From Streptomyces sp. yr375 (lineage in GTDB: Bacteria > Actinomycetota > Actinomycetes > Streptomycetales > Streptomycetaceae): a stretch of DNA of 64,000 nt. How positions within the stretch are numbered: the stretch's first letter is position 1; each line of letters opens with the position of its first letter. Positions 1-64,000 of this stretch are shown piece after piece. The notes beneath the pieces were generated by a model, which saw nothing but the letters and a program-made list of their open reading frames with translations, was not told where the DNA came from and did not search any database. The position numbers were made by a program, and so were the translations under genes. The DNA lies in the NCBI RefSeq assembly GCF_900110755.1, contig NZ_FOFF01000004.1, positions 62,001 to 126,000 on the forward strand, given 5' to 3'.

Positions 1-193
1 CGGCCATAGACATGAACATGACTTCTGTCAATAAATGACACATCGCGAACACAGGGCCCAAGCCTGCGCTAGATTCGTCGAACCGAGCGCAGTGGGGTAA
101 AAGGGGCGCAGGAGCTGGGTGGGGGCCCGGTTCCGTCGACGCGTGCTCGGGGTCGCGCGCACCCAGAACAGTTCTGTGGGGGGAAGTAGGCAC

Positions 194-1186
194 GTGAAGA
201 ATTGGCGAGAAGACGCCCAACCGGAGTGGCCGGCGGCGGCAACGCCGACCCGGGACGTACCGGTCGTGGGGGCAGGATCTCAGAGCTTTTCCGGGGCGGT
301 GGGGCAATCCCTGACGTCCATGGCGGGAGAAAACGCAAGATACGGCTCATTGATGGACGTACCGCGTGAAAGCGGTGTGCTGTCGGCCCCGAAATCGTCG
401 AACGGCCTTTCTGAAAACGAACGGTCGAGCGATCTCCGGGATCCGTGGGGAGAGGAGCCCGGCGGGGCGGACGGCAAGGGCGGCGAACCCGGCGAGGTGA
501 CCGTCCAGCTCGACCCCCTCAAGAAGGGGCGGCCCGACGGTTCGGACGCCGGCGCCTCCGACGTCCCGGTGTTCGTCGACGAGTCGGGGCGGCGCAGCCG
601 GACGTTCCGCCGTATCGGCATCGCGGTGGGGACCGCGTGCGGGGCGTACGCCGTTCTCATCGTGGCCACGCTGCTGTCGGGCAACGCGGGCGCGCCCTGG
701 CTGCCGGTTCCGGTGCCGGGCGCACCGGACGACAAGCCGGCGGCCGGCAAGGTCGACAGCTCGTCCGCGCCGGACGACTCCACGACGCCGCGGCCCGGCG
801 AACCCGGCGGCCTGTTCCCGGGCGGCACCGGCAGCACCGCCTCCGTGTCCGGCACGATGTCGGGCAAGCCGGGGGCGAGTGCGGTGCCCGGCGCGTCGGG
901 GAGCGCGGCGGCTTCGCCGGGCGCTGCGTCGGCGTCGGCCCGGCCCTCGGCGAGCGGGACGGCCCGTCCCAGCACGGGTCCCACGGCCGCGGTCTCGCCG
1001 CCGCCCGGCCCGAGCAGCCCGGTGGTCGCACCGCCGGCGTCCACGCCACCGCCGCCGGCGTCCTCGCCCGCGACGACCCCCGATCCGCCCGCCGCCTCCC
1101 CGTCCCCGGCCGGCGGAACCACCACCACGGTCGCCAACGGCCCGCCCGACCCGGCCCCGGCCGCGTCGTCCAGCCCGGCGGCCTGA
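194..1186 (+). CDS. Membrane-anchored Ser/Pro/Ala-rich protein at the head of a mat-like locus
   Basis: Function unknown. The protein has a charged, Gly/Asp-rich cytoplasmic part of about 140 residues. One membrane segment follows (GIAVGTACGAYAVLIVATLL), then a long low-complexity tail of Ser, Pro, Ala and Thr that should lie outside the membrane and could span the wall. I chose the GTG at 194 because a purine-rich GGGGGGAAG lies 7-8 bases upstream; an in-frame GTG at 119 is possible but has no such site. It precedes a deacetylase/glycosyltransferase gene and holds the position of matA next to matB in Streptomyces. That assignment rests on position only, because the low-complexity sequence gives no domain evidence. 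Confidence 0.72.
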   Translation: MKNWREDAQPEWPAAATPTRDVPVVGAGSQSFSGAVGQSLTSMAGENARYGSLMDVPRESGVLSAPKSSNGLSENERSSDLRDPWGEEPGGADGKGGEPGEVTVQLDPLKKGRPDGSDAGASDVPVFVDESGRRSRTFRRIGIAVGTACGAYAVLIVATLLSGNAGAPWLPVPVPGAPDDKPAAGKVDSSSAPDDSTTPRPGEPGGLFPGGTGSTASVSGTMSGKPGASAVPGASGSAAASPGAASASARPSASGTARPSTGPTAAVSPPPGPSSPVVAPPASTPPPPASSPATTPDPPAASPSPAGGTTTTVANGPPDPAPAASSSPAA

Positions 1187-1641
1187 GAGAGCAGGGGCGT
1201 CACCCGGTGGGGGCCGTGAGGCGCGTCGGCCTCGGCGGTCGGTCCGGCCGGGCGTCTCCTGCCGGGGTCGGCGGGTCCGGACCGCTCAGAACGGTGCCTT
1301 CCCGGCGGCCCACACCGCTCAACCCGTCACCCGACCGCACCTGACAGAACCTGAACGCGCCTGACCGCACCTGAACCTGGCGGGCCCGCTCCGCAGTTCG
1401 CCCTCTCGCAGTCAGATGCCCGGAATGCCCGGAGTCCGCGCCGCGTGGGCCGTGGGCCGTCCAACCCTCTGCCCCGGGCGGCCGATGCCCGTAGCTCGCC
1501 CCTTGTCGTCAGAACCGGGCGCCCCCACTCCGCGCCCGCTACTTCGCACGCCCCGCCCCCTCCCCACGCCCCTCCACGCCTCGCTACCCACTCTCGCCGC
1601 CCGAAGCCGCGCGGTGAGCCGTTCTCGGAGAAACAGTTCTC
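1187..1641. other. 455-base gap before the matB-like gene
   Basis: No convincing gene or terminator. A 12-base direct repeat (GACCGCACCTGA) occurs at 1333-1344 and 1363-1374. The promoter of the polysaccharide genes probably lies in the right half, but no clear -35/-10 pair was found. Confidence 0.4.
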
Positions 1642-3990
1642 ATGGCACCACGTACCAGTCGGCGTACGACTCGACGGTCCGCTGTCGGGCAGTCCGCGTA
1701 TGCGTCCGGCGGCCAGGCCGCCTCCGTTTCCGCCACTGCGTCCGGGTCCGCCTCCTCGGCGTCGGGCGGTGGGCGCAGGACGCGGCGGGGGCGGGCCGCC
1801 GGGCACGGCGGGGGCGGTGGCGGGGGCGCGCACGGGGCGGCGCCGCCCGAACGGAAGCGTTTCGTGCCGCTGCGGCTACGGCATCTGCTGCCGCTGCTCG
1901 TGCTCGGCGCGATGATGGCGATGCTGATGCTGCGCGGCTACGTGCACAGCGAGATCCTCGCCGACTACCGCATCCACCCCGAGGCCGCCACCGACAAGGT
2001 GCCGGAGAAGATCCTCGACGGCGGGCCGGTCGTCGACACCCGCAGCGGCCGGCAGACCAGCCTCGACGTGCCGGACCACAAGATCGTGCTCACCTTCGAC
2101 GACGGCCCCGACCCGAAGTGGACCCCCGAGGTCCTCGACATCCTGAAGAAGCACCACGCGCACGCCGTCTTCTTCATCACCGGCACCATGGCCTCCCGCT
2201 ACCCGGAACTGGTCCGGCGGATGGTCGACGAGGGGCACGAGATCGGGCTGCACACCTTCAACCACCCCGACCTCTCCTACCAGTCGACGAAGCGCATCGA
2301 CTGGGAACTCACCCAGAACCAACTGGCGTTGGCGGGCGCGGCGGGCATCCGCAGCTCCCTCTTCCGGCCGCCGTACTCCTCCACCGCCGACGCCCTCGAC
2401 GACGACTCCTGGCCGGTCACCGAGTTCGTCGGCAGCCGCGGCTACCTCACCGTGTTCACCACCGCCGACAGCGAGGACTGGCGCAAGCCGGGCGTGCGGC
2501 AGATCATCCGCAACGCCACGCCGAAGGGCGACAAGGGCGCGATCGTCCTCATGCACGACTCCGGCGGCGACCGCCACCAGACGGTCCAGGCCCTCGACAC
2601 CTACCTGCCCGAACTCCAGGCGAAGGGCTACACGTTCCAGAACCTCACCGAGGCCCTGCACGCCCCCAGCGCGCACACCCCGGTCACCGGGGTCGAGCTG
2701 TGGAAGGGCAAGGCCTGGATCTTCCTGGTCGAGGCGTCCGACGACATCACCGGCGTCCTGGTCGTCGGCCTCGCCGTCATCGGCGTCCTCGTCTTCGCCC
2801 GCTTCGGCCTGATGCTGCTGCTCTCCGCGATCCACACCCGCCGCACCCGCCGCGAGGGCTTCGTGTGGGGGCCCGACGCGCCCGTCACCGAACCCGTGTC
2901 CGTGCTCGTGCCGGCCTACAACGAGGCCAAGTGCATCGAGAACACGGTGCGTTCGCTGATGCAGAGCGAGCACCCGATCGAGATCCTCGTCATCGACGAC
3001 GGCTCAAGCGACGGCACCGCCCGCATCGTCGAGGACCTCGGCCTGCCCGGCGTGCGCGTCGTCCGGCAGCTCAACGCGGGCAAGCCGTCCGCGCTCAACC
3101 GGGGCATCGCCAACGCCTCGCACGATTTGATCGTGATGATGGACGGCGACACCGTCTTCGAACCGGCCACGGTCCGCGAACTCGTCCAGCCGTTCGCCGA
3201 CCCGCAGGTCGGCGCCGTCGCCGGCAACGCCAAGGTCGGCAACAAGGACACCCTCATCGGCGCCTGGCAGCACATCGAGTACGTGATGGGCTTCAACCTC
3301 GACCGCCGTATGTACGACGTCCTGCGCTGCATGCCGACCATCCCGGGCGCCGTCGGCGCGTTCCGCCGCACCGCGCTCGACCGGGTCGGCGGCATGAGCG
3401 ACGACACCCTCGCCGAGGACACCGACATCACCATGGCCATCCACCGCGACGGCTGGAAGGTCGTCTACGCGGAGAAGGCGCGCGCCTGGACCGAGGCGCC
3501 CGAGTCCGTCCAGCAACTGTGGTCCCAGCGCTACCGCTGGTGCTACGGCACCATGCAGGCGATCTGGAAGCACCGGCGCGCGATCGTGGAGAAGGGGCCG
3601 TCCGGGCGGTTCGGGCGGGTCGGACTGCCGCTCGTCTCCCTCTTCATGGTCGTCGCCCCGCTCCTCGCCCCGCTCATCGACCTCTTCCTCGTCTACGGCC
3701 TGCTCTTCGGCCCGACCGGCAAGACGATCGCCGCCTGGTTCGGCGTCCTCGCCGTCCAGGCGGGCTGCGCGGCCTACGCCTTCGCCCTCGACCGCGAACG
3801 CCTCACCCCGCTCATCTCCCTCCCGCTCCAGCAACTCCTCTACCGCCAGCTCATGTACATCGTGCTGCTCCAGTCCTGGATCACCGCTCTCACCGGCGGC
3901 CGGCTGCGCTGGCAGAAACTGCGCCGCAAGGGGCAGGTGGCGGCCCCGCCCGGCACGGCCACGCCCGCCATGGACGGGGGAGCGGTCTGA
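1642..3990 (+). CDS. matB: Bifunctional polysaccharide deacetylase / family 2 glycosyltransferase (MatB-like)
   Basis: Predicted to polymerise a beta-linked aminosugar chain at the membrane and deacetylate it outside the cell. In Streptomyces, MatB is linked to poly-beta-1,6-GlcNAc and pellet formation. Residues 1-75 are basic and low-complexity, followed by a membrane helix at about 81-98. An extracellular NodB domain carries TFDDGP (151-156) and HTFNH (204-208). A second membrane segment near 360-385 leads to a cytoplasmic GT2 domain with VLVPAYNE, DD near 452, DGD (501-503), ED near 593 and QRYRW (629-633). Several C-terminal membrane helices follow. All catalytic motifs of both halves are intact. 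At 782 residues it is full length. The next gene starts on its last stop base, so the two are translationally coupled. Confidence 0.9.
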   Translation: MAPRTSRRTTRRSAVGQSAYASGGQAASVSATASGSASSASGGGRRTRRGRAAGHGGGGGGGAHGAAPPERKRFVPLRLRHLLPLLVLGAMMAMLMLRGYVHSEILADYRIHPEAATDKVPEKILDGGPVVDTRSGRQTSLDVPDHKIVLTFDDGPDPKWTPEVLDILKKHHAHAVFFITGTMASRYPELVRRMVDEGHEIGLHTFNHPDLSYQSTKRIDWELTQNQLALAGAAGIRSSLFRPPYSSTADALDDDSWPVTEFVGSRGYLTVFTTADSEDWRKPGVRQIIRNATPKGDKGAIVLMHDSGGDRHQTVQALDTYLPELQAKGYTFQNLTEALHAPSAHTPVTGVELWKGKAWIFLVEASDDITGVLVVGLAVIGVLVFARFGLMLLLSAIHTRRTRREGFVWGPDAPVTEPVSVLVPAYNEAKCIENTVRSLMQSEHPIEILVIDDGSSDGTARIVEDLGLPGVRVVRQLNAGKPSALNRGIANASHDLIVMMDGDTVFEPATVRELVQPFADPQVGAVAGNAKVGNKDTLIGAWQHIEYVMGFNLDRRMYDVLRCMPTIPGAVGAFRRTALDRVGGMSDDTLAEDTDITMAIHRDGWKVVYAEKARAWTEAPESVQQLWSQRYRWCYGTMQAIWKHRRAIVEKGPSGRFGRVGLPLVSLFMVVAPLLAPLIDLFLVYGLLFGPTGKTIAAWFGVLAVQAGCAAYAFALDRERLTPLISLPLQQLLYRQLMYIVLLQSWITALTGGRLRWQKLRRKGQVAAPPGTATPAMDGGAV

Positions 3991-5249
3991 TGAACACCCA
4001 GCCGACGGAGACCACATCCGGGACGACCGAGTTCCCCGTACCCACACCCGTACTGCCGACGCAGAACCAGAGCCCGGAGAACGAGGCGGGCGGGGCAGTC
4101 GCGCCAGGGCAGGAGAAGAAGCGCGGTGGCGGGCGGGACCGCTACTTCGACCTGCTCCGTGCCGTCGCCCTCTTCCGTGTCGTCCTCTACCACCTGATGG
4201 GCTGGGCCTGGCTGCCCATCGTCTTCCCCTCCATGGGCGTGATGTTCGCGCTCGCCGGCAACCTCATGGCCCGCTCGCTGGCGAGCCGCCCCGCGCTGGA
4301 CGTCGTACGAGGACGGCTGCGCCGGCTGCTGCCCCCGCTGTGGCTGCTGGGCGCGGTCGGTGTGACGGGCATGGTGCTGGCCGGCTGGAGTCCGGACGAC
4401 GAGGGGCACCCCGGCTGGTGGTGGCTCCACCTCGGCTACTGGATCCTGCCGCTGAGCGACCCGCCGTACGGCGACGGCCTGCCCGGGGTGTCCGGGTGGA
4501 TCGGCGCCGACTGGGGCACCGACCTGGGCGTACCCCTCTGGTACATCCGCGCCTACCTGTGGTTCGTACTGCTCTCCCCGCTCCTGCTGCGCGCCCTGCG
4601 CCGGCTGCCCTGGCCGACGATCCTCGCGCCGGTCGCGCTGTCCGCCGCCCTGGAGTTCGGCGCGCTGTCGGTGCCCTACTGGCGGCTGGAGGCGAACGCC
4701 AGCGACTTCGGCGCGTTCGGCGCGTGCTGGCTGCTGGGCATGGCGCACCAGGAGGGCATCCTGCGCCGGCTGCCCCGCTACGTCGTCCCGTCGCTGGCCC
4801 CGGCGGTCGGCGCGGTCGGCCTCTGGTACGCCCTGAGCCACCACATCACGGAGGGCCACGACCTCGACGACATGCCGTTCGCGCAGTCCCTGTGGTCGTT
4901 CGCGGCGGTCCTGCTGCTCCTGCACATCAGCCCGTCCTGGACCGAGTGGCCGGCCCGGCTGCGCCGCTGGGACCGGCTGATCACCCTCCTCAACTCCCGT
5001 GCCGTCACGATCTACCTGTGGCACAACGTGTGCATCGGGATCGTCGAGGCGATGTGGGACCGGCTGTGGAACGTCCCGTGGCTGGAGGCCGACACCCCCT
5101 GGCTGCTCCAGAGCCCGTGGCCGCAACTGCCGGTCATCTGGCTCCTCACCGCGCTCTGCGTCGTCTCCTTCGGCTGGGTCGAGGACCTGGCGGCCCGCCG
5201 CAGGCCCCGCCTGTGGCCGGACGGCCGAGGGGGGACGCGGCGGGCCTGA
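3990..5249 (+). CDS. Acyltransferase 3 family integral membrane protein
   Basis: Likely O-acylates (for example acetylates) an exported carbohydrate, most simply the polymer made by the upstream protein. A polar N-terminus of about 48 residues precedes RYFDLLRAVALFRVVLYH, the typical first helix of OafA/YrhL-type acyltransferases with its conserved His. About ten membrane segments follow to the C-terminus, including ITLLNSRAVTIYLWHN near the end, another family hallmark. Length (419 residues) fits a stand-alone domain without the SGNH extension. The ATG overlaps the upstream TGA by one base (ATGA). Substrate is inferred from context only. Confidence 0.85.
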   Translation: MNTQPTETTSGTTEFPVPTPVLPTQNQSPENEAGGAVAPGQEKKRGGGRDRYFDLLRAVALFRVVLYHLMGWAWLPIVFPSMGVMFALAGNLMARSLASRPALDVVRGRLRRLLPPLWLLGAVGVTGMVLAGWSPDDEGHPGWWWLHLGYWILPLSDPPYGDGLPGVSGWIGADWGTDLGVPLWYIRAYLWFVLLSPLLLRALRRLPWPTILAPVALSAALEFGALSVPYWRLEANASDFGAFGACWLLGMAHQEGILRRLPRYVVPSLAPAVGAVGLWYALSHHITEGHDLDDMPFAQSLWSFAAVLLLLHISPSWTEWPARLRRWDRLITLLNSRAVTIYLWHNVCIGIVEAMWDRLWNVPWLEADTPWLLQSPWPQLPVIWLLTALCVVSFGWVEDLAARRRPRLWPDGRGGTRRA

Positions 5250-5350
5250 GGGCCTGTGGGAGACTGCCGGGCGTTGCGCGAGTGAACACGCAAGCGAACA
5301 GCGGTGGTTCGGTAGGCCAGGGTCCGGTGGCCCGGCTCGTGGGGAGATGA

Positions 5351-6178
5351 GTGCCGGTGAGCAAGCGGCAGATGCAGAACATGCTGCGGTCGATGGCGGG
5401 GGGCGGGCCCGTCGAGCTCACCAGCCTCATGGCGTCCGTGAAGAAACTGGCCCGGCTGGCCTTCGTGGCCCAGCAGTTCGGCTACGAGTACGCGGACGCC
5501 CGGCAGGGCGGCGGGTCGCGGGGCAGCGCGCTGAAGATGGTGATCGTCCCCGACCCCGCCCCGCAGGCACGCGCGCGTGCCGCGCAGACCTGGGCGCAGT
5601 ACCCGAACGCCTCCGACGGCGTCTCCCTGCCGCCGCTGATACCGGACGCCGTCGAGCTCCTCAAGGCCCGCATCAACTTCGACCTCACCGGCAAGAACGC
5701 CGAGAAGCGCATGGCGTACGGCGCGCTGGGCGTCACCGTCGGCTGCGTGATCCTCGGCGTCCGGCTCGGCGGCACGAGCACCGACTTCGTCGCCGCCATC
5801 GCCTGGGTCGTCTTCATGGTCATCCTCGGCATCGGCTTCGTCGTCACCCGGCACCGCAACGCGAAGTTCGCCGCCCGCCTCCAGGCCGCCGGTTTCACCC
5901 CGGTGCCCGACGAGACCGGCCGGCTGCGCTACCTCCCGCCGGGCGCGCTACCCGGATACGGCCAGTACCCCGCCCCTCCCCACGGTCAGCACCCGTACGG
6001 CGGCGGGTACGGACACCCGCAGCAGCACCAGGCCTACCCGCAGCAGCCGCCGTACCAGCAGCAGCCGTATCCCCAGCAGTACCCGCAGCAGTACCCTCAC
6101 CCCCAACCCCAGCCCCACCCGTCCCAGCCGTACCCGCCCCAGGCCCCCAACCCCTACGGGCAGGCACCCCCGCGCTGA
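5351..6178 (+). CDS. Two-helix membrane protein with Gln/Pro/Tyr-rich tail
   Basis: Function unknown. Residues 1-115 form a soluble domain (MQNMLRSMAGGGPVELTSLM near the start). Two adjacent membrane helices follow (GALGVTVGCVILGVRL and AIAWVVFMVILGIGFVV). The last 70 residues are repetitive PQQ/PYPQQ/HPQPQ sequence, probably disordered and cytoplasmic. Two GTG codons, 5351 and 5357, share one GGGGAG site, so the start is uncertain by two residues. It does not overlap its neighbours and lies between the polysaccharide genes and narK. Confidence 0.75.
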   Translation: MPVSKRQMQNMLRSMAGGGPVELTSLMASVKKLARLAFVAQQFGYEYADARQGGGSRGSALKMVIVPDPAPQARARAAQTWAQYPNASDGVSLPPLIPDAVELLKARINFDLTGKNAEKRMAYGALGVTVGCVILGVRLGGTSTDFVAAIAWVVFMVILGIGFVVTRHRNAKFAARLQAAGFTPVPDETGRLRYLPPGALPGYGQYPAPPHGQHPYGGGYGHPQQHQAYPQQPPYQQQPYPQQYPQQYPHPQPQPHPSQPYPPQAPNPYGQAPPR

Positions 6179-6237
6179 GTTCGTCCCGGAACCTCTCACC
6201 GGGCCGCGGCGCAAGGTGAGAGCAACGTTCCTTTCCG

Positions 6238-6263
6238 GTCACCCGCAGGCACAGCCCGGTAAC
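6238..6263 (+). promoter_or_regulatory. Candidate GlnR-type site upstream of narK
   Basis: GTCAC (6238-6242), six bases, GCACA (6249-6253), five bases, GTAAC (6259-6263). This resembles the gTnAC-n6-GaAAC half-site pattern of the actinobacterial nitrogen regulator GlnR. It sits about 55 bases before the narK ATG. The match is imperfect, so this is a suggestion only. Confidence 0.3.
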
Positions 6264-6316
6264 GCGCTCTCCCTACCTTCGGGACTACCCGAGTCCCGGA
6301 CCATCGTGGAGGCGTC

Positions 6317-7726
6317 ATGACAGCCCCGAACACAGCCCCCGCACCCCCGTCCCCCACCAGCAGTACGAAGAGGAAGGGGAGCCGCTGGATCGAGGAGTGG
6401 GACCCGGAGGACGAGGTCTTCTGGAACGCGAAGGGCGAGCGGATCGCCCGCCGCAACCTGCTCTTCTCCGTCCTGTCCGAGCACATCGGCTTCTCGGTCT
6501 GGACCATGTGGTCCGTGCTGGTGCTCTTCATGGGCCCGGAGTACGGCCTCACCCCGGCCGACAAGTTCCTGCTGACGTCGATGGTGACGCTGGTCGGGGC
6601 CGTCGTGCGGGTGCCGTACACCTTCGCCGTCGCGGTCTTCGGCGGCCGGAACTGGACGATCGTCTCCGCCGCCCTCCTGCTGATCCCCACCGTCGCCGCG
6701 TTCACGGTGATGGAACCCGGGACCTCCTTCGGTACGTTCCTGCTGGTCGGGCTGCTCGCGGGCATCGGCGGCGGCAACTTCGCCTCCTCCATGACCAACA
6801 TCAACGCCTTCTTCCCGCTCCGCAAGAAGGGCTGGGCGCTCGGGCTCAACGCGGGCGGCGGCAACATCGGCGTGCCGGTGATCCAGCTCATCGCCCTCGG
6901 CGTCATCGGGGCGAGCGGCGGGCCGCGCGTGCTGCTCGGGATCTACATCCCGCTGATCGTCGTCGCCGCGACCCTCGCCGCGCTGTTCATGGACAACCTC
7001 GCGGCCGTGCGGAACGACACCGGCGCCGCCGTCGACGCGGCGAAGGACCGCCACACCTGGATCATGTCGTTCCTGTACGTCGGGACGTTCGGCTCGTTCA
7101 TCGGGTACTCCTTCGCCTTCGGCCAGGTGCTCACCAACCAGTTCGGCCGGACGCCCCTCCAGGCCGCCTACCTCACCTTCATCGGCCCGCTGCTCGGCTC
7201 CCTCATCCGGCCGGTCGGCGGCTGGCTCGCCGACCGCTACGGCGGCGCCCGCATCACCCTGTACAACTACGTCGGCATGGCCGCCGCCACCGCCGTCCTG
7301 GTCTTCGCCAGCATGCAGAAGTCGCTGCCGCTGTTCGTCGCCGTCTTCGTGGTGCTGTTCGTCCTCACCGGGCTCGGCAACGGGTCGACGTACAAGATGA
7401 TCCCCGGCATCTTCCAGGCGAAGGCGGTCGCCAAGGGGCTGACGGGCGAGGAGGCGGCCCGCTACGGGCGTCGGCTGTCCGGCGCGTCCATGGGGCTCAT
7501 CGGGGCGGTCGGCGCGCTCGGCGGGGTCGGCATCAACCTGGCCTTCCGGCAGTCCTTCCTCTCCTACGGCTCCGGGACCGGCGCGTTCGTCGCCTTCCTC
7601 GCCTTCTACGCGGTGTGCTTCGTGGTCACCTGGGCCGTATACCTTCGCCGCCCGGCCGCCGGCCGTGTCACCGCCGCCGGTACCGCGTCGCAGGCCGAGC
7701 CGCAGCTCAGCTATGCCGAGGTGTGA
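6317..7726 (+). CDS. narK: NarK-type nitrate/nitrite transporter (MFS)
   Basis: Moves nitrate in and/or nitrite out across the cytoplasmic membrane. After a polar N-terminus the protein has WDPEDEVFWNAKGERIARRN, a characteristic start of NarK2/NasA-type transporters. Twelve membrane segments follow, with the Gly-rich nitrate-signature stretch GIGGGNFASSMTNINAFFP. A second Gly-rich motif reads GLGNGSTYKMIP. Length (469 residues) is normal. A GGAGG site sits 4-8 bases before the ATG. The downstream neighbour is the HemD-like regulator NnaR, consistent with a nitrate-assimilation unit. Confidence 0.93.
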   Translation: MTAPNTAPAPPSPTSSTKRKGSRWIEEWDPEDEVFWNAKGERIARRNLLFSVLSEHIGFSVWTMWSVLVLFMGPEYGLTPADKFLLTSMVTLVGAVVRVPYTFAVAVFGGRNWTIVSAALLLIPTVAAFTVMEPGTSFGTFLLVGLLAGIGGGNFASSMTNINAFFPLRKKGWALGLNAGGGNIGVPVIQLIALGVIGASGGPRVLLGIYIPLIVVAATLAALFMDNLAAVRNDTGAAVDAAKDRHTWIMSFLYVGTFGSFIGYSFAFGQVLTNQFGRTPLQAAYLTFIGPLLGSLIRPVGGWLADRYGGARITLYNYVGMAAATAVLVFASMQKSLPLFVAVFVVLFVLTGLGNGSTYKMIPGIFQAKAVAKGLTGEEAARYGRRLSGASMGLIGAVGALGGVGINLAFRQSFLSYGSGTGAFVAFLAFYAVCFVVTWAVYLRRPAAGRVTAAGTASQAEPQLSYAEV

Positions 7727-7727
7727 C

Positions 7728-7743
7728 GTAACACTAGCGACAT
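7728..7743 (+). promoter_or_regulatory. Candidate GlnR box upstream of nnaR
   Basis: GTAAC (7728-7732), six bases, then GACAT (7739-7743), directly after the narK stop and about 90 bases before the nnaR start. Another six bases lead to GAACC. In S. coelicolor nnaR is a reported GlnR target, which makes this the most plausible GlnR site in the window. Assignment by pattern only. Confidence 0.45.
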
Positions 7744-7753
7744 GAAGTCGAAC

Positions 7754-7783
7754 CGAGCCTGTCATGCACCGTTGACAGGCTCG
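7754..7783 (+). promoter_or_regulatory. 11-bp perfect inverted repeat overlapping a TTGACA box
   Basis: CGAGCCTGTCA (7754-7764) and TGACAGGCTCG (7773-7783) are perfect reverse complements around an 8-base spacer. The right arm contains TTGACA (7772-7777), a consensus -35 box, so the repeat could be an operator for nnaR. Alternatively it is the narK transcription terminator, but no T-run follows it. Confidence 0.45.
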
Positions 7784-7832
7784 CTCGGCATGTAGGTCCA
7801 TGCAGTGCGAGCCAGAGCGTGGGACGAGTGGT

Positions 7833-9008
7833 ATGCACCAGGAACAGCAACGACCGGACACCGGGCCCGAGACCGCCGTCGAACACGGGCCCCTCGCGGG
7901 CTTCACCGTGGGCGTGACGGCCGCGCGCCGGGCCGAGGAGCTCGGCGCGCTGCTCCAGCGGCGTGGGGCGGCGGTGCTGCACGCGCCCGCCCTGCGCATC
8001 GTGCAGCTCGCCGACGACGGCGAACTGCTCGCCGCCACCCAGGGCCTCATCGACCGCGCGCCGGACGTCGTCGTCGCCACCACGGCCATCGGCTTCCGCG
8101 GCTGGGTCGAGGCCGCCGACGGCTGGGGGCTCGGCGAGCGGCTGCTCGACCGGCTCGGCGGCGTCGAGCTGCTGGCCCGCGGGCCCAAGGTCAAGGGCGC
8201 CATCCGGGCGGCGGGGCTGACAGAGGAGTGGTCGCCGTCCAGCGAGTCCATGGCCGAGGTCCTCGACCGGCTGCTGGAGGAGGGCGTCGAGGGCCGCCGG
8301 GTCGCCGTCCAACTGCACGGCGAGCCGCTGCCGGGGTTCGTCGAGTCGCTGCGGGTCGCGGGCGCGGAGGTCGTGGGGGTGCCCGTCTACCGGTGGATGC
8401 CGCCGGAGGACATCGCCCCGCTCGACCGGCTCCTCGACGCCGCCGTCTCCCGCGGACTGGACGCCGTCACCTTCACCAGCGCGCCCGCCGCCGCGTCCCT
8501 GCTGTCGCGGGCGGAAGAGCGCGGGCTGCTGCCCGAACTGCTCGCCGCCCTCCAGCACGACGTGCTGCCCGCCTGCGTCGGGCCGGTCACCGCGCTGCCG
8601 TTGCAGGCGCGGGGCGTGGACACCGTCGCCCCGGAGCGGTTCCGGCTCGGGCCGCTCGTGCAGTTGCTGTGCCGGGAACTGCCGTCGCGGGCGCGGGCGC
8701 TGCCGGTCGCCGGGCGCCGGATGGAGATCCGGGGGCACGCGGTGCTGGTGGACGGGTGCCTGAAGCCGGTGCCGCCGGCCGGGATGTCCCTGCTGCGGGC
8801 GCTGGCGCGGCGGCCGGGGTGGGTCGTGCCGCGCGCCGATCTGCTGCGGGTGTTGCCGGGTGCGGGGCGGGACGAGCATGCCGTCGAGACGGCGATGGCT
8901 CGGCTGCGGACCGCGCTCGGGGCGCCGAAGTTGATCCAGACGGTGGTGAAGCGGGGGTATCGGCTGGCGCTCGATCCCGCCGCCGATGCGAAGTACGCGG
9001 ACGCGTAA
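7833..9008 (+). CDS. nnaR: NnaR: HemD-like domain fused to a winged-helix DNA-binding domain
   Basis: Transcriptional regulator of nitrate/nitrite assimilation by analogy with S. coelicolor NnaR. Residues 1-270 have the uroporphyrinogen-III synthase fold (GFTVGVTAARRAEELGALL; VVATTAIGFRGWVEAA; TFTSAPAAASLL). Residues 290-385 match an OmpR/PhoB-type winged helix (GHAVLVDGCLKPVPPAGMSL; AVETAMARLRTALG; LIQTVVKRGYRLAL). I prefer the ATG at 7833; an in-frame ATG at 7800 would lie inside the putative promoter. Whether the HemD half still makes uroporphyrinogen cannot be read from sequence; tetrapyrrole sensing is a reasonable inference because nitrite reductase needs siroheme. Confidence 0.88.
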   Translation: MHQEQQRPDTGPETAVEHGPLAGFTVGVTAARRAEELGALLQRRGAAVLHAPALRIVQLADDGELLAATQGLIDRAPDVVVATTAIGFRGWVEAADGWGLGERLLDRLGGVELLARGPKVKGAIRAAGLTEEWSPSSESMAEVLDRLLEEGVEGRRVAVQLHGEPLPGFVESLRVAGAEVVGVPVYRWMPPEDIAPLDRLLDAAVSRGLDAVTFTSAPAAASLLSRAEERGLLPELLAALQHDVLPACVGPVTALPLQARGVDTVAPERFRLGPLVQLLCRELPSRARALPVAGRRMEIRGHAVLVDGCLKPVPPAGMSLLRALARRPGWVVPRADLLRVLPGAGRDEHAVETAMARLRTALGAPKLIQTVVKRGYRLALDPAADAKYADA

Positions 9009-9046
9009 GCGTGTTTCGCCCCCGCCGCCCCTACCCGTACCCATCC

Positions 9047-9065
9047 CTGGGGGCTGCGCCCCCAG
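9047..9065 (+). terminator. Short GC hairpin after nnaR
   Basis: CTGGGGGC, TGC loop, GCCCCCAG forms an 8-bp perfect hairpin, followed 35 bases later by CCCCC-AGA-GGGGG. This block is a common Streptomyces intergenic sequence. No U-tract follows, so termination is possible but weakly supported. Confidence 0.4.
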
Positions 9066-9172
9066 ACCCCCGCTTCGGCCCTGAACGGGCCTCGTCCTCA
9101 AACTCCCCCAGAGGGGGGACCCCCAGACGGGCTGGTTAATCGGGCTGGTGATTAGAGCCCTTCGCTGGCAGT

Positions 9173-9757
9173 GTGAAAGGTATGGATGAGCTTCGGTTCG
9201 ATGCCGGGCGGGTCTGTCTTGATCTGCTGGCGACCGCGCATCCCTTCGAACGGCTTGATGCCGTCGGGCCGTTGGGGGTGTGGATCCGGGGGTGCGGGCT
9301 CGTCCCGCCGGGCACCCCGCTCGCCCATGCCGACGGGACCTGGCCGCCGGCCTTCCGGGAACTGCGGCGGGACGTCGGACGGTTGGTGCACGGGTGGCTG
9401 GTCCGCGGCGATGCCGGGGGGTACGACCTCGCCCTCGCGCGGGTCAACGACGTCGCCCGCGCCGCGCCCCCGACCCCCCGTGCCGTACGCGGCGAAGACG
9501 GGGCGCTCGTGCGGGCGTTGGACGGGCCGCCGGAGTGTGCCGCGCTGCTCGCCGCCGTGGCCCGGGACGCGGTGGAACTGCTCACCGATCCCGTCGTGCG
9601 GGCCGGGCTGCGGCAGTGCGCGGGGGACAACTGCCCGATCGTGTACGTCGACACGTCCCGGGGACACCGCAGGCGCTGGTGTTCCAGTGAGGTCTGCGGG
9701 AACCGGGAGCGGGTCGCGCGGCACCGGCGGCGCGCGGCGGCACTCGCGCGCGGGTGA
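9173..9757 (+). CDS. CGNR zinc-finger (ABATE domain) putative regulator
   Basis: Small stand-alone protein of the CGNR zinc-finger family, thought to bind DNA; target unknown. The N-terminal stress-linked ABATE domain begins DELRFDAGRVCLDLLATAHP. The C-terminus has the full motif: CAGDNCPIVYVD, then RRRWCSSEVCGNRERVARHR, with four metal-binding Cys and the diagnostic CGNR. Length (about 194 residues) is normal. The start may be GTG 9173 or ATG 9182; neither has a good ribosome site. It is followed by the sigU promoter region and is probably monocistronic. Confidence 0.88.
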   Translation: MKGMDELRFDAGRVCLDLLATAHPFERLDAVGPLGVWIRGCGLVPPGTPLAHADGTWPPAFRELRRDVGRLVHGWLVRGDAGGYDLALARVNDVARAAPPTPRAVRGEDGALVRALDGPPECAALLAAVARDAVELLTDPVVRAGLRQCAGDNCPIVYVDTSRGHRRRWCSSEVCGNRERVARHRRRAAALARG

Positions 9758-10057
9758 GCCGCTCGACGGTCCCTCAACTGCCCTGTCTGGTATGCGGCTT
9801 TCGTGAGGGCGGGCCAGGTCGGCGGTCGAAGTGATTTCGATTACACGTCGTTTACTCGCGTCACGTCTCGGGCAGTCGGCGAGATCTTGTCGGTGTGGCG
9901 GAAATGTAAAGAAAGCGGGGTGGGAATGTGCCGCCATGTCCCCCTCGTCATGACACCCCGAAGAAAACTGTCGCCTCGCTTTGAACATCCGTCACTCCGC
10001 TTGCGTACCCGTCATCGAGCGACCGACTGGGGGAACCCCCGGACACCGGAGGTGGGC
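9758..10057 (+). promoter_or_regulatory. sigU upstream region with a candidate ECF promoter
   Basis: The gap holds no gene. GAAC at 9983-9986, a 17-base spacer and CGTA at 10004-10007 fit the AAC-N16/17-CGT pattern used by group IV (ECF) sigma factors. The transcript would start near 10013, about 45 bases before the sigU GTG. Autoregulation is typical for sigma/anti-sigma pairs but is an inference here. Confidence 0.4.
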
Positions 10058-10633
10058 GTGCGCAAGGATGCGGCCGTGGCCAATGAACGTGGATCGAGGG
10101 CCCGACATCGCATGTCCCAGCCCTCGGAGCCTGACGAGGAGCTGATGCGTGCTCTGTATCGGGAGCATGCCGGACCTTTGCTTGCGTATGTCCTGCGCCT
10201 GGTTGCCGGAGACCGGCAGCGTGCCGAGGACGTCGTACAAGAGACGCTCATCCGTGCCTGGAAGAACGCCGGTCAGCTCAATCGGGCGACCGGATCGGTA
10301 CGCCCCTGGCTGGTGACGGTCGCACGTCGCATCGTCATCGACGGCCACCGCAGCCGGCAGGCCCGGCCGCAGGAGGTCGACCCGTCGCCGCTGGAGGTCA
10401 TTCCTGCGGAGGACGAGATCGACAAGGCGCTGTGGCTGATGACCCTGTCCGACGCTCTCGACGACCTGACCCCGGCCCACCGGGAGGTGCTCGTCGAGAC
10501 GTACTTCAAGGGGCGTACCGTCAACGAGGCTGCCGAGACGCTGGGCATACCCAGCGGCACCGTTCGCTCTCGGGTCTTCTATGCCCTGCGGTCGATGAAG
10601 CTGGCTCTGGAAGAGCGTGGGGTGACGGCGTGA
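10058..10633 (+). CDS. sigU: ECF RNA polymerase sigma factor SigU
   Basis: Group IV sigma factor; S. coelicolor SigU affects differentiation and protein secretion. Region 2 (LYREHAGPLLAYVLRLVAGD, then AEDVVQETLIRAWKN) and region 4 (LTPAHREVLVETYFKGRTVN, then GIPSGTVRSRVFYALRSMK) are complete. I chose the GTG at 10058 because GGAGG lies five bases upstream; the ATG at 10112 has no such site. The stop overlaps the start of the anti-sigma gene (TGATG), so the two are coupled. The name is assigned by gene context and family. Confidence 0.88.
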   Translation: MRKDAAVANERGSRARHRMSQPSEPDEELMRALYREHAGPLLAYVLRLVAGDRQRAEDVVQETLIRAWKNAGQLNRATGSVRPWLVTVARRIVIDGHRSRQARPQEVDPSPLEVIPAEDEIDKALWLMTLSDALDDLTPAHREVLVETYFKGRTVNEAAETLGIPSGTVRSRVFYALRSMKLALEERGVTA

Positions 10634-11466
10634 TGAGCGGTTACGGGGGATTCGGCGCGGGTGGTTCGGGTATGTCTGGTCCCATGCAGGGATCAGTGGG
10701 ATCTCCGAGCCCCAGTGAACACGAGACCGTCGGCGCCTACGCCCTGGGCATCCTCGACGACGCCGAGGCGACCGCCTTCGAGATGCATCTCGCGGGCTGC
10801 GAATGGTGCGCCCAGCAGCTCGACGAGCTCGCCGGCATGGAGCCCATGCTGGCCGCCCTCGCGGACCTGCCGGGCACCGGCACGCCCGCGATCGGCGAGT
10901 CCCTGTCCGCCCGCCCCAGCCCGCGCCTCGCGGAACGGCTGGTCGACGAGGTGTCCGAGCGCCGCGCGGTGAAGCGCCGCCGCTCGTTCTTCCTGGTGGC
11001 GGCCGCGGCCGCGCTGATCATCGGCGGCCCGCTCACCGTGCTGGCGGCGACCGGCGGCGACAGCGGCACCAAGGGGACCGAGGCGAGCGCCGTCAAGTCG
11101 GCAAGCTCTGCCAAGTCGACCTTCGAGACGCTCTCCGACCGGGTCACCGCGACCGACTCCACCTCCAAGGCGACGGCGACCGTCGCCATGGGCCAGAAGG
11201 CCTGGGGCACGGAGATCGGCGTCGAACTGAAGAACGTGACGGGCCCCGAGAAGTGCTCGCTCATCGCCGTCGGCAAGAACGGCGAGCGCGAGACGGTCTC
11301 CTCCTGGGCGGTCCCGCCGCAGGGCTACGGCATCCCGAACGCCACGACCGAGCAGGCCAAGAACCCGCTCTACGTGGTGGGCGGCGCGGCCTTCGCCCCG
11401 GACGAGATCGACCACTTCGAGATCATGACCTTCGACGGCAAGAAGATCGTCCAGGTCGACGCGTAG
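10633..11466 (+). CDS. rsuA: Zinc-binding anti-sigma factor (RsuA-like)
   Basis: Membrane anti-sigma factor expected to hold SigU inactive. The ZAS motif H-x3-C-x2-C is present as H52, C56 and C59 in MHLAGCEWCAQQLDEL. A membrane helix at about residues 115-138 (SFFLVAAAAALIIGGPLTVL) leads to an extracytoplasmic domain of roughly 135 residues. That domain contains a repeated-looking anti-sigma-K type fold (EIGVELKNVTGPEKCSLIAV). It overlaps sigU by the shared A of TGATG. An intact ZAS motif suggests redox- or zinc-sensitive binding, as in RsrA relatives. Confidence 0.88.
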   Translation: MSGYGGFGAGGSGMSGPMQGSVGSPSPSEHETVGAYALGILDDAEATAFEMHLAGCEWCAQQLDELAGMEPMLAALADLPGTGTPAIGESLSARPSPRLAERLVDEVSERRAVKRRRSFFLVAAAAALIIGGPLTVLAATGGDSGTKGTEASAVKSASSAKSTFETLSDRVTATDSTSKATATVAMGQKAWGTEIGVELKNVTGPEKCSLIAVGKNGERETVSSWAVPPQGYGIPNATTEQAKNPLYVVGGAAFAPDEIDHFEIMTFDGKKIVQVDA

Positions 11467-11526
11467 CTAGAGCGGGTCCCCTTCGCGTACGGTTGACGGC
11501 TGCCCAGCACGTCAGAAGGGGGCCCG

Positions 11527-13911
11527 GTGGCCGCTCAGGCTCAGCAGGAAACCGCGGTCGGATCGGTCCGGCACATGACGCCGGATTCGGTACGGGACCG
11601 CGAGATCAGCGTCGAACAGGAACACCTCGACCGGGTGTACCACCGGCTCGAGGAGAAGATCCACGAGGCCGAGTTCCTCATGAACGACGCGGCCAAGCGC
11701 GGCCAGGTCGGCACGCCCGGCGCTCTCGCCGAGCGGGACGCGCAGGTGTTCCGCGCCGGCGTCCACCTCAATCGGCTCAACAACGAGTTCGAGGACTTCC
11801 TGTTCGGGCGGATCGACCTGCTCCTCGGGAAGGACGGCAAGAAGGGCCCCGACGGCGCCTACACGGCCGTCGAACCCGCGGAGGGCTCGGTCCGGCCCGA
11901 CGACACCGCCGACATCGCCGAGACGCTCCACATCGGCCGGATCGGCGTCCTCGACTCCGACTACGCCCCGCTCGTCATCGACTGGCGGGCGCCCGCCGCG
12001 GCACCCTTCTACCGCTCCACCCCGGTCGACCCGGGGCGGGTCGTACGGCGCAGGGTGATCCGCTCCAAGGGCCGCCGCGTCCTCGGCGTCGAGGACGACC
12101 TGATGCGTCCCGAGCTGAAGGCGTCCCTGGCCGGCGACGAACTCGCCGTCATCGGCGACGGCGCGCTGATGGCCGCCCTCGGACAGGCCCGCAGCCACAC
12201 CATGCGGGACATCGTCGCCTCCATCCAGGCCGAACAGGACCTGGTCATCCGCGCCCCCGCCGCCTCCGTGACGTACGTCGAGGGCGGCCCGGGGACCGGC
12301 AAGACGGCCGTCGCCCTGCACCGCGCGGCCTACCTCCTCTACCAGGACCGGCGGCGGTACGCGGGCGGCATCCTCATCGTCTCGCCCACCCCGCTGCTCG
12401 TCGCGTACACCGAGGGCGTGCTGCCGTCCCTCGGCGAGGAGGGTCAGGTCGCCATCCGCGCCATCGGCTCCCTCGTCGACGGCGCGGAGGCCACCCTGTA
12501 CGACTCCCCGGCCGTCGCCCGCGCCAAGGGCTCGTACCGGATGCTGAAGGTGCTGCGCAAGGCCGCACGCGGAGCGCTGGAGTCCGGCACCGGCGGCCGG
12601 CCCGCGGGCCGGAGCGGCGCGGGCCAGTTGAGCTTCGACGAGCCCCCGGCCGCCAGCGGCACGCCCACCCGGCTGCGGGTCGTCGCCTTCGGGCGCCGGC
12701 TGGAGCTGGAGGCCGCCGACCTGGACCGGGTCCGGCAGAACGCCCTCAGCGGCACCGCCCCGGTCAACCTGCTGCGCCCGCGCGCCCGCAAGCTGCTCCT
12801 GGACGCCCTGTGGGAGCGCTCCGGCGCGGCCGGCCGGCACACCGACCCCGAACTCGCCGCCGAGCTGCGCTCCTCCTTCGACGAGGACGTCACCACCGAG
12901 GACGCCTTCATCGCCTTCCTCGACGCCTGGTGGCCCGAGCTGACCCCGCAGGCCGTGCTGGCCGCCATGGCCGACGAACGGCGGCTCGGCCGCTGGGCGA
13001 GACGCATCCTCAACCCCGGCGAGGTCCGCAAGGTCGCCCGCGCCCTCAAGCGGGACGGCCGCTCGGTGCACGACATCGCCATGCTGGACGAACTCGAGTC
13101 GATCCTCGGCGCGCCGCTGCGCCCGAAGAAGCGCCGCGAACTCGACCCGCTGGACCACCTCACCGGCCTGGACGAGCTGATGCCGGTGCGCGAGGAGTCG
13201 CAGCGCGAGCGCGCCGAGCGGCTCGCGCAGGAGCGCACCGAGTACGCGCACGTCATCGTCGACGAGGCGCAGGACCTCACCCCGATGCAGTGGCGGATGG
13301 TCGGCCGCCGCGGCCGGCACGCCACCTGGACGGTCGTCGGCGACCCGGCCCAGTCCTCCTGGTCCGACCCCGACGAGGCCGCCGAGGCCCGCGACGAGGC
13401 CCTCGGCACCCGCCCCCGCCGCCGCTTCCAGCTCACCGTGAACTACCGCAACCCGGCCGAGATCGCCGAGCTGGCCGCCAAGGTGCTGGCGCTGGCCATG
13501 CCGGGCGCCGAGTCCCCGTCGGCGGTCAGGTCGACGGGCGTCGTGCCCCGCTTCGCGGCCGTGACCGCACCCGCGACCCTGGCGTCGGCCGTCCGGACCG
13601 AGGCCGCCCGGCTCCTCGACCAGGTCGACGGCACCGTCGGCGTCGTCGTCGCCATGAACCGCCGCGAGGAGGCCAGGCGCTGGCTCGCCGGGCTCGGCGA
13701 CCGCGTGGTGGCCCTCGGCAGCCTGGAGGCCAAGGGCCTGGAGTACGACGCCACGGTCGTCGTCTCCCCGGCGGAGATCGCCGACGAGAGCCCGGCCGGC
13801 CTGCGCGTGCTGTACGTGGCCCTCACCCGGGCCACCCAGCAGCTCACGGTCGTCTCCGGGGACCGCGACGAACCGGACGCGAACGGCGTCCCCGACCTCC
13901 TCAGGGACTGA
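11527..13911 (+). CDS. HelD-type SF1 ATPase, RNA polymerase recycling factor
   Basis: UvrD/Rep-like ATPase of the actinobacterial HelD/HelR family, which enters RNA polymerase channels and removes nucleic acid or rifamycin. The N-terminus is a predicted coiled coil (ISVEQEHLDRVYHRLEEKIH). Walker A is GGPGTGKT at 253-260, Walker B VIVDEAQDLTPMQWRMVG, followed by a motif III-like VVGDPAQSSW. C-terminal motifs QLTVNYRNPAEI, GLEYDATVVVSP and LYVALTRATQQL complete the SF1 set. Length 794 is typical. The GTG start has GAAGGGGG six bases upstream. No rifamycin-associated element was recognised upstream, so I do not call it HelR. Confidence 0.88.
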   Translation: MAAQAQQETAVGSVRHMTPDSVRDREISVEQEHLDRVYHRLEEKIHEAEFLMNDAAKRGQVGTPGALAERDAQVFRAGVHLNRLNNEFEDFLFGRIDLLLGKDGKKGPDGAYTAVEPAEGSVRPDDTADIAETLHIGRIGVLDSDYAPLVIDWRAPAAAPFYRSTPVDPGRVVRRRVIRSKGRRVLGVEDDLMRPELKASLAGDELAVIGDGALMAALGQARSHTMRDIVASIQAEQDLVIRAPAASVTYVEGGPGTGKTAVALHRAAYLLYQDRRRYAGGILIVSPTPLLVAYTEGVLPSLGEEGQVAIRAIGSLVDGAEATLYDSPAVARAKGSYRMLKVLRKAARGALESGTGGRPAGRSGAGQLSFDEPPAASGTPTRLRVVAFGRRLELEAADLDRVRQNALSGTAPVNLLRPRARKLLLDALWERSGAAGRHTDPELAAELRSSFDEDVTTEDAFIAFLDAWWPELTPQAVLAAMADERRLGRWARRILNPGEVRKVARALKRDGRSVHDIAMLDELESILGAPLRPKKRRELDPLDHLTGLDELMPVREESQRERAERLAQERTEYAHVIVDEAQDLTPMQWRMVGRRGRHATWTVVGDPAQSSWSDPDEAAEARDEALGTRPRRRFQLTVNYRNPAEIAELAAKVLALAMPGAESPSAVRSTGVVPRFAAVTAPATLASAVRTEAARLLDQVDGTVGVVVAMNRREEARRWLAGLGDRVVALGSLEAKGLEYDATVVVSPAEIADESPAGLRVLYVALTRATQQLTVVSGDRDEPDANGVPDLLRD

Positions 13912-13991
13912 CATGTTCCTCGGGAGCCGACTGTTTCCTGTGAAGGGGCCGGACGGGAATGGCGTTCGGCGATCCGTTTGTTAGCCTGGTC

Positions 13992-14125
13992 GTGACACCG
14001 GCTCGATCCAAGCCCCCGGGCTCAACCTTCGTCGCTACGAGCGACCACTTGCCGCGAGGCGAGCATGGCGGGTCGGTGTCACCTACGTGAGAGAGGCCCA
14101 CGTCACATCAGTGACGTGGGCCTCT
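13992..14125 (+). ncRNA. Structured non-coding RNA between helD and the malic enzyme gene
   Basis: A closing stem GTGACACCG (13992-14000) with CGGTGTCAC (14074-14082) encloses three smaller hairpins: AGCCC/GGGCT (14011-14022), GTCGC/GCGAC (14031-14045) and GCTCG/CGAGC (14001-14005 with 14060-14064). A strong terminator follows at 14092. A TAGCCT -10-like box at 13982-13987 would start transcription at the foot of the closing stem. It could be a trans-acting small RNA or a riboswitch/attenuator for the malic enzyme gene; a small RNA in this interval has, as I recall, been reported in S. coelicolor, but I cannot verify that. Confidence 0.6.
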
Positions 14126-14128
14126 TTC
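14092..14128 (+). terminator. Strong intrinsic terminator upstream of the malic enzyme gene
   Basis: AGAGGCCCACGTCAC (14092-14106) pairs perfectly with GTGACGTGGGCCTCT (14111-14125) around an ATCA loop and is followed by TTCG. It lies about 170 bases before the malic enzyme start, so it ends the small RNA or attenuates read-through. Confidence 0.85.
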
Positions 14129-14299
14129 GTTGCCCGGCCGACTCTCGTATGGTGGAAGTCGTTTTCCGAAGTCGCAGTGACTTTCCGTGCCGTGAACAAA
14201 ACGTCCGCAATACCAGGGCGGCTACCACGTACTCGGGGGTAGGTGCGACGATCGGACGGCAAACCCGCGACCCACCCAGCAGTGCAGAGGAAGTCGGCC

Positions 14300-15718
14300 A
14301 TGGCAACGGCGCCCAGCGTCTCCTACTCGATGACGGTCCGGCTGGAGGTGCCCGCGAGCGGAACCGCGGTCTCCCAGCTCACCGGAGCCGTCGAGTCCCA
14401 CGGAGGCTCGGTCACCGGCCTCGACGTCACCGCCTCCGGGCACGAGAAGCTCCGCATCGACGTCACCATCGCGGCCACCTCCACCGCCCACGCCGACGAG
14501 ATCGTCGAGCAACTGCGCGGCATCGAGGGCGTCACCCTCGGCAAGGTCTCCGACCGTACGTTCCTGATGCACCTCGGCGGCAAGATCGAGATGCAGTCCA
14601 AGCACCCCATCCGCAACCGTGACGATCTCTCGATGATCTACACGCCGGGTGTGGCCCGCGTCTGCATGGCGATCGCCGAGAACCCCGAGGACGCCCGCCG
14701 CCTCACCATCAAGCGCAACTCCGTTGCGGTCGTGACGGACGGCTCGGCCGTGCTGGGCCTGGGCAACATCGGCCCCAAGGCCGCCCTGCCGGTGATGGAG
14801 GGCAAGGCGGCCCTCTTCAAGCGGTTCGCCGGCATCGACGCCTGGCCGCTGTGCCTGGACACCCAGGACACCGACGAGATCGTCGCGATCGTCAAGGCGA
14901 TCGCCCCGGGCTTCGCGGGCATCAACCTCGAGGACATCTCGGCCCCGCGCTGCTTCGAGATCGAGGCCCGGCTGCGCGAGGCCCTCGACATCCCCGTCTT
15001 CCACGACGACCAGCACGGCACCGCGATCGTCGTCCTCGCCTCCCTCACGAACGCCCTGCGTGTCGTGGGCAAGGGCATCGGGGACGTCCGGGTCGTCATG
15101 TCCGGCGCGGGCGCCGCCGGCACGGCCATCCTCAAGCTGCTGCTCGCGGCCGGCGTGAAGAACGCGGTCGTCGCCGACATCCACGGCGTCGTCCACGCGG
15201 ACCGCGCGGACCTCGTCGACGCGGCCCAGGACTCGGCGCTGCGCTGGATCGCCGACAACACCAACCCCGAGAGCCTCACCGGCACCCTGAAGGAGGCCGT
15301 GCGCGGCGCGGACGTCTTCATCGGCGTCTCCGCCCCGAACGTCCTCGACGGCACCGACGTGGCCGCGATGGCCGACGACGCGATCGTGTTCGCACTCGCG
15401 AACCCGGACCCCGAGGTTGACCCGGCGATCGCCCGCCAGACGGCCGCGGTCGTGGCCACCGGCCGCTCCGACTTCCCCAACCAGATCAACAACGTGCTGG
15501 TCTTCCCGGGTGTCTTCCGCGGCCTGCTGGACGCGCAGTCCCGCACGGTCAACACCGACATGATGCTGGCGGCTGCAAAGGCCCTGTCCGAGGTCGTCAG
15601 CGACGACGAGCTGAACGCGAACTACATCATCCCGAGCGTCTTCAACGACAAGGTCGCCGGCGCGGTCGCGGGCGCGGTGCGGGAGGCCGCGAAGGCGGTC
15701 GGCGCGTCGGCCTCGTAG
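14300..15718 (+). CDS. NAD-dependent malic enzyme with N-terminal ACT-like domain
   Basis: Oxidative decarboxylation of malate to pyruvate, linking the citric-acid cycle to pyruvate. The S. coelicolor counterpart is described as NAD-linked. Residues 1-85 form an ACT-like regulatory domain (SMTVRLEVPASGTAVSQLTG). The catalytic part has SMIYTPGVARVC, VTDGSAVLGLGNIGPKAALP, NLEDISAPRCFEIEARLREA and the metal-binding FHDDQHGTAIV. The dinucleotide fold is VVMSGAGAAGTAILKLLLAA. The substrate-loop FPNQINNVLVFPG is intact. At 472 residues it is full length. AGAGGAAG precedes the ATG. The upstream terminator and structured RNA suggest possible transcriptional attenuation. Confidence 0.92.
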   Translation: MATAPSVSYSMTVRLEVPASGTAVSQLTGAVESHGGSVTGLDVTASGHEKLRIDVTIAATSTAHADEIVEQLRGIEGVTLGKVSDRTFLMHLGGKIEMQSKHPIRNRDDLSMIYTPGVARVCMAIAENPEDARRLTIKRNSVAVVTDGSAVLGLGNIGPKAALPVMEGKAALFKRFAGIDAWPLCLDTQDTDEIVAIVKAIAPGFAGINLEDISAPRCFEIEARLREALDIPVFHDDQHGTAIVVLASLTNALRVVGKGIGDVRVVMSGAGAAGTAILKLLLAAGVKNAVVADIHGVVHADRADLVDAAQDSALRWIADNTNPESLTGTLKEAVRGADVFIGVSAPNVLDGTDVAAMADDAIVFALANPDPEVDPAIARQTAAVVATGRSDFPNQINNVLVFPGVFRGLLDAQSRTVNTDMMLAAAKALSEVVSDDELNANYIIPSVFNDKVAGAVAGAVREAAKAVGASAS

Positions 15719-16064
15719 GCTCTGACACGCAGGCTCTCTACGCAGGACGCGGGGGCTGTGGGTGGCGCGAGTGCTGTCGCGAGTGTTTCGCGAGGGTTGT
15801 GAGGATCGCCACGGCAGCCTTCGCGACGGCGCGTCGCGGAACGTCGCGCCGTGAGCGGCACTCTAGGGTTGCGCCCGAGCTAAGCGCTCTCGCGTGACAC
15901 ACAAGGGTTGTCCCACCACTCCGAGCGGGTGCCGGATTGGCTTTCCCGCCGCTGGTAGGGGCAGGATGCGTCCCTGGGCGCGAGCACAACGACTTCGCTG
16001 TGCCCCACAGGCGGCTCCGCCGCGTGGCACGCCTCAACGGCAAGAAGAACACGGGAGTAACAAC
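15719..16064. other. 346-base promoter region of hupA
   Basis: No gene seen. The stretch is rich in GCG-type short inverted repeats (for example around TCGCGAGTGTTTCGCGA). It should carry the hupA promoter; CTAGGGT near 15863 could be a -10 box, but no matching -35 is clear. Confidence 0.4.
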
Positions 16065-16346
16065 ATGAACCGCAGTGAGCTGGTGGCCGCGCTGGCCGAC
16101 CGCGCCGAGGTGACCCGCAAGGACGCCGACGCAGTGCTGGCCGCGTTCGCCGAGGTCGTCGGCGACATCGTCTCCAAGGGCGACGAGAAGGTCACCATCC
16201 CCGGCTTCCTGACCTTCGAGCGCACCCACCGTGCCGCTCGCACCGCGCGCAACCCGCAGACCGGCGACCCGATCCAGATCCCGGCCGGCTACAGCGTCAA
16301 GGTCTCCGCGGGCTCGAAGCTCAAGGAAGCCGCCAAGGGCAAGTAA
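16065..16346 (+). CDS. hupA: HU-type nucleoid-associated protein
   Basis: Histone-like DNA-bending protein of 93 residues. It matches the short HU form without the lysine-rich tail (the HupA type rather than the sporulation-linked HupS type). Family signatures are MNRSELVAALADRAEVTRKD, GDEKVTIPGFLTFE and the DNA-binding arm ARTARNPQTGDPIQIPAGYS. GGGAG lies seven bases before the ATG. A strong bidirectional terminator separates it from convergent murA. Codon use is very biased, as expected for an abundant protein. Confidence 0.96.
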   Translation: MNRSELVAALADRAEVTRKDADAVLAAFAEVVGDIVSKGDEKVTIPGFLTFERTHRAARTARNPQTGDPIQIPAGYSVKVSAGSKLKEAAKGK

Positions 16347-16391
16347 CGCTTCGCTTGAAAGCGCCGTGGGTGATGCGGCGCCGTGGGCAAT

Positions 16392-16432
16392 ACGAGGGGG
16401 CGGCACCCGGACTTCGGGTGCCGCCCCCTCGT
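16392..16432. terminator. Bidirectional terminator between hupA and murA
   Basis: An 18-bp perfect stem, ACGAGGGGGCGGCACCCG (16392-16409) with CGGGTGCCGCCCCCTCGT (16415-16432), and a five-base loop. It sits between two convergent genes and can serve both. Confidence 0.88.
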
Positions 16433-16451
16433 GGTTGCGCTTACCGACGGG

Positions 16452-17798
16452 CTAGCCGAGTGCCTTGCCCGGGAGTTCTACCTTTGCGCCCAGTTCCACG
16501 AGCTTTTCCATGAAGTTCTCGTAGCCGCGGTTGATGAGGTCGATGCCGTGGACGCGGGAGGTGCCCTGGGCCGCGAGGGCGGCGATCAGGTACGAGAAGC
16601 CGCCGCGCAGGTCGGGGATGACCAGGTCGGCGCCCTGGAGCTTGGTGGGGCCGGAGACGACCGCCGAGTGCAGGAAGTTGCGCTGGCCGAAGCGGCAGTT
16701 CGAGCCGCCCAGGCACTCGCGGTAGAGCTGGATGTGGGCGCCCATCTGGTTGAGCGCGGAGGTGAAGCCGAGGCGGGACTCGTAGACCGTCTCGTGGATG
16801 ATCGACAGGCCCGTGGCCTGGGTCAGCGCGACCACCAGGGGCTGCTGCCAGTCGGTCTGGAAACCGGGGTGGACGTCCGTCTCCAGCGCGATCGACTTCA
16901 ACTGGCCGCCGGGGTGCCAGAAGCGGATGCCCTCGTCGTCGATCTCGAAGGCGCCGCCCACCTTGCGGTAGGTGTTCAGGAACGTCATCATCGAGCGCTG
17001 CTGGGCGCCGCGGACGTAGATGTTGCCCTCGGTCGCCAGCGCCGCGCTCGCCCAGGAGGCGGCCTCCAGCCGGTCCGAGAGGGCCGCGTGGTTGTAGCCG
17101 CCGAGCTTGTCCACACCGGTGATGCGGATGGTGCGGTCGGTGTCCATCGCGATGATGGCGCCCATCTTCTGCAGGACGCAGATGAGGTCCTCGATCTCCG
17201 GCTCCACCGCCGCGTTCGCCAGCTCGGTGACGCCCTCGGCCAGGACGGCCGTCAGCAGCACCTGCTCGGTCGCGCCGACCGACGGGTACGGCAGCACGAT
17301 CTTCGTGCCGCGCAGCCGCTGCGGGGCCTCCAGGTACTGGCCGTCCTCGCGCTTCTCGATCTTCGCGCCGAACTGCCGCAGCACGTCGAAGTGGAAGTCG
17401 ATCGGCCGGCCGCCGATGTCGCAGCCGCCCAGACCCGGGATGAACGCGTGCCCGAGGCGGTGCAGCAGCGGCCCGCAGAACAGGATCGGGATCCGGCTGG
17501 AGCCCGCGTGGGCGTCGATGTCGGCGACGTTGGCGCTCTCCACGTAGGTCGGGTCGAGCACCAGCTCGCCCGGCTCCTCGCCCGGACGGACCGTCACCCC
17601 GTGCAGTTGCAGCAGGCCGCGCACGACCCGCACGTCACGAATGTCCGGAACGTTGCGCAGCCGGCTCGGCTCACTGCCCAGCAGGGCGGCGACCATGGCC
17701 TTGGGTACGAGGTTCTTCGCACCGCGGACACGGATCTCGCCCTCGAGCGGGGTTCCGCCGTGGACAAGCAGTACGTCGTCAGAGCCGTTGACGGTCAT
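16452..17798 (-). CDS. murA: UDP-N-acetylglucosamine 1-carboxyvinyltransferase (MurA)
   Basis: First committed step of peptidoglycan synthesis: enolpyruvyl transfer to UDP-GlcNAc in the cytoplasm. EPSP-synthase-type fold with RGAKNLVPKAMVAALL (K28, N29). The active-site loop PGLGGCDIGGRP carries the catalytic Cys at about 126, the residue alkylated by fosfomycin. Asp and Arg motifs at the C-terminus are intact (DLRGGFSYLIAALAAQG). Length is 448 residues. I chose the ATG giving MTVNGSDDVLLVHGG; upstream codons only read through a repeat-rich leader. It ends at a terminator shared with hupA. Streptomyces often carry a second MurA, so this may not be the only copy. Confidence 0.94.
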   Translation of the reverse strand: MTVNGSDDVLLVHGGTPLEGEIRVRGAKNLVPKAMVAALLGSEPSRLRNVPDIRDVRVVRGLLQLHGVTVRPGEEPGELVLDPTYVESANVADIDAHAGSSRIPILFCGPLLHRLGHAFIPGLGGCDIGGRPIDFHFDVLRQFGAKIEKREDGQYLEAPQRLRGTKIVLPYPSVGATEQVLLTAVLAEGVTELANAAVEPEIEDLICVLQKMGAIIAMDTDRTIRITGVDKLGGYNHAALSDRLEAASWASAALATEGNIYVRGAQQRSMMTFLNTYRKVGGAFEIDDEGIRFWHPGGQLKSIALETDVHPGFQTDWQQPLVVALTQATGLSIIHETVYESRLGFTSALNQMGAHIQLYRECLGGSNCRFGQRNFLHSAVVSGPTKLQGADLVIPDLRGGFSYLIAALAAQGTSRVHGIDLINRGYENFMEKLVELGAKVELPGKALG

Positions 17799-17834
17799 GT
17801 ATCTCGCGTTCCATGGATGGTGGATGGGGCAGCG

Positions 17835-17878
17835 GGCCTTGAATCGGCCTCGGGTCGGCCTTGAGTCGGCCTCGGGTC
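17835..17878. repeat. Four 11-bp tandem repeats upstream of murA
   Basis: GGCCTTGAATC, GGCCTCGGGTC, GGCCTTGAGTC, GGCCTCGGGTC run head to tail, alternating two unit types (a 22-bp period). They lie 37-80 bases before the murA start, in its 5' leader or promoter. The rest of the 323-base murA/YqgE gap shows no gene. Confidence 0.8.
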
Positions 17879-18121
17879 GGGGCAGTGGCCAGATGAGACA
17901 GAGTAATCGCCGTCGCCCCCTGTCCCGTAAGCCCACGGGCGACCCGGGATCGTCATAGCCCTGTCACAACACGAACCGTTCCCCGGCGGGCACGGGGGGT
18001 CACCACCGGCCGTCCCCCTTCGTCCGTGCGCCCCGACCGCCCCCGTGCGCCCGACCTGCCGCGCCTTCCGATGCCCGCATTGCCTCCCCACTTCCCGGGA
18101 ATGTGCGGGATCATGTCTGGC

Positions 18122-18694
18122 ATGACCGAGGTGTCCTCGCTCACAGGACGGCTGCTCGTGGCAACGCCCGCCCTGGCGGACCCGAACTTCGACCGCGCGG
18201 TGGTGCTGCTTCTCGACCACGACGAGAAGGGCTCCCTCGGCGTCGTCCTCAACCGGCCCACCCCGGTGGGCGTGAGCGACATCCTGGAGGGCTGGGCGGA
18301 CTTCACCGGCGAACCCGGCGTCGTCTTCCAGGGCGGCCCGGTGTCCCTCGACTCCGCCCTCGGGGTCGCCGTCATCCCGGGCGGCCCGGCCGTCGACGGG
18401 ACCCCGCTGGGCTGGCGGCGGGTGCACGGCGCGATCGGCCTCGTCGACCTGGAGGCCCCGCCGCAGCTCCTCGCCCCGGCCCTCGGCTCCCTGCGGATCT
18501 TCGCCGGATACGCCGGCTGGGGCCCCGGCCAGTTGCAGGACGAACTGGTGGACGGCGCCTGGTACGTCGTGGACTCCGAGCCCGGCGACGTCTCCTGCCC
18601 GTGCCCGGAGCGGCTCTGGCGCGAGGTGCTGCGCCGCCAGCGCAGCGAACTGGCGATGGTGGCGACGTACCCGGACGACGCCTCGCTCAACTGA
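18122..18694 (+). CDS. YqgE/AlgH family protein (UPF0301)
   Basis: Conserved cytoplasmic protein of unsettled function. The family signature starts the protein (SLTGRLLVATPALADPNFDR). It continues with AVVLLLDHDEKGSLGVVLNR and VFQGGPVSLDSALGVAVI, and near the C-terminus LRIFAGYAGWGPGQLQDEL. Length (190 residues) is normal. The ATG at 18122 is preferred; in-frame ATGs at 18101 and 18113 would add three to seven residues. It is divergent from murA and followed by DUF3039. Confidence 0.9.
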   Translation: MTEVSSLTGRLLVATPALADPNFDRAVVLLLDHDEKGSLGVVLNRPTPVGVSDILEGWADFTGEPGVVFQGGPVSLDSALGVAVIPGGPAVDGTPLGWRRVHGAIGLVDLEAPPQLLAPALGSLRIFAGYAGWGPGQLQDELVDGAWYVVDSEPGDVSCPCPERLWREVLRRQRSELAMVATYPDDASLN

Positions 18695-18791
18695 CGCGGC
18701 GAGTGACGCCGGTGAGTGATGCCCGCGAGTGACGTCCGCGAGCTTCTGACGCGGGTGAGTTTCGGTGCGCGGCTTCAGTACCCTGGACGGC

Positions 18792-19091
18792 ATGAGCACT
18801 CTTGAGCCTGAGACCCAGCCCCAGCGAGGCACTGGGACGGGGACCCTCGTGGAGCCGACGCCGCAGGTGTCGCACGGCGACGGGGACCACGAGCGCTTCG
18901 CTCACTACGTCCAGAAGGACAAGATCATGGCGAGCGCCCTGGACGGCACGCCCGTCGTGGCGCTCTGCGGCAAGGTCTGGGTGCCCGGCCGCGATCCGAA
19001 GAAGTATCCGGTGTGCCCGATGTGCAAGGAGATCTTCGAGTCCATGGGCGCGGGCGGCGACGACAAGGGCAAGGGCGGCGACAAGAAGTAG
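18792..19091 (+). CDS. DUF3039 family small zinc-ribbon-like protein
   Basis: Actinobacterial protein of 99 residues, function unknown. A polar N-terminus precedes HERFAHYVQKDKIMASALDG. ALCGKVWVPGRDPKKYPVCP and the following MCKEIF contain three Cys that could hold a metal. The C-terminus is Gly/Lys-rich (DDKGKGGDKK). A strong terminator follows immediately, so it is the last gene of its transcript. Confidence 0.85.
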   Translation: MSTLEPETQPQRGTGTGTLVEPTPQVSHGDGDHERFAHYVQKDKIMASALDGTPVVALCGKVWVPGRDPKKYPVCPMCKEIFESMGAGGDDKGKGGDKK

Positions 19092-19100
19092 CCCTGTTCG

Positions 19101-19141
19101 AAAGCCCCCGCTGCGGCGCCTGACGCGCAGCGGGGGCTTTT
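19101..19141 (+). terminator. Intrinsic terminator after the DUF3039 gene
   Basis: AAAGCCCCCGCTGCG (19101-19115) pairs perfectly with CGCAGCGGGGGCTTT (19126-19140) around a ten-base loop and ends in TTTT. Confidence 0.9.
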
Positions 19142-19277
19142 GGCGTCTTCTGGCGTGTTCTGGCGTCTTCTGTCGTTGCGTGGGGTGCGTCAAGTGGTCA
19201 CAGAGTGGTTGAGGCCTCTTGTCGTCGTGTTCATGTAGTCCCTAGCCTCCGGTGTGTTGTGCAGAGCAAAACAGTCA

Positions 19278-19292
19278 TTGCACATGGCGCAA
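19278..19292 (+). promoter_or_regulatory. Candidate LacI-type operator before the sugar ABC operon
   Basis: TTGCACATGGCGCAA is a near-perfect 15-base palindrome (five of six outer positions per arm match) located 26 bases before the start of the solute-binding gene. A wider TGTGCA...TGCACA inverted repeat also surrounds this point. The shape fits a LacI-family repressor site; no such regulator is encoded in this window. Confidence 0.35.
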
Positions 19293-19318
19293 CGCTCGCT
19301 CGCTCGGAGGATCGCCCG

Positions 19319-20626
19319 ATGAAGCTCCCCACCAGGCTCCCCACCCGACTGGCCGTGCTCGCGGCCGCCGCCCTGGTCGCCACCGCCTGCGCCCCCCAGA
19401 CGTCCGGCAACTCCTCTTCCGACACGGACGCGAAGACGGGCACCCTGCGTGTCTGGCTCTTCCAGGAGGTCGGCAACAAGCCGAAGGAACAGGTCGTCGA
19501 CTCGGTCGTCGCCGCCTTCGAGAAGGCCCACGACGGCGCGAAGGTCGACGTCGAGTACATCCCGATCGACACCCGCGCCCAGCGCGTCAAGGCCGCCTTC
19601 AACGACCCGAAGTCCGCCCCGGACGTCATGGAGTACGGCAACACCGACACGGCCGGTTACGTCCATGACGGCGGACTCCTCGACGTCACCGAGGACTTCG
19701 GCGACTGGAGCGAGGCCAAGGACACCGACCCGACCGCCAGACAGTCCGTCACCGTCGACGGCAAGGTCTACGGCGCCCCCTTCTACGTCGGCGTCCGCGC
19801 CCTCTACTACCGCACGGACGTCTTCGAGGCACTCGGCCTGGACGTCCCGAAGACCATGGACGAACTGGCCGCCACCGCCCGCAGGATCCGCGCCGCCAAG
19901 CCGGACCTGTACGGCCTGGTCGTCGGCGGCGCGTACACCTACGGCGCGCTGCCGTTCGTGTGGGCCAACGGCGGCGAACTCGCCGACGGCAAGAACGGCT
20001 CGTACGCCTCCGCCATCGACAGCGCGGACGCCCGCACCGGCATCACCGCGTACACCTCGCTCTTCTCCGACGACAACTGTCCCGCCGCCAAGTGCGCAGG
20101 CATGGGCGGCAACGACACCATCAGCGCGTTCGCGGCCGGCAAGGCGGGCATGGCGATCGGCGGCGACTTCAGCCACACGGCGGTGGAGGCGGGCGCGGTG
20201 AAGGGCAAGTACGCGGTCGTCCCGCTGCCCGGCGTCACGTCCGGGTCGGTCGCGCCGGCCTTCGCGGGCGGCAACAACATCGGCGTCCTGAAGAGCACCA
20301 CGCACCGGACGCTCGCCGTCGAGCTGATGGAGGCCCTCGCCGCCAAGAAGACGCAGGCGTCGCTGTTCGACGCGATGGGGTTTCTGCCGACGTTCACGGA
20401 CGTCCGTGAGCAGGCTGCCGCGCGGGAGCCGTTCGTGAAGCCGTTCGTGCGGACGCTGGCTGCCGGGACGAAGTTCGTGCCCGCCTCGCCCGCGTGGTCG
20501 CAGATCGACTCGTCCCTCGTCCTGCCGACCATGTTCCAGGAGGTCGTCAGCGGCAAGGAGGGGGTTGCGGCTGCTTCCACCGAGGCGGCCAAGAAGATGG
20601 ACGCGGCGTTTGGCTCCGCCGGGTGA
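19319..20626 (+). CDS. Sugar ABC transporter solute-binding lipoprotein
   Basis: Family 1 extracellular solute-binding protein that would capture a (chito-)oligosaccharide or aminosugar for the two permeases. A lipoprotein signal is present: a basic start, hydrophobic LAVLAAAALV and lipobox VATAC with Cys24. The mature part begins with RVWLFQEVGNKPKEQVVDSV and has a typical APDVMEYGNTDTAGYV. Length 435 is normal. GGAGG lies 8 bases before the ATG. The stop overlaps the next start (GTGA). No ATP-binding gene is in the operon, so a shared ATPase such as MsiK is likely. Confidence 0.9.
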   Translation: MKLPTRLPTRLAVLAAAALVATACAPQTSGNSSSDTDAKTGTLRVWLFQEVGNKPKEQVVDSVVAAFEKAHDGAKVDVEYIPIDTRAQRVKAAFNDPKSAPDVMEYGNTDTAGYVHDGGLLDVTEDFGDWSEAKDTDPTARQSVTVDGKVYGAPFYVGVRALYYRTDVFEALGLDVPKTMDELAATARRIRAAKPDLYGLVVGGAYTYGALPFVWANGGELADGKNGSYASAIDSADARTGITAYTSLFSDDNCPAAKCAGMGGNDTISAFAAGKAGMAIGGDFSHTAVEAGAVKGKYAVVPLPGVTSGSVAPAFAGGNNIGVLKSTTHRTLAVELMEALAAKKTQASLFDAMGFLPTFTDVREQAAAREPFVKPFVRTLAAGTKFVPASPAWSQIDSSLVLPTMFQEVVSGKEGVAAASTEAAKKMDAAFGSAG

Positions 20627-21609
20627 CGGCGCCTATTGAATCGGGGGCTGGGGAGCGTTTGCGGCTGCGGGCCGGCCGTGGCTGGTCGCGCCCACGCGGC
20701 GGTAGCCGCAGATTCAACACAGCCCCGCGCCCCTTGGGGGGTCGCAGTGCACCCTGGTTGTATCTCGCACCCGCCCTCGTCGTACTCGCTGCCCTGCTCG
20801 CTTATCCCGTTTATCAGCTTGGGCTGATATCGCTGTTCAAGTACACCCAGGCGCAGGTCAGTGGTGGGCAGCCGACGGTGTTTCGGGGGGTCGGGAACTA
20901 CGTCGACGTCTTCTCGGACGGGCAGTTCTGGCAGGTGTTGCTGTCGACGGTCGTGTTCGCGGGGGCCTGTGTGGTGTCCACGCTCGCCGTCGGCTGTGCG
21001 CTCGCCGTGCTGCTCACGCGCGTGCGTGCCGTGCCTCGGCTCGCGCTGATGCTGGCCGCGCTGGGCGCGTGGGCTACTCCGGCGGTCACCGGTTCCACGG
21101 TCTGGCTGCTGCTGTTCGACCCCGACTTCGGGCCCGTCAACCGGATGCTGGGCCTCGGCGACCACTCGTGGACGTACGGCCGTTACAGCGCCTTCCTCCT
21201 CGTGCTGCTCGAAGTGGTGTGGTGCTCGTTCCCGTTCGTGATGGTCACCGTCTACGCCGGGATCCGCGCCGTCCCGACGGAGGTGCTGGAGGCCGCCGCG
21301 CTCGACGGCGCTTCGCAGTGGCGGATCTGGCGGTCCGTGCTCGCGCCGCTGCTGCGGCCGATCCTCGTGGTCGTCACCATCCAGTCGGTCATCTGGGACT
21401 TCAAGGTCTTCACCCAGATCTACGTCATGACGAACGGCGGAGGCATCGCCGGGCAGAACCTCGTCCTGAACGTCTACGCCTACCAACAGGCCTTCGCGTC
21501 CTCGCAGTACGGCCTCGGCTCGGCGATCGGCGTCGTGATGCTGCTGATCCTGCTCGCCGTCACGCTCGGGTACCTGCGGCTGCTGCGCGGGCAGGGGGAG
21601 GAACTGTGA
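20623..21609 (+). CDS. Sugar ABC transporter permease 1, N-terminus encoded by a repeat element
   Basis: MalF/UgpA-type inner-membrane permease with six helices and the EAA loop EVLEAAALDGASQWRIWRSV. Its GTG overlaps the upstream stop (GTGA). Residues 13-38 are encoded by a GC-rich Streptomyces intergenic repeat (20660-20736) and have no counterpart in permeases. The real protein may therefore start there by coupling with a disposable tail, or at a later codon near PWLYLAPALVVLAALLAYPV. Coupled again to the next gene by GTGA. Confidence 0.87.
   Translation: MTAPIESGAGERLRLRAGRGWSRPRGGSRRFNTAPRPLGGRSAPWLYLAPALVVLAALLAYPVYQLGLISLFKYTQAQVSGGQPTVFRGVGNYVDVFSDGQFWQVLLSTVVFAGACVVSTLAVGCALAVLLTRVRAVPRLALMLAALGAWATPAVTGSTVWLLLFDPDFGPVNRMLGLGDHSWTYGRYSAFLLVLLEVVWCSFPFVMVTVYAGIRAVPTEVLEAAALDGASQWRIWRSVLAPLLRPILVVVTIQSVIWDFKVFTQIYVMTNGGGIAGQNLVLNVYAYQQAFASSQYGLGSAIGVVMLLILLAVTLGYLRLLRGQGEEL
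20660..20736 (+). repeat. Streptomyces-type interspersed repeat inside the permease start
   Basis: Begins TGCGGCTGCGGGCCGGCCGT and contains GTGGCTGGTCGCGCCCACGC, with arms TGCGGCT (20660-20666) and AGCCGCA (20704-20710), ending in AGCCCCGCGCCCCTTGGGGG. A relative lies in reverse orientation at 53820-53890. From memory this is a common intergenic repeat of the genus; here it is read as protein. Confidence 0.7.
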
Positions 21610-22451
21610 ACGCGCTGCGGGGCCTTGTGGCCCGTCCCGGGCGGCTCGCCGCCGAGGCGGGCGCGCTGCTGGTCGCGGCCGTCGTCGCGTTCCCGCTCTA
21701 CTGGATGGTGCTCAGCGCCTTCAAACCGGCCGGGGAGATCGAGTCCGACGCGCCGCGGCCATGGACGCTCGCGCCCTCGCTGGATTCCTTCCGGCGGGTG
21801 TTCGGGCAGCAGGAATTCGGCCGTTACTTCCTCAACAGTCTTGTCGTCGCGGGCGCGGTGGTGATCGCCTCCGGAGTGATCGCGTTTCTCGCCGCGACCG
21901 CCGTGACCCGATTCCGGTTCCGCTTCCGGACCACCCTGCTGATCATGTTCCTGGTGGCTCAGATGGTGCCGGTGGAGGCCCTGACGATCCCCTTGTTCTT
22001 CCTCATGCGGGACTTCGGCCAGTTGAACACCCTGGGGTCGCTGATCCTGCCCCACATCGCCTTCTCGCTGCCCTTCGCGATCTGGATGCTGAGGGGGTTC
22101 GTGAAAGCGGTTCCGGAGGCGCTGGAGGAGGCCGCGTACCTCGACGGGGCGAGCCGCGGACGCTTTCTGTGGCAGATCCTTTTTCCGCTCGTCCTGCCGG
22201 GGCTGGTGGCCACGAGCGTGTTTTCCTTCATCTCCGCCTGGAACGACTTCCTCTTCGCCAAGTCCTTCATCATCAGCGACACTTCCCAGTCGACGCTGCC
22301 GATGGCTCTCCTGGTCTTCTACAAGCCGGACGACCCGGACTGGGGCGGCGTGATGGCGGGCTCCACGGTGATGACGATTCCGGTGCTGGTGTTCTTCGTA
22401 CTCGTACAGCGACGACTGGTCTCCGGGCTGGGCGGAGCGGTTAAGGACTGA
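21606..22451 (+). CDS. Sugar ABC transporter permease 2
   Basis: MalG/UgpE-type permease with six membrane helices and the EAA loop EALEEAAYLDGASRGRFLWQ. A conserved ISAWNDFLFAKSFI follows. Length 281 is normal. The GTG start overlaps the upstream stop, and the hexosaminidase gene begins two bases after its stop, so all four genes form one operon. Confidence 0.92.
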   Translation: MNALRGLVARPGRLAAEAGALLVAAVVAFPLYWMVLSAFKPAGEIESDAPRPWTLAPSLDSFRRVFGQQEFGRYFLNSLVVAGAVVIASGVIAFLAATAVTRFRFRFRTTLLIMFLVAQMVPVEALTIPLFFLMRDFGQLNTLGSLILPHIAFSLPFAIWMLRGFVKAVPEALEEAAYLDGASRGRFLWQILFPLVLPGLVATSVFSFISAWNDFLFAKSFIISDTSQSTLPMALLVFYKPDDPDWGGVMAGSTVMTIPVLVFFVLVQRRLVSGLGGAVKD

Positions 22452-22453
22452 CC

Positions 22454-24094
22454 ATGACGTCACTCATTCCGGCGCCCCGCCGGGTCGTCGCCGGTTTTGG
22501 CGAGGTACGGCTGACAGGGGACTCCCGGCTCTGCGCCGGTCCCGGGACGGAGGGCGTCGGCCGCTGGCTGAGCGCCGTCCTCCAGCAGGCCACCGGCCTG
22601 CCGCTGCGCGAGGGGCGGCAGCCCGACGACACCGGCGACACCGGCATCGGGCTCCGGCTGGACCCCGAGCTCGGCCCCGAGGAGTACCGCCTCGTCAGCG
22701 ACCCGACCGGCGTCCGCGTCGAGGGCGGCAGCGCGGCCGGTGTCTTCCGGGGCGCTCAGACGCTGCGGCAGCTCCTGGGCCCCGACGCGTACCGCAGGGC
22801 CCCGCTGAGCCGCGACCGCGCCTGGGCCGTACCGCACGTCACGATCGAGGACGCGCCCCGATTCCGGTGGCGCGGCCTCATGCTCGACGTGGCCCGGCAC
22901 TTCATGCCCAAGGAAGGCGTCCTGCGCTACCTGGACCTGATGGCGGCGCACAAACTCAACGTCTTCCACTTCCATCTGACGGACGATCAGGGCTGGCGCG
23001 TCGAGATCAGGCGGCACCCCCGGCTCACCGAGGTCGGTTCCTGGCGCGCACGGACGAAATTCGGTCACCGCGCCTCACCGCTCTGGGACGAGAAGCCGCA
23101 CGGTGGCTACTACTCCCAGGACGACATCCGGGAGATCGTCGCGTACGCCGCCGAGCGGCATATCGCCGTCGTCCCCGAAATCGACGTACCCGGCCACTCG
23201 CAGGCCGCGATCGCCGCGTATCCGGAACTCGGCAACACCGACGTCAACACCGCGTCGAGCAAGGGGGACACCGCCCTCTCCGTCTGGGACACCTGGGGGA
23301 TCAACCCGAACGTACTCGCACCCACTGACAACACCCTGCGCTTCTACGAAGGGGTCTTCGAGGAAGTCCTCGAACTCTTCCCGTCGGAGTTCGTGCACAT
23401 CGGGGGCGACGAATGCCCCAAGGACCAGTGGCGGCACTCGCCCACCGCACAGGCCCGCATCCGGGAACTCGGACTCGCGGACGAGGACCAGTTGCAGTCC
23501 TGGTTCATCGGCCACTTCGACACGTGGCTCTCCGCGCGCGGGCGTCGGCTCATCGGCTGGGACGAGATCCTGGAGGGCGGGCTCGCCGAGGGCGCGGCGG
23601 TGTCGTCCTGGCGCGGGTACGCGGGCGGGATCGCCGCCGCGCGCGCGGGACACGACGTCGTCATGTGCCCCGAGCAGCAGGTGTACCTGGACCACCGGCA
23701 GGCGCCGGGTCCGGACGAGCCGGTGCCGATCGGCTACGTGCGCACCCTGGAGGACGTCTACCGGTTCGAGCCCGTTCCCGACGAGTTGACGCCCCGGGAG
23801 GCGGCGCACGTGCTCGGCACGCAGGCCAACCTGTGGACCGAGGTGATGGAGGACCACGCGCGCGTGGACTATCAGGCGTTCCCCCGGCTCGCCGCCTTCG
23901 CCGAGGTCGCCTGGAGCGCCCTGCCCGCCCCGGCGGAACGGGACTTCGCCGGTTTCGAGGAGCGGATGACGGCCCATTACGCGCGCCTCGACGCCCTGGG
24001 CGTCGGCTACCGGCCGCCGTCCGGACCCCGGCCGTGGCAGCGGCGGCCCGGTGTCCTCGGGCGGCCGATCGACGGCCCGCCCCCGAACCGGTAG
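22454..24094 (+). CDS. Cytoplasmic family 20 beta-N-acetylhexosaminidase
   Basis: Removes terminal GlcNAc (or GalNAc) from oligosaccharides. The catalytic pair is D319-E320 in FVHIGGDECPKDQW. Other GH20 marks are FRWRGLMLDVARHFMPKEGV, LNVFHFHLTDDQGWRVEIRR and VVPEIDVPGHSQAAIAAYPE. It has no signal peptide, so it acts on imported sugars, which fits its place behind two permeases. Length 546 is normal. AAGGA lies six bases before the ATG. The protein is followed by a 259-base gap with a duplicated ATACACGTC (about 24109-24126). Confidence 0.93.
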   Translation: MTSLIPAPRRVVAGFGEVRLTGDSRLCAGPGTEGVGRWLSAVLQQATGLPLREGRQPDDTGDTGIGLRLDPELGPEEYRLVSDPTGVRVEGGSAAGVFRGAQTLRQLLGPDAYRRAPLSRDRAWAVPHVTIEDAPRFRWRGLMLDVARHFMPKEGVLRYLDLMAAHKLNVFHFHLTDDQGWRVEIRRHPRLTEVGSWRARTKFGHRASPLWDEKPHGGYYSQDDIREIVAYAAERHIAVVPEIDVPGHSQAAIAAYPELGNTDVNTASSKGDTALSVWDTWGINPNVLAPTDNTLRFYEGVFEEVLELFPSEFVHIGGDECPKDQWRHSPTAQARIRELGLADEDQLQSWFIGHFDTWLSARGRRLIGWDEILEGGLAEGAAVSSWRGYAGGIAAARAGHDVVMCPEQQVYLDHRQAPGPDEPVPIGYVRTLEDVYRFEPVPDELTPREAAHVLGTQANLWTEVMEDHARVDYQAFPRLAAFAEVAWSALPAPAERDFAGFEERMTAHYARLDALGVGYRPPSGPRPWQRRPGVLGRPIDGPPPNR

Positions 24095-24353
24095 TCGCGG
24101 TCCGTCCGGATACACGTCATACACGTCACGGATAAACCCTGGCAGGACCACCGAAGGGTGGCAATTCGCCCGCTCCGGTGATGACGTACGAAAACGGGCC
24201 ATCCGCGCGGTGAGGTGGGCGAACGTCTCCTGGCGGACCCCCGCGTTCGGGTGTTGCGAAGATGTGCCAGAGTTGCCACGTCCGCCCTGTCAGCACGTAC
24301 CGTACGGCAGCACAGGTGGGACCAGGTGGGGTAGCGGGAAGGGGCAGCCGGTT

Positions 24354-25247
24354 TTGAGCACGCACGCACCGCAGGCGGCGCAGGCCGTCACGCTGCCCAC
24401 GACACTGGACGAGGCCGTGGCGGCGCTGGCGGCCATGCCCGCGGCCGTACCGGTGGCCGGTGGCACCGACCTGATGGCCGCCGTCAACTCCGGGCAGCTC
24501 AGGCCCACCGGGCTGGTCGGCCTCGGCCGGATCAGCGAGATCCGCGGCTGGCAGTACCAGGACGGGCACGCGCTGCTCGGCGCCGGGCTCACGCACGCGC
24601 GCATGGGCCGCCCCGACTTCGCCGCCCTCATCCCGGCGCTGGCCGCCGCCGCCCGCGCCGCGGGACCGCCGCAGATCCGCAACGCGGGCACCCTGGGCGG
24701 CAACATCGCCTCGGCCGCCCCCACGGGCGACGCGCTGCCCGTGCTGGCCGCGCTGGAGGCCACCCTGATCATCGCGGGCCCGGGCGGAGCCCGCCGCGAG
24801 ATGTCGGTGTCGCATCTGCTGGCCGGCATGGAGATGCTGCGCGGCGGCGAACTCATCGGGTACGTGCGCGTGCCGCTGCTGCACGCCCCGCAGGTCTTCC
24901 TGAAGGCCACCGGCCGCACCGGACCGGGCCGCGCGGTCGCCTCCGTGGCCCTGGTCCTGGACCCCGCCCGGCGCGGCGTGCGGTGCGCGGTGGGGGCCAT
25001 AGCGCCGATGCCGCTGCGGCCGCTGGACGCCGAGCAGTGGGTCGCCCGGCTCATCGACTGGGACAACAACCGCACCATCGTCCCCGAGGCCCTGACCGCC
25101 TTCGGGGAGTACGTCGCCGCCGCCTGCATCCCCGACCCGGTGCCCGGCATGGACGGCTCCGTACCGGAACTTCCGCCCGCGGTACTGCACCTGCGGCGCA
25201 CCGTCGCCGCGCTGGCCCGACGAGCACTGGGGAGGGCGCTGTCGTGA
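24354..25247 (+). CDS. FAD-binding subunit of a molybdenum hydroxylase-like complex
   Basis: CoxM/XdhB-like flavoprotein that would pass electrons from the Fe-S subunit to an acceptor. FAD-binding marks are VPVAGGTDLMAAVNSGQLRP and RNAGTLGGNIASAAPTGDAL. I chose a TTG start at 24354 (Leu-Ser-Thr-His) because GGGAAGGGG lies nine bases upstream and no ATG or GTG is well placed. Length 297 is normal. GTGA overlap with the next gene begins a tightly coupled operon FAD - Fe-S - Mo - small membrane protein. Confidence 0.87.
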   Translation: MSTHAPQAAQAVTLPTTLDEAVAALAAMPAAVPVAGGTDLMAAVNSGQLRPTGLVGLGRISEIRGWQYQDGHALLGAGLTHARMGRPDFAALIPALAAAARAAGPPQIRNAGTLGGNIASAAPTGDALPVLAALEATLIIAGPGGARREMSVSHLLAGMEMLRGGELIGYVRVPLLHAPQVFLKATGRTGPGRAVASVALVLDPARRGVRCAVGAIAPMPLRPLDAEQWVARLIDWDNNRTIVPEALTAFGEYVAAACIPDPVPGMDGSVPELPPAVLHLRRTVAALARRALGRALS

Positions 25248-26977
25248 CCGACGACCAGCAGGGACACGGCCACGGCCAGGAGACCGAGGAGGTCCAGGGC
25301 GCGCCGCAGGGCGGCGGCCGCTGGGACCCGCTGCCCCAGGGGGACTACGACGACGGCGCGACCGCCTTCGTGAAGTTCCCCGAGGGCGGCATCGACGCCC
25401 TCCTGGCCGGACGCGGCGACAGCCCGCTCGCCGCGCCGGGCCACGGCTACGTGCCGCCGCAGATAGCGGTGGCGCCCGAGCCGGACACCACCGGAACCTG
25501 GGCCGCCCCGGCCGGCGGCGGCGACTGGCCCGCCCCGCAGGGCACCCCGCAGACGGTGGGCGACGACCGGTTCACGTACCACCCGGGCGCGACCGGCCAG
25601 TGGTCCTTCGACGACACCTCCGCGGCCCAGGGCGCACCGCAGTCCGCGCCCGCTCCCGGTCACGACGTGACGGGCCAGTGGTCGATCCCCGTCGCGGGCG
25701 GCGACCTGCCCGACGAGTCGGGCGAGTTCACCACGTCGGCCCTGGTCGAGCAGTGGGGCGGCACGCCCCCGGCCACCCTGCCCGGCGGCGCGCCCGCGCC
25801 CTGGGCGACCGACCCGACGGCCACGTCCGGCCAGGGGTGGGCGCTGCCCACGGACGAGGCCGGCCCGGCCGCGCACCAGGGCCAGGCGGCCACGGAGGCA
25901 CCCGCGTTCGGCCACGCGCCGGAGCACGGGCACGAGCATGCGCACGGGCATGAGCACGGCCACACCGGGACGTTCGCCCCGGAGGTCTCCGCCGAGGCGT
26001 ACACGGTGTCCCCGGACGGCCCCGCGGAGGCCGCTGGACGGCCCTCTGAGGCCACGGGAGTCGCCGAGGCTTCCGGAGATCCGGAGCGGGCCCACGAGGC
26101 CGCTCACGAGCTTTCTGAGCCCGCCGGGCCCGCCGAGCCCGTCGGGGCCGCGCACGAGGCCGCCCTCGACGGCGCTTCACAGGACCCCGAGCCGGAAACG
26201 GAGCCGACGGCGGACACGGCTCCCGACGCTGCCCCAGTCGCCGACGCAGCGGATGTAGCCGATGCAGTCACTGACGCCGTTGCCGGCACCGATGTCGTAG
26301 AGGCGTCGTCCGAGGACGCCCCGCCGCCGTTCCACGAGGAACACCCCCTCGCCGCCTACGTGCTGCGCGTCAACGGCTCCGAGCGGCCCGTCACGGACGC
26401 CTGGATCGGCGAGTCGCTGCTCTACGTGCTGCGCGAGCGCCTCGGCCTCGCGGGCGCCAAGGACGGCTGCTCGCAGGGCGAGTGCGGGGCCTGCAACGTG
26501 CAGGTGGACGGCCGTCTCGTCGCCTCCTGCCTGGTGCCCGCCGTGACCACCGCGGGCAGCGAGATCCGCACCGTAGAGGGCTTGGCCGTCGACGGGCAGC
26601 CCTCGGACGTGCAGCGGGCGCTCGCCAGGTGCGGGGCCGTGCAGTGCGGTTTCTGCGTGCCCGGCATGGCGATGACCGTGCACGACCTGCTGGAGGGCAA
26701 CCCCGCGCCGTCGGAACTGGAGGCCCGCCAGGCCCTGTGCGGCAACCTGTGCCGCTGCTCCGGCTACCGGGGCGTCCTCCAGGCCGTCCAGGACGTCGTC
26801 GCCGAACGCGAGGCGCACGCCGCCGCCGACGCTGAGACGGACGGCGACGAGGCCCGTATCCCTCACCAGGCGGGTCCGGGCGCGGGCGGCATCCACGCGT
26901 CGGCGTTCGAGAACCCGGCACAGCCCCACCCACATGACCCGGCGTACGGACAGGGCCAGGACGGAGGCCAGGCGTGA
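25244..26977 (+). CDS. [2Fe-2S] subunit with a 370-residue disordered His-rich N-terminal extension
   Basis: Electron-transfer subunit of the molybdenum hydroxylase family (CoxS/XdhC-like). The normal domain occupies about residues 372-535. The plant-type cluster motif is CSQGECGACNVQVDGRLVAS and the second cluster QCGFCVPGM with LCGNLCRCSGYRGVL. The preceding 370 residues are Gly/Pro/Ala/Glu-rich with GQWSFDD/GQWSIPV repeats and a His cluster (HGHEHAHGHEHGH, near 225-240) that could bind Ni or Zn. The usual subunit is about 160-200 residues, so this one is three times as long. GTG start, coupled at both ends. Confidence 0.85.
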   Translation: MTDDQQGHGHGQETEEVQGAPQGGGRWDPLPQGDYDDGATAFVKFPEGGIDALLAGRGDSPLAAPGHGYVPPQIAVAPEPDTTGTWAAPAGGGDWPAPQGTPQTVGDDRFTYHPGATGQWSFDDTSAAQGAPQSAPAPGHDVTGQWSIPVAGGDLPDESGEFTTSALVEQWGGTPPATLPGGAPAPWATDPTATSGQGWALPTDEAGPAAHQGQAATEAPAFGHAPEHGHEHAHGHEHGHTGTFAPEVSAEAYTVSPDGPAEAAGRPSEATGVAEASGDPERAHEAAHELSEPAGPAEPVGAAHEAALDGASQDPEPETEPTADTAPDAAPVADAADVADAVTDAVAGTDVVEASSEDAPPPFHEEHPLAAYVLRVNGSERPVTDAWIGESLLYVLRERLGLAGAKDGCSQGECGACNVQVDGRLVASCLVPAVTTAGSEIRTVEGLAVDGQPSDVQRALARCGAVQCGFCVPGMAMTVHDLLEGNPAPSELEARQALCGNLCRCSGYRGVLQAVQDVVAEREAHAAADAETDGDEARIPHQAGPGAGGIHASAFENPAQPHPHDPAYGQGQDGGQA

Positions 26978-29283
26978 GCAACGAAGCAGCCACCGCGACG
27001 ACCACCGTGGCGGCCGCCCAGGCCCCCGAGCCGATCCCGCACGGCCTCGGCGTGTCCCTCCAGCCCGCCGACGCGCGCGCGAAGACCGAGGGCACCTTCC
27101 CCTACGCGGCCGACCTGTGGGCCGAGGGCCTGCTGTGGGCGGCCGTGCTGCGCTCCCCGCACGCGCACGCGCGCATCGTGTCCATCGACACGTCCCACGC
27201 GCGGGAGATGCCCGGCGTACGCGCCGTCGTCACCCACGAGGACGTCCCCGGGCGTCCGTTGCACGGCCGGGGCAAGGCCGACCGGCCGGTGTTCGCCTCC
27301 GAGGTCGTGCGCCACCACGGCGAGCCCATCGCCGCCGTCGCCGCCGACCACCCGGACACCGCGCGGATGGCCGCCGCCGCCGTCATCGTCGAGTACGAGG
27401 TGCTCGACCCGGTGATCGACCCGGAGCAGGCCTTCGAGGCGGAGCCGCTGCACCCCGACGGCAACCTGATCCGGCACATCCCGCTGCACCACGGCGACCC
27501 GTCCGCGGCCGGCGAGGTCGTCGTCGAGGGCCAGTACCGCATCGGCCGCGCGGACCCCGCCCCGATCGGCGCGGAGGCCGGCCTCGCCGTGCCCCGCCCG
27601 GACGGCGGCGTGGAGCTGTACCTCGCCTCGACCGACCCGCACACCGACCGCGACACGGCCGCCGCCGTCTTCGGCCTGGCGCCCGACCAGGTGAAGATCG
27701 TCGTCACCGGGGTGCCCGGCGCGACCGCCGACCGCGAGGACCAGGGCTTCCAGCTCCCGCTGGGCCTGCTGGCCCTGAAGACCGGCTGCCCGGTGAAACT
27801 GACGGCCACGCGCGAGGAGTCCTTCCTCGGCCACGCCCACCGGCACCCCACCCTGCTGCGCTACCGCCACCACGCCGACGCCGACGGCCGGCTCGTGAAG
27901 GTCGAGGCGCAGATCCTGCTGGACGCGGGCGCGTACGCCGACACCTCCGCCGAGGCCCTGGCCGCCGCCGTCTCCTTCGCCTGCGGCCCCTACGTCGTCC
28001 CGAACGCCTTCATCGAGGGCTGGGCGGTCCGCACGAACAACCCGCCGTCGGGCCATGTGCGCGGCGAGGGCGCGATGCAGGTGTGCGCCGCCTACGAGGC
28101 GCAGATGGACAAGCTGGCGAAGAGACTCGGCGTCGACCCGGCGGAGCTGCGGCTGCGCAACGTCATGGCGACCGGGGACGTCCTGCCGACCGGCCAGACG
28201 GTGACCTGCCCGGCCCCCGTCGCCGAACTCCTCCAGGCCGTCCAGGAGTTCCCCCTCCCGGAGCTGCCCAAGGACACGCCCGAGGCGGACTGGCTGCTGC
28301 CCGGCGGCCCCGAGGGCGCGGGCGAACCGGGCGCGGTGCGCCGGGGCGTGGGCTACGGCCTGGGCATGGTGCACATGCTGGGCGCGGAGGGCGCGGACGA
28401 GGTCTCCACGGCGACCGTGAAGGTCCAGGACGGCGTCGCGACGGTCCTGTGCGCGGCGGTGGAGACCGGCCAGGGCTTCACGACGCTGGCCCGCCAGATC
28501 GTCCAGGAGACGCTGGGCATCGACGAGGTGCACGTCGCCCCCGTGGACACCGACCAGCCCCCGGCCGGCCCCGGCTGCCGGGGCCGCCACACCTGGGTGT
28601 CCGGCGGCGCGGTGGAGCGGGCGGCCAAGATGGTCCGCACCCAGCTCCTCCAGCCCCTGGCGCACAAGTTCGGCATGTCCACGGAGCTGCTCCAGATCAC
28701 CGACGGCAAGATCACCTCGTACGACGGCGTCCTGTCGACGACCGTCACCGAGGAGCTGCACGGCAAGGAGCTGTGGGCGACGGCCCAGTGCCGCCCGCAC
28801 CCGACCGAGCCGCTGGACGGGGCCGGCCAGGGCGACGCCTTCGTGGGTCTGGCGTTCTGCGCGATCCGCGCGGTGGTGGACGTCGACATCGAGCTGGGCT
28901 CGGTGCGGGTCGTGGAACTGGCGATCGCCCAGGACGTCGGCCGGATCCTGAACCCGGCGCAGCTCGCCGCCCGCATCGAGGCCGGTGTGACGCAGGGCGT
29001 CGGCATCGCGCTCACCGAGAACCTCCGCACCCCGCGCGGTCTGCTCCGCCACCCCGACCTCACCGGCTACGCGCTGCCCACGGCCCTGGACACCCCGGAC
29101 ATCCGGATCGTCAAACTGGTCGAGGAGCGCGACGTGGTCGCCCCCTTCGGGGCGAAGGCGGCCAGCGCGGTCCCCGTGGTGACGTCCCCGGCGGCGATCG
29201 CCTCGGCCGTCCGCGCCGCGACGGGCCGCCCGGTGAACCGCCTGCCGATAAGGCCCCAGGCGGCGGTGGTGACGGACCGATGA
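26974..29283 (+). CDS. Molybdopterin-binding subunit, xanthine dehydrogenase-like with divergent active site
   Basis: Large subunit of the xanthine dehydrogenase/CO dehydrogenase family (769 residues). The a/b hammerhead (EGTFPYAADLWAEGLLWAAV) and cofactor motifs such as VETGQGFTTLARQIVQETLG are present. Key catalytic motifs are not: GGGFGGK is replaced by a VPGATADRED segment near 247-257, RGFG by RGEG, and the final GVGE by AASA at 729-732. The general-base Glu is therefore missing. It probably binds the cofactor but may not hydroxylate xanthine. GTG start overlaps the upstream stop; its own stop overlaps the next ATG. Confidence 0.84.
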   Translation: MSNEAATATTTVAAAQAPEPIPHGLGVSLQPADARAKTEGTFPYAADLWAEGLLWAAVLRSPHAHARIVSIDTSHAREMPGVRAVVTHEDVPGRPLHGRGKADRPVFASEVVRHHGEPIAAVAADHPDTARMAAAAVIVEYEVLDPVIDPEQAFEAEPLHPDGNLIRHIPLHHGDPSAAGEVVVEGQYRIGRADPAPIGAEAGLAVPRPDGGVELYLASTDPHTDRDTAAAVFGLAPDQVKIVVTGVPGATADREDQGFQLPLGLLALKTGCPVKLTATREESFLGHAHRHPTLLRYRHHADADGRLVKVEAQILLDAGAYADTSAEALAAAVSFACGPYVVPNAFIEGWAVRTNNPPSGHVRGEGAMQVCAAYEAQMDKLAKRLGVDPAELRLRNVMATGDVLPTGQTVTCPAPVAELLQAVQEFPLPELPKDTPEADWLLPGGPEGAGEPGAVRRGVGYGLGMVHMLGAEGADEVSTATVKVQDGVATVLCAAVETGQGFTTLARQIVQETLGIDEVHVAPVDTDQPPAGPGCRGRHTWVSGGAVERAAKMVRTQLLQPLAHKFGMSTELLQITDGKITSYDGVLSTTVTEELHGKELWATAQCRPHPTEPLDGAGQGDAFVGLAFCAIRAVVDVDIELGSVRVVELAIAQDVGRILNPAQLAARIEAGVTQGVGIALTENLRTPRGLLRHPDLTGYALPTALDTPDIRIVKLVEERDVVAPFGAKAASAVPVVTSPAAIASAVRAATGRPVNRLPIRPQAAVVTDR

Positions 29284-29432
29284 GCGAGCCCGAGCCTCAG
29301 CAGTACGAGCCTCAGAGCCACGAGCCTCAGCAGTTCGAACCTCCGCCGAGTGTGGGGAAGCTGCTGGTCTGGATCCTGGTGTTCGTGCTGGCGGCGGTGG
29401 TCGTGGTACTCGGTGGCGTGTACCTGACCTGA
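29280..29432 (+). CDS. 50-residue tail-anchored membrane protein ending the Mo operon
   Basis: Starts at ATGA overlapping the stop of the molybdenum subunit. A Glu/Pro/Gln repeat (EPQQYEPQSHEPQQFEPPPS) is followed by one membrane helix (LLVWILVFVLAAVVVVLGGV) that ends the protein. Small size and coupling suggest it could anchor the complex at the membrane. I know no family for it. Confidence 0.72.
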   Translation: MSEPEPQQYEPQSHEPQQFEPPPSVGKLLVWILVFVLAAVVVVLGGVYLT

Positions 29433-29548
29433 GCTGACCTGACCTGGTGTGACGTCAGGTGATCTGACGGGGCGGGGCGTTGTCAGTGGTGCCGCGTAGG
29501 CTGCGAAGCAGTGGGACGGCGCACGCAACTTTCCGCACGGGGGACCCG

Positions 29549-30841
29549 ATGAGCACGACCAGGACCACCACCGGCACGACGAAGATCACGACGACGATCA
29601 AGAAGATCACCTTCACCGAGGACCAGCTCGACCCGTACGTCACGCACGCGCCGACGCGCCGCTGGCTCACCGGCCCCGGCCTGCCGGGACTGCCGGGCGA
29701 CGGCGGCCTGCTGACGTTCGAGGCGCTGCGCACGGACGGCCTGCGCACGGTCGCGGACTCCACGGGCGACCCCGAGGGCCGCCTGGCGGCGGAGCTGCGC
29801 GACCGCCTGGTGATAGGCGGCATCCTGGGCGCGGACGGCCGGTCGCGGGAGTCGGTCCTGCTGGACGGCATGACGGGCGAGATCTCCACGACGTACTTCC
29901 TGCACGACCGCCCCGACCTGATGGACACCCGCCCGCTCGCCCCGTCCCTGGAGAAGCTGGTGCGCTGCGCGACGGCGGTGGACGAACTGACGGCGCTGCG
30001 CGGCCAGTTCGCCTCCTACGCGGGCCGGCTCGGCCCGCAGGCGGTCACGGAGGCGACGCGGCACCTGCTCGCGGTGTTCGAGGACAGCGCGGCGGGGGAG
30101 GCGGCGAAGGGGGCGGACGGCGCGTCGGCCGGCCTCTTCTGGAAGCTGGCGGCGGTGATCCGCCCGCTCGCCCTGGTGGCCGGCCCGGGCACGCGGTCCG
30201 GCCTGGCCCTGGACCTGCCGGTGCGCCTCCTGGACGAGGAGTTCGGCTCCGGCGAGATCGTCCGCTTCGAGGACGTCGACTTCCCGAAGGCCCTCACCCA
30301 CGCCCCGACCCGCGACTTCCTGCGCGAGGTGGGCCTCCCGGAAGAGGCCGTCTGGTTCACCCTGGAGACGGACATGCCGCTCCAGACCCTCGCCGAGTAC
30401 GGCACGGACGACCGAGCAGACGACCGCGCCGGGGACCCCTCCGGCGAACACCGACTCCCCGCCGCCGCTGCCGACGCCGACCGCCTGATCCGCCTGGGCC
30501 ACCTCCTGGAGGACACCAGCCTGGTCGTCGACGGCACCACGGGCGCGGTCCTGACCTGGAGCGAGCCGGACCAGGCCCTGCGCCCCCTCAACGCCGACAT
30601 CTCGACCCTGGCGTTCACCCTCTGGCTGATCCGACGCGAACGCGCCCTGGACGCCGTACACGAACTGACCGATGCCTACGGCCAGTTGGCCGACACCATG
30701 TCCCGCACCCTGGCCGCCGTGGACCCGCTGGCCTGCGCCCCCACCCCCGACGGCCTGCCCTACTGGCCGACCGTGTTCGAGGACGAGACGGGCGGCGGGC
30801 TGTGCGCCGAGTACGCCGAGTACGCGGGCCGTAGACCGTGA
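29549..30841 (+). CDS. Double SUKH-4 immunity-like protein
   Basis: Two SUKH-4 type domains in one chain of 430 residues. The repeats start with matching segments, THAPTRRWLTGPGLPGLPGD and THAPTRDFLREVGLPEEAVW. They share the VVDGTTGAVLTWSEPDQALR / VLLDGMTGEISTTYFLHDRP strand and the PLNADIS / PLAPSLE ending. A Thr-rich leader (TTRTTTGTTKITTTIKKITF) precedes the first. SUKH proteins usually neutralise polymorphic toxins, but no toxin gene is adjacent here. It stands alone between the Mo operon and a convergent oxidoreductase. Confidence 0.72.
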   Translation: MSTTRTTTGTTKITTTIKKITFTEDQLDPYVTHAPTRRWLTGPGLPGLPGDGGLLTFEALRTDGLRTVADSTGDPEGRLAAELRDRLVIGGILGADGRSRESVLLDGMTGEISTTYFLHDRPDLMDTRPLAPSLEKLVRCATAVDELTALRGQFASYAGRLGPQAVTEATRHLLAVFEDSAAGEAAKGADGASAGLFWKLAAVIRPLALVAGPGTRSGLALDLPVRLLDEEFGSGEIVRFEDVDFPKALTHAPTRDFLREVGLPEEAVWFTLETDMPLQTLAEYGTDDRADDRAGDPSGEHRLPAAAADADRLIRLGHLLEDTSLVVDGTTGAVLTWSEPDQALRPLNADISTLAFTLWLIRRERALDAVHELTDAYGQLADTMSRTLAAVDPLACAPTPDGLPYWPTVFEDETGGGLCAEYAEYAGRRP

Positions 30842-30870
30842 TCTGCCAGGCCGTCAGCGAGAGACGGCCG

Positions 30871-31332
30871 CTATTCCAGCCACGTCCCGTCGCGCATGAT
30901 GACCCTGCCGCGTAGTTCCGGCTCGCCGCGCCAAGCGCGCACACTCTTCGGCACCACGCGCACGTACAGGAAGGAACCCTCTTCCGCGCGCGGGTCCCAC
31001 CCGAACTTGGCGGCGAACGCCTCCGCTGCGTCCGCGGGTACATCCCGGTCCGGGAAACACTCCGCCTCGCCCTGGACGAGCACCACATCGAAGGTGTCCG
31101 GCAGCGCCAGCCGCACGCGCGGTTCCTCGCGGACGTTCCGCGCGGTCGCGGAAGCGGCGCTGGTGCACATCCACACAGCTCGCCCGTCCCACAGGAACCA
31201 CAGCGGCACCTGGTGCGGCCCGTGATCGGGATGCGCTGTCGACACCCATACGTCCCGCTCGCTGACGAGCCGTTCCAGAGTGTCCCGCTTACGCTCCGTC
31301 GCCTGGCGGCGAACAACCTCCGTGATCTCCAT
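30871..31332 (-). CDS. Pyridoxamine 5'-phosphate oxidase-like (PPOX, F420- or FMN-binding) protein
   Basis: Split-barrel flavin/deazaflavin-binding protein, 153 residues, likely a reductase acting on an unknown small molecule. Fold marks are LVSERDVWVSTAHPDHGPHQ, VPLWFLWDGRAVWMCTSAAS, ARNVREEPRVRLALP and VVLVQGEAECFPDRD. The start giving MEITEVVRRQATERKRDTLE is preferred. Length and pattern fit the actinobacterial F420-dependent group, but FMN cannot be excluded. Convergent with the SUKH gene. Confidence 0.82.
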   Translation of the reverse strand: MEITEVVRRQATERKRDTLERLVSERDVWVSTAHPDHGPHQVPLWFLWDGRAVWMCTSAASATARNVREEPRVRLALPDTFDVVLVQGEAECFPDRDVPADAAEAFAAKFGWDPRAEEGSFLYVRVVPKSVRAWRGEPELRGRVIMRDGTWLE

Positions 31333-31549
31333 CAACGCCGACCCTAGCCAGCGGTCGCACAGCGCGCATGGGGCGAGAGACCTACTCCCGACGACTGATG
31401 ACGCCTCAACTCCCGGCGAGGGCACGGCCGACGGGGGCGCTCGGCAACCGCACCAGGTGGCGGGGGGACGTCCACGTAGCACACTCCCGAGGGGGCGAAT
31501 ACGCTGGTCGCAGGGGGTCGACACGGTTTCGAGCCGAGGGGAGCCACCC

Positions 31550-32002
31550 ATGAGGAAGCAGCGGACGCAGCGCAAGCGGCGGATGCAGATGCAGCCGAAG
31601 AGCGGGAACGGTGCCTGGTGGCGCGTGACGGGAGTCGTCACCGCACTCGCCACGGCCGCCGCGATCGCCTCCGTCGCCCCGGCCCAGGCTCAGTCCACCG
31701 CTCAACTGTCCGCGTGGGTCAGCGACGGCTGGGGCGGCGGCACCATCACCAGCCAGCCCGCCGGGATCAACTGCCACCAGTCGGCGTGGGACCCGTACGC
31801 GACGAACGAACCGCAGCCGTACCCGACCGGCACCTGCACCGCGACCTTCGAGGTCGGCACGAGGGTCACCTTCACCGCCACCCCCGACACGGGCTCCTAC
31901 CTGAACGACGGCCCCACCCCGAACCCGGCGACCATCCGAACCGGCTACAACTTCACCTGGGTCATGTTCTGCCCGACGGACGGCCTCTGCTCCGCAGGCT
32001 GA
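31550..32002 (+). CDS. Secreted protein with a divergent InlB B-repeat domain
   Basis: A 150-residue exported protein. A very basic N-terminus (MRKQRTQRKRRMQMQPKSGN) leads into hydrophobic WWRVTGVVTALATAAAIASV and a signal-peptidase site after VAPAQAQ. The mature part reads GTITSQPAGINCH, then GTCTATFEVGTRVTFTATPD, the pattern of divergent InlB/Big-type repeats, with four Cys that can form two disulfides. GAGGGGAG precedes the ATG. Function unknown; probably binds an extracellular partner. Confidence 0.78.
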   Translation: MRKQRTQRKRRMQMQPKSGNGAWWRVTGVVTALATAAAIASVAPAQAQSTAQLSAWVSDGWGGGTITSQPAGINCHQSAWDPYATNEPQPYPTGTCTATFEVGTRVTFTATPDTGSYLNDGPTPNPATIRTGYNFTWVMFCPTDGLCSAG

Positions 32003-32025
32003 GGCCGGCCGCCGGTGTCCTGGCC

Positions 32026-32751
32026 TTACTTCAGGTGGCGGTCCAAGAACCGGCACCCGTCCTCGAGTTCGAACCACGGGGTGCCGGTGTGCCCGCCCAG
32101 GTTGGCGTGCAGCGTCTTCTCCTTGCTGCCGAAGGCGTCGAACAGGTCAAGGGCCCGTTGCCGGGGGTTCCCTTCGTCGTCCCACTGCAACAGGAACAGC
32201 AGCGGAATGGTGACCTGCCGGGCCTCCTCGCGCTGGACACGGGGCACATACCCCCCGGCGAAGAAGCCTGCGGCCGCGATACGCGGTTCGGCCACCGCCA
32301 GCCGGATGCCGAGGGCGGTCCACCCGCCGGAGTACCCGACCCGGCTGCCGATCTCGGGCAGTTCAAGGAGGGCGTCCAAAGTGGTCTGCCATTCCGGGAC
32401 CGCGTTCTCGACCAGCGGGCCGATGAAGGACTCGAAGATCTCGTCGACCTGCTCGCCGGCCTGCATCGCCCGCCGGATTTCGGCGCGGGCCTGCTCGGCG
32501 GCGGCGGAACGGGGCCGGTCACCGCACCCGGCGGCGTCGATGGTGGCCACCGCGTAGCCGCGCGCCGCGGTGTACCGGGCCCGCGCCACCAGCCGGGGTT
32601 CGGCCTTCGGCAGGCCGTTGTTGTGGGCCATCAGGATCAGCGGGGCCGCCGCCGCGGACTCAGGCGTCCACAGGGTGCCGGGGATCTCGCCGAGGGTGAA
32701 CTCGCGCTCGAGGACGCCGTCGTCGAAACGCTGTTCGGAAGTGAAATGCAT
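32026..32751 (-). CDS. Alpha/beta hydrolase (dienelactone hydrolase-like)
   Basis: Cytoplasmic serine hydrolase, 241 residues, substrate unknown. The nucleophile elbow is GYSGGW, the catalytic His lies in NLGGHTGTPW, and the acid is probably in LQWDDEGNPRQ. The oxyanion region reads PLILMAHNNGLPKAEPRL. GAAAGG lies seven bases before the ATG. Ends a few bases from the convergent secreted-protein gene. Esterase or peptidase roles are equally possible. Confidence 0.82.
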   Translation of the reverse strand: MHFTSEQRFDDGVLEREFTLGEIPGTLWTPESAAAAPLILMAHNNGLPKAEPRLVARARYTAARGYAVATIDAAGCGDRPRSAAAEQARAEIRRAMQAGEQVDEIFESFIGPLVENAVPEWQTTLDALLELPEIGSRVGYSGGWTALGIRLAVAEPRIAAAGFFAGGYVPRVQREEARQVTIPLLFLLQWDDEGNPRQRALDLFDAFGSKEKTLHANLGGHTGTPWFELEDGCRFLDRHLK

Positions 32752-32831
32752 GGTCGTGCCTTTCGGGAGTGCACGCGAACGGCGCTCCCGGACGACCTAT
32801 CGCCCGACCGTGACCCCGGAGGAGAGCACCC

Positions 32832-32894
32832 ATGTCGATACAGCGTTCACGGGTACCACCTCCTCGTTCTCTCGCACGGCCTCCGTCAGGCTAA
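32832..32894 (+). CDS. Candidate 20-residue micro-ORF
   Basis: ATG at 32832 to TAA at 32892, preceded at five bases by the very strong site GGAGGAGAG (32818-32826). It encodes an Arg/Pro-rich peptide, MSIQRSRVPPPRSLARPPSG. It lies between divergently read hydrolase and tRNA genes with nothing obvious downstream to regulate. Could be a leader peptide, a small protein or chance. Confidence 0.35.
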   Translation: MSIQRSRVPPPRSLARPPSG

Positions 32895-32932
32895 CAACGG
32901 CCACCGCGGCCCGCCAACGGGTTTTCACACTC

Positions 32933-33007
32933 TGGAGGCCATGGCGGGAATCGAACCCACGTAACTCGCTTTGCAGGCGAGCCCCTAAACCACTCGGGCA
33001 CACGGCC
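32933..33007 (-). tRNA. tRNA-Cys (GCA)
   Basis: On the minus strand the acceptor arm GGCCGTG pairs with CATGGCC. The anticodon arm is CTCGC-CTGCAAA-GCGAG with anticodon GCA. The T arm is GTGGG-TTCGATT-CCCGC. The discriminator base is U, the main identity element for cysteinyl-tRNA synthetase, and CCA is encoded. Length 75. Confidence 0.95.
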
Positions 33008-33222
33008 AGGTCGGGGGTGGGGGGTTTGAAGGCCCCGTCCGAACTTGGTGTCTTGACCGTAGGGGTGGGGTGGGGAGGGGTTCAAGGGGGGCGGGCGCGC
33101 TGCAACGGGACTGCCATGTGCCGTTCATGAAAGGGGGGTGTCGGGGTGTGGGTGGCCGGTGCCCGGGCCTCGTGGTCGAATCCTCTCGCCGGTGAGTTCG
33201 TCGGGCCCCTACGCTTGCTCGC

Positions 33223-33438
33223 ATGCGGCCCGATCCCTCCCTCGCCCTCACTCTCCCCCTTGACCCCGATCTTCGGCGTGCCCTGGACGACCTCGCGGAT
33301 GCCACCGGGCGTCGGCCGGAGGACGTCGCGTTGGACGCCGTACGGGTCGGGCTGCGGGTGGAGGAGGCGCGGGTGCGGGGGGTGGCCGAGCGGCTTGCGG
33401 GGGCTCATGGCGGGCTGTTGCGGAGGTTGGGGGAATGA
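33223..33438 (+). CDS. Antitoxin of a Fic/Doc-type module
   Basis: Protein of 71 residues whose ATGA overlap with the downstream toxin gene marks a toxin-antitoxin pair. It looks like a ribbon-helix-helix-type antitoxin (LALTLPLDPDLRRALDDLAD, then RRPEDVALDAVRVGLRVEEA). There is no ribosome site; a TACGCT -10 box at 33210-33215 is placed so that transcription would begin at the ATG, a leaderless mRNA. Located 215 bases from tRNA-Cys. Confidence 0.75.
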   Translation: MRPDPSLALTLPLDPDLRRALDDLADATGRRPEDVALDAVRVGLRVEEARVRGVAERLAGAHGGLLRRLGE

Positions 33439-33833
33439 GTCGCGATGCCGGACAGCGGCCTACCCGGTATCTCACTCTCGCCGATGTCACCGGCATCGCG
33501 CGGATCGCGTTCGGGGGGCGGGCTCCTGAGGCGCGGGAGCCCGGGCTGCTCGCATCCGCCGTGCATCGGCCCCGGGCCCGGATGTTCGGTACGGCCGCGT
33601 ACGACGACCTGCACGAGCAGGCGGCCGCCCTGCTGCACGCGATCGCCACGAACCACCCCCTCGTGGACGGCAACAAGCGCGCCGCCTGGCTGGCCACCGT
33701 GACGTTTCTCGCGCTGCACGGCGTGGATCTCGCCGCCTGTGACCAGGACGCGGCGTACGACCTGGTCATCGACGTGGCGTCCGGTACGGAGTCGGAGGTC
33801 GCGGTGATCGCGCGGCGACTGCGGGTGCTGTGA
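33435..33833 (+). CDS. Fic/Doc family toxin
   Basis: Fic-fold protein of 132 residues. The active-site motif is HPLVDGNKRAAW (H74 to R82), a Doc-like H-x-(F/L)-x-D-G-N-K-R loop. Doc toxins phosphorylate EF-Tu; AMPylating Fic proteins have GNGR instead. An upstream helix segment reads LHEQAAALLHAIATN. GGGGGA precedes the ATG, which overlaps the antitoxin stop. Possibly active, as no motif is broken. Confidence 0.85.
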   Translation: MSRDAGQRPTRYLTLADVTGIARIAFGGRAPEAREPGLLASAVHRPRARMFGTAAYDDLHEQAAALLHAIATNHPLVDGNKRAAWLATVTFLALHGVDLAACDQDAAYDLVIDVASGTESEVAVIARRLRVL

Positions 33834-33946
33834 CGTGAGTCCCACCCACCGGCGACCCGGCCTCGTTCGCCCATCGGTGCCGTCGGGCCGCCGGTAGGGT
33901 GGCCCGGTTGTCATACGCAGCCGCCCGACCCACGAACCCGGAGACC

Positions 33947-35746
33947 GTGACTACCACCGCCGCCACCGCCACGTCCTCCCACCACCTGTCGCCCGCCTTT
34001 CCCGGCCGCGCGCCCTGGGGCACCGCCAGCAAGCTGCGTGCCTGGCAGCAGGGGGCGATGGAGAGGTACCTCCAGGAGCAGCCACGCGACTTCCTCGCCG
34101 TCGCCACGCCCGGCGCCGGCAAGACGACGTTCGCGCTGACCCTCGCCTCCTGGCTGCTGCACCACCACGTCGTGCAGCAGGTGACCGTGGTCGCGCCGAC
34201 CGAGCACCTGAAGAAGCAGTGGGCGGAGGCGGCCGCGAGGATAGGGATCAGGCTCGATCCCGAGTACAGCGCCGGACCGCTGAGCAAGGACTACCACGGC
34301 GTCGCCGTGACGTACGCGGGCGTCGGCGTGCGGCCGATGCTGCACCGCAACCGCTCCGAGCAGCGCAAGACCCTCGTCATCCTTGACGAGATCCACCACG
34401 CCGGTGACAGCAAGTCGTGGGGCGAGGCGTGTCTGGAGGCGTTCGAGCCGGCCACCCGCCGTCTCGCGCTCACCGGTACGCCGTTCCGGTCCGACACCAA
34501 CCCCATCCCCTTCGTGACGTACGAGGAGGGCAACGACGGGATCCGGCGGTCGTCGGCCGACTACACCTACGGGTACGGGTCGGCGCTCGCCGACAACGTC
34601 GTGCGGCCCGTCATCTTCCTCTCCTACAGCGGCAACATGCGCTGGCGCACGAAGGCAGGCGACGAGATCGCGGCCCGGCTCGGCGAGCCGATGACGAAGG
34701 ACGCGATCAGCCAGGCCTGGCGCACCGCGCTCGACGCGCGCGGGGAGTGGATGCCGAGCGTGCTGCGCGCCGCCGACCAGCGGCTCACCGAGGTCAGGAA
34801 GGCCATCCCGGACGCCGGTGCGCTCGTCATCGCCTCCGACCAGGACTCCGCCCGCGCCTACGCCAAGCTGATCCGGGAGATCACCGGCGACAAGGCGACC
34901 CTCGTCCTGTCCGACGACAACGGCGCGTCCAACCGCATCGACGAGTTCAGCGCGAGCAACGACCGGTGGATGGTCGCGGTGCGGATGGTGTCGGAAGGCG
35001 TCGACGTGCCGCGCCTCGCCGTCGGCGTGTACGCGACGACCATCTCCACGCCCCTCTTCTTCGCGCAGGCCGTCGGGCGTTTCGTGCGGTCGCGGCGGCG
35101 CGGCGAGACCGCGTCCGTGTTCCTGCCGACCGTGCCCGACCTGCTCGGCTTCGCCAACGAGATGGAGGTCGAGCGCGACCACGTCCTCGACAAGCCGAAG
35201 AAGGACGGCGAGGAGGATCCGTACGCCGAGTCCGAGCAGGAGATGGACGAGGCGAACAAGGAGCAGGACGAGGACACCGGCGAGCAGGAGCAGTTCTCCT
35301 TCGAGGCGCTGGAGTCCGAGGCCGTCTTCGACCGGGTGATGTACAACGGCGCCGAGTTCGGCATGCAGGCCCACCCCGGCAGCGAGGAGGAGCAGGACTA
35401 CCTCGGCATCCCGGGGCTGCTGGAGCCCGACCAGGTGCAGATGCTGCTCCAGAAGCGGCAGGCCAAGCAGATCGCGCACAGCAAGAGGAAGCCGGACACT
35501 GTGGCCGACCTGATCGAACTGCCCGCCGAGCGCCGGCCGGTCGTCTCGCACAAGGAGATGATGGAGCTGCGCAAGCAGCTCAACACGATGGTCGGCGCGT
35601 ACGTCCACCAGAGCGGCAAGCCGCACGGCGTGATCCACACCGAGCTGCGCCGGGTGTGCGGCGGACCGCCGAGCGCGGAGGCGACGGCGGGGCAGTTGCG
35701 GCAGCGCATCGCCAAGGTGCAGGAGTGGGCCACGCGGATGAAGTGA
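33947..35746 (+). CDS. DEAH-type SF2 helicase (Res/UvrB-like)
   Basis: ATP-dependent superfamily 2 helicase-like protein of 599 residues, likely acting on DNA. Motif Q-like RAWQQGAM, Walker A ATPGAGKTT, Walker B LVILDEIHHAG, motif III LALTGTPFRSD and motif VI AVGRFVRSRRRGET are all present. A Glu/Asp-rich insert (near 440-470) precedes a C-terminal domain of unknown fold. The GTG at 33947 with CGGAGA upstream is preferred over GTG 33899. It is widespread in Streptomyces; role unknown. Confidence 0.85.
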   Translation: MTTTAATATSSHHLSPAFPGRAPWGTASKLRAWQQGAMERYLQEQPRDFLAVATPGAGKTTFALTLASWLLHHHVVQQVTVVAPTEHLKKQWAEAAARIGIRLDPEYSAGPLSKDYHGVAVTYAGVGVRPMLHRNRSEQRKTLVILDEIHHAGDSKSWGEACLEAFEPATRRLALTGTPFRSDTNPIPFVTYEEGNDGIRRSSADYTYGYGSALADNVVRPVIFLSYSGNMRWRTKAGDEIAARLGEPMTKDAISQAWRTALDARGEWMPSVLRAADQRLTEVRKAIPDAGALVIASDQDSARAYAKLIREITGDKATLVLSDDNGASNRIDEFSASNDRWMVAVRMVSEGVDVPRLAVGVYATTISTPLFFAQAVGRFVRSRRRGETASVFLPTVPDLLGFANEMEVERDHVLDKPKKDGEEDPYAESEQEMDEANKEQDEDTGEQEQFSFEALESEAVFDRVMYNGAEFGMQAHPGSEEEQDYLGIPGLLEPDQVQMLLQKRQAKQIAHSKRKPDTVADLIELPAERRPVVSHKEMMELRKQLNTMVGAYVHQSGKPHGVIHTELRRVCGGPPSAEATAGQLRQRIAKVQEWATRMK

Positions 35747-36086
35747 CGCCCACGGCTGCCGCCCTGCGAGGTCCGAGGGGGCTGAGGGGGCGCGCACTAC
35801 GGCGTCATGCTCCGTACGTATCGGGATAAAACCCGGTAGTCCATACCGGCCCATGCCCGGATTCTGGACTGAGCCTTCCGCTCAGCGAACCTGCTTCGCT
35901 ACTGTCCCGCCTACGCACACGCCCCGTGGCAGCGCCGCCGCGGAGCGCAGCCGTGAAGCGACTGGGCCCGGACACGCCGGGCCCGTCTGTCGATCGGCGG
36001 CCTCTGTAGCGCGTCGCCGACGGGACTCGGTGACGCATCCGTCGCGATGGGGGCCTGCCGACCTCACCACTTAAGGAGTGGGAGTC
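35747..36086. other. 340-base gap with a GC hairpin before the IclR gene
   Basis: No gene. GGGCCCGG (35964-35971) and CCGGGCCC (35977-35984) form an 8-bp hairpin followed by GTCTGTC, a possible weak terminator. The rest should contain the IclR gene promoter; none was assigned. Confidence 0.4.
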
Positions 36087-36728
36087 GTGACCGCGGAGAC
36101 CTCCCAGACGCTCGATCGAGGACTGAAGGTTCTCAAGCTGCTGGCCGACACCGACCACGGACTGACCGTCACCGAGCTTTCCAGCAAACTGGGCGTGAAC
36201 CGGACCGTCGTGTACCGGTTGCTCGCCACCCTTGAGCAGCACGCACTCGTACGGCGTGACCTGGGCGGACGAGCCCGGGTCGGCCTCGGAGTGCTGCGGC
36301 TCGGCCACCAGGTGCATCCGCTGGTGCGGGAGGCCGCGCTGCCCGCGCTGCGTTCGCTGGCCGAGGACATCGGGGCGACCGCGCATCTGACGCTGGTGGA
36401 CGGTACGGAGGCGCTCGCCGTCGCCGTCGTCGAGCCGACCTGGACGGACTACCACGTGGCGTACCGGGCCGGGTTCCGGCACCCGCTGGACCGGGGCGCC
36501 GCCGGGCGGGCGATCCTCGCCGCGCGGCAGCAGTTGCCGGACCAGCCCGGCTACACCTTGACCCACGGGGAACTGGAGGCGGGCGCGAGCGGGGCCGCGG
36601 CGCCGCTGCTCGGGGTGCTCGGGGTCGAGGGCAGCGTGGGCGTGGTGATGCTGGCGGACGCGGTGCCGGAGCGGGTGGGGCCACGGGTGCTGGACGCTGC
36701 GCGGGAGGTCGCGGAGGCGCTGCGCTGA
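36087..36728 (+). CDS. IclR family transcriptional regulator
   Basis: Homodimeric regulator of 213 residues. The winged helix is SQTLDRGLKVLKLLADTDHG, then LTVTELSSKLGVNRTVVYRL. The effector domain shows ATAHLTLVDGTEALAVAVVE and the family ending. The GTG at 36087 is chosen since AAGGAG lies eight bases upstream; a GTG at 36078 would overlap that site. The effector is unknown. No catabolic operon is adjacent. Confidence 0.88.
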   Translation: MTAETSQTLDRGLKVLKLLADTDHGLTVTELSSKLGVNRTVVYRLLATLEQHALVRRDLGGRARVGLGVLRLGHQVHPLVREAALPALRSLAEDIGATAHLTLVDGTEALAVAVVEPTWTDYHVAYRAGFRHPLDRGAAGRAILAARQQLPDQPGYTLTHGELEAGASGAAAPLLGVLGVEGSVGVVMLADAVPERVGPRVLDAAREVAEALR

Positions 36729-36733
36729 CGTCG

Positions 36734-36872
36734 GCCGGACGGCGGCCGGACGCCAACCGGACGGCAGCCGGACCGTAGCCGGACGGCGGCCCGGGGCACG
36801 GGGGCTGCCTGTGCCTACGCGCTGTACCTGTGCGCTGTGCTGCCTACGTGCTGTACCTGCGCAGTCGTGTGC
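36734..36872. repeat. Five 11-bp tandem repeats followed by a 29-bp duplicated block
   Basis: GCCGGACGGCG, GCCGGACGCCA, ACCGGACGGCA, GCCGGACCGTA, GCCGGACGGCG run from 36734 to 36788. Then TGCCTACGCGCTGTACCTG at 36812 recurs as TGCCTACGTGCTGTACCTG at 36841. The whole IclR-to-protease gap is repetitive. Confidence 0.8.
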
Positions 36873-36898
36873 GTGCCCCCGACCGTTACATTGGCCCC

Positions 36899-37693
36899 GT
36901 GCTCTCTCGTCTCTCGCGCCCCAAGGCCCTCACCGTCTGCGCCCTGCCCGTCGTGGCGCTGCTCGTCACGGCCGCGTTCGCGCCGCTGCCGTTCTCGGTG
37001 GCGCAGCCGGGCATGACGGCGAACGTCCTCGGCGAGAACAAGGGCGACCAGGTCATCACGGTCTCCGGCGCGCCCACCCGGGACACCAGCGGGCAGTTGC
37101 GGATGACGACGATCGAGGCGACCGGGCCCGACACGGACGTCTCGCTCGGCGATGTGATCGACGGCTGGTTCCGCGCCGACCAGGCGATCATGCCGCGCGA
37201 CTCCGTCTACCCGAGCGGGAAGAGCACCAAGGAGATCGAGCGGCACAACACCGAGCAGATGCAGCAGTCCCAGGACGCCGCCGCCGAGGCCGCGCTGAAG
37301 TACCTCGGCCGGACCGGCGACGGCATCAAGGTCACGCTGAAACTGTCCGACGTGGGCGGTCCCAGCGCGGGGCTGCTGTTCTCGCTCGGCGTCGTCGACA
37401 AGCTCGACGGCGACGGCAGCGGCGGCGACCTCACGGGCGGCCGCACGATCGCCGGTACGGGGACCATCGACGCCGACGGCAAGGTCGGCGCGGTCGGTGG
37501 CGTCGCCCTGAAGACGCAGGCCGCCCGGCGGGACGGGGCGACCGTGTTCCTCGTACCGAAGGAGGAGTGCGGCGACGCAAAGGCCGAGTTGCCCAAGGGG
37601 CTGCGGCTGGTCCCGGTCACCACGCTCAAGGGCGCGGTCGGCGCGCTCGTGGCGCTGGAGAAGGGCAAGGGCGGCGCGGTACCGAGCTGTTGA
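36899..37693 (+). CDS. Membrane-anchored Lon-like (S16) serine protease without PDZ domain
   Basis: Relative of YlbL-type proteases, predicted outside the membrane. One signal/anchor helix (LTVCALPVVALLVTAAFAPL) is followed by a 110-residue region and the S16 domain. Catalytic Ser156 lies in VGGPSAGLLFSLG and Lys205 in VGAVGGVALKTQAA. The usual YlbL PDZ domain is not seen. The GTG start lies six bases after a TACATT -10 box, so the mRNA may be leaderless. Length 264. Confidence 0.82.
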   Translation: MLSRLSRPKALTVCALPVVALLVTAAFAPLPFSVAQPGMTANVLGENKGDQVITVSGAPTRDTSGQLRMTTIEATGPDTDVSLGDVIDGWFRADQAIMPRDSVYPSGKSTKEIERHNTEQMQQSQDAAAEAALKYLGRTGDGIKVTLKLSDVGGPSAGLLFSLGVVDKLDGDGSGGDLTGGRTIAGTGTIDADGKVGAVGGVALKTQAARRDGATVFLVPKEECGDAKAELPKGLRLVPVTTLKGAVGALVALEKGKGGAVPSC

Positions 37694-37746
37694 CCCCGTC
37701 CGCAAGCAGCCGGAAACCGGGGGAAGCAACTCCCGGGAAACTCGGG

Positions 37747-38709
37747 CTACTTGACGAACCCCTCGTCCTTCATCCACTCCAGCGCGACCTGATGCGGATC
37801 CTCCCCCTCGACGTCCACCTTGGCGTTCAACTCCTGCGCCACCGTGTTGTCGAGCTTCTTCGTGATCGGGTCGAGCAGGCCCGCGATCGCCGGCCACCTC
37901 TTCAGGGCCTTGGAGTTGACGACGGGGGCCGCGTTGTAGTTGGGGAAGAAGTCCTTGTCGTCGTCCATCACCACCAGGTTCATCGACTTGATGCGGCCGT
38001 CGGTGGTGTACACCTCCCCGTACGTGCAACTCCCCTTCGCCGCCTGGGTGTAGATGATCCCGGTGTCCATCTGCGTGATCCGCGACGACGCCACGTTCAT
38101 CCCGTACGCCCGCTCCATCCCCGGCAGGCCGTCCGCGCGGTTGGCGAACTCGCCCTCCACGCACAGGGTTACGGCGCTCGGGTTCGACTTCGACAGCGCG
38201 GCCACCTGTGACAGCGTCGTCGTGCGGTACTTCTTGTGGTTGGCCTGGTTCATGGCCAGCGCGTAGGTGTTGTCCAGCCGGGACTGCGGCAGCCAGGTCA
38301 CCCCGTTCTTCAGGTCGGCGTCGCGGACCGCCCGCCACTGCGCCTGCGGGTCGGTGACGGGCTCGCTGTTGCCCATGTACGTGATCCACGCCGTGCCCGT
38401 GTACTCGTACATGGCGTCGGCGTCGCCCTTGCGGACCGCCTCCCGGCTGCCGATGGAACCCTGGATGCCGGTACGGTCCAGCACGTCCGCGCCGGCCGCC
38501 TGGAAGGCGATGCCGATCATCGCGCCGAGGATGAGGTTCTCGGTGAACGACTTGGACGTCACGGTCAGTTGAGCGCCCTTGAGGGGCTCGCCCTGTCCGA
38601 TCGAGCCGGGGGAGACGTCGTCGACCATGGGGGAGCCGCTGCTCAGTCCGCAGCCGGAGGTCACCGCAAGCACCAGCAACCCGGCCAGAGACCGCGCCCC
38701 TCTTCTCAC
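37747..38709 (-). CDS. Glycine betaine/choline-type ABC substrate-binding lipoprotein
   Basis: OpuAC/OsmF-type binding protein of 320 residues, last gene of a four-gene operon. Lipoprotein signal RSLAGLLVLAVTSGC with Cys20. The family motif VTSKSFTENLILGAMIG starts the mature domain, followed by YEYTGTAWITYMGNSEPVTD. GTG start overlaps the permease stop (GTGA). Ligand (betaine, choline, carnitine or ectoine-like) cannot be fixed by eye. Confidence 0.88.
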   Translation of the reverse strand: MRRGARSLAGLLVLAVTSGCGLSSGSPMVDDVSPGSIGQGEPLKGAQLTVTSKSFTENLILGAMIGIAFQAAGADVLDRTGIQGSIGSREAVRKGDADAMYEYTGTAWITYMGNSEPVTDPQAQWRAVRDADLKNGVTWLPQSRLDNTYALAMNQANHKKYRTTTLSQVAALSKSNPSAVTLCVEGEFANRADGLPGMERAYGMNVASSRITQMDTGIIYTQAAKGSCTYGEVYTTDGRIKSMNLVVMDDDKDFFPNYNAAPVVNSKALKRWPAIAGLLDPITKKLDNTVAQELNAKVDVEGEDPHQVALEWMKDEGFVK

Positions 38710-39890
38710 TTCCCCGCCTCCAGTCCCCGGGGGCGCAGCAGCACCTCGGCGAGGGAGGCCAGCCAGTCGACCAGCAGGGCCAGGGACACGGTGAGGATCG
38801 AGCCCAGGACCAGGATCGGCATGCGCTGGTTGGTGATGCCGGCTGTGATCAGGACGCCCAGGCCGCCGCCTCCGCCGAAGGTCGCCAGGGTCGCGGTGCC
38901 GACGTTCAGCACGAGCGCCGTGCGGACGCCGGCCAGGATGAGCGGGACCGCCAGCGGCAGTTCCACCCGGGACAGCACCCCGGTGGGGGACATGCCGATG
39001 CCACGGGCCGCTTCCAGCAGCGTGGGGTCGTTGGCCTTCAGGCCTGCCACGGTGTTGGAGAGCACGGGGAGGATGGCGTAGGCGATGATGCCGATCAGGG
39101 CCGCCCGGCGGCCGATGCCCAGCCAGATCACCAGCAGCGCCAGCAGGCCGATCGCGGGGGTCGCCTGCCCCATGTTGGCGAGGGCGAGCGCGACCGGGGT
39201 CGCCTTGCGGAACCTGCGCCGGGTGAGCAGGATGCCCAGCGGAATCGCGATGATCAGCACGAAGAAGGTGGAGATCACGGTCAGTTGGACCTGCTGCCAC
39301 AGAGCCTTGGACACCTGCCCGTGGGACAGCGCGTTCTCGGAGATCGTGTCCAACTCCGCCTGCTGAAACCACACCCAGGTAGCCACCAACAACACGACCA
39401 GAAACCCAGGCAAAAAAGTCAACTTCCGCCAACCAAGACGCCGTTGCCGCAGCACAGACACCGAAGCCGGGAAATCCCCAGCGCCCCCGACGGGGTCCCC
39501 CGTCCGCCCGCCTGGCAACGCGTCCAACCGCCCGCCCGGCAACTCCTCCGGCCGCCCGCCCGGCAACTCCTCCGGCCGCCCGTCCGGCAACTCGTCCGAC
39601 CGCCGGTCGGCCCGCTTCTCCGGCCACCCGTCCGGCTGCTCCAGCGGCTGCCCGTCCGGCAACGCGTCCAGCCGCCCACCCGGCCGCTCCTCCACTCGGT
39701 CGCCGTTCACTCGTTTGCCGCCCCACCGGTGACCGTCTACCGGGTTGCCGTCCACGTGGTTGCCGTCCACCCCGACACCATCCCCCCGCTCCCCATCCAC
39801 CCAGCGCCCGCCCGCCCAATGACCCCCCACCCGCTCACCGCCCCGCCCCTCCCCATCCCCCCACTCGCCGTCGACTTCAGGCGTGTTCAT
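38706..39890 (-). CDS. OpuC-type ABC permease with a repetitive Gly/Asp/Arg N-terminal extension
   Basis: The last 230 residues are a normal permease of the OpuB/OpuC family (LLARRRFRK-like loop LGILLTRRRFRKATPVALAL; LLEAARGIGMSPTGVLSRVE). The first 165 residues are not: repeats of VDGN-x-VDG and of DELPDGRPEELPGGRPEELP make a hydrophilic, disordered extension. It is encoded partly by 24-bp DNA repeats (about 39505-39665). Start ATG 39890 overlaps the stop of the ATPase gene. A start near the first membrane helix would give a normal protein. Confidence 0.83.
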   Translation of the reverse strand: MNTPEVDGEWGDGEGRGGERVGGHWAGGRWVDGERGDGVGVDGNHVDGNPVDGHRWGGKRVNGDRVEERPGGRLDALPDGQPLEQPDGWPEKRADRRSDELPDGRPEELPGGRPEELPGGRLDALPGGRTGDPVGGAGDFPASVSVLRQRRLGWRKLTFLPGFLVVLLVATWVWFQQAELDTISENALSHGQVSKALWQQVQLTVISTFFVLIIAIPLGILLTRRRFRKATPVALALANMGQATPAIGLLALLVIWLGIGRRAALIGIIAYAILPVLSNTVAGLKANDPTLLEAARGIGMSPTGVLSRVELPLAVPLILAGVRTALVLNVGTATLATFGGGGGLGVLITAGITNQRMPILVLGSILTVSLALLVDWLASLAEVLLRPRGLEAGK

Positions 39891-41134
39891 GTCGTCGTCT
39901 CCCCGCTCGCGCCCTCCTGCTCCGCGTGCGTCTGCGTGGTGCGGGCCTCCTCCAGGCGGCCCTGGGACTCCAGGGCCTCCAAGCGGTCGGCGTCCAGGAG
40001 GTCGTGGACGGAGTTCAGGAGGGTTTCCATGTCGACGACGCCCGTGTACTCGCCGCGTCGCCCGGTGACCGCGACGCGCCCCGTGCTGTCGATCAGTACC
40101 GCCTCCAGGGCGTCGCGGAGGGTGGCGTCGCGGGTGACCGTGCCGTGGACCAGGGTGCCCGCGCGGGCCAGGGAACCCCTGGCTCGCATCAGGTCGCCGC
40201 GGCGCAGCCACTTGTAGGGGCGCCGCCGTCGGTCCAACAGCAGGATCTCGTTCGTGCCGCTGGTGCGGAGCTTGTTGAAGATGGTCTGGAGCGGGTCGTC
40301 CACGGTCACCGTCGGACAGCCGGTGATCTCCACGTCCCGCACCCGGCTGAGATTGAGCCGCTTCAGGGCCGCCCCCGCCCCCACGAACCCGGACACGAAG
40401 TCGTCCGCCGGGTTGGTGAGGATCGCCTCCGGGGTGTCGAACTGGGCGATGTGCGAGCGCTCGCGCAGCACCGCGATCCGGTCGCCCAGCTTGATCGCCT
40501 CGTCGAAGTCGTGGGTGACGAACACGATCGTCTTGTGCAGCTCGTGCTGGAGCCGGATCAGCTCGTCCTGGAGGTGATCGCGGGTGATCGGGTCGACCGC
40601 CCCGAACGGCTCGTCCATCAGCAGCACCGGCGGATCGGCCGCCAACGCCCGTGCCACGCCCACCCGTTGCTGCTGCCCGCCGGACAACTGGCGCGGATAG
40701 CGGCCGTGGAACTCGCCGGGATCGAGGCCGACCAGGTCGAGCATCTCCTCCACCCGGTCCCGGATCCGCGTCTTCGGCCAGCCGGTCATCCTCGGCACGA
40801 GCGCGATGTTCTGCGCGACCGTCATGTGCGGGAAGAGCCCGGACGACTGGATCGCGTACCCCACCTTGCGGCGCAGCTTCACCGGGTCGATGTCGGTGAC
40901 GTCCTCGCCGTCGATCCGGATCCGCCCGCCGCTCGGCTCGATCAACCGGTTGATCATCTTCAGCGTCGTCGACTTCCCGCAGCCGGACGGCCCCACGAAG
41001 ACGACGGTCTCGCCCGCCTTGATCTCCATCGTGACGTTGTCCACGGCCGGGTTGGGATTCCCCGGGTACCGCTTGCTGAGGCTCTCCAGCTCGATCGACG
41101 CCCCGTGCGAACGGCCGGCAGACACGTCAGACAC
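39887..41134 (-). CDS. ABC ATPase with CBS domains (OpuCA/ProV-like)
   Basis: ATP-binding subunit of 415 residues. Walker A is VGPSGCGKSTTLKMINRLIE, signature LSGGQQQRVGVARALA, Walker B VLLMDEPFGAVDP. The C-terminal third holds two CBS motifs (LRTSGTNEILLLDRRRRPYK; GRVAVTGRRGEYTGVVDMET), which sense ionic strength in OpuA relatives. GTG start, overlapping the upstream permease stop by eight bases, and its own stop overlaps the next ATG. Confidence 0.93.
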   Translation of the reverse strand: MSDVSAGRSHGASIELESLSKRYPGNPNPAVDNVTMEIKAGETVVFVGPSGCGKSTTLKMINRLIEPSGGRIRIDGEDVTDIDPVKLRRKVGYAIQSSGLFPHMTVAQNIALVPRMTGWPKTRIRDRVEEMLDLVGLDPGEFHGRYPRQLSGGQQQRVGVARALAADPPVLLMDEPFGAVDPITRDHLQDELIRLQHELHKTIVFVTHDFDEAIKLGDRIAVLRERSHIAQFDTPEAILTNPADDFVSGFVGAGAALKRLNLSRVRDVEITGCPTVTVDDPLQTIFNKLRTSGTNEILLLDRRRRPYKWLRRGDLMRARGSLARAGTLVHGTVTRDATLRDALEAVLIDSTGRVAVTGRRGEYTGVVDMETLLNSVHDLLDADRLEALESQGRLEEARTTQTHAEQEGASGETTT

Positions 41135-41774
41135 GGATCCCCCTGGGAATCGTCAGCCGTCCGATCAGGACGTACGCGGCGTCGAACAGCAGGGCCAGCA
41201 CGATGATCCCGAGCGTGCCCGCGAGCACCTGGTTGAGCGCGTTCTTGCTGCCCAGCGAGGCGAGGCCGCGGAAGATCTCGTTGCCGAGCCCGGGCCCGGA
41301 GGCGTACGCGGCGATCGCGGCGATGCCCATCAGCATCTGCGTGGAGACCCGGATCCCGGTCAGGATCGGCGGCCAGGCGAGCGGCAGCTCGACCCGCGCC
41401 AGCCGCATCGGCCGGGACATCCCGATGCCCGTCGCCGCGTCCACCAGCGCCGGATCGACGCCGCGCAGCCCGACGATCGCGTTCCGCACGATCGGCAGCA
41501 GCCCGTACAGCGTCAGCGCGATCACCGTCGGCGGCACGCCCAGCCCCACCAGCGGGATCAGCAGACCGATCATGGCGAGCGACGGGACGGTGAGGACGGT
41601 GGCGGTGGCGGTGGTGGCGAGGTCGCCGCCCCAGTCGCTGCGGTAGGTGACGACCCCGATCAGCACGCCCAGCAGCGTCGCCACGACCATGCACTGGAAG
41701 ACGACACTGGCGTGTTGGTACGCGTCGGTGAGCAGTTGCTGGTGCCGGTTGCCCAGGTACTCCCAGAAGCTCAC
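41127..41774 (-). CDS. OpuC-type ABC permease
   Basis: First gene of the operon; 215-residue permease with five to six helices and the coupling loop ALVDAATGIGMSRPMRLARV. GTG start (MSFWEYLGNRHQQLLTDAYQ). Only six bases separate it from the stop of the AsnC-type regulator, so that gene and the transporter may be cotranscribed. Confidence 0.9.
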   Translation of the reverse strand: MSFWEYLGNRHQQLLTDAYQHASVVFQCMVVATLLGVLIGVVTYRSDWGGDLATTATATVLTVPSLAMIGLLIPLVGLGVPPTVIALTLYGLLPIVRNAIVGLRGVDPALVDAATGIGMSRPMRLARVELPLAWPPILTGIRVSTQMLMGIAAIAAYASGPGLGNEIFRGLASLGSKNALNQVLAGTLGIIVLALLFDAAYVLIGRLTIPRGIRV

Positions 41775-41780
41775 ACGCCC

Positions 41781-43557
<1,777 letters not shown>

Positions 43558-43562
43558 CCGCC

Positions 43563-43590
43563 GTAGCCGCCCGTCGGGTGCGACGGCTAC
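43563..43590. terminator. Hairpin between convergent hpd and TPR gene
   Basis: GTAGCCG (43563-43569) pairs with CGGCTAC (43584-43590), with a nested CCCG/CGGG. It overlaps the stop codon of the minus-strand gene and has no T-run. Confidence 0.5.
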
Positions 43591-45002
43591 TCGGGCAGGT
43601 CCGCCGGGGCCGGTTCCGCGCCCAGTTCCGTCAGGGTGGCGCGGGCCGCCGGGGCGAGCAGCGGGGAGAAGTACGGGTTGATCCGCAGCGCCTCCTGGAG
43701 GTGCCGGCGGGCCGGCCCGTCCTGCCGCAGCCACCGCTCGATCATGGCCCGGTGGTAGAGGTACGGCGCGCTGTGCACCGCGCCCCCGTGCACCCGGTCG
43801 GTGGCGATCGCGGCGAACCGCAACGCCTCCTTGTCGTCACCGGCCCGGTGCAGCGCCCAGCCCAGCGCGTCCGCGACCGGGATCCCCGGCTGCCGCCGCC
43901 ACTCGGCGCGCAGCAGCCGCACCGCCGCCGCCGGATCCCCGTGGTCCGCCTCGAAGAGGCCCAGCACCACATTCCCGTCGACCCCGCCCGCCGCGTCCGC
44001 CCGGACCCGCTCCCGCAGCAGGTCGTACTGCACGCGCGCCGCCTGCGTGAGCCCCAGCGACTCGTACAGCTCGCCCAGCTCCAGCGCGTACTGCGGCAGC
44101 GGCTGCCGGGCGAGCGCCGCCCGGTACGCGCTCAGCGCCTCCGACGTCCGCCCGAGCGCCGCCAGCGCCCGCCCCTGCCCGGCCTGCGCGGCCCGCTGGT
44201 CGGGGTCGAGCCGCACCGCCTCCTGGAAGTGCCGCAGCGCGTCCTCGCGCTCACCGCGCTCCCAGGCGAGCTGCCCGGCCCGCTCCAGCCAGGCCGCCTG
44301 CTCGGCGGGGGCGCGGGCCCCGGCCGCCGCGTCGGCCAGCGCGGCCTGCGCGTCCTCCCGCAGGCCCTGCTCCCAGTAGACGCCGGCCGCCCGCGCCCGC
44401 ACGGCGGGACCGGAGTGCAGCGCGGTCAGCCGCTCGAGCGCCTTGCGGGCCTTCTTGTAGTCGCCGAGCCCGGTGTACGCGTCGATGAGCTGCGGATACG
44501 TCGTCCAGCGGGCCGGCGCCAGCTTGCGCGCGGCCTCGCCGTAGGCCAGGGCGGCGCGGAAGTCGCGGCGCGCGTTGGCCAGCGCGGCAAGCCCGTCGAG
44601 CGCCTCGGCGTTGTGCTTGGGGCGCACCTTCAGCGAGGTCCGCAGCGCCTGCTCGGCCTTGGGGTAGAGGACGGCCGCGTCGGCGGTGCGCCGGCCCTGT
44701 TCGACGTAGGCCGCGGCGAGCACCGTCCAGGACCGCGCGTCCTTCGGATGCGCCCGCACCCGGCTCTCCCGCTCGTCGATCAGCACCGCGAGATCGGGCA
44801 GCGCGGCCGGCACCCCCGCCAGGACCGCCGTGCCCGCCTGCGCCCCCGCCGCAGGCCCGGACGCCGACCGGACCGCGGACCCGTCGCCCGGCAGACACAG
44901 CAGCACCACCCCGCCGCCCAGTACGAGACACCCCGCGAGCGAGCCGACGAGCAGCCGCCGCCGACGCCACCAAGACACCTTCTCCCTCTCCATGGCGCTC
45001 AC
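43587..45002 (-). CDS. Membrane-anchored tetratricopeptide repeat protein
   Basis: Protein of 471 residues with an N-terminal anchor (RRRRLLVGSLAGCLVLGGGV) and some ten TPR-like helical pairs (for example ALRHFQEAVRLDPDQRAAQA and ALSAYRAALARQPLPQYALE). It is probably a scaffold outside the membrane; partner unknown. The start may be GTG 45002 or ATG 44993. It is divergent from the FAD oxidase gene. The TPR tract explains the large overlapping open frames on the opposite strand, which are not genes. Confidence 0.8.
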   Translation of the reverse strand: MSAMEREKVSWWRRRRLLVGSLAGCLVLGGGVVLLCLPGDGSAVRSASGPAAGAQAGTAVLAGVPAALPDLAVLIDERESRVRAHPKDARSWTVLAAAYVEQGRRTADAAVLYPKAEQALRTSLKVRPKHNAEALDGLAALANARRDFRAALAYGEAARKLAPARWTTYPQLIDAYTGLGDYKKARKALERLTALHSGPAVRARAAGVYWEQGLREDAQAALADAAAGARAPAEQAAWLERAGQLAWERGEREDALRHFQEAVRLDPDQRAAQAGQGRALAALGRTSEALSAYRAALARQPLPQYALELGELYESLGLTQAARVQYDLLRERVRADAAGGVDGNVVLGLFEADHGDPAAAVRLLRAEWRRQPGIPVADALGWALHRAGDDKEALRFAAIATDRVHGGAVHSAPYLYHRAMIERWLRQDGPARRHLQEALRINPYFSPLLAPAARATLTELGAEPAPADLPE

Positions 45003-45091
45003 TGTGCGTCAGTACGACGACCGGAGGACGTCAGCCGAAGGGTCCGGCGGACGGGGTTCACACCGATGGCCCCGGGTGCGAACCTGTGATC

Positions 45092-46501
45092 ATGAGCCGT
45101 TCGGAAGCACGACACCCCGCCGCGACCGTAACGTCGGCCGACCTACTCGACCGGCTCCGGGCCGGGCTGCCCGCCGACGCCGTCCTCACCGACCCGGACG
45201 TCACGCTCTCCTACGCCAACGACATGGCGAGCTTCTGTCCGGCCGGCACCCCGGCCGTGGTCGTGCTGCCGCGCACGGTCGAGGAGGTCCAGCACGTCAT
45301 GCGCACGGCGAGCGAGCTGCGCGTCCCGGTCGTCCCGCAGGGCGCGCGCACCGGCCTGTCCGGCGGCGCCAACGCCTCCGAGGGCTGCGTCGTCCTCTCC
45401 CTGACGAGGATGGACCGCATCCTCGAGATCAACCCCGTCGACCGGATCGCCGTCGTCGAACCGGGCGTCGTCAACGCGACCCTCTCCCGCGCGGTCGGCG
45501 AACAGGGCCTGTACTACCCGCCGGATCCTTCCAGTTGGGAGCAGTGCACGATCGGCGGCAACATCGGCACCGCCTCCGGCGGCCTGTGCTGCGTGAAGTA
45601 CGGGGTGACGGCCGAGTACGTCCTCGGTCTGGACGTCGTCCTGGCCGACGGCCGCCTCATGTCCACCGGCCGCCGTACCGCGAAGGGCGTCGCCGGGTAC
45701 GACCTGACCCGCCTGTTCGTCGGCTCCGAGGGCTCGCTCGGCATCGTCGTACGGGCGACCCTGGCGCTGAAGCCGCAGCCGCCGAAGCAGTTGGTGCTGG
45801 CGGCCGAGTTCGCGTCCGGGGCCGCCGCCTGCGACGCGGTGTGCCGGATCATGGCGGACGGGCACGTCCCGTCCCTCCTCGAACTGATGGACCGTACGAC
45901 GGTCCGCGCCGTCAACGACCTGACCCGCATGGGCCTGCCGGACACCACCGAGGCGCTGCTGCTGGCCGCCTTCGACACCTCCGACCCGGCCGCCGACCTC
46001 GCCGCCGTCGGCGCGCTGTGCGAGGCGGCCGGCGCCACGCAGGTCGTCCCCGCCGACGACTTCGCCGAGTCCGAACTCCTGCTCCAGGCACGGCGGTCGG
46101 CGCTCGTCGCGCTGGAGGCCGTCAAGGGCACCACGATGATCGACGACGTGTGCGTGCCCCGGTCGCGGCTCGCCGAGCTGCTCGACGGCGTCGAACACAT
46201 CGCGGAAAAGCACCAGTTGACCATCGGGGTCGTCGCCCACGCAGGGGACGGCAACACCCACCCCACCGTCTGCTTCGACGCGCAGGACGCCGACGAGTGC
46301 CGGCGCGCCCGCGAGTCCTTCGACGAGATCATGGGCCTCGGTCTGGAACTCGGCGGCACCATCACCGGCGAGCACGGCGTGGGCGTGCTGAAGAAGGAGT
46401 GGCTCGCGCGCGAACTCGGCCCGGTGGGCGTGGAGATGCAGCGCGCGGTCAAGGCGGCCTTCGACCCGCAGGGCATCCTCAACCCCGGCAAGCTGTTCTG
46501 A
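45092..46501 (+). CDS. FAD-linked oxidase (glycolate oxidase GlcD / D-lactate dehydrogenase-like)
   Basis: Oxidises a 2-hydroxy acid. The PCMH FAD domain shows VVPQGARTGLSGGANASEGC, then NIGTASGGLCCVKYGVTAEY and FVGSEGSLGIVVRATL. The C-terminal cap has GVVAHAGDGNTHPTVCFD and TGEHGVGVLKKEWL, matching GlcD. Length 469 is normal. The ATG at 45092 is preferred over GTG 45086. GlcE and GlcF partners are absent, so it may act alone as a D-lactate dehydrogenase. Confidence 0.9.
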   Translation: MSRSEARHPAATVTSADLLDRLRAGLPADAVLTDPDVTLSYANDMASFCPAGTPAVVVLPRTVEEVQHVMRTASELRVPVVPQGARTGLSGGANASEGCVVLSLTRMDRILEINPVDRIAVVEPGVVNATLSRAVGEQGLYYPPDPSSWEQCTIGGNIGTASGGLCCVKYGVTAEYVLGLDVVLADGRLMSTGRRTAKGVAGYDLTRLFVGSEGSLGIVVRATLALKPQPPKQLVLAAEFASGAAACDAVCRIMADGHVPSLLELMDRTTVRAVNDLTRMGLPDTTEALLLAAFDTSDPAADLAAVGALCEAAGATQVVPADDFAESELLLQARRSALVALEAVKGTTMIDDVCVPRSRLAELLDGVEHIAEKHQLTIGVVAHAGDGNTHPTVCFDAQDADECRRARESFDEIMGLGLELGGTITGEHGVGVLKKEWLARELGPVGVEMQRAVKAAFDPQGILNPGKLF

Positions 46502-46553
46502 CGCCGGTCGCCGGGAATCTGTCGGCGGTCGCCGGGGGCACCCTTCTTCGAGG

Positions 46554-47030
46554 TCACTCCCCGTCCCTCGACTCGTCCGACGGCCACGGGTCGCGCAGCC
46601 ACGCGTCGTCGGCGGGGGTGGGGGCGAGCAGTTCGGCCAGACCGTCGTCGATGCCGAGCTGGTCGCCCTCGGTCCCCGGCGGCACCACCCGCAACGTCCG
46701 CTCCAGCCAGGCCGAGACCTGGGCGGCGGGCGCTTCCAGTAGCGCGTCGCCGTCCGGCGAGGTCAGCGCCATCAGCACGACGCTGCGCCCGTTCACCTTC
46801 GTCGGCCACACCCGCACGTCCCCGTGCCCGCACGGCCGGAACACGCCCTCCACCAGCAGCTCGCGGGCGAACGTCCAGTCGACCGGCTGCTCGGAGTTGA
46901 TGTGGAAGGCGACGTGGATGGCGAAGGGGTCGTCGCTGCGGTAGCTGAGCCGGGCCGGGACGGGGATGCTGCGCTCCGGCGACAGGATGAGCTTGAGCTC
47001 CAGCTCGCGCTCCACCACGGTGTGATGCAT
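46554..47030 (-). CDS. ssgG: SsgA-like sporulation protein (SsgG type)
   Basis: SsgA-like proteins occur only in sporulating actinomycetes and control septum placement and spore-wall remodelling. Family marks: VERELELKLILSPERSIPVP, ARLSYRSDDPFAIHVAFHIN and DWTFARELLVEGVFRPCGHG, then VRVWPTKVNGRSVVLMAL. The 158-residue length includes an acidic tail. ATG at 47030 has GGAG six bases upstream. The ssgG assignment follows gene neighbourhood; SsgG in S. coelicolor sits at the matching locus. Confidence 0.85.
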   Translation of the reverse strand: MHHTVVERELELKLILSPERSIPVPARLSYRSDDPFAIHVAFHINSEQPVDWTFARELLVEGVFRPCGHGDVRVWPTKVNGRSVVLMALTSPDGDALLEAPAAQVSAWLERTLRVVPPGTEGDQLGIDDGLAELLAPTPADDAWLRDPWPSDESRDGE

Positions 47031-47113
47031 GTCGTTCTCCTCTCGATACGGACCTCGTACGGGCACCCGTTGGGCCCTTACGAGTGGAGAGGGGGTGGAG
47101 CCGGAACCATTAC

Positions 47114-47175
47114 GCGGGTTCGGAGAACTTTTTTCGGCGGGTTCCGGAGACAGCTTCCGGCGACGGGTTCCGAAC
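47114..47175. repeat. Three GCGGGTTC-type repeats in the ssgG / RDD intergenic region
   Basis: GCGGGTTCGGAGA (47114), GCGGGTTCCGGAGA (47137) and GACGGGTTCCGAAC (47162) are spaced 23 and 25 bases. A TTTTTT run lies between the first two. The 274-base gap holds both divergent promoters; the repeats may bind a developmental regulator. Confidence 0.45.
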
Positions 47176-47304
47176 GTGTGAAGAGCGTGCACGGGGTTGC
47201 CCGGAAAAGGGCGGGTCCGACGGGACTGGCGGTGGTGGCCGCGCCGGTCTGATAGATGTGGAGGTTCCCATCCCACCCCCGAGCAGATACGGGACGACGG
47301 AGAC

Positions 47305-48825
47305 ATGAGCGCCCCAACCCCGGCACCCGGCGACGACCGGCCCCGCGAAGGGTATTACCCGGACCCGTCCATCCCTGGATACGTCCGGTACTGGAACGGT
47401 GCCTCCTGGGTACCGGGCACCAGCCGGCCCGCCCCGTCCGACGGCGGCCCGCTCACGCCCCCGCCCGCCGTCGAGGAGACCGGCCCGCACTTCTTCGACG
47501 AGGACCCGGCCCCGGCCCCGGCGGACCCCGACACCGGCCGTCCCGAACCGGCCTCGGCGTGGGGCGCCGACCGCGCCCACCAGTCCGGCTTCGGCGGCGA
47601 CGCCGACCGCCGGGTCTCCTGGGGCGGCGGCCCGCAGGCCCCCGACCCGAGGCTCCCGTCACCGGCGCAGCCCGGCGGCCAGTCGGCGAGCACGGACGGC
47701 ACGGCGACGATCCCGCCCGCCGACCCGGAGGACGTCGTCTCCGAGGGCACGTTCGTCTTCCGCCGCCCGACGGCGGCCGACGGGGGAGCGAGGCCGCCCG
47801 GATCACCGTCCGGCACGACCCCGCCCGGCCCCGGAACCCCCACCCCTGACAAGGGCACGGTCACCTTCCGCACCCCGGCCACCCCCGGCACCACGCCCGC
47901 CCCGGCCCCCGGCACGGGCTTCGGGCCGCCCGGCTCCGCAGGCGTCGCCCCCGCCGCCCCCGTCGCCGCCAAGCCCGGCTTCGGGGCCGGGAAGGCGGCT
48001 GCCGAGCGGGCGGCCGCCGCTCAGACGCCCGGTGTCCCCGCCCCGCAGGGCCCCGCCGGGTTCCCGGCCGCCCAGCCCGGCGGGCAACCCGCTCCCCAGC
48101 AGGCCGCCGCCCCCCACGTGCCCCAGCAGGCCGGTGCTCCCGCCGTGCCGCAGCCTCAGCCCGCCGCAGTCGCCGCTCAGGGGGTTGCGCAGGCACCGGT
48201 TCCGGCGGCCACCGGGCTCGGCGGTGGGCAGCCGTCCTGGGCGCAGCAGGTGCACCGGCTCGCGGGGGCCGAGGACGGGCCCGTCGCGCCCTGGAAGCCG
48301 CCGGTCGAGGACATCTTCCAGGCGGCGGCCCGGCGGCAGGCCTCGGCCCGCCCCGCAGGCCTCGGCAAGCGGCTCGCGGCCCGCCTGGTCGACACGCTCG
48401 TCCTCGCGGCCGTCACCTCCGCCGCCGCCGTACCGCTCGGCGTGAAGGCCCTCGACCACGTCAACGCGAAGATCGACGCGGCCAAGCTCACCGGCGAGAC
48501 CGTCACGGTCTGGCTGCTGGACGGCACGACGTCGGTGTACCTCGGGATCGTCCTCGGCGTCCTGCTGGTCTTCGGCGTCGTCTACGAGGCGCTGCCGACC
48601 GCCAAGTGGGGCCGCACGCTGGGCAAGAAGCTGTTCGGTCTCGAGGTGCGGGACATCGGGGGCGGCGAACCCCCGTCCTTCGGGGCGGCCCTGCGCCGCT
48701 GGCTCGTGTACAGCGTGCCGGGGCTGCTCGTGATCGGTGTCGTGGGCGTCGTCTGGGGGGCGTTCGACAAGCCGTGGCGGCAGTGCTGGCACGACAAGGC
48801 GGCGCACACGTTCGTCGCCGGGTAA
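47305..48825 (+). CDS. DUF2510 plus RDD domain membrane protein
   Basis: Protein of 506 residues. An N-terminal DUF2510 motif (EGYYPDPSIPGYVRYWNGAS) precedes about 300 disordered Pro/Ala/Gly residues. A C-terminal RDD domain has three membrane helices (RLAARLVDTLVLAAVTSAAA; WGRTLGKKLFGLEVRD). Function unknown; RDD proteins sometimes act as Na+/H+ antiporters or assembly factors. CGGAG lies before the ATG. Paired with a second RDD gene 114 bases downstream. Confidence 0.86.
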   Translation: MSAPTPAPGDDRPREGYYPDPSIPGYVRYWNGASWVPGTSRPAPSDGGPLTPPPAVEETGPHFFDEDPAPAPADPDTGRPEPASAWGADRAHQSGFGGDADRRVSWGGGPQAPDPRLPSPAQPGGQSASTDGTATIPPADPEDVVSEGTFVFRRPTAADGGARPPGSPSGTTPPGPGTPTPDKGTVTFRTPATPGTTPAPAPGTGFGPPGSAGVAPAAPVAAKPGFGAGKAAAERAAAAQTPGVPAPQGPAGFPAAQPGGQPAPQQAAAPHVPQQAGAPAVPQPQPAAVAAQGVAQAPVPAATGLGGGQPSWAQQVHRLAGAEDGPVAPWKPPVEDIFQAAARRQASARPAGLGKRLAARLVDTLVLAAVTSAAAVPLGVKALDHVNAKIDAAKLTGETVTVWLLDGTTSVYLGIVLGVLLVFGVVYEALPTAKWGRTLGKKLFGLEVRDIGGGEPPSFGAALRRWLVYSVPGLLVIGVVGVVWGAFDKPWRQCWHDKAAHTFVAG

Positions 48826-48939
48826 CCGGTACCGACAGCGCCGCCGATACCGCCACCGGTACCGCCGTCGCCGTCGCCGGTACTCCGGACGGCCGCTCGC
48901 CGGATGCGGAGCCGTGGGGTTCGGGGTCGACTCGGGGGC

Positions 48940-49623
48940 ATGACCACCGAACCGCCCCCCGGCTCCGGCGGCGGCGAGCCGCCTGAGGACGACCCGTTCA
49001 AGAAGCGGCCGCCGCAGCAGCCCCCGCAGGGTTCGCCGTACGACACCCCGCAGGGACCCGAGGATCCGTACCGCGGCGGTCCCATCGGCGGTGACCCGCA
49101 CGGCGGCGGTCCCTACGGCGGCGGTCCCTACGGGGGCGACCCTTACGGGGGCTACCCCGCCGACCCGCTCGCCGGGATGCCGCCGCTCGCCGACAGCGGA
49201 CGGCGCACGCTGGCCCGGATCATCGACATGATCATCGTCTTCGTCGTGGTGCTGCTGCTGTCGTGGGCCTTCGGGGTCGCCCAGTACACGACGGACACGG
49301 ACAAGCTCGAGTTCGGCAAGACCTTCGGCCGGGAGCTGGTCGCCGCGATCCTGTACGTCGCCTACGACACGATCCTCACCGCCAAGGCAGGCCAGACGCT
49401 CGGCAAGAGATGGCTCGGCATGCGCGTGGCCAACCTCGACAACGGCTCGACGCCCTCCGCGCAGACGTCACTGGCGCGGGCGCTGGTGCTGTGGCTGCCG
49501 TTCGCGTTCTGCTGCGCCTGCCTGTGGACGGCGATCTGCGGCGGCTGGAGCTACTTCGACAAGCCCTACAAGCAGGGACTGCACGACAAGGCGGCCAAGA
49601 CCGTGGTGGTCAGCACGAGTTGA
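48940..49623 (+). CDS. Second RDD domain membrane protein
   Basis: Protein of 227 residues with a Pro/Gly/Tyr repeat N-terminus (PHGGGPYGGGPYGGDPYGG). The RDD domain reads RRTLARIIDMIIVFVVVLLL, then LGKRWLGMRVANLDNGSTP and ends DKAAKTVVV. Length and order match the downstream partner of tandem RDD pairs. Shares the fold, not the long linker, of its neighbour. Confidence 0.86.
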   Translation: MTTEPPPGSGGGEPPEDDPFKKRPPQQPPQGSPYDTPQGPEDPYRGGPIGGDPHGGGPYGGGPYGGDPYGGYPADPLAGMPPLADSGRRTLARIIDMIIVFVVVLLLSWAFGVAQYTTDTDKLEFGKTFGRELVAAILYVAYDTILTAKAGQTLGKRWLGMRVANLDNGSTPSAQTSLARALVLWLPFAFCCACLWTAICGGWSYFDKPYKQGLHDKAAKTVVVSTS

Positions 49624-49661
49624 CGTACGACCGGACGCAACTCCCGTCGTACCGCAGCGTC

Positions 49662-50024
49662 TCAGGGTGCCGTGTGCTCCCGGACGGGCTCGGGCGCGGC
49701 GACGGAGACCGGGACGGAGGCCGGGACGGAGACGGGAACGGGGACGGCGACCGGAGCAGCGGCAGGCGCTGAGACGGCGACGGGCTCGGGCCGACTCCCG
49801 GGCGGGCCTGCGGAGTTGCTCGGCACGGAGTGGGCCACGAGGGTCCGGGACGACTTCGGCGTCGGCACCGTCATGGCGACGAGCACGCCGAGCGCGACCG
49901 CGGCGACGACGATGACGGCGATGCCGGGGCCCGAACTCGTCTGTGACAGCAGCAGCATGGCGAGCGTCGAGAAGATGACGGTGCAGGAACCGTACGTGAG
50001 CTGTGCGACAGTCGGACGAGGCAT
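49662..50024 (-). CDS. Small two-helix membrane protein with Val/Pro/Ala tail
   Basis: Hypothetical protein of 120 residues. Helices SCTVIFSTLAMLLLSQ and GIAVIVVAAVALGVLVAM are followed by an extended tail of PVAVPVPVSVPASVPVSVAA type. ATG 50024 is preferred; an upstream in-frame ATG would add 17 residues. No partner gene. Moderate support because the tail is low-complexity. Confidence 0.6.
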   Translation of the reverse strand: MPRPTVAQLTYGSCTVIFSTLAMLLLSQTSSGPGIAVIVVAAVALGVLVAMTVPTPKSSRTLVAHSVPSNSAGPPGSRPEPVAVSAPAAAPVAVPVPVSVPASVPVSVAAPEPVREHTAP

Positions 50025-50264
50025 GGCAATCGTGTCCTCGGAAGCGGGGGCGGTCTCGACTCTATTCGGCTGCATGCCCGACCGGACCGAACGGTAAGCG
50101 TGACCTAACCCACGGTGCCGGTGCACAGGGGGCGCACGGAGTCATGGCGTCCACTAAGTGGACGGCCCCGCGCGCCCGTTGGGCCGCGCCCCGGATCTCG
50201 CCCCGGACTCGGTCACGTAACGGTCATGTGTCCGCAATGCGAACAGCGCCTCCCGATAATGCAT

Positions 50265-50331
50265 TTGACTTGTCCAAGTCAAGACCTGTCTTTTCTTGCA
50301 AACCAGTAGTCAAATGGCGGCACTTGACTAC
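50265..50331. promoter_or_regulatory. Two palindromes of TTGACT/AGTCAA half-sites before the M6 protease
   Basis: TTGACTTGTCCAAGTCAA (50265-50282, 8-bp arms, 2-base centre) and GTAGTCAA-N10-TTGACTAC (50306-50331). Four copies of one half-site within 67 bases, about 80-140 bases before the GTG. The region is also unusually AT-rich. Likely operator/promoter of the protease gene; regulator unknown. The rest of the 383-base gap (50025-50407) shows no gene. Confidence 0.55.
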
Positions 50332-50407
50332 ACGCGTAGAAGCCGCGGACCTTCCTTGACCGGGATCCCCCGTTCCGCGAGCAGGCGCGTGCGTGGGAGG
50401 ACATCAA

Positions 50408-52762
50408 GTGACCAGTAGATCTTGGACGTATCGGACTGCCGCGACGGTCGTCGCCCTTGCGGCGGCCTCGGCGACGTTCACGACGTTCGCAGTGGCGCAG
50501 GCCGCCGAGTCCAACTCGGCCCAGGCCCCCGCGGCGGACGGGCACGACCCGCAGCCGGCGAAGGCGCACGAGCACGACTTCGACGGGCCGCTCAGCAAGA
50601 CCCAGGACGCCCAGCGCGAGGAGGCCCTGAAGCAGGTCATCTCCGGCGAGGCGGCGGTGAAGGACCGCAACGGTTCGAAGGTCGTCCAGCTCAAGAGCGG
50701 CAAGGGCGACAAGAGCAAGTACGTCGAGCTGGGCCGCGAGAAGACCGACAAGATCTTCACGATCCTCGTCGAGTTCGGCGACCAGGTCGACCCCCGCTAC
50801 GGCGGCACGGCCGGCCCGCTGCACAACCAGATAGCCAAGCCGGACCGGGCCACCAACAACTCCACGGCCTGGCAGGCGGATTACAACCAGAAGCACTTCC
50901 AGGACCTGTACTTCGGCACCGGCGACAACACGGAGTCGCTGAAGAAGTACTACGAGAAGCAGTCCTCGGGCCGCTACTCGGTCGACGGCGAGGTCACCGA
51001 CTGGGTCAAGGTCCCCTACAACGAGGCCCGTTACGGCTCGAACGACGCCAACACCGGTGCCTGGTACGCGGTTCAGGACGGCGTCAACGCCTGGGTCGCC
51101 GAGCGCGAGGCCGCCGGCGCGACCGCCGCCCAGATCAAGACCGAGCTGGCCGCGTTCGACCAGTGGGACCGCTACGACTTCGACGGCGACGGCAACTTCA
51201 ACGAGCCCGACGGCTACATCGACCACTTCCAGATCGTGCACGCCGGCGAGGACGAGTCCGCGGGCGGCGGCGCGCAGGGCGCGGACGCCATCTGGGCGCA
51301 CCGCTGGTACGCCTTCGGCACCGACTCCGGCGCCACCGGCCCCGACACCAACAAGCTGGGCGGCGCGCAGATCGGCGACACCGGCATCTGGGTCGGCGAC
51401 TACACCATCCAGCCGGAGAACGGCGGGCTCGGCGTCTACGCCCACGAGTACGGCCACGACCTCGGTCTGCCGGACGAGTACGACACCTCCGGCGGCGGTG
51501 ACAACTCCACCGGCTTCTGGACCCTGATGTCCTCCGGTTCGTGGCTGGGCACCGGCAAGGAGTCCATCGGCGACCTGCCCGGCGACATGAACGCCTGGGA
51601 CAAGCTGCAACTGGGCTGGCTGGACTACGACGTGGCCAAGGCGGGCGTCAAGTCCACGCACACGCTCGGCGTCGCGGCGTACAACACCAAGAACGCCCAG
51701 GCCCTCGTGGTCAACCTGCCGGAGAAGAAGGTCACCACCGAGGTGGTCGCCCCGGCGCAGGGCGCGACCCAGTGGTGGAGCGGCAGCGGCGACAACCTGC
51801 GCAACACCCTGACCCGCACGGTCGACCTGACCGGCAAGTCCTCCGCCGCGCTGTCCCTGGACGCCTGGTGGGACATCGAGAAGGACTTCGACTACCTGTA
51901 CGCCGAGGTCTCCACCGACGGCGGCGCCAGCTACACGCCGGTCGACGGCACGCTGGCCGACGGCTCCGCTATCCCGCGTGACGGCAGCGGCAAGCCGGCC
52001 CTCACCGGCACGGTCGACGCCTACCAGAAGCTGACGTTCCCGCTGGACGCCTACGCGGGCAAGAAGATCAGCCTGCGCTTCCGCTACGCCTCCGACGGCG
52101 GCGTGGCCCAGAAGGGCTTCACGGCCGACGAGATCACGCTGACGGCGGACGGCGCCCCGCTGTTCTCCGACAACGCCGAGACCGCGGACGCGGCGTGGAC
52201 GGCGAACGGCTTCTCGCGCATCGGCGCGTCCATCACGGACGACTACGCGCAGTACTACATCGCCGAGAACCGCCAGTACGTGTCGTACGACAAGACCCTC
52301 CAGGTCGGCCCGTACAACTTCGGCTTCTCGAACACCCGCCCCGACTGGGTGGAGCACTACGCCTACCAGAACGGTCTGCTGATCTGGAAGTGGGACACCT
52401 CGCAGGCGGACGACAACACCAGCGTCCACCCGGGTGAGGGCCTGATCCTCCCGATCGACGCGCACCCGACCCCGCTGAAGTGGGCCGACGGCACGGTGAT
52501 GAACAGCCGTCTGCAGAGCTTCGACTCGCCGTTCAGCCGGCACCGCACGGACAAGATCAGGCTGCACCAGGCGGGCGTCGCGGTGACGATCAAGCCCCGC
52601 TCGGGCGTCTCGACCTTCGACGACGGCGCGTCGACGTACTACGACGCGGCGACCCCGCTGGCCGGTGTCAAGGTCACTGACACCAACACCTCGATCAAGA
52701 TCCTCAGCGAGCCCGAGAACGGCTCGACGATCAAGGTCCAGGTCGGCCCCTCGGCGAAGTAG
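50408..52762 (+). CDS. Secreted immune inhibitor A-type (M6) metalloprotease
   Basis: Zinc endopeptidase exported to the medium, 784 residues. Sec signal TAATVVALAAASATFTTFAV ends near AQAAES. The propeptide is followed by the catalytic domain with H346-E-Y-G-H350 (VYAHEYGHDLGLPDEYD) and the Met-turn region WTLMSSGSW. A calcium-site-like FDGDGNFNEPDGYIDHF precedes it. The C-terminal MAM-like beta domains bind substrate. GTG start with GGGAGGA seven bases upstream. A hairpin terminator follows. Confidence 0.93.
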   Translation: MTSRSWTYRTAATVVALAAASATFTTFAVAQAAESNSAQAPAADGHDPQPAKAHEHDFDGPLSKTQDAQREEALKQVISGEAAVKDRNGSKVVQLKSGKGDKSKYVELGREKTDKIFTILVEFGDQVDPRYGGTAGPLHNQIAKPDRATNNSTAWQADYNQKHFQDLYFGTGDNTESLKKYYEKQSSGRYSVDGEVTDWVKVPYNEARYGSNDANTGAWYAVQDGVNAWVAEREAAGATAAQIKTELAAFDQWDRYDFDGDGNFNEPDGYIDHFQIVHAGEDESAGGGAQGADAIWAHRWYAFGTDSGATGPDTNKLGGAQIGDTGIWVGDYTIQPENGGLGVYAHEYGHDLGLPDEYDTSGGGDNSTGFWTLMSSGSWLGTGKESIGDLPGDMNAWDKLQLGWLDYDVAKAGVKSTHTLGVAAYNTKNAQALVVNLPEKKVTTEVVAPAQGATQWWSGSGDNLRNTLTRTVDLTGKSSAALSLDAWWDIEKDFDYLYAEVSTDGGASYTPVDGTLADGSAIPRDGSGKPALTGTVDAYQKLTFPLDAYAGKKISLRFRYASDGGVAQKGFTADEITLTADGAPLFSDNAETADAAWTANGFSRIGASITDDYAQYYIAENRQYVSYDKTLQVGPYNFGFSNTRPDWVEHYAYQNGLLIWKWDTSQADDNTSVHPGEGLILPIDAHPTPLKWADGTVMNSRLQSFDSPFSRHRTDKIRLHQAGVAVTIKPRSGVSTFDDGASTYYDAATPLAGVKVTDTNTSIKILSEPENGSTIKVQVGPSAK

Positions 52763-52788
52763 CCCACGTTTTCGCAGGTCAGACACAC

Positions 52789-52822
52789 ATCGGCGGCGAC
52801 CCCCTGGCGGGTTGCCGCCGAT
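52789..52822 (+). terminator. Terminator after the M6 protease
   Basis: ATCGGCGGC (52789-52797) pairs with GCCGCCGAT (52814-52822); the 16-base loop can extend the stem by ACCC/GGGT. GTGTTT follows. Confidence 0.8.
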
Positions 52823-52931
52823 CGTGTTTAGGTGCGTCCTGTGGACTTCTTATTGACACCGACCCGGACACCGGCACCGGAACAGATCTCGACACCGACC
52901 TTGATAACGACTCGCACGGGGGTGTGACCGC

Positions 52932-53297
52932 ATGGCCGCAGGAGGCTTCTGCAAGTTGCCCGACGGCATGGTGGTGGTGGCGCTGAACCTGCCCCGCCCC
53001 GCCGCCCGCGAGGGCCTCCCGGGCCCCGTCCCGGGCCCCGCCACGGACGTCCGATTCCTCGTCCTCGCCCAGAACCGCGCCCGAGCCCTGACCAGGCTGC
53101 GCAACCTGGGCCTGCGCGCCGTCTACCTGCGCGGCAACGCCGCCCCGCCCACCCCGGACGAGATCACGGCCGTCCTCCACCACCCCGACGGCCTCATATG
53201 GCGCACCGCCCCCGACAACGGCGTCCCCGTCGGCGTGGTGGCGGTCCCGGAGCTGTGGCGCCCGATCCGGGCACTGCCGCGCCGCGCGGCGGCGTAG
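52932..53297 (+). CDS. Hypothetical small protein
   Basis: Protein of 121 residues, no family recognised. It starts MAAGGFCKLPDGMVVVALNL and contains RFLVLAQNRARALTRLRNLG, a basic amphipathic stretch, then PDEITAVLHHPDGLIWRTAP. It has no signal peptide or membrane helix. It is convergent with the JAMM peptidase gene. Codon use is typical, which argues for a real gene. A TTGACA at 52853 may be its -35 box. Confidence 0.65.
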   Translation: MAAGGFCKLPDGMVVVALNLPRPAAREGLPGPVPGPATDVRFLVLAQNRARALTRLRNLGLRAVYLRGNAAPPTPDEITAVLHHPDGLIWRTAPDNGVPVGVVAVPELWRPIRALPRRAAA

Positions 53298-53312
53298 CGG
53301 CTTCGCCTCGGC

Positions 53313-53735
53313 TCAGTACGCCTCGACGGTCTTCACGTCTTCCTCCGTGACCACACCGTCCACGATGCGGAACGAGCGGAACTGGAAGTCGCCGAGGGCG
53401 TCGGTGTCCGCCGTGGAGACCAGGACGTAGTGGGCGCCGGGCTCGTTGGCGTAGGAGATGTCGGTGCGGGAGGGGTAGGCCTCGGTCGCGGTGTGGGAGT
53501 GGTAGATGATCACCGGCTCCTCGTCGCGGTCGTCCAGCTCGCGGTAGAGCTTGAGCAGGTCGCCCGAGTCGAACTCGTAGAACGTGGGCGACATGGCCGC
53601 GTTCAGCATCGGGACGAAGCGTTCGGGGCGGTCCGTGCCCGCCGGGCCCGCGACGACGCCGCACGCCTCGTCCGGGTGGTCCCTGCGCGCGTGCGCGACG
53701 ATCTGGTCGACGAGGGCCTGCGTGATGGTCAGCAT
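53313..53735 (-). CDS. mec: Mec-type JAMM/MPN+ metallopeptidase
   Basis: Zinc peptidase resembling Mec, which frees cysteine from the CysO-cysteine adduct. The JAMM motif is complete: E23 (HPDEACGVV) and H79-S-H81, S89, D92 (HSHTATEAYPSRTD). Length 140 matches. I start it at the ATG for MLTITQALVDQIVAHARRDH; the frame extends upstream without support. cysO and cysM usually follow it but are not here. A terminator separates it from the upstream permease gene. Confidence 0.86.
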   Translation of the reverse strand: MLTITQALVDQIVAHARRDHPDEACGVVAGPAGTDRPERFVPMLNAAMSPTFYEFDSGDLLKLYRELDDRDEEPVIIYHSHTATEAYPSRTDISYANEPGAHYVLVSTADTDALGDFQFRSFRIVDGVVTEEDVKTVEAY

Positions 53736-53755
53736 GGACGCCAGGATAAGCAAAG

Positions 53756-53790
53756 GGACCGCCCGTACCGAGGGACGGTACGGGCGGTCC
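53756..53790 (-). terminator. Terminator between permease and mec (minus strand)
   Basis: GGACCGCCCGTACC (53756-53769) pairs perfectly with GGTACGGGCGGTCC (53777-53790). On the minus strand it is followed by CTTTGCTTATCC, so it ends the permease transcript. Confidence 0.78.
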
Positions 53791-53819
53791 ACATGCCGGA
53801 CGTTCTCGATCGGCGGTCG

Positions 53820-53890
53820 GGACAGCGCCCTAAGGGGCGCGGGGAACCGCGCGACCGGCCACGACGGCGCCGCAGCCGATCAACAGCCCC
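53820..53890 (-). repeat. Second copy of the Streptomyces interspersed repeat
   Basis: On the minus strand: TCGGCTGCGGCGCCGTCGTG, GCCGGTCGCGCGGTTCCCCG, CGCCCCTTAGGGCGCTGTCC. It shares CGGCTGCGG and CGTGGC(T/C)GGTCGCGC with the copy at 20660-20736. It lies just downstream of the permease gene. Confidence 0.7.
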
Positions 53891-53902
53891 CCGGCGGAGC
53901 GT

Positions 53903-55309
53903 CTAACCGACCTTCTCGAACTCCTCCGCACCCCGGCCGGCGACCTGCGGGTTGCGCCGCTTGAGGATCGCCCAGCCGATGCCGAGACCCGCCGCCCAGA
54001 CCGCCATCACGTAGAGGCAGATGCGGGAGTCGGCGTCGTAGGCGATCAGCCCGGTGACGAAGAGCAGGAAGGCGATGGCCACCCAGCTGAACGTCGAGCC
54101 GCCCGGGGCCGGGAAGCTGGACGCGGGCAGTCGGCCGGCGACCACCTCGCGGCGGTAGCGAACATGGCTGACCAGGATCATCAGCCAGGTCCAGATGCCG
54201 GCGGCGGTGGCCACCGAGGTGACGTAGCCGAAGGCCTTCTCGGGGACGACGTAGTTCAGGATCACGCCGATGCCCATGAAGAGCACCGAGACGGTGATGC
54301 CGAAGGCCGGCGTCTTCGTCGAGGAGAGCTTGCGGAAGACCGCCGGGGCCTCGCCGCTGTCGGCCAGGTTCCGCAGCATGCGGCCCGTGGAGTACATGCC
54401 CGAGTTGCAGGACGACAGGGCCGCCGTCAGCACGACGAAGTTGACGATGCCGGCGCCCGCCGGGATGCCGATCTTCGCGAACGCCTCGACGAACGGCGAG
54501 ACGCCTGGCGCGAACTCGGTCCACTTCACGACGCAGAGGATGACGGTGAGCGCGCCGACGTAGAACAGCGCGATGCGCCACGGCAGCGTGTTGATGGCCT
54601 TCGGGAGCGTCTTCTCCGGGTTCTCCGACTCGCCGGCCGTGACACCGACCAGCTCGACCGCGAGGTAGGCGAACATGACGCCTTGCAGGGTCATCAGGGA
54701 CGAGCCGATGCCCTTGGGGAACAAGCCGTCGTAGGCCCACAGGTTGGAGACGGCGGCCGTGTCGCCGGCGCTGCTGAAGCCGAAGGTGAGCACGCCCAGG
54801 CCGATCACGATCATGCCGATGAGCGCGGTGACCTTCACCATCGAGAACCAGAACTCCAGCTCACCGAAGAGCTTCACGGAGATCAGGTTGACCCCGAAGA
54901 GGATCACCAGGAAGACCAGCGCCGTCACCCACTGGGGGACGGCCGGGAACCAGTAGTTGACGTAGATCGCGGCGGCCGTCAGCTCGGCCATGCCGGTGAC
55001 CACCCACATCAGCCAGTACGTCCAGCCGGTGAAGTAGCCGAAGAACGGGCCGAGGAACTCACGGGAGTACTCCGCGAACGAGCCCGAGACCGGGCGGTAG
55101 AGCAGCAGTTCGCCGAGCGCCCGCATGATGAAGAAGATGATCACGCCGGCCAGGGCGTACATGAAGATGAGGCTGGGGCCGGCCTTGGCGATGTTCGCCC
55201 CGGCCCCCAGGAACAGGCCGACGCCGATGGCGCCGCCGATCGCGATCATCTGGACCTGGCGGCTGCCGAGTCCGCGCTCGTACCCCTCTTCGGGGGCCTT
55301 CTCCGACAT
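53903..55309 (-). CDS. APC-family amino-acid permease
   Basis: Twelve-helix amino-acid/proton symporter of the AnsP/GabP/CycA group, 468 residues. GSRQVQMIAIGGAIGVGLFL, PVSGSFAEYSREFLGPFFGY and the EPEN-like GVTAGESENPEKTLPKAINT loop are family hallmarks. Substrate not determinable. Start ATG 55309. The 3' end is next to a repeat element and a terminator. Confidence 0.9.
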   Translation of the reverse strand: MSEKAPEEGYERGLGSRQVQMIAIGGAIGVGLFLGAGANIAKAGPSLIFMYALAGVIIFFIMRALGELLLYRPVSGSFAEYSREFLGPFFGYFTGWTYWLMWVVTGMAELTAAAIYVNYWFPAVPQWVTALVFLVILFGVNLISVKLFGELEFWFSMVKVTALIGMIVIGLGVLTFGFSSAGDTAAVSNLWAYDGLFPKGIGSSLMTLQGVMFAYLAVELVGVTAGESENPEKTLPKAINTLPWRIALFYVGALTVILCVVKWTEFAPGVSPFVEAFAKIGIPAGAGIVNFVVLTAALSSCNSGMYSTGRMLRNLADSGEAPAVFRKLSSTKTPAFGITVSVLFMGIGVILNYVVPEKAFGYVTSVATAAGIWTWLMILVSHVRYRREVVAGRLPASSFPAPGGSTFSWVAIAFLLFVTGLIAYDADSRICLYVMAVWAAGLGIGWAILKRRNPQVAGRGAEEFEKVG

Positions 55310-55644
55310 GGGTGGTGCGCCTTTCTCCGAATCCCCCGGATGTACTGGAGTGCCCGGCCGACGGTCCGTCGGCCACACGGCGCACCCGGCGGGCCATGGG
55401 TGGTGTCCGCCGGGCGATCGTGAAGATTTATCACGCCCGGAACACTCGTCACGGACTGATCACCGGCGGAACAAGTGGCGCACACCACAGGAAGAAGCGG
55501 ACAAAACGCACCCGGGAACGGCATAACCGGCCGCCGGGTTAATGAGATCGTTATCCGGATTTGAGCGTCCGCTGAGCGACCACCGAACCCCCGCGGACCT
55601 GGGCCGGAGCGTCAGGATCAGGGCCGGAGGTCAGGGCCGGAGGG
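55310..55644. other. 335-base gap upstream of the permease
   Basis: Control region of the permease (minus strand), with no gene seen. Its right end holds three tandem copies of a GGTCAGGGCCGGAGG-like unit (55615-55660), which run into the end of the DUF2017 gene. Confidence 0.5.
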
Positions 55645-56265
55645 TCAGGGCAGGAGGGTCGTCACGAGCGTCTCCTGGAGCCCGCCCAGCCACAGGTACG
55701 CCATCACCATCGGCTTGCGCGGGTCCTCGTCCGGCAGCCGGTAGAGGAGGTCGGTGTCGTCCTCGTCGGTGATCTCCAGCCGGGCGCCGATCGCGAGCCG
55801 CAGATCGTTGAGCGCGCGCAGCCACGCCTGGGACTCCTGAGGCGTCAGCTTGAGTACCGCCCCGCCGCCGGAGTCGCCCGTCCCGCCCGTCTCGGCGGTC
55901 AGCGCGTCCAGTGAGCGGACCACGGCGAGGGCGTTCTCGCGCTTGCCGGCCCGCAGGTCGTTCTCGGTGTAGCGGCGGAACTCGGCGGAGTACGCCTTCT
56001 GCTCGTCCGCCCGCTTCGGCCCCGGAGTGCCCTCCGGGTCGGTGTAGGCGTCCGGGAAGAGGCGGCGCAGCACCGGGTCGGACGGGGGTTCGCTCGGACC
56101 CTCGGCGAAGAGCTCGGCGAGCGGGTCGTCGGGCGCGTCCTCGGCGGGTCCGGGGCCGATCAGCTCCAGGAGCTGCACGGCCAGCGACCGGATGATGGAG
56201 ATCTCGACGTCGTCGAGCGCGACGGCCGCGCCGCCGCCGGGGAGCGGTTCGAAGTGTCCAGGCAT
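55645..56265 (-). CDS. DUF2017 family protein
   Basis: Actinobacterial protein of 206 residues, usually next to clpS and of unknown function. MPGHFEPLPGGGAAVALDDV opens it, with an acidic-Pro-rich stretch near 45-60. LKLTPQESQAWLRALNDLRL is the conserved core and PMVMAYLWLGGLQETLVTTL the C-terminus. Only 21 bases downstream of clpS, so cotranscribed. A role with ClpS in proteolysis is a guess from conserved linkage. Confidence 0.9.
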   Translation of the reverse strand: MPGHFEPLPGGGAAVALDDVEISIIRSLAVQLLELIGPGPAEDAPDDPLAELFAEGPSEPPSDPVLRRLFPDAYTDPEGTPGPKRADEQKAYSAEFRRYTENDLRAGKRENALAVVRSLDALTAETGGTGDSGGGAVLKLTPQESQAWLRALNDLRLAIGARLEITDEDDTDLLYRLPDEDPRKPMVMAYLWLGGLQETLVTTLLP

Positions 56266-56286
56266 CGGTGAGGTCTTTACTCCGGT

Positions 56287-56604
56287 CTACTTCCGGTCCT
56301 GCTGGAGGGTGGCCCACAGGCCGTAGCCGTGCATGGCCTGTACGTCGCGTTCCATCTCCTCGCGCGAGCCGCTGGAGACGACCGCCCGGCCCTTGTGGTG
56401 GACGTCGAGCATGAGCTTGGTGGCCTTGTCCTTGGTGTAGCCGAAGTACGACTGGAAGACGTACGCCACGTAGCTCATGAGGTTGACGGGATCGTTGTGC
56501 ACGATCGTGACCCAGGGGACGTCCGGCTCGGGTACGGCGAAGACCTCCTCCGCCGACTCGGTGCGTTCGATCTCAAGGGGAGCGGGTGACGTCACAAGCC
56601 CCAT
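56287..56604 (-). CDS. clpS: ClpS, N-end rule adaptor of the Clp protease
   Basis: Binds destabilising N-terminal residues and delivers substrates to ClpCP/ClpAP. The core [20 protein letters not shown] contains the substrate pocket, and [20 protein letters not shown] the conserved His region. Length 105 fits the actinobacterial type. Start ATG 56604 ([20 protein letters not shown]). Divergent from pncB across 57 bases and followed by DUF2017. Confidence 0.93.
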
Positions 56605-56661
56605 GCTGCCACGCTTCCGGGAAATCGTCACACCGACGAAAAGGGAGTACGATGCGTTGCC

Positions 56662-58008
56662 ATGAACACAGCGGACCTCGGGCTGCCGGTGGATGTTCCC
56701 TCTACGGCGCTCTTCACGGACCAGTACGAACTCACGATGTTGCAGGCCGCCCTGAAAGCGGGCACGGCCGAGCGGCGCAGCGTGTTCGAGGTCTTCACCC
56801 GGCGGCTGCCGGAGGGGCGGCGCTACGGCGTCGTCGCGGGCACCGGGCGGGTCCTGGACGCCGTCGAGAACTTCCGTTTCGACGCGGGCGTCCTCCGCTT
56901 CCTGCGCGAGCGCGGCATCGTCGACGAGGCGACCTCGGACTGGCTGGCCGGATACCGCTTCTCGGGTGACGTCTGGGGCTACCCGGAGGGCGAGGTCTAC
57001 TTCCCGGGCTCGCCGATCATGCGGGTCGAGGGCTCCTTCGCCGAGTGCGTGCTGCTGGAGACCGTGATCCTGTCCATCCTCAACCACGACTCCGCGATCG
57101 CCGCCGCCGCGTCCCGCATGTCCTCGGCGGCCGGTGAGCGCCCGCTGATCGAGATGGGCGCCCGCCGCACCCACGAGCTGGCCGCCGTCGCCGCCTCGCG
57201 CGCCGCGTACGTCGGCGGCTTCACCACCACCTCCGACCTCGCCGCAGGCTTCCGCTACGGCATCCCCACCGTGGGCACCAGCGCCCACGCCTTCACCCTG
57301 CTGCACGACAGCGAGCGCGACGCCTTCCGGGCCCAGGTCGACTCCCTCGGCCGGGGCACCACCCTGCTCGTCGACACGTACGACGTCGCCGAGGCCGTCC
57401 GTACGGCGGTGGAGGTGGCCGGCCCCGAGCTGGGCGCGGTCCGCATCGACTCCGGCGACCTGCTGCTCGTCGCCCACCGGGTCCGCCAGCAGCTCGACGC
57501 GCTCGGCGCGACCGAGACCCGCATCATCGTCACGTCCGACCTCGACGAGTACGCCATCGCCTCACTGGCGGCGGCGCCCGTGGACGCGTACGGCGTCGGC
57601 ACCCAACTGGTGACCGGCTCCGGGCACCCGACCTGCTCGATGGTCTACAAGCTGGTCGCCCGCGCCGAGTCCGCCGACCCGGGCGCCCCGCTGGTGTCGG
57701 TGGCGAAGAAGTCGTCCAGCGGCAAGACGTCCGTCGGCGGCCGCAAGTGGGCGGCGCGCCGGCCCGACGCGTACGGCGTCGCGGAGGCCGAGGTCGTCGG
57801 CACCGGGCCCGTCCCCGCCGACCTGGCCGACCGCCAACTCCTCGTCGAACTGGTCAAGGGCGGCGAGGTCGTCGCCCGCGAGCCCCTGGACGTCGTACGC
57901 GACCGCCATGCGACGGTCCGCGCCCGCCTCCCGCTCTCCGCGACCCAGCTCTCCCGGGGCGAACCGGTCCTCCCCACGGAATACATGCTCCCCCAGGAGG
58001 CCCCCTAG
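56662..58008 (+). CDS. pncB: Nicotinate phosphoribosyltransferase
   Basis: Preiss-Handler NAD salvage: nicotinate plus PRPP to nicotinate mononucleotide. Marks are [44 protein letters not shown]-like [33 protein letters not shown] (active-site His) and VRIDSGDLL. Length 448 is typical of the actinobacterial enzyme. TACGAT at 56648-56653 places the transcript start at the ATG, so translation may be leaderless. pncA follows 86 bases later. Confidence 0.94.
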
Positions 58009-58094
58009 GGGGCTTCGAGGGGGCAGGCCCCCTCCCGAACCGCCGACAAAGTCTCTAGGCTCAATTACTTCATCCACAGTCGAAGGACACCGCC

Positions 58095-58679
58095 ATGCGC
58101 CGCGCCTTGATCGTCGTAGACGTGCAGAACGACTTCTGCGAGGGGGGCAGTCTCGCGGTGTCCGGCGGCGCCGACGTCGCCGCCGCGATCACCGAGCTGA
58201 TCGGACAGGCCCCCGCCGGATACCGGCACGTCGTGGCCACCCGCGACCACCACATCGCCCCCGGCGGCCACTTCGCCGACAACCCCGACTACGCCCACTC
58301 CTGGCCCGCCCACTGCGTCGCCGGGACCGAGGGCGTCGGCTTCCACCCCAACTTCGCCCCGGCGGTCGCCTCCGGCGCCGTCGACGCCGTCTTCAGCAAG
58401 GGCGACTACGCGGCCGCCTACAGCGGCTTCGAGGGCGCCGACGAGAACGGCGTAAAACTCGCCGACTGGCTCCGCGCCCGCCACATCGACGAGGTCGACG
58501 TCGTAGGCATCGCCACCGACCACTGCGTCCGCGCCACCGCCCTGGACGCAGCAACAGAGGGCTTCCACACCCAGGTCCTCCTGGACCTCACGGCGGGGGT
58601 CGCGAAGGAGACGACGGACCGGGCGCTGGAGGAAATGCGCGAGGCGGGCGTGACACTCACGGGCAAGCCGGTGGTTTAG
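58095..58679 (+). CDS. pncA: Nicotinamidase / pyrazinamidase
   Basis: Hydrolyses nicotinamide to nicotinate, feeding PncB. Catalytic triad D9 (VVDVQNDFCEGGSLAV), K102 (FSKGDYAAAY) and C144 (IATDHCVRATALDAA). Metal site in TRDHHIAPGGHFADN. Length 194. GAAGGAC lies before the ATG. Together with pncB it forms a nicotinamide salvage pair. It marks the end of the conserved block before the atypical right-hand cluster. Confidence 0.94.
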   Translation: MRRALIVVDVQNDFCEGGSLAVSGGADVAAAITELIGQAPAGYRHVVATRDHHIAPGGHFADNPDYAHSWPAHCVAGTEGVGFHPNFAPAVASGAVDAVFSKGDYAAAYSGFEGADENGVKLADWLRARHIDEVDVVGIATDHCVRATALDAATEGFHTQVLLDLTAGVAKETTDRALEEMREAGVTLTGKPVV

Positions 58680-58787
58680 TACCTCTTCCGGTGCGGCTGG
58701 GCAGCGCCTCGACTGCATCCCCAGACCTCATCCCTGCGCCTGCACGTCGATCCTCTTTGAGTCCGGGGTGGGCCGGGCGATGGAGCT

Positions 58788-60104
58788 TCAGCCGATGGCT
58801 CGGAGCCGTTCGAGCAGCTCGGCGACGGGAGCTGTCTGCCTGTATTGCGACAGCTCCGGTTCGAGGTCGCGCACCATCGTCACGCACCTGGGCGCGTCGA
58901 TGCGGCCGGCCAGGTCGAGGGAACGGGTGGCCGTCGCTGCGGCGATCTCCGGTTCGCCGTCCCGGAGGTAGGTCTCGGCCTGGTAGGTCAGGAACACGGA
59001 CTTGGTCTTGGAACGGGTGGCGGTCAGCAGGGCGATGCCCTCGTCCATCAGAAGGTGGGCCTGGTGCCGCTGGCCGAGGTCCGCGAGACAACGACCGCTG
59101 TCCGCTGCAAGGTCGGCGTGCGACATCCACGAGCACCATGCGGGGGCGGGGTCGTACGACGGGGTGTCCAGGGCCTTTTCGGCGGCGGTGAGCGCCCGGC
59201 GGCACAGGCCGCCCTCGTCGAGCACGGCAAGGGCGCGGGCCTGGCGCAGGTGGAGGAGGGACTGCGCGGCGGGGTGCTGGGTGCGGGGGATGGCGTGTTC
59301 GAGGATGTCGGCCGCCGCGCGGGCGTCCTTGAGCCACAGCAGTTGGTACGCGAGGTCGGAGAGGATGCCCGCGCCGAGGTCGCGCTGGTGCGCGGTGTGG
59401 GCGTTGTGGAGCGCCGCGTGCCAGAAGCGGCCGGCCGAGGCGTGGCGCCGTTCGTCGAAGTGCTGCCAGGCGATGGCCTGCGAGAGGGAGGCGGCCAGGG
59501 TGTGCAGCCGCTGTCCGGCGGTGGGGGTGTAGCGGGACTCGCTGATTGATTCTGTGACGGTGGTCAGGTGCGCGTTGAGCAGATGGCGGGTGCGGTGCCT
59601 GCGTTCGGTGGCGAGACGGATCAGTTCTGCCCCGGTCTCCTCCAGCCAGTCGAGCATCTCGGCGTCGACTTCGCCGGGCACGGTGGAACGCGCGAACCGG
59701 CCGGGCTCGGTGACCGCCCACTGGTGAGCGAGAACGGCCAGCGAGCCGCTGGTGTAGGCGATGAACGACCGGCGGTCCAGGGAGGACATCAGGGCCTCTT
59801 GGAGTGACGGAACGGCATTCGGACCGAACGGCAGAGGTCTGTCCTGGCTGGGGAGCCAATAGGGCCAGCCGAGATGGGCGACGGCCGCGTAGTCGATGCC
59901 GAAGACCTCTGCGATGAGCGGCTGAGACTCGTCTTTGTCGGGGGTGGCCCAGCCTGTCTCCCACTTGGAGACCCGTGACCCCCGGGTGCCCGAGCGTAGG
60001 CCGCGGCGCTTGGCGGCCTGCCGGATGCGGCGGGCCAGCTCCTCCTGCGGCCATCCGCGCTCGTTCCTGGCGTGTGCGAGGGGGTGGCGCGTTTCGTCAT
60101 CCAC
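58788..60104 (-). CDS. XRE-family regulator with TPR-like C-terminal domain
   Basis: Putative regulator of the divergent small peptide cluster. Residues 1-65 hold a helix-turn-helix (LAHARNERGWPQEELARRIR, then RGSRVSKWETGWATPDKDES). The remaining 370 residues are helical-repeat sequence (YQLLWLKDARAAADILEHAI; LGQRHQAHLLMDEGIALLTA) as in actinobacterial pheromone- or peptide-sensing XRE proteins. GTG start at 60104; no better codon is in frame. Length 438 is normal for this group. Convergent with pncA. Confidence 0.82.
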   Translation of the reverse strand: MDDETRHPLAHARNERGWPQEELARRIRQAAKRRGLRSGTRGSRVSKWETGWATPDKDESQPLIAEVFGIDYAAVAHLGWPYWLPSQDRPLPFGPNAVPSLQEALMSSLDRRSFIAYTSGSLAVLAHQWAVTEPGRFARSTVPGEVDAEMLDWLEETGAELIRLATERRHRTRHLLNAHLTTVTESISESRYTPTAGQRLHTLAASLSQAIAWQHFDERRHASAGRFWHAALHNAHTAHQRDLGAGILSDLAYQLLWLKDARAAADILEHAIPRTQHPAAQSLLHLRQARALAVLDEGGLCRRALTAAEKALDTPSYDPAPAWCSWMSHADLAADSGRCLADLGQRHQAHLLMDEGIALLTATRSKTKSVFLTYQAETYLRDGEPEIAAATATRSLDLAGRIDAPRCVTMVRDLEPELSQYRQTAPVAELLERLRAIG

Positions 60105-60383
60105 CCGCCCATTGCACCACCCGATCCGCGCCCGGGAGAGCTGTTCGAGGAGACCGGGGATAGGGCGGGGACAGGGATCTCCTCTGTGCACCGCGACCTG
60201 TGGCCGCTGTACTCGTAGTGTTCCGCCCGACACCCTGCGTGATCGGGTGGAGCGCGGCGACGACCGTTCGCTATGGCCTTGTCCGCCCGCCGGGCTGCGT
60301 CTCCCGTCCGTGGGGCGAGGGCCGACCTGAGCTGTCACCACCGCCGTACGCCCGTCGTCACCGGTGCACAGGGAGGGGTTGCC

Positions 60384-60401
60384 ATGTCGTACGACCACTG
60401 A
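60384..60401 (+). CDS. Five-codon RiPP precursor gene: Met-Ser-Tyr-Asp-His (biarylitide-like)
   Basis: ATG TCG TAC GAC CAC TGA, 18 bases including the stop. The very strong site AGGGAGGGG (60370-60378) lies five bases upstream. A hairpin and a P450 gene follow at once. Met-x-Tyr-x-His pentapeptides next to a P450 define the biarylitide family of minimal RiPPs (precursor bytA, P450 cross-linking Tyr3 to His5). Here the leader would be Met-Ser and the core Tyr-Asp-His. The family examples I recall carry Met-Arg-Tyr-Tyr-His, so the Ser and Asp are unusual. It is far below the size limits of gene finders. Confidence 0.75.
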   Translation: MSYDH

Positions 60402-60415
60402 GCCCGCGAAGTCCT

Positions 60416-60447
60416 GGGCGGGCCCGTCCGATGAGGCGGGCCCGCCC
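60416..60447 (+). terminator. GC-rich stem-loop between the pentapeptide gene and the P450
   Basis: GGGCGGGCCCG (60416-60426) pairs perfectly with CGGGCCCGCCC (60437-60447) around a ten-base loop. No T-run follows. Such partial terminators or mRNA-stabilising hairpins set the precursor-to-enzyme ratio in RiPP clusters (inference). The 279 bases left of the precursor (60105-60383) hold the divergent promoters; none assigned. Confidence 0.65.
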
Positions 60448-60469
60448 TCCCGCTCCGGAAGGAACCGCG

Positions 60470-61638
60470 ATGCCATCCGTGACCGACCGTTACGACCCCT
60501 TGGACGCGGAGATCCTGCGCGACCCTACCCGGTGCTGGCCGAACTGCGCGAGTGTGAACCGGTGTTCTGGCACGCGGGCATGGGCTCGTGGGCGCTGACC
60601 CGGTACGCGGACAGCGTGCGGGTGCTGCGCGACCACGAGACGTTCGCCCGCGACCCGCGCCGCACCGGGGGCACGGTGCCCGAGCCGTCCTTGAGCGTCC
60701 AGACGCTCGACCCGCCCCAGCAGAACGCGGTGCGCTCCCTGTTCATGACCGCGCTGCGCGCCCAGGACCTGACCGGAGTCGAGGACCGTGCCCGCCTCCT
60801 GGTGCGCGAGCGGCTCGACCAGTTGGCAGGTGGGGGCCCGTTCGATGTGGTGGCCGAGATCGCGGTGCCGCTGTCCGTGGCGGTTGTCGCGGATCTGCTG
60901 GGTGTCGAGCCTCCGCCGTACGGGGAGTTCGCCGCGGTGTCGGACGCGATCATGAGGAGCATGGACGGCGGCCTCGATCCGGCGCTCGTCGAGCCGGGCC
61001 GAGTCGCCCGCCAGCAACTGAGCGACCTGGTCGACTCCTGGTTCGCGGCCTCGGCCCGGCCCGGCCTGCTGGCCCGGGTACGACAGGCCACGGCGCCCGA
61101 CGCTGACGCGCTGACCCGGCTGTACGTGAAGAACACGGCGCGGGTGATGTTCCAGGGCGGCTACAGCACGATGGCGGCCGCCATCGGCAACGCCGTCCAC
61201 ACCCTCCTCACCCACCCCGGGGAGTTCGGCCGGATGCGGGACCGGGAGCTGCTGGCCACGGGGGTGGACGAGTTGGTGCGCTTCGACGGTCCTGTCCAGG
61301 GCACCACGCGCACGGCGGTGCGCTCCTGCCGGATCGGCGGCGTCGACATTGCCCCCGGGCAGAAGGTCGTCCCGCTGTTCGCGGCGGCCAACCGCGACCC
61401 CGCCGCCTTCCCCGGTGCGGACGAGCTGGTGCTGGACCGCTCTCCGAACCGTCACCTCGGCTATGGCTGGGGTCCGCACTCCTGTATCGGGACGACCGTC
61501 GCCCAAGCCGGGCTGCGGGCCCTGGTCACAGCCATCAACGACCACCCGGCCCGGCCGGCCGCCGCCGGCGACGGCGTCCGGCGCCGGACGGCGACCATGC
61601 GGGCCTTCGACACTCTGCCCGCCACTCTCCTCGTCTGA
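60470..61638 (+). CDS. Cytochrome P450, interrupted by a one-base deletion near codon 19
   Basis: Predicted to form the Tyr-His biaryl bond of the pentapeptide. GGAAGGA precedes ATG 60470, which reads MPSVTDRYDPLDAEILRDP in one frame. From 60526 the next frame continues YPVLAELRECEPVFWHAGMG. One base is missing between 60525 and 60526; with it restored the protein has about 389 residues. P450 marks follow: I-helix FQGGYSTMAAA, ExxR as ELVR, and heme loop YGWGPHSCIG with its Cys at 61483. The site is not a canonical slippery heptamer, so sequencing error or real mutation are the options. A GTG at 60532 could restart but lacks a ribosome site. Confidence 0.83.
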
Positions 61639-61699
61639 TCCCTCGCCCGTCAGGGCTGCACCGCCAGGGGCTACCGCCCCCCGTCTTCAGGAGTCCGCT

Positions 61700-63106
61700 G
61701 TGCGCATCCTCATCGGCAACCACATCGATCCGTCCATCCGCGAGCGCGGCGACATGCGGGCCTGGACACAGCGTCTGTTCTGGTTCGCACGACCCGGTGA
61801 CCTGCTGATCCTGTGCTGCGAGCCGGACGCGGCGTTCGTCGACCACGCCCTGGCCCACACCGGTGTGAAGGGCGAGGAGCTGACCGTACTGGCGGCTCCG
61901 GCAGGAGCGTGGGGTGATCGGCTGCTCGATCCCGCCTCCCTGACCGAGGCCATGTTCGTGAAGCAGGTGCGTGCCGCGCTCGGTCCGGCCGGGGCCGGCG
62001 CGGTGAGCGAGGTGTTCGCGCTGTGGCCGTCCGCCGCCGTGGCACGGCTCGCCGATGCCTTGGGCGTGGCCGACCGCTTGCCGGGCGCGGCCTTCTTCGG
62101 GCAGGGTGGTGGGGAGATCGGGAACAACAAGGCGAACTTCCGAGCTCTCGCGGCGGCGGCCGGGGTGCCGACCCTGCCGGGCCGCATCTGCCGCAGCCGC
62201 ACCGAAGCGACGGAAGTAACCGGAGCACTGCTGGATCACTCCGCATCGGGGGCGGTTGTGGTCAAGCAGGCCCACAACGGGGCCGGGGTCGGCAACCAAC
62301 TGCTCGTCCGCGAGCCGGAGATGGCCGTGGACCACGTCGGGGCCCGGTATCTGCACCACCTGGCCCCGGGCCCGGACGGCATCGCCGCGTACTGGGCCGA
62401 GCGGTGGCTGTGGGCGAGCGGGAACGACCGGTGGCCGGTCGTCGTCGAGGAGTTCGCGCCCGGCGCCGACGCGGTGTACTCCGAGCACTACGCCGCAGAC
62501 GGCGGCACCCGGGCCACCGAAATGGGCCGCCTGCTGTACGTGGGGCGGCGACTGAGCCACCAAGTCGTGCCGCTGGACGGCGTCACCGCGCCGGTACGGG
62601 CGGCGCTGCTGAACGGCGGCACCCGACTGGCCGACGCCTACCGGGCATTTGGCTACCGCGGACACCTCAGCGCGGACGCCCTTGTCCTGCCCGACGGCGC
62701 TGTGGTGTTCACGGAGGTCAACGCCCAGGTCTCCGGGTCGTTGCACATCTACCAGTCGATCGCCCACGGCATTGTCGACGTCGCCGCCGCCCCTGCCCGG
62801 CAGGTGGTCGAGTACCACGTCCCACCCACTTGGGCGGTGCCCTCGTTTGCCGCCTTCCTGGCCGCGCTCGACGATCTGGGCCTGGCGTACGACTCCGCCA
62901 CCCGGATCGGAGTGATCGTGTCGATGCCCGCCATCCCCCTTGCCCCGGGGGAGCCGGTGCAGTTCGTGTTCTGCCTCGCCTACGACCCCGCCGAAGGCTC
63001 CGCGGGCACGTTCGACCGGCTCGACGCGCGGTTCGCGGCCGTGCCCGCCGGCACCCACGACGCCCGTCGGCACGTCGCCACCGGCGCTGTTTCCTTCTCC
63101 TCCTGA
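61700..63106 (+). CDS. ATP-grasp ligase (pre-ATP-grasp/PGM1-like peptide ligase type)
   Basis: Forms amide bonds via acyl-phosphate intermediates. Residues 1-110 look like a pre-ATP-grasp domain (ILIGNHIDPSIRERGDMRAW). ATP-grasp marks are GNNKANFRALAAAAGVPTLP, VVVKQAHNGAGVGNQLLVRE (nucleotide Lys), VVVEEFAPGADAVYSEHY and the metal site TEVNAQVSGSLHIYQSI (E339, N341). Length 468. The nearest family I can suggest is the peptide ligases like PGM1 of pheganomycin, but the call is by pattern. GTG start, GGAG six bases before it, 61 bases after the P450. Likely couples an amino acid or the tripeptide core. Confidence 0.78.
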   Translation: MRILIGNHIDPSIRERGDMRAWTQRLFWFARPGDLLILCCEPDAAFVDHALAHTGVKGEELTVLAAPAGAWGDRLLDPASLTEAMFVKQVRAALGPAGAGAVSEVFALWPSAAVARLADALGVADRLPGAAFFGQGGGEIGNNKANFRALAAAAGVPTLPGRICRSRTEATEVTGALLDHSASGAVVVKQAHNGAGVGNQLLVREPEMAVDHVGARYLHHLAPGPDGIAAYWAERWLWASGNDRWPVVVEEFAPGADAVYSEHYAADGGTRATEMGRLLYVGRRLSHQVVPLDGVTAPVRAALLNGGTRLADAYRAFGYRGHLSADALVLPDGAVVFTEVNAQVSGSLHIYQSIAHGIVDVAAAPARQVVEYHVPPTWAVPSFAAFLAALDDLGLAYDSATRIGVIVSMPAIPLAPGEPVQFVFCLAYDPAEGSAGTFDRLDARFAAVPAGTHDARRHVATGAVSFSS

Positions 63107-63121
63107 CCCGGGAACCTCACC

Positions 63122-64000
63122 ATGACCACCTCCCTCACCGCGGCCACCGAGGCCGCCCAGCTCTCCCCTGTCTTCGACTCCGGTCGGCTCGCCGCCGAAC
63201 TCGCCGCCGTCACCGCCCACACCTGGAACGTGCAACGCACCCACACCTACGGCGGGCAGGTCGGCCTGCCCGCCGCGATCGACTGGCGGGTCCTGCCCCT
63301 GCGCAGCCTCGGCGGCGATCCGGAACGCACCGATCCGGGCGGCCCCGGGCCGCAGCCGTTCGCGCCGACGCGCTGGCTCTCCCAACTGCCCTACCTCGGG
63401 GAGATCCTGGACTCGGTCCCGGCCCCGCTGAACGCGGTGCGGCTGATGGCGCTGGGGCCCGGCGCCGTCTCGGACCCGCACCGCGACCCCAAGTACCGGC
63501 TGGACCGCGGCATCGTCCGCCTGCATGTCCCGATCGTCACCGACCCGGCCGCCGTGCTGGTCCTGGACGGCGTCGAACACTGCTGGCAGCCGGGCGCCTG
63601 CTGGTACGGCGACTTTTCCCGCGAGCACCTGGTGCGCAACACCGGCACGACGGTGACCCGGGTCCACGTCGTGATCGACGCTCTGCTCACCGCTGATCTC
63701 GCGGCCTGGTTCCCGGACGCCTGGCAGGAACTCCTCACCCACGGCGAGGTCCTGTTCAACCGCACCGGCCCGGCCGGGGCTCCCGCCTGGCCCGGCGGGC
63801 TGCCGTACGAGGCGCTGCTGCCGTCCGGGTTCGCGGACTTCGACTCACCCGCCCCGCTGGACGGCTCCCTCATCCCCGCCCGCATCGTCCGCGACACCGA
63901 CGACGTCCTCGCTCTCACGGTCGCCGGGCGCACCTTCGCGCTTGTCCCGGTCGACAGCGCCGGGGAGTTCCGGTTTTCCGGCTGGAGCGAGCAGCGCACC
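63122..64000 (+). CDS. Aspartyl/asparaginyl beta-hydroxylase family protein (partial, runs off the window)
   Basis: Fe(II)/2-oxoglutarate dioxygenase of the AspH type. The 293 visible residues contain VRLMALGPGAVSDPHRDPKY (H120, D122), IVRLHVPIVTDPAAVLVLDG and WYGDFSREHLVRNTGTTVTR with the distal H169, matching the family order. The C-terminal part after about 200 is unassigned. ATG 63122 lies 15 bases after the ATP-grasp stop, so same operon. The precursor core has Asp at its middle position, which could be its substrate. The gene continues past 64000. Confidence 0.82.
   Translation, partial: MTTSLTAATEAAQLSPVFDSGRLAAELAAVTAHTWNVQRTHTYGGQVGLPAAIDWRVLPLRSLGGDPERTDPGGPGPQPFAPTRWLSQLPYLGEILDSVPAPLNAVRLMALGPGAVSDPHRDPKYRLDRGIVRLHVPIVTDPAAVLVLDGVEHCWQPGACWYGDFSREHLVRNTGTTVTRVHVVIDALLTADLAAWFPDAWQELLTHGEVLFNRTGPAGAPAWPGGLPYEALLPSGFADFDSPAPLDGSLIPARIVRDTDDVLALTVAGRTFALVPVDSAGEFRFSGWSEQRT

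Follow-up and report, generated by a model that had tools for sequence, protein, structure and literature searches.

Gene content of the locus

A gene cluster around a five-codon gene is located at the end of the window (the whole 64 kb stretch of Streptomyces sp. yr375 DNA analysed here) and extends about 4.4 kb past it. The following features were assigned, the last three of them past the window end (genome locus L009).

58788..60104, minus strand: XRE/TPR regulator of the NsdA family, divergent from the five-codon gene (NCBIfam NF053720, E 9.5e-92)
60370..60378, plus strand: ribosome binding site AGGGAGGGG of the five-codon gene (sequence)
60384..60401, plus strand: five-codon gene Met-Ser-Tyr-Asp-His, very likely a precursor gene (sequence, shuffles, genome counts, locus conservation)
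60470..61638, plus strand: biarylitide-type cytochrome P450 (bytO homologue), frame broken (PDB matches, tree, alignment)
61700..63106, plus strand: Pgm1-type ATP-grasp peptide ligase (PDB 3wvq, PGM1, E 4.6e-72; PreAtp-grasp domain PF18604)
63122..64000, plus strand: aspartyl/asparaginyl beta-hydroxylase homologue, gene continuing to 64099 past the window end (PF05118, E 3.5e-13)
64134-65285, plus strand: amidinotransferase
65282-67381, plus strand: fusion of an ATP-grasp enzyme of the L-amino-acid-ligase type (LAL) and a methyltransferase
67421-68413, minus strand: APH-type kinase

An earlier note on this DNA had described a biarylitide-like cluster enlarged by an XRE regulator, an ATP-grasp ligase and an Asp/Asn hydroxylase, and within the window this description was right, as judged from the homologies and the P450 tree. 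The term "minimal" used there does not apply, because further genes (the amidinotransferase, the second ATP-grasp ligase with its methyltransferase domain and the kinase) follow beyond the window end. The part of the cluster past the window and a break of the P450 frame at approx. 60526 had been overlooked. The frames of all cluster genes other than the P450 gene are open, and motifs which we take to be catalytic are kept in the inspected rows of the ligase, the amidinotransferase and the hydroxylase.

Clusters resembling the one described here were found in several other actinobacteria. Among the 18 loci L040-L057, nine have a relative of the regulator (55-91% identical) in the corresponding position, as do L103 and L104, and two further loci have relatives with 25-27% identity; at this place in the remaining loci, another regulator, none or a contig end was found. 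An unknown gene family (f2) is present in 5 of 28 loci, and the one member scanned gave no Pfam or NCBIfam match.

The precursor gene and its conservation

The sequence at 60384-60401 reads ATG TCG TAC GAC CAC TGA and encodes Met-Ser-Tyr-Asp-His, with the GGAGG of the ribosome binding site ending 7 bases upstream of the ATG. The 18-base gene is complete and has a good ribosome site, as had been stated before, and the five residues conform to the M-x-Y-x-H/Y/W pattern of biarylitide precursors. The pattern ATG-NNN-TAY-NNN-CAY-TRA occurs only once in the window and in none of 100 shuffles, in agreement with the earlier argument that a chance frame of this kind is unlikely. Among 392 Streptomyces genomes, the MxYDH pattern was matched 17 times, compared to a single match for the reversed pattern. 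Twelve of the 17 matches (the window's own counted) belong to clusters that contain a relative of the window P450, one (G116) adjoins a decayed P450 remnant and one (G207), an orphan, has a ribosome site. Three (G164, G291 and G376) appeared on visual inspection to overlap the start of a longer frame, with less certainty for G291 (ribosome site present, contig end approx. 250 bases away).

The search for pentapeptides beside homologous P450s that the earlier note had proposed returned MxYDH upstream of the P450 in all 27 locus records with a P450 match above 300 bits, corresponding to 22 of 22 distinct loci, which were gathered via the ligase and not via the pentapeptide, with any two aromatic residues allowed at positions 3 and 5. 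Five remoter clade members have the pentapeptide at another place of the cluster or in the form MRYDHCL, while none was found in the fragmentary copies L112 and L113, which consist of P450 and ligase pieces. In a wider set, 15 of 37 P450 relatives had no two-aromatic pentapeptide within 600 bp upstream; three of these 15 (L077, L078 and L083) carry MxYDH elsewhere in the cluster, one (L060) carries MRYND, four have MKYWH adjoining the P450 and two have MRYLH farther away. No two-aromatic pentapeptide was found in the 600 bp upstream of the P450s of L088, L089 and L092-L094. Of eight other P450 loci in the same genome (L001-L008), two match the P450 query, neither with a pentapeptide within 600 bp upstream.

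Over the 28 loci with a Tyr-Asp-His precursor, identity amounts to 99.2% in codons 3-5, 54% in codon 2 and 41% and 40% in the flanks, where for codons 3-5, the residues of which were fixed by the collection, information comes only from the third positions and from the contrast with the flanks. A purine-rich site precedes the pentapeptide in all 28 loci, the collection having required such a site. In L099 and L100, the precursor is located 3' of the P450, and in L097 it lies one gene (approx. 1.7 kb) upstream of the P450. Residues and ribosome site are kept despite the moved position, which argues for a function of the product and not for a cis-acting leader. The five-codon gene is real, and on sequence grounds it is very likely the precursor gene of a biarylitide-type ribosomal peptide. 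For genome mining, it is relevant that Tyr-Asp-His precursors may lie downstream of the P450 or one gene away from it.

The cytochrome P450

The product of the P450 gene (ATG at 60470, stop at 61638) matched P450Blt (PDB 8u2m, E 1.2e-68) and the RufO entries (E about 6e-76). Both are among the nearest solved structures and bind MRYLH pentapeptides. The tree comprised 44 of the 64 extracted P450s and four outgroups (15 duplicates and 5 near-copies left out), and the window P450 is placed inside the biarylitide P450 family. The comparison with BytO-type enzymes suggested in the earlier note thus had the outcome expected there, i.e. a grouping with biarylitide-type P450s and not with unrelated families, and PDB matches and tree together identify the gene adjacent to the precursor as a member of the BytO family. 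The P450s of the Tyr-Asp-His loci form one clade (99/94), with the MRYND and then the MRYAY enzymes as neighbours.

At the positions of RufO His235, Glu239 and Val240, Gln, Ser and Thr are found in 23 distinct canonical Tyr-Asp-His P450s (RVMFQGGYST). This I-helix is closer to those of MRYAY (RVLFLAGFST) and MRYYH enzymes (RQILVAGFSS) than to the HAGYES types. SlyP, whose substrate is MRYAY, makes carbon-carbon links (PMC13417212), and the link in biarylitide YYH is of the same kind.

A 1-base deletion at approx. 60526, in a run of C, interrupts the P450 frame compared to all 21 aligned relatives, none of which has it; the frame is therefore not intact in this strain as assembled. Over 8 kb aligned with two relatives, this is the sole frame-breaking gap inside a gene, while the other gap that changes the frame (11 + 2 bases) merges two genes into one open frame. 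The deletion is either a sequencing error or a recent lesion. It weakens the claim of a working copy, but not the family assignment of the cluster parts.

Co-occurrence of tailoring genes

The amidinotransferase and the Pgm1-type ligase were either both present (26) or both absent (2) in the 28 Tyr-Asp-His loci. The amidinotransferase match is weak in two of the 26 (L095 and L096; 27%, 141-142 bits), and these two proteins branch apart from all others in the tree. Ligase and amidinotransferase trees each covered 24 of the 26 Tyr-Asp-His loci and five pheganomycin-type loci; the L097 ligase had no firm placement. The amidinotransferase of the present cluster is 57-61% identical to its counterparts in five other Streptomyces clusters, where these adjoin a Pgm1-type ligase; four of the five (L107-L110) also contain what we take to be a dihydroxyphenylglycine gene set. 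In L099 and L100, Tyr-Asp-His and a LAL-type ligase are present, and neither Pgm1-type ligase nor amidinotransferase was found there, an added flank of 5-10 kb on each side included.

The LAL-type ATP-grasp gene was found in 28 of 28 Tyr-Asp-His loci compared to 0 of 20 other biarylitide-type loci, with gene profiles built from some of the Tyr-Asp-His loci and controls drawn from 34 loci with a P450 match and without Tyr-Asp-His (tandem pairs counted as one). As the P450s of the Tyr-Asp-His loci all belong to one clade, common descent may explain why Asp-4 and the LAL-type gene go together. Moreover, identity between LAL types A and B is only about 24-31%, and the LAL of L100 is a weak match to the A profile, so that the LAL types may not be one lineage.

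The hydroxylase is missing in 7 of the 28 Tyr-Asp-His loci and present in 2 of the 20 controls (an MRYAY and an MRYLH locus, without Asp), and a published MRYVH cluster also contains one. As it accompanies precursors lacking Asp, its target need not be Asp-4, and hydroxylation of Asp-4 was discarded as an established step. The kinase, encoded in 23 of the 28 loci, hints at a bioactive product.

Proposed route and alternative explanations

The best explanation overall, to which we assign a probability of roughly 0.78, is a precursor MSYDH in which the P450 would link Tyr-3 to His-5, followed by further ligase and tailoring steps. It is based on the presence and conservation of the gene, on gene order and homologies and on the P450 clade, from which we infer every chemical step. 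Translation would yield MSYDH, and the adjacent P450 would join the side chains of Tyr-3 and His-5, more likely by a carbon-carbon than by a carbon-nitrogen biaryl bond. Removal of Met-Ser would require a peptidase, which was not found among the cluster genes scanned. The amidinotransferase may provide a guanidino acid, which the Pgm1-type ligase would attach to the Tyr amino group once this is free, similar to PGM1 in pheganomycin; PGM1 is reported to acylate the N-termini of peptides (PMC8359417) and to attach a derivative of guanidinoacetic acid (PMC8939145). The LAL-type enzyme might add a further amide, with the Asp-4 side-chain carboxylate or the C-terminus as the best guess, while the product could be modified further by the Asp/Asn hydroxylase and, in some strains, by a methyltransferase. 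Self-resistance is the candidate role of the APH-type kinase. If the deletion is real, the route would stop at the P450 in this strain. The published sav cluster counts against the route, as the product isolated from it showed no sign of the action of its amidinotransferase or hydroxylase.

It is somewhat unlikely that the cluster copy in this strain is a decaying remnant with a pseudogene P450 and a left-over pentapeptide, which would be compatible with the main reading. The deletion set against 21 aligned relatives points in this direction, as do decayed copies in other genomes (G307 and G122 contain fragments of P450 and ligase; in G116, an intact MSYDH comes after a truncated P450), but the other cluster genes are open, no second frame-breaking gap was seen inside genes over 8 kb, and runs of C are also prone to read errors. 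An oxidation by the P450 without cross-linking, for instance a hydroxylation leading to a linear capped Tyr-Asp-His peptide, appears distinctly improbable, since both aromatic residues are kept in 22 distinct loci and an oxidation of one residue would not need both. The Ser replacement in the I-helix is also shared with the MRYYH and MRYAY enzymes, whose published relatives cross-link. In its favour, the I-helix differs from P450Blt and RufO at positions reported to be decisive (mapped via RufO and HAGYES-type relatives, P450Blt not being aligned) and has lost the acidic residue there, RufO is a family member with an already altered reaction, and the accessible published text describes no Asp-4 member as tested. 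Nitration of Tyr-3 as with RufO, followed by cleavage of the peptide to a building block, is very improbable and largely refuted by gene content, I-helix and tree: although the closest solved structures include RufO entries, no nitric oxide synthase was found among the cluster genes scanned, the RufO-type motif AGFEV is missing, and the two sampled P450s that do have AGFEV, located near MRYLH genes, lie outside the Tyr-Asp-His clade. That the five-codon frame, 68 bases 5' of the P450 start and with a good ribosome site, acts as a cis-acting leader or translational coupler is hardly conceivable; this was rejected on precursor placement (behind the P450 in two loci, separated from it by a gene in a third) and on the conservation of residues 3-5 next to a variable codon 2 and variable flanks.

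With the cross-linked MSYDH precursor as the preferred reading, the role of the ligases can be seen in two ways. Possibly, Asp-4 is functionally tied to the Pgm1 ligase, with the LAL-type ligase being incidental; 47 clusters with a Pgm1 ligase and Asp at position 4, reported in PMC13417212 (July 2026), and 26 of the 28 loci studied here are in line with this, in contrast to L099 and L100. The Tyr-Asp-His biarylitides may also represent a distinct capped class, with a guanidino-acyl N-cap, a LAL-made amide at the Asp-4 or C-terminal carboxylate and a kinase protecting the producer. We consider this unlikely; if true, this branch would be the first among the biarylitides to have an antibiotic function built in. 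PMC13417212 calls biarylitide genes the smallest known, reports no antibacterial, antifungal or cytotoxic activity of a cross-linked tripeptide, matching earlier studies, and mentions possible plant effects of related peptides. The plain tripeptide may be a scaffold only, and a branch that has an amidinotransferase and two ligases, with a kinase in most loci, makes the role of such peptides directly testable.

Comparison with known systems

The cluster fits the published Pgm1/Asp-4 biarylitide family and is not a new kind of system. Asp-4 and a Pgm1 ligase homologue, which define that subgroup in PMC13417212, are both present, and a five-codon precursor (Tyr-3, Asp-4, aromatic residue 5), a BytO-type P450 and a Pgm1-type ligase are common to both, according to the accessible text; no difference in kind was established. 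Literature searches for MSYDH gave only matches unrelated by title, and a search for a P450-linked YDH pentapeptide RiPP gave no match. PMC13417212 was the only match for biarylitide with amidinotransferase and one of two for biarylitide with ATP-grasp.

The biarylitides YYH and YVH (sav), P450Blt with MRYLH and SlyP with MRYAY share the MxYx(H/Y) precursor and the P450 family with the present cluster, and the sav cluster likewise holds an amidinotransferase and an Asp/Asn hydroxylase. The present cluster differs from all of these in Asp-4, two ATP-grasp ligases, the kinase and the I-helix RVMFQGGYST. The RufO route of rufomycin also involves an 18-base precursor gene and a related P450, but the window P450 has another I-helix and belongs to another tree branch, and a nitric oxide synthase is lacking among the scanned genes. 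In common with pheganomycin-type clusters, a PGM1-like peptide ligase is present, and the amidinotransferase is close to those adjoining such ligases; in contrast to pheganomycin, the precursor has five residues, the P450 is of the biarylitide family, and no phenylglycine-building genes (type III PKS set) were found among the cluster genes scanned. The accessible text of PMC13417212 describes no amidinotransferase, LAL-type ligase or kinase for the Pgm1/Asp-4 subgroup. Judged from gene content, the pairing of Pgm1-type ligase and amidinotransferase, the LAL-type gene, the variable placement of the precursor and the kinase thus appear to be additions to what that study describes.

Conservation of the five-codon precursor gene

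The frame at 60384-60401 (ATG TCG TAC GAC CAC TGA) encodes Met-Ser-Tyr-Asp-His and has AGGGAGGGG shortly before it. The window contains a single MxYxH frame of this form, and 100 shuffles gave none. Among 48 loci retrieved via the ligase, 27 contained a P450 match above 300 bits (22 distinct loci after five duplicates between collections were dropped), and MxYDH was located upstream of the P450 in all 27, even though the scan would have accepted aromatic residues of any kind at positions 3 and 5. The earlier note had regarded the frame as a gene; judged by this conservation, it is a real one.

In the final set of 28 distinct loci with a Tyr-Asp-His precursor, identity amounts to 99.2% for codons 3-5 (the residues of which were fixed by the collecting script, the value being informative for third positions and for the contrast with the flanks), 54% for codon 2, and 41% and 40% over 40 bases on either side. 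Codon 2 specifies Ser, Phe, Thr, Gly or Arg, and synonymous variation affects Ser (TCG, TCC or AGC), Tyr (TAC or TAT) and the stop codon (TGA or TAA). Two of the 28 frames read past His to Cys-Leu-stop. The start codon of the precursor gene is GTG in Catelliglobosispora koreensis (L056 6716 (+)).

Gene neighborhood and tailoring genes

The window covers an NsdA-family regulator, the precursor, the P450, a Pgm1-type ligase and the start of an Asp/Asn hydroxylase. Beyond it, the cluster continues on the same contig (G000:C45, window numbering):

64134-65285, amidinotransferase (PDB 1bwd, inosamine-phosphate amidinotransferase, E 1.6e-46)
65282-67381, ATP-grasp/L-amino-acid-ligase-type (LAL) plus methyltransferase protein (LAL_C2, E 6e-20)
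67421-68413, divergent orientation, APH-type kinase (PF01636, E 1.7e-15)

Loci of Streptomyces, Actinacidiphila, Kineosporia and Actinokineospora show the same arrangement: precursor, P450, ligase, hydroxylase, amidinotransferase and LAL, then the kinase in opposite orientation. Saccharothrix and Catelliglobosispora share it except for the hydroxylase, which is missing there. Only some of these loci retain an NsdA-type regulator ahead of the cluster. In one locus, hydroxylase and amidinotransferase form a single open frame of 709 residues (L052:9414-11543). A family of approximately 330-residue proteins is encoded between LAL and kinase in 5 of 28 clusters (L048:12875-13879, L054, L055, L056 and L105); the one member scanned had no Pfam or NCBIfam match.

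The LAL was found in all 28 Tyr-Asp-His loci (type A in 23, type B in 5), the Pgm1-type ligase in 26, the amidinotransferase in 26 (two weak matches), the kinase in 23 and the hydroxylase in 21 (in one case sharing an open frame with the amidinotransferase), counts which are not independent, since all these loci stem from one P450 clade, and which were obtained with profiles made here, partly out of these very loci. At a cut-off of 60 bits, LAL, Pgm1-type ligase and amidinotransferase were not detected in any of 20 biarylitide-type P450 loci lacking Tyr-Asp-His, while the hydroxylase was detected in two. These controls were taken from 34 candidates; 19 of them have a recognized short frame, at times several kb away, and one is just 5 kb long.

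P450 phylogeny and predicted bond

RufO (8spp, 9duj, 9eby) and P450Blt (8u2m), entries identified in PMC12186263, are among the solved structures nearest to the window's P450. In a tree of 44 P450s and four outgroups, the 28 Tyr-Asp-His enzymes fall into a single clade (99/94, with a single change in 98% of bootstrap trees) with an MRYND enzyme as sister and MRYAY enzymes next, which upholds the earlier assignment to the biarylitide-type P450s. The I-helix motif RVMFQGGYST is common to the 23 canonical enzymes; the other five, those with relocated or extended precursors, carry FNAS(Y/F)(G/S)T. According to PMC10929621, I-helix positions control the specificity of P450Blt. As in the MRYAY and MRYYH enzymes, Ser replaces Glu and the His is absent in the canonical Tyr-Asp-His P450s. 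Published relatives of the former two form C-C links (PMC13417212), and from this likeness a C-C bond between Tyr and His is predicted by analogy.

Compared with 21 relatives, the window's P450 lacks one base at about codon 19, the sole frame-breaking gap inside a gene over 8 kb compared with two relatives; it may be an error or real. Further downstream, an 11 + 2-base gap fuses the LAL and methyltransferase genes, separate in both relatives, into one open frame.

Variant, decayed and orphan loci

In G193 and G361 (L099 9106 (+), L100 7838 (-)), MSYDH follows the P450, and neither Pgm1-type ligase nor amidinotransferase was found. MTYDH in G311 (L097 8463 (+)) follows the ligase, one gene ahead of the P450. 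A prolyl aminopeptidase gene is also present in L097 (TIGR01249 above cut-off), and by eye a gene in L100 resembles one; these enzymes could remove the two leader residues. A seven-residue precursor with a Cys-Leu tail, MRYDHCL, occurs in G208 and G046 (L095 13086 (-), L096 12937 (-)) beside a Pgm1-type ligase, an LAL-type ligase, a PLP enzyme and a methyltransferase (Pfam, seen for L095). MRYND, with a non-aromatic fifth residue, is encoded in G638 (L098, G638:C1:1484001-1500000, minus strand, 9145) behind a ribosome-like site and precedes a P450 which branches as sister to the Tyr-Asp-His clade. The cluster has decayed in L112 (G307) and L113 (G122), fragments with P450 and ligase pieces in which no pentapeptide was found, and in L135 (G116), where a truncated P450 is followed by an intact MSYDH gene. 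G207 carries an MAYDH gene behind a strong ribosome site (L134 8625 (+)); it is an orphan, no P450 relative having been found within about 8 kb on each side.

Comparison with pheganomycin and published biarylitide clusters

Five other clusters encode both a ligase (34-38% identity) and an amidinotransferase (57-61% identity) of these kinds; four of them contain a gene set which we take to build dihydroxyphenylglycine. In the ligase tree, the Tyr-Asp-His and pheganomycin-type enzymes separate cleanly (100/100), a split that speaks against a recent borrowing. The amidinotransferase tree places 22 of its 24 Tyr-Asp-His rows together (100/100), adjoining the pheganomycin-type enzymes, and those of L095 and L096 far from the others. 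The Pgm1-type ligase of pheganomycin acylates the peptide N-terminus (PMC8359417), linking a guanidinoacetic acid derivative (PMC8939145).

Of 277 clusters described in PMC13417212, 47 have both a Pgm1 ligase and Asp at position 4; integration with pheganomycin biosynthesis is proposed there. In its main text, 'amidinotransferase' appears once, for the sav cluster (MRYVH), and 'amino acid ligase' and 'phosphotransferase' are absent. Precursor-P450 separation is stated to be confined to the MRYWY clade of that data set; because the precursors of L097, L099 and L100 are relocated, the Tyr-Asp-His clade may be an exception to this. By the description of the Pgm1/Asp-4 subgroup in PMC13417212, the window's locus is an additional member of it.
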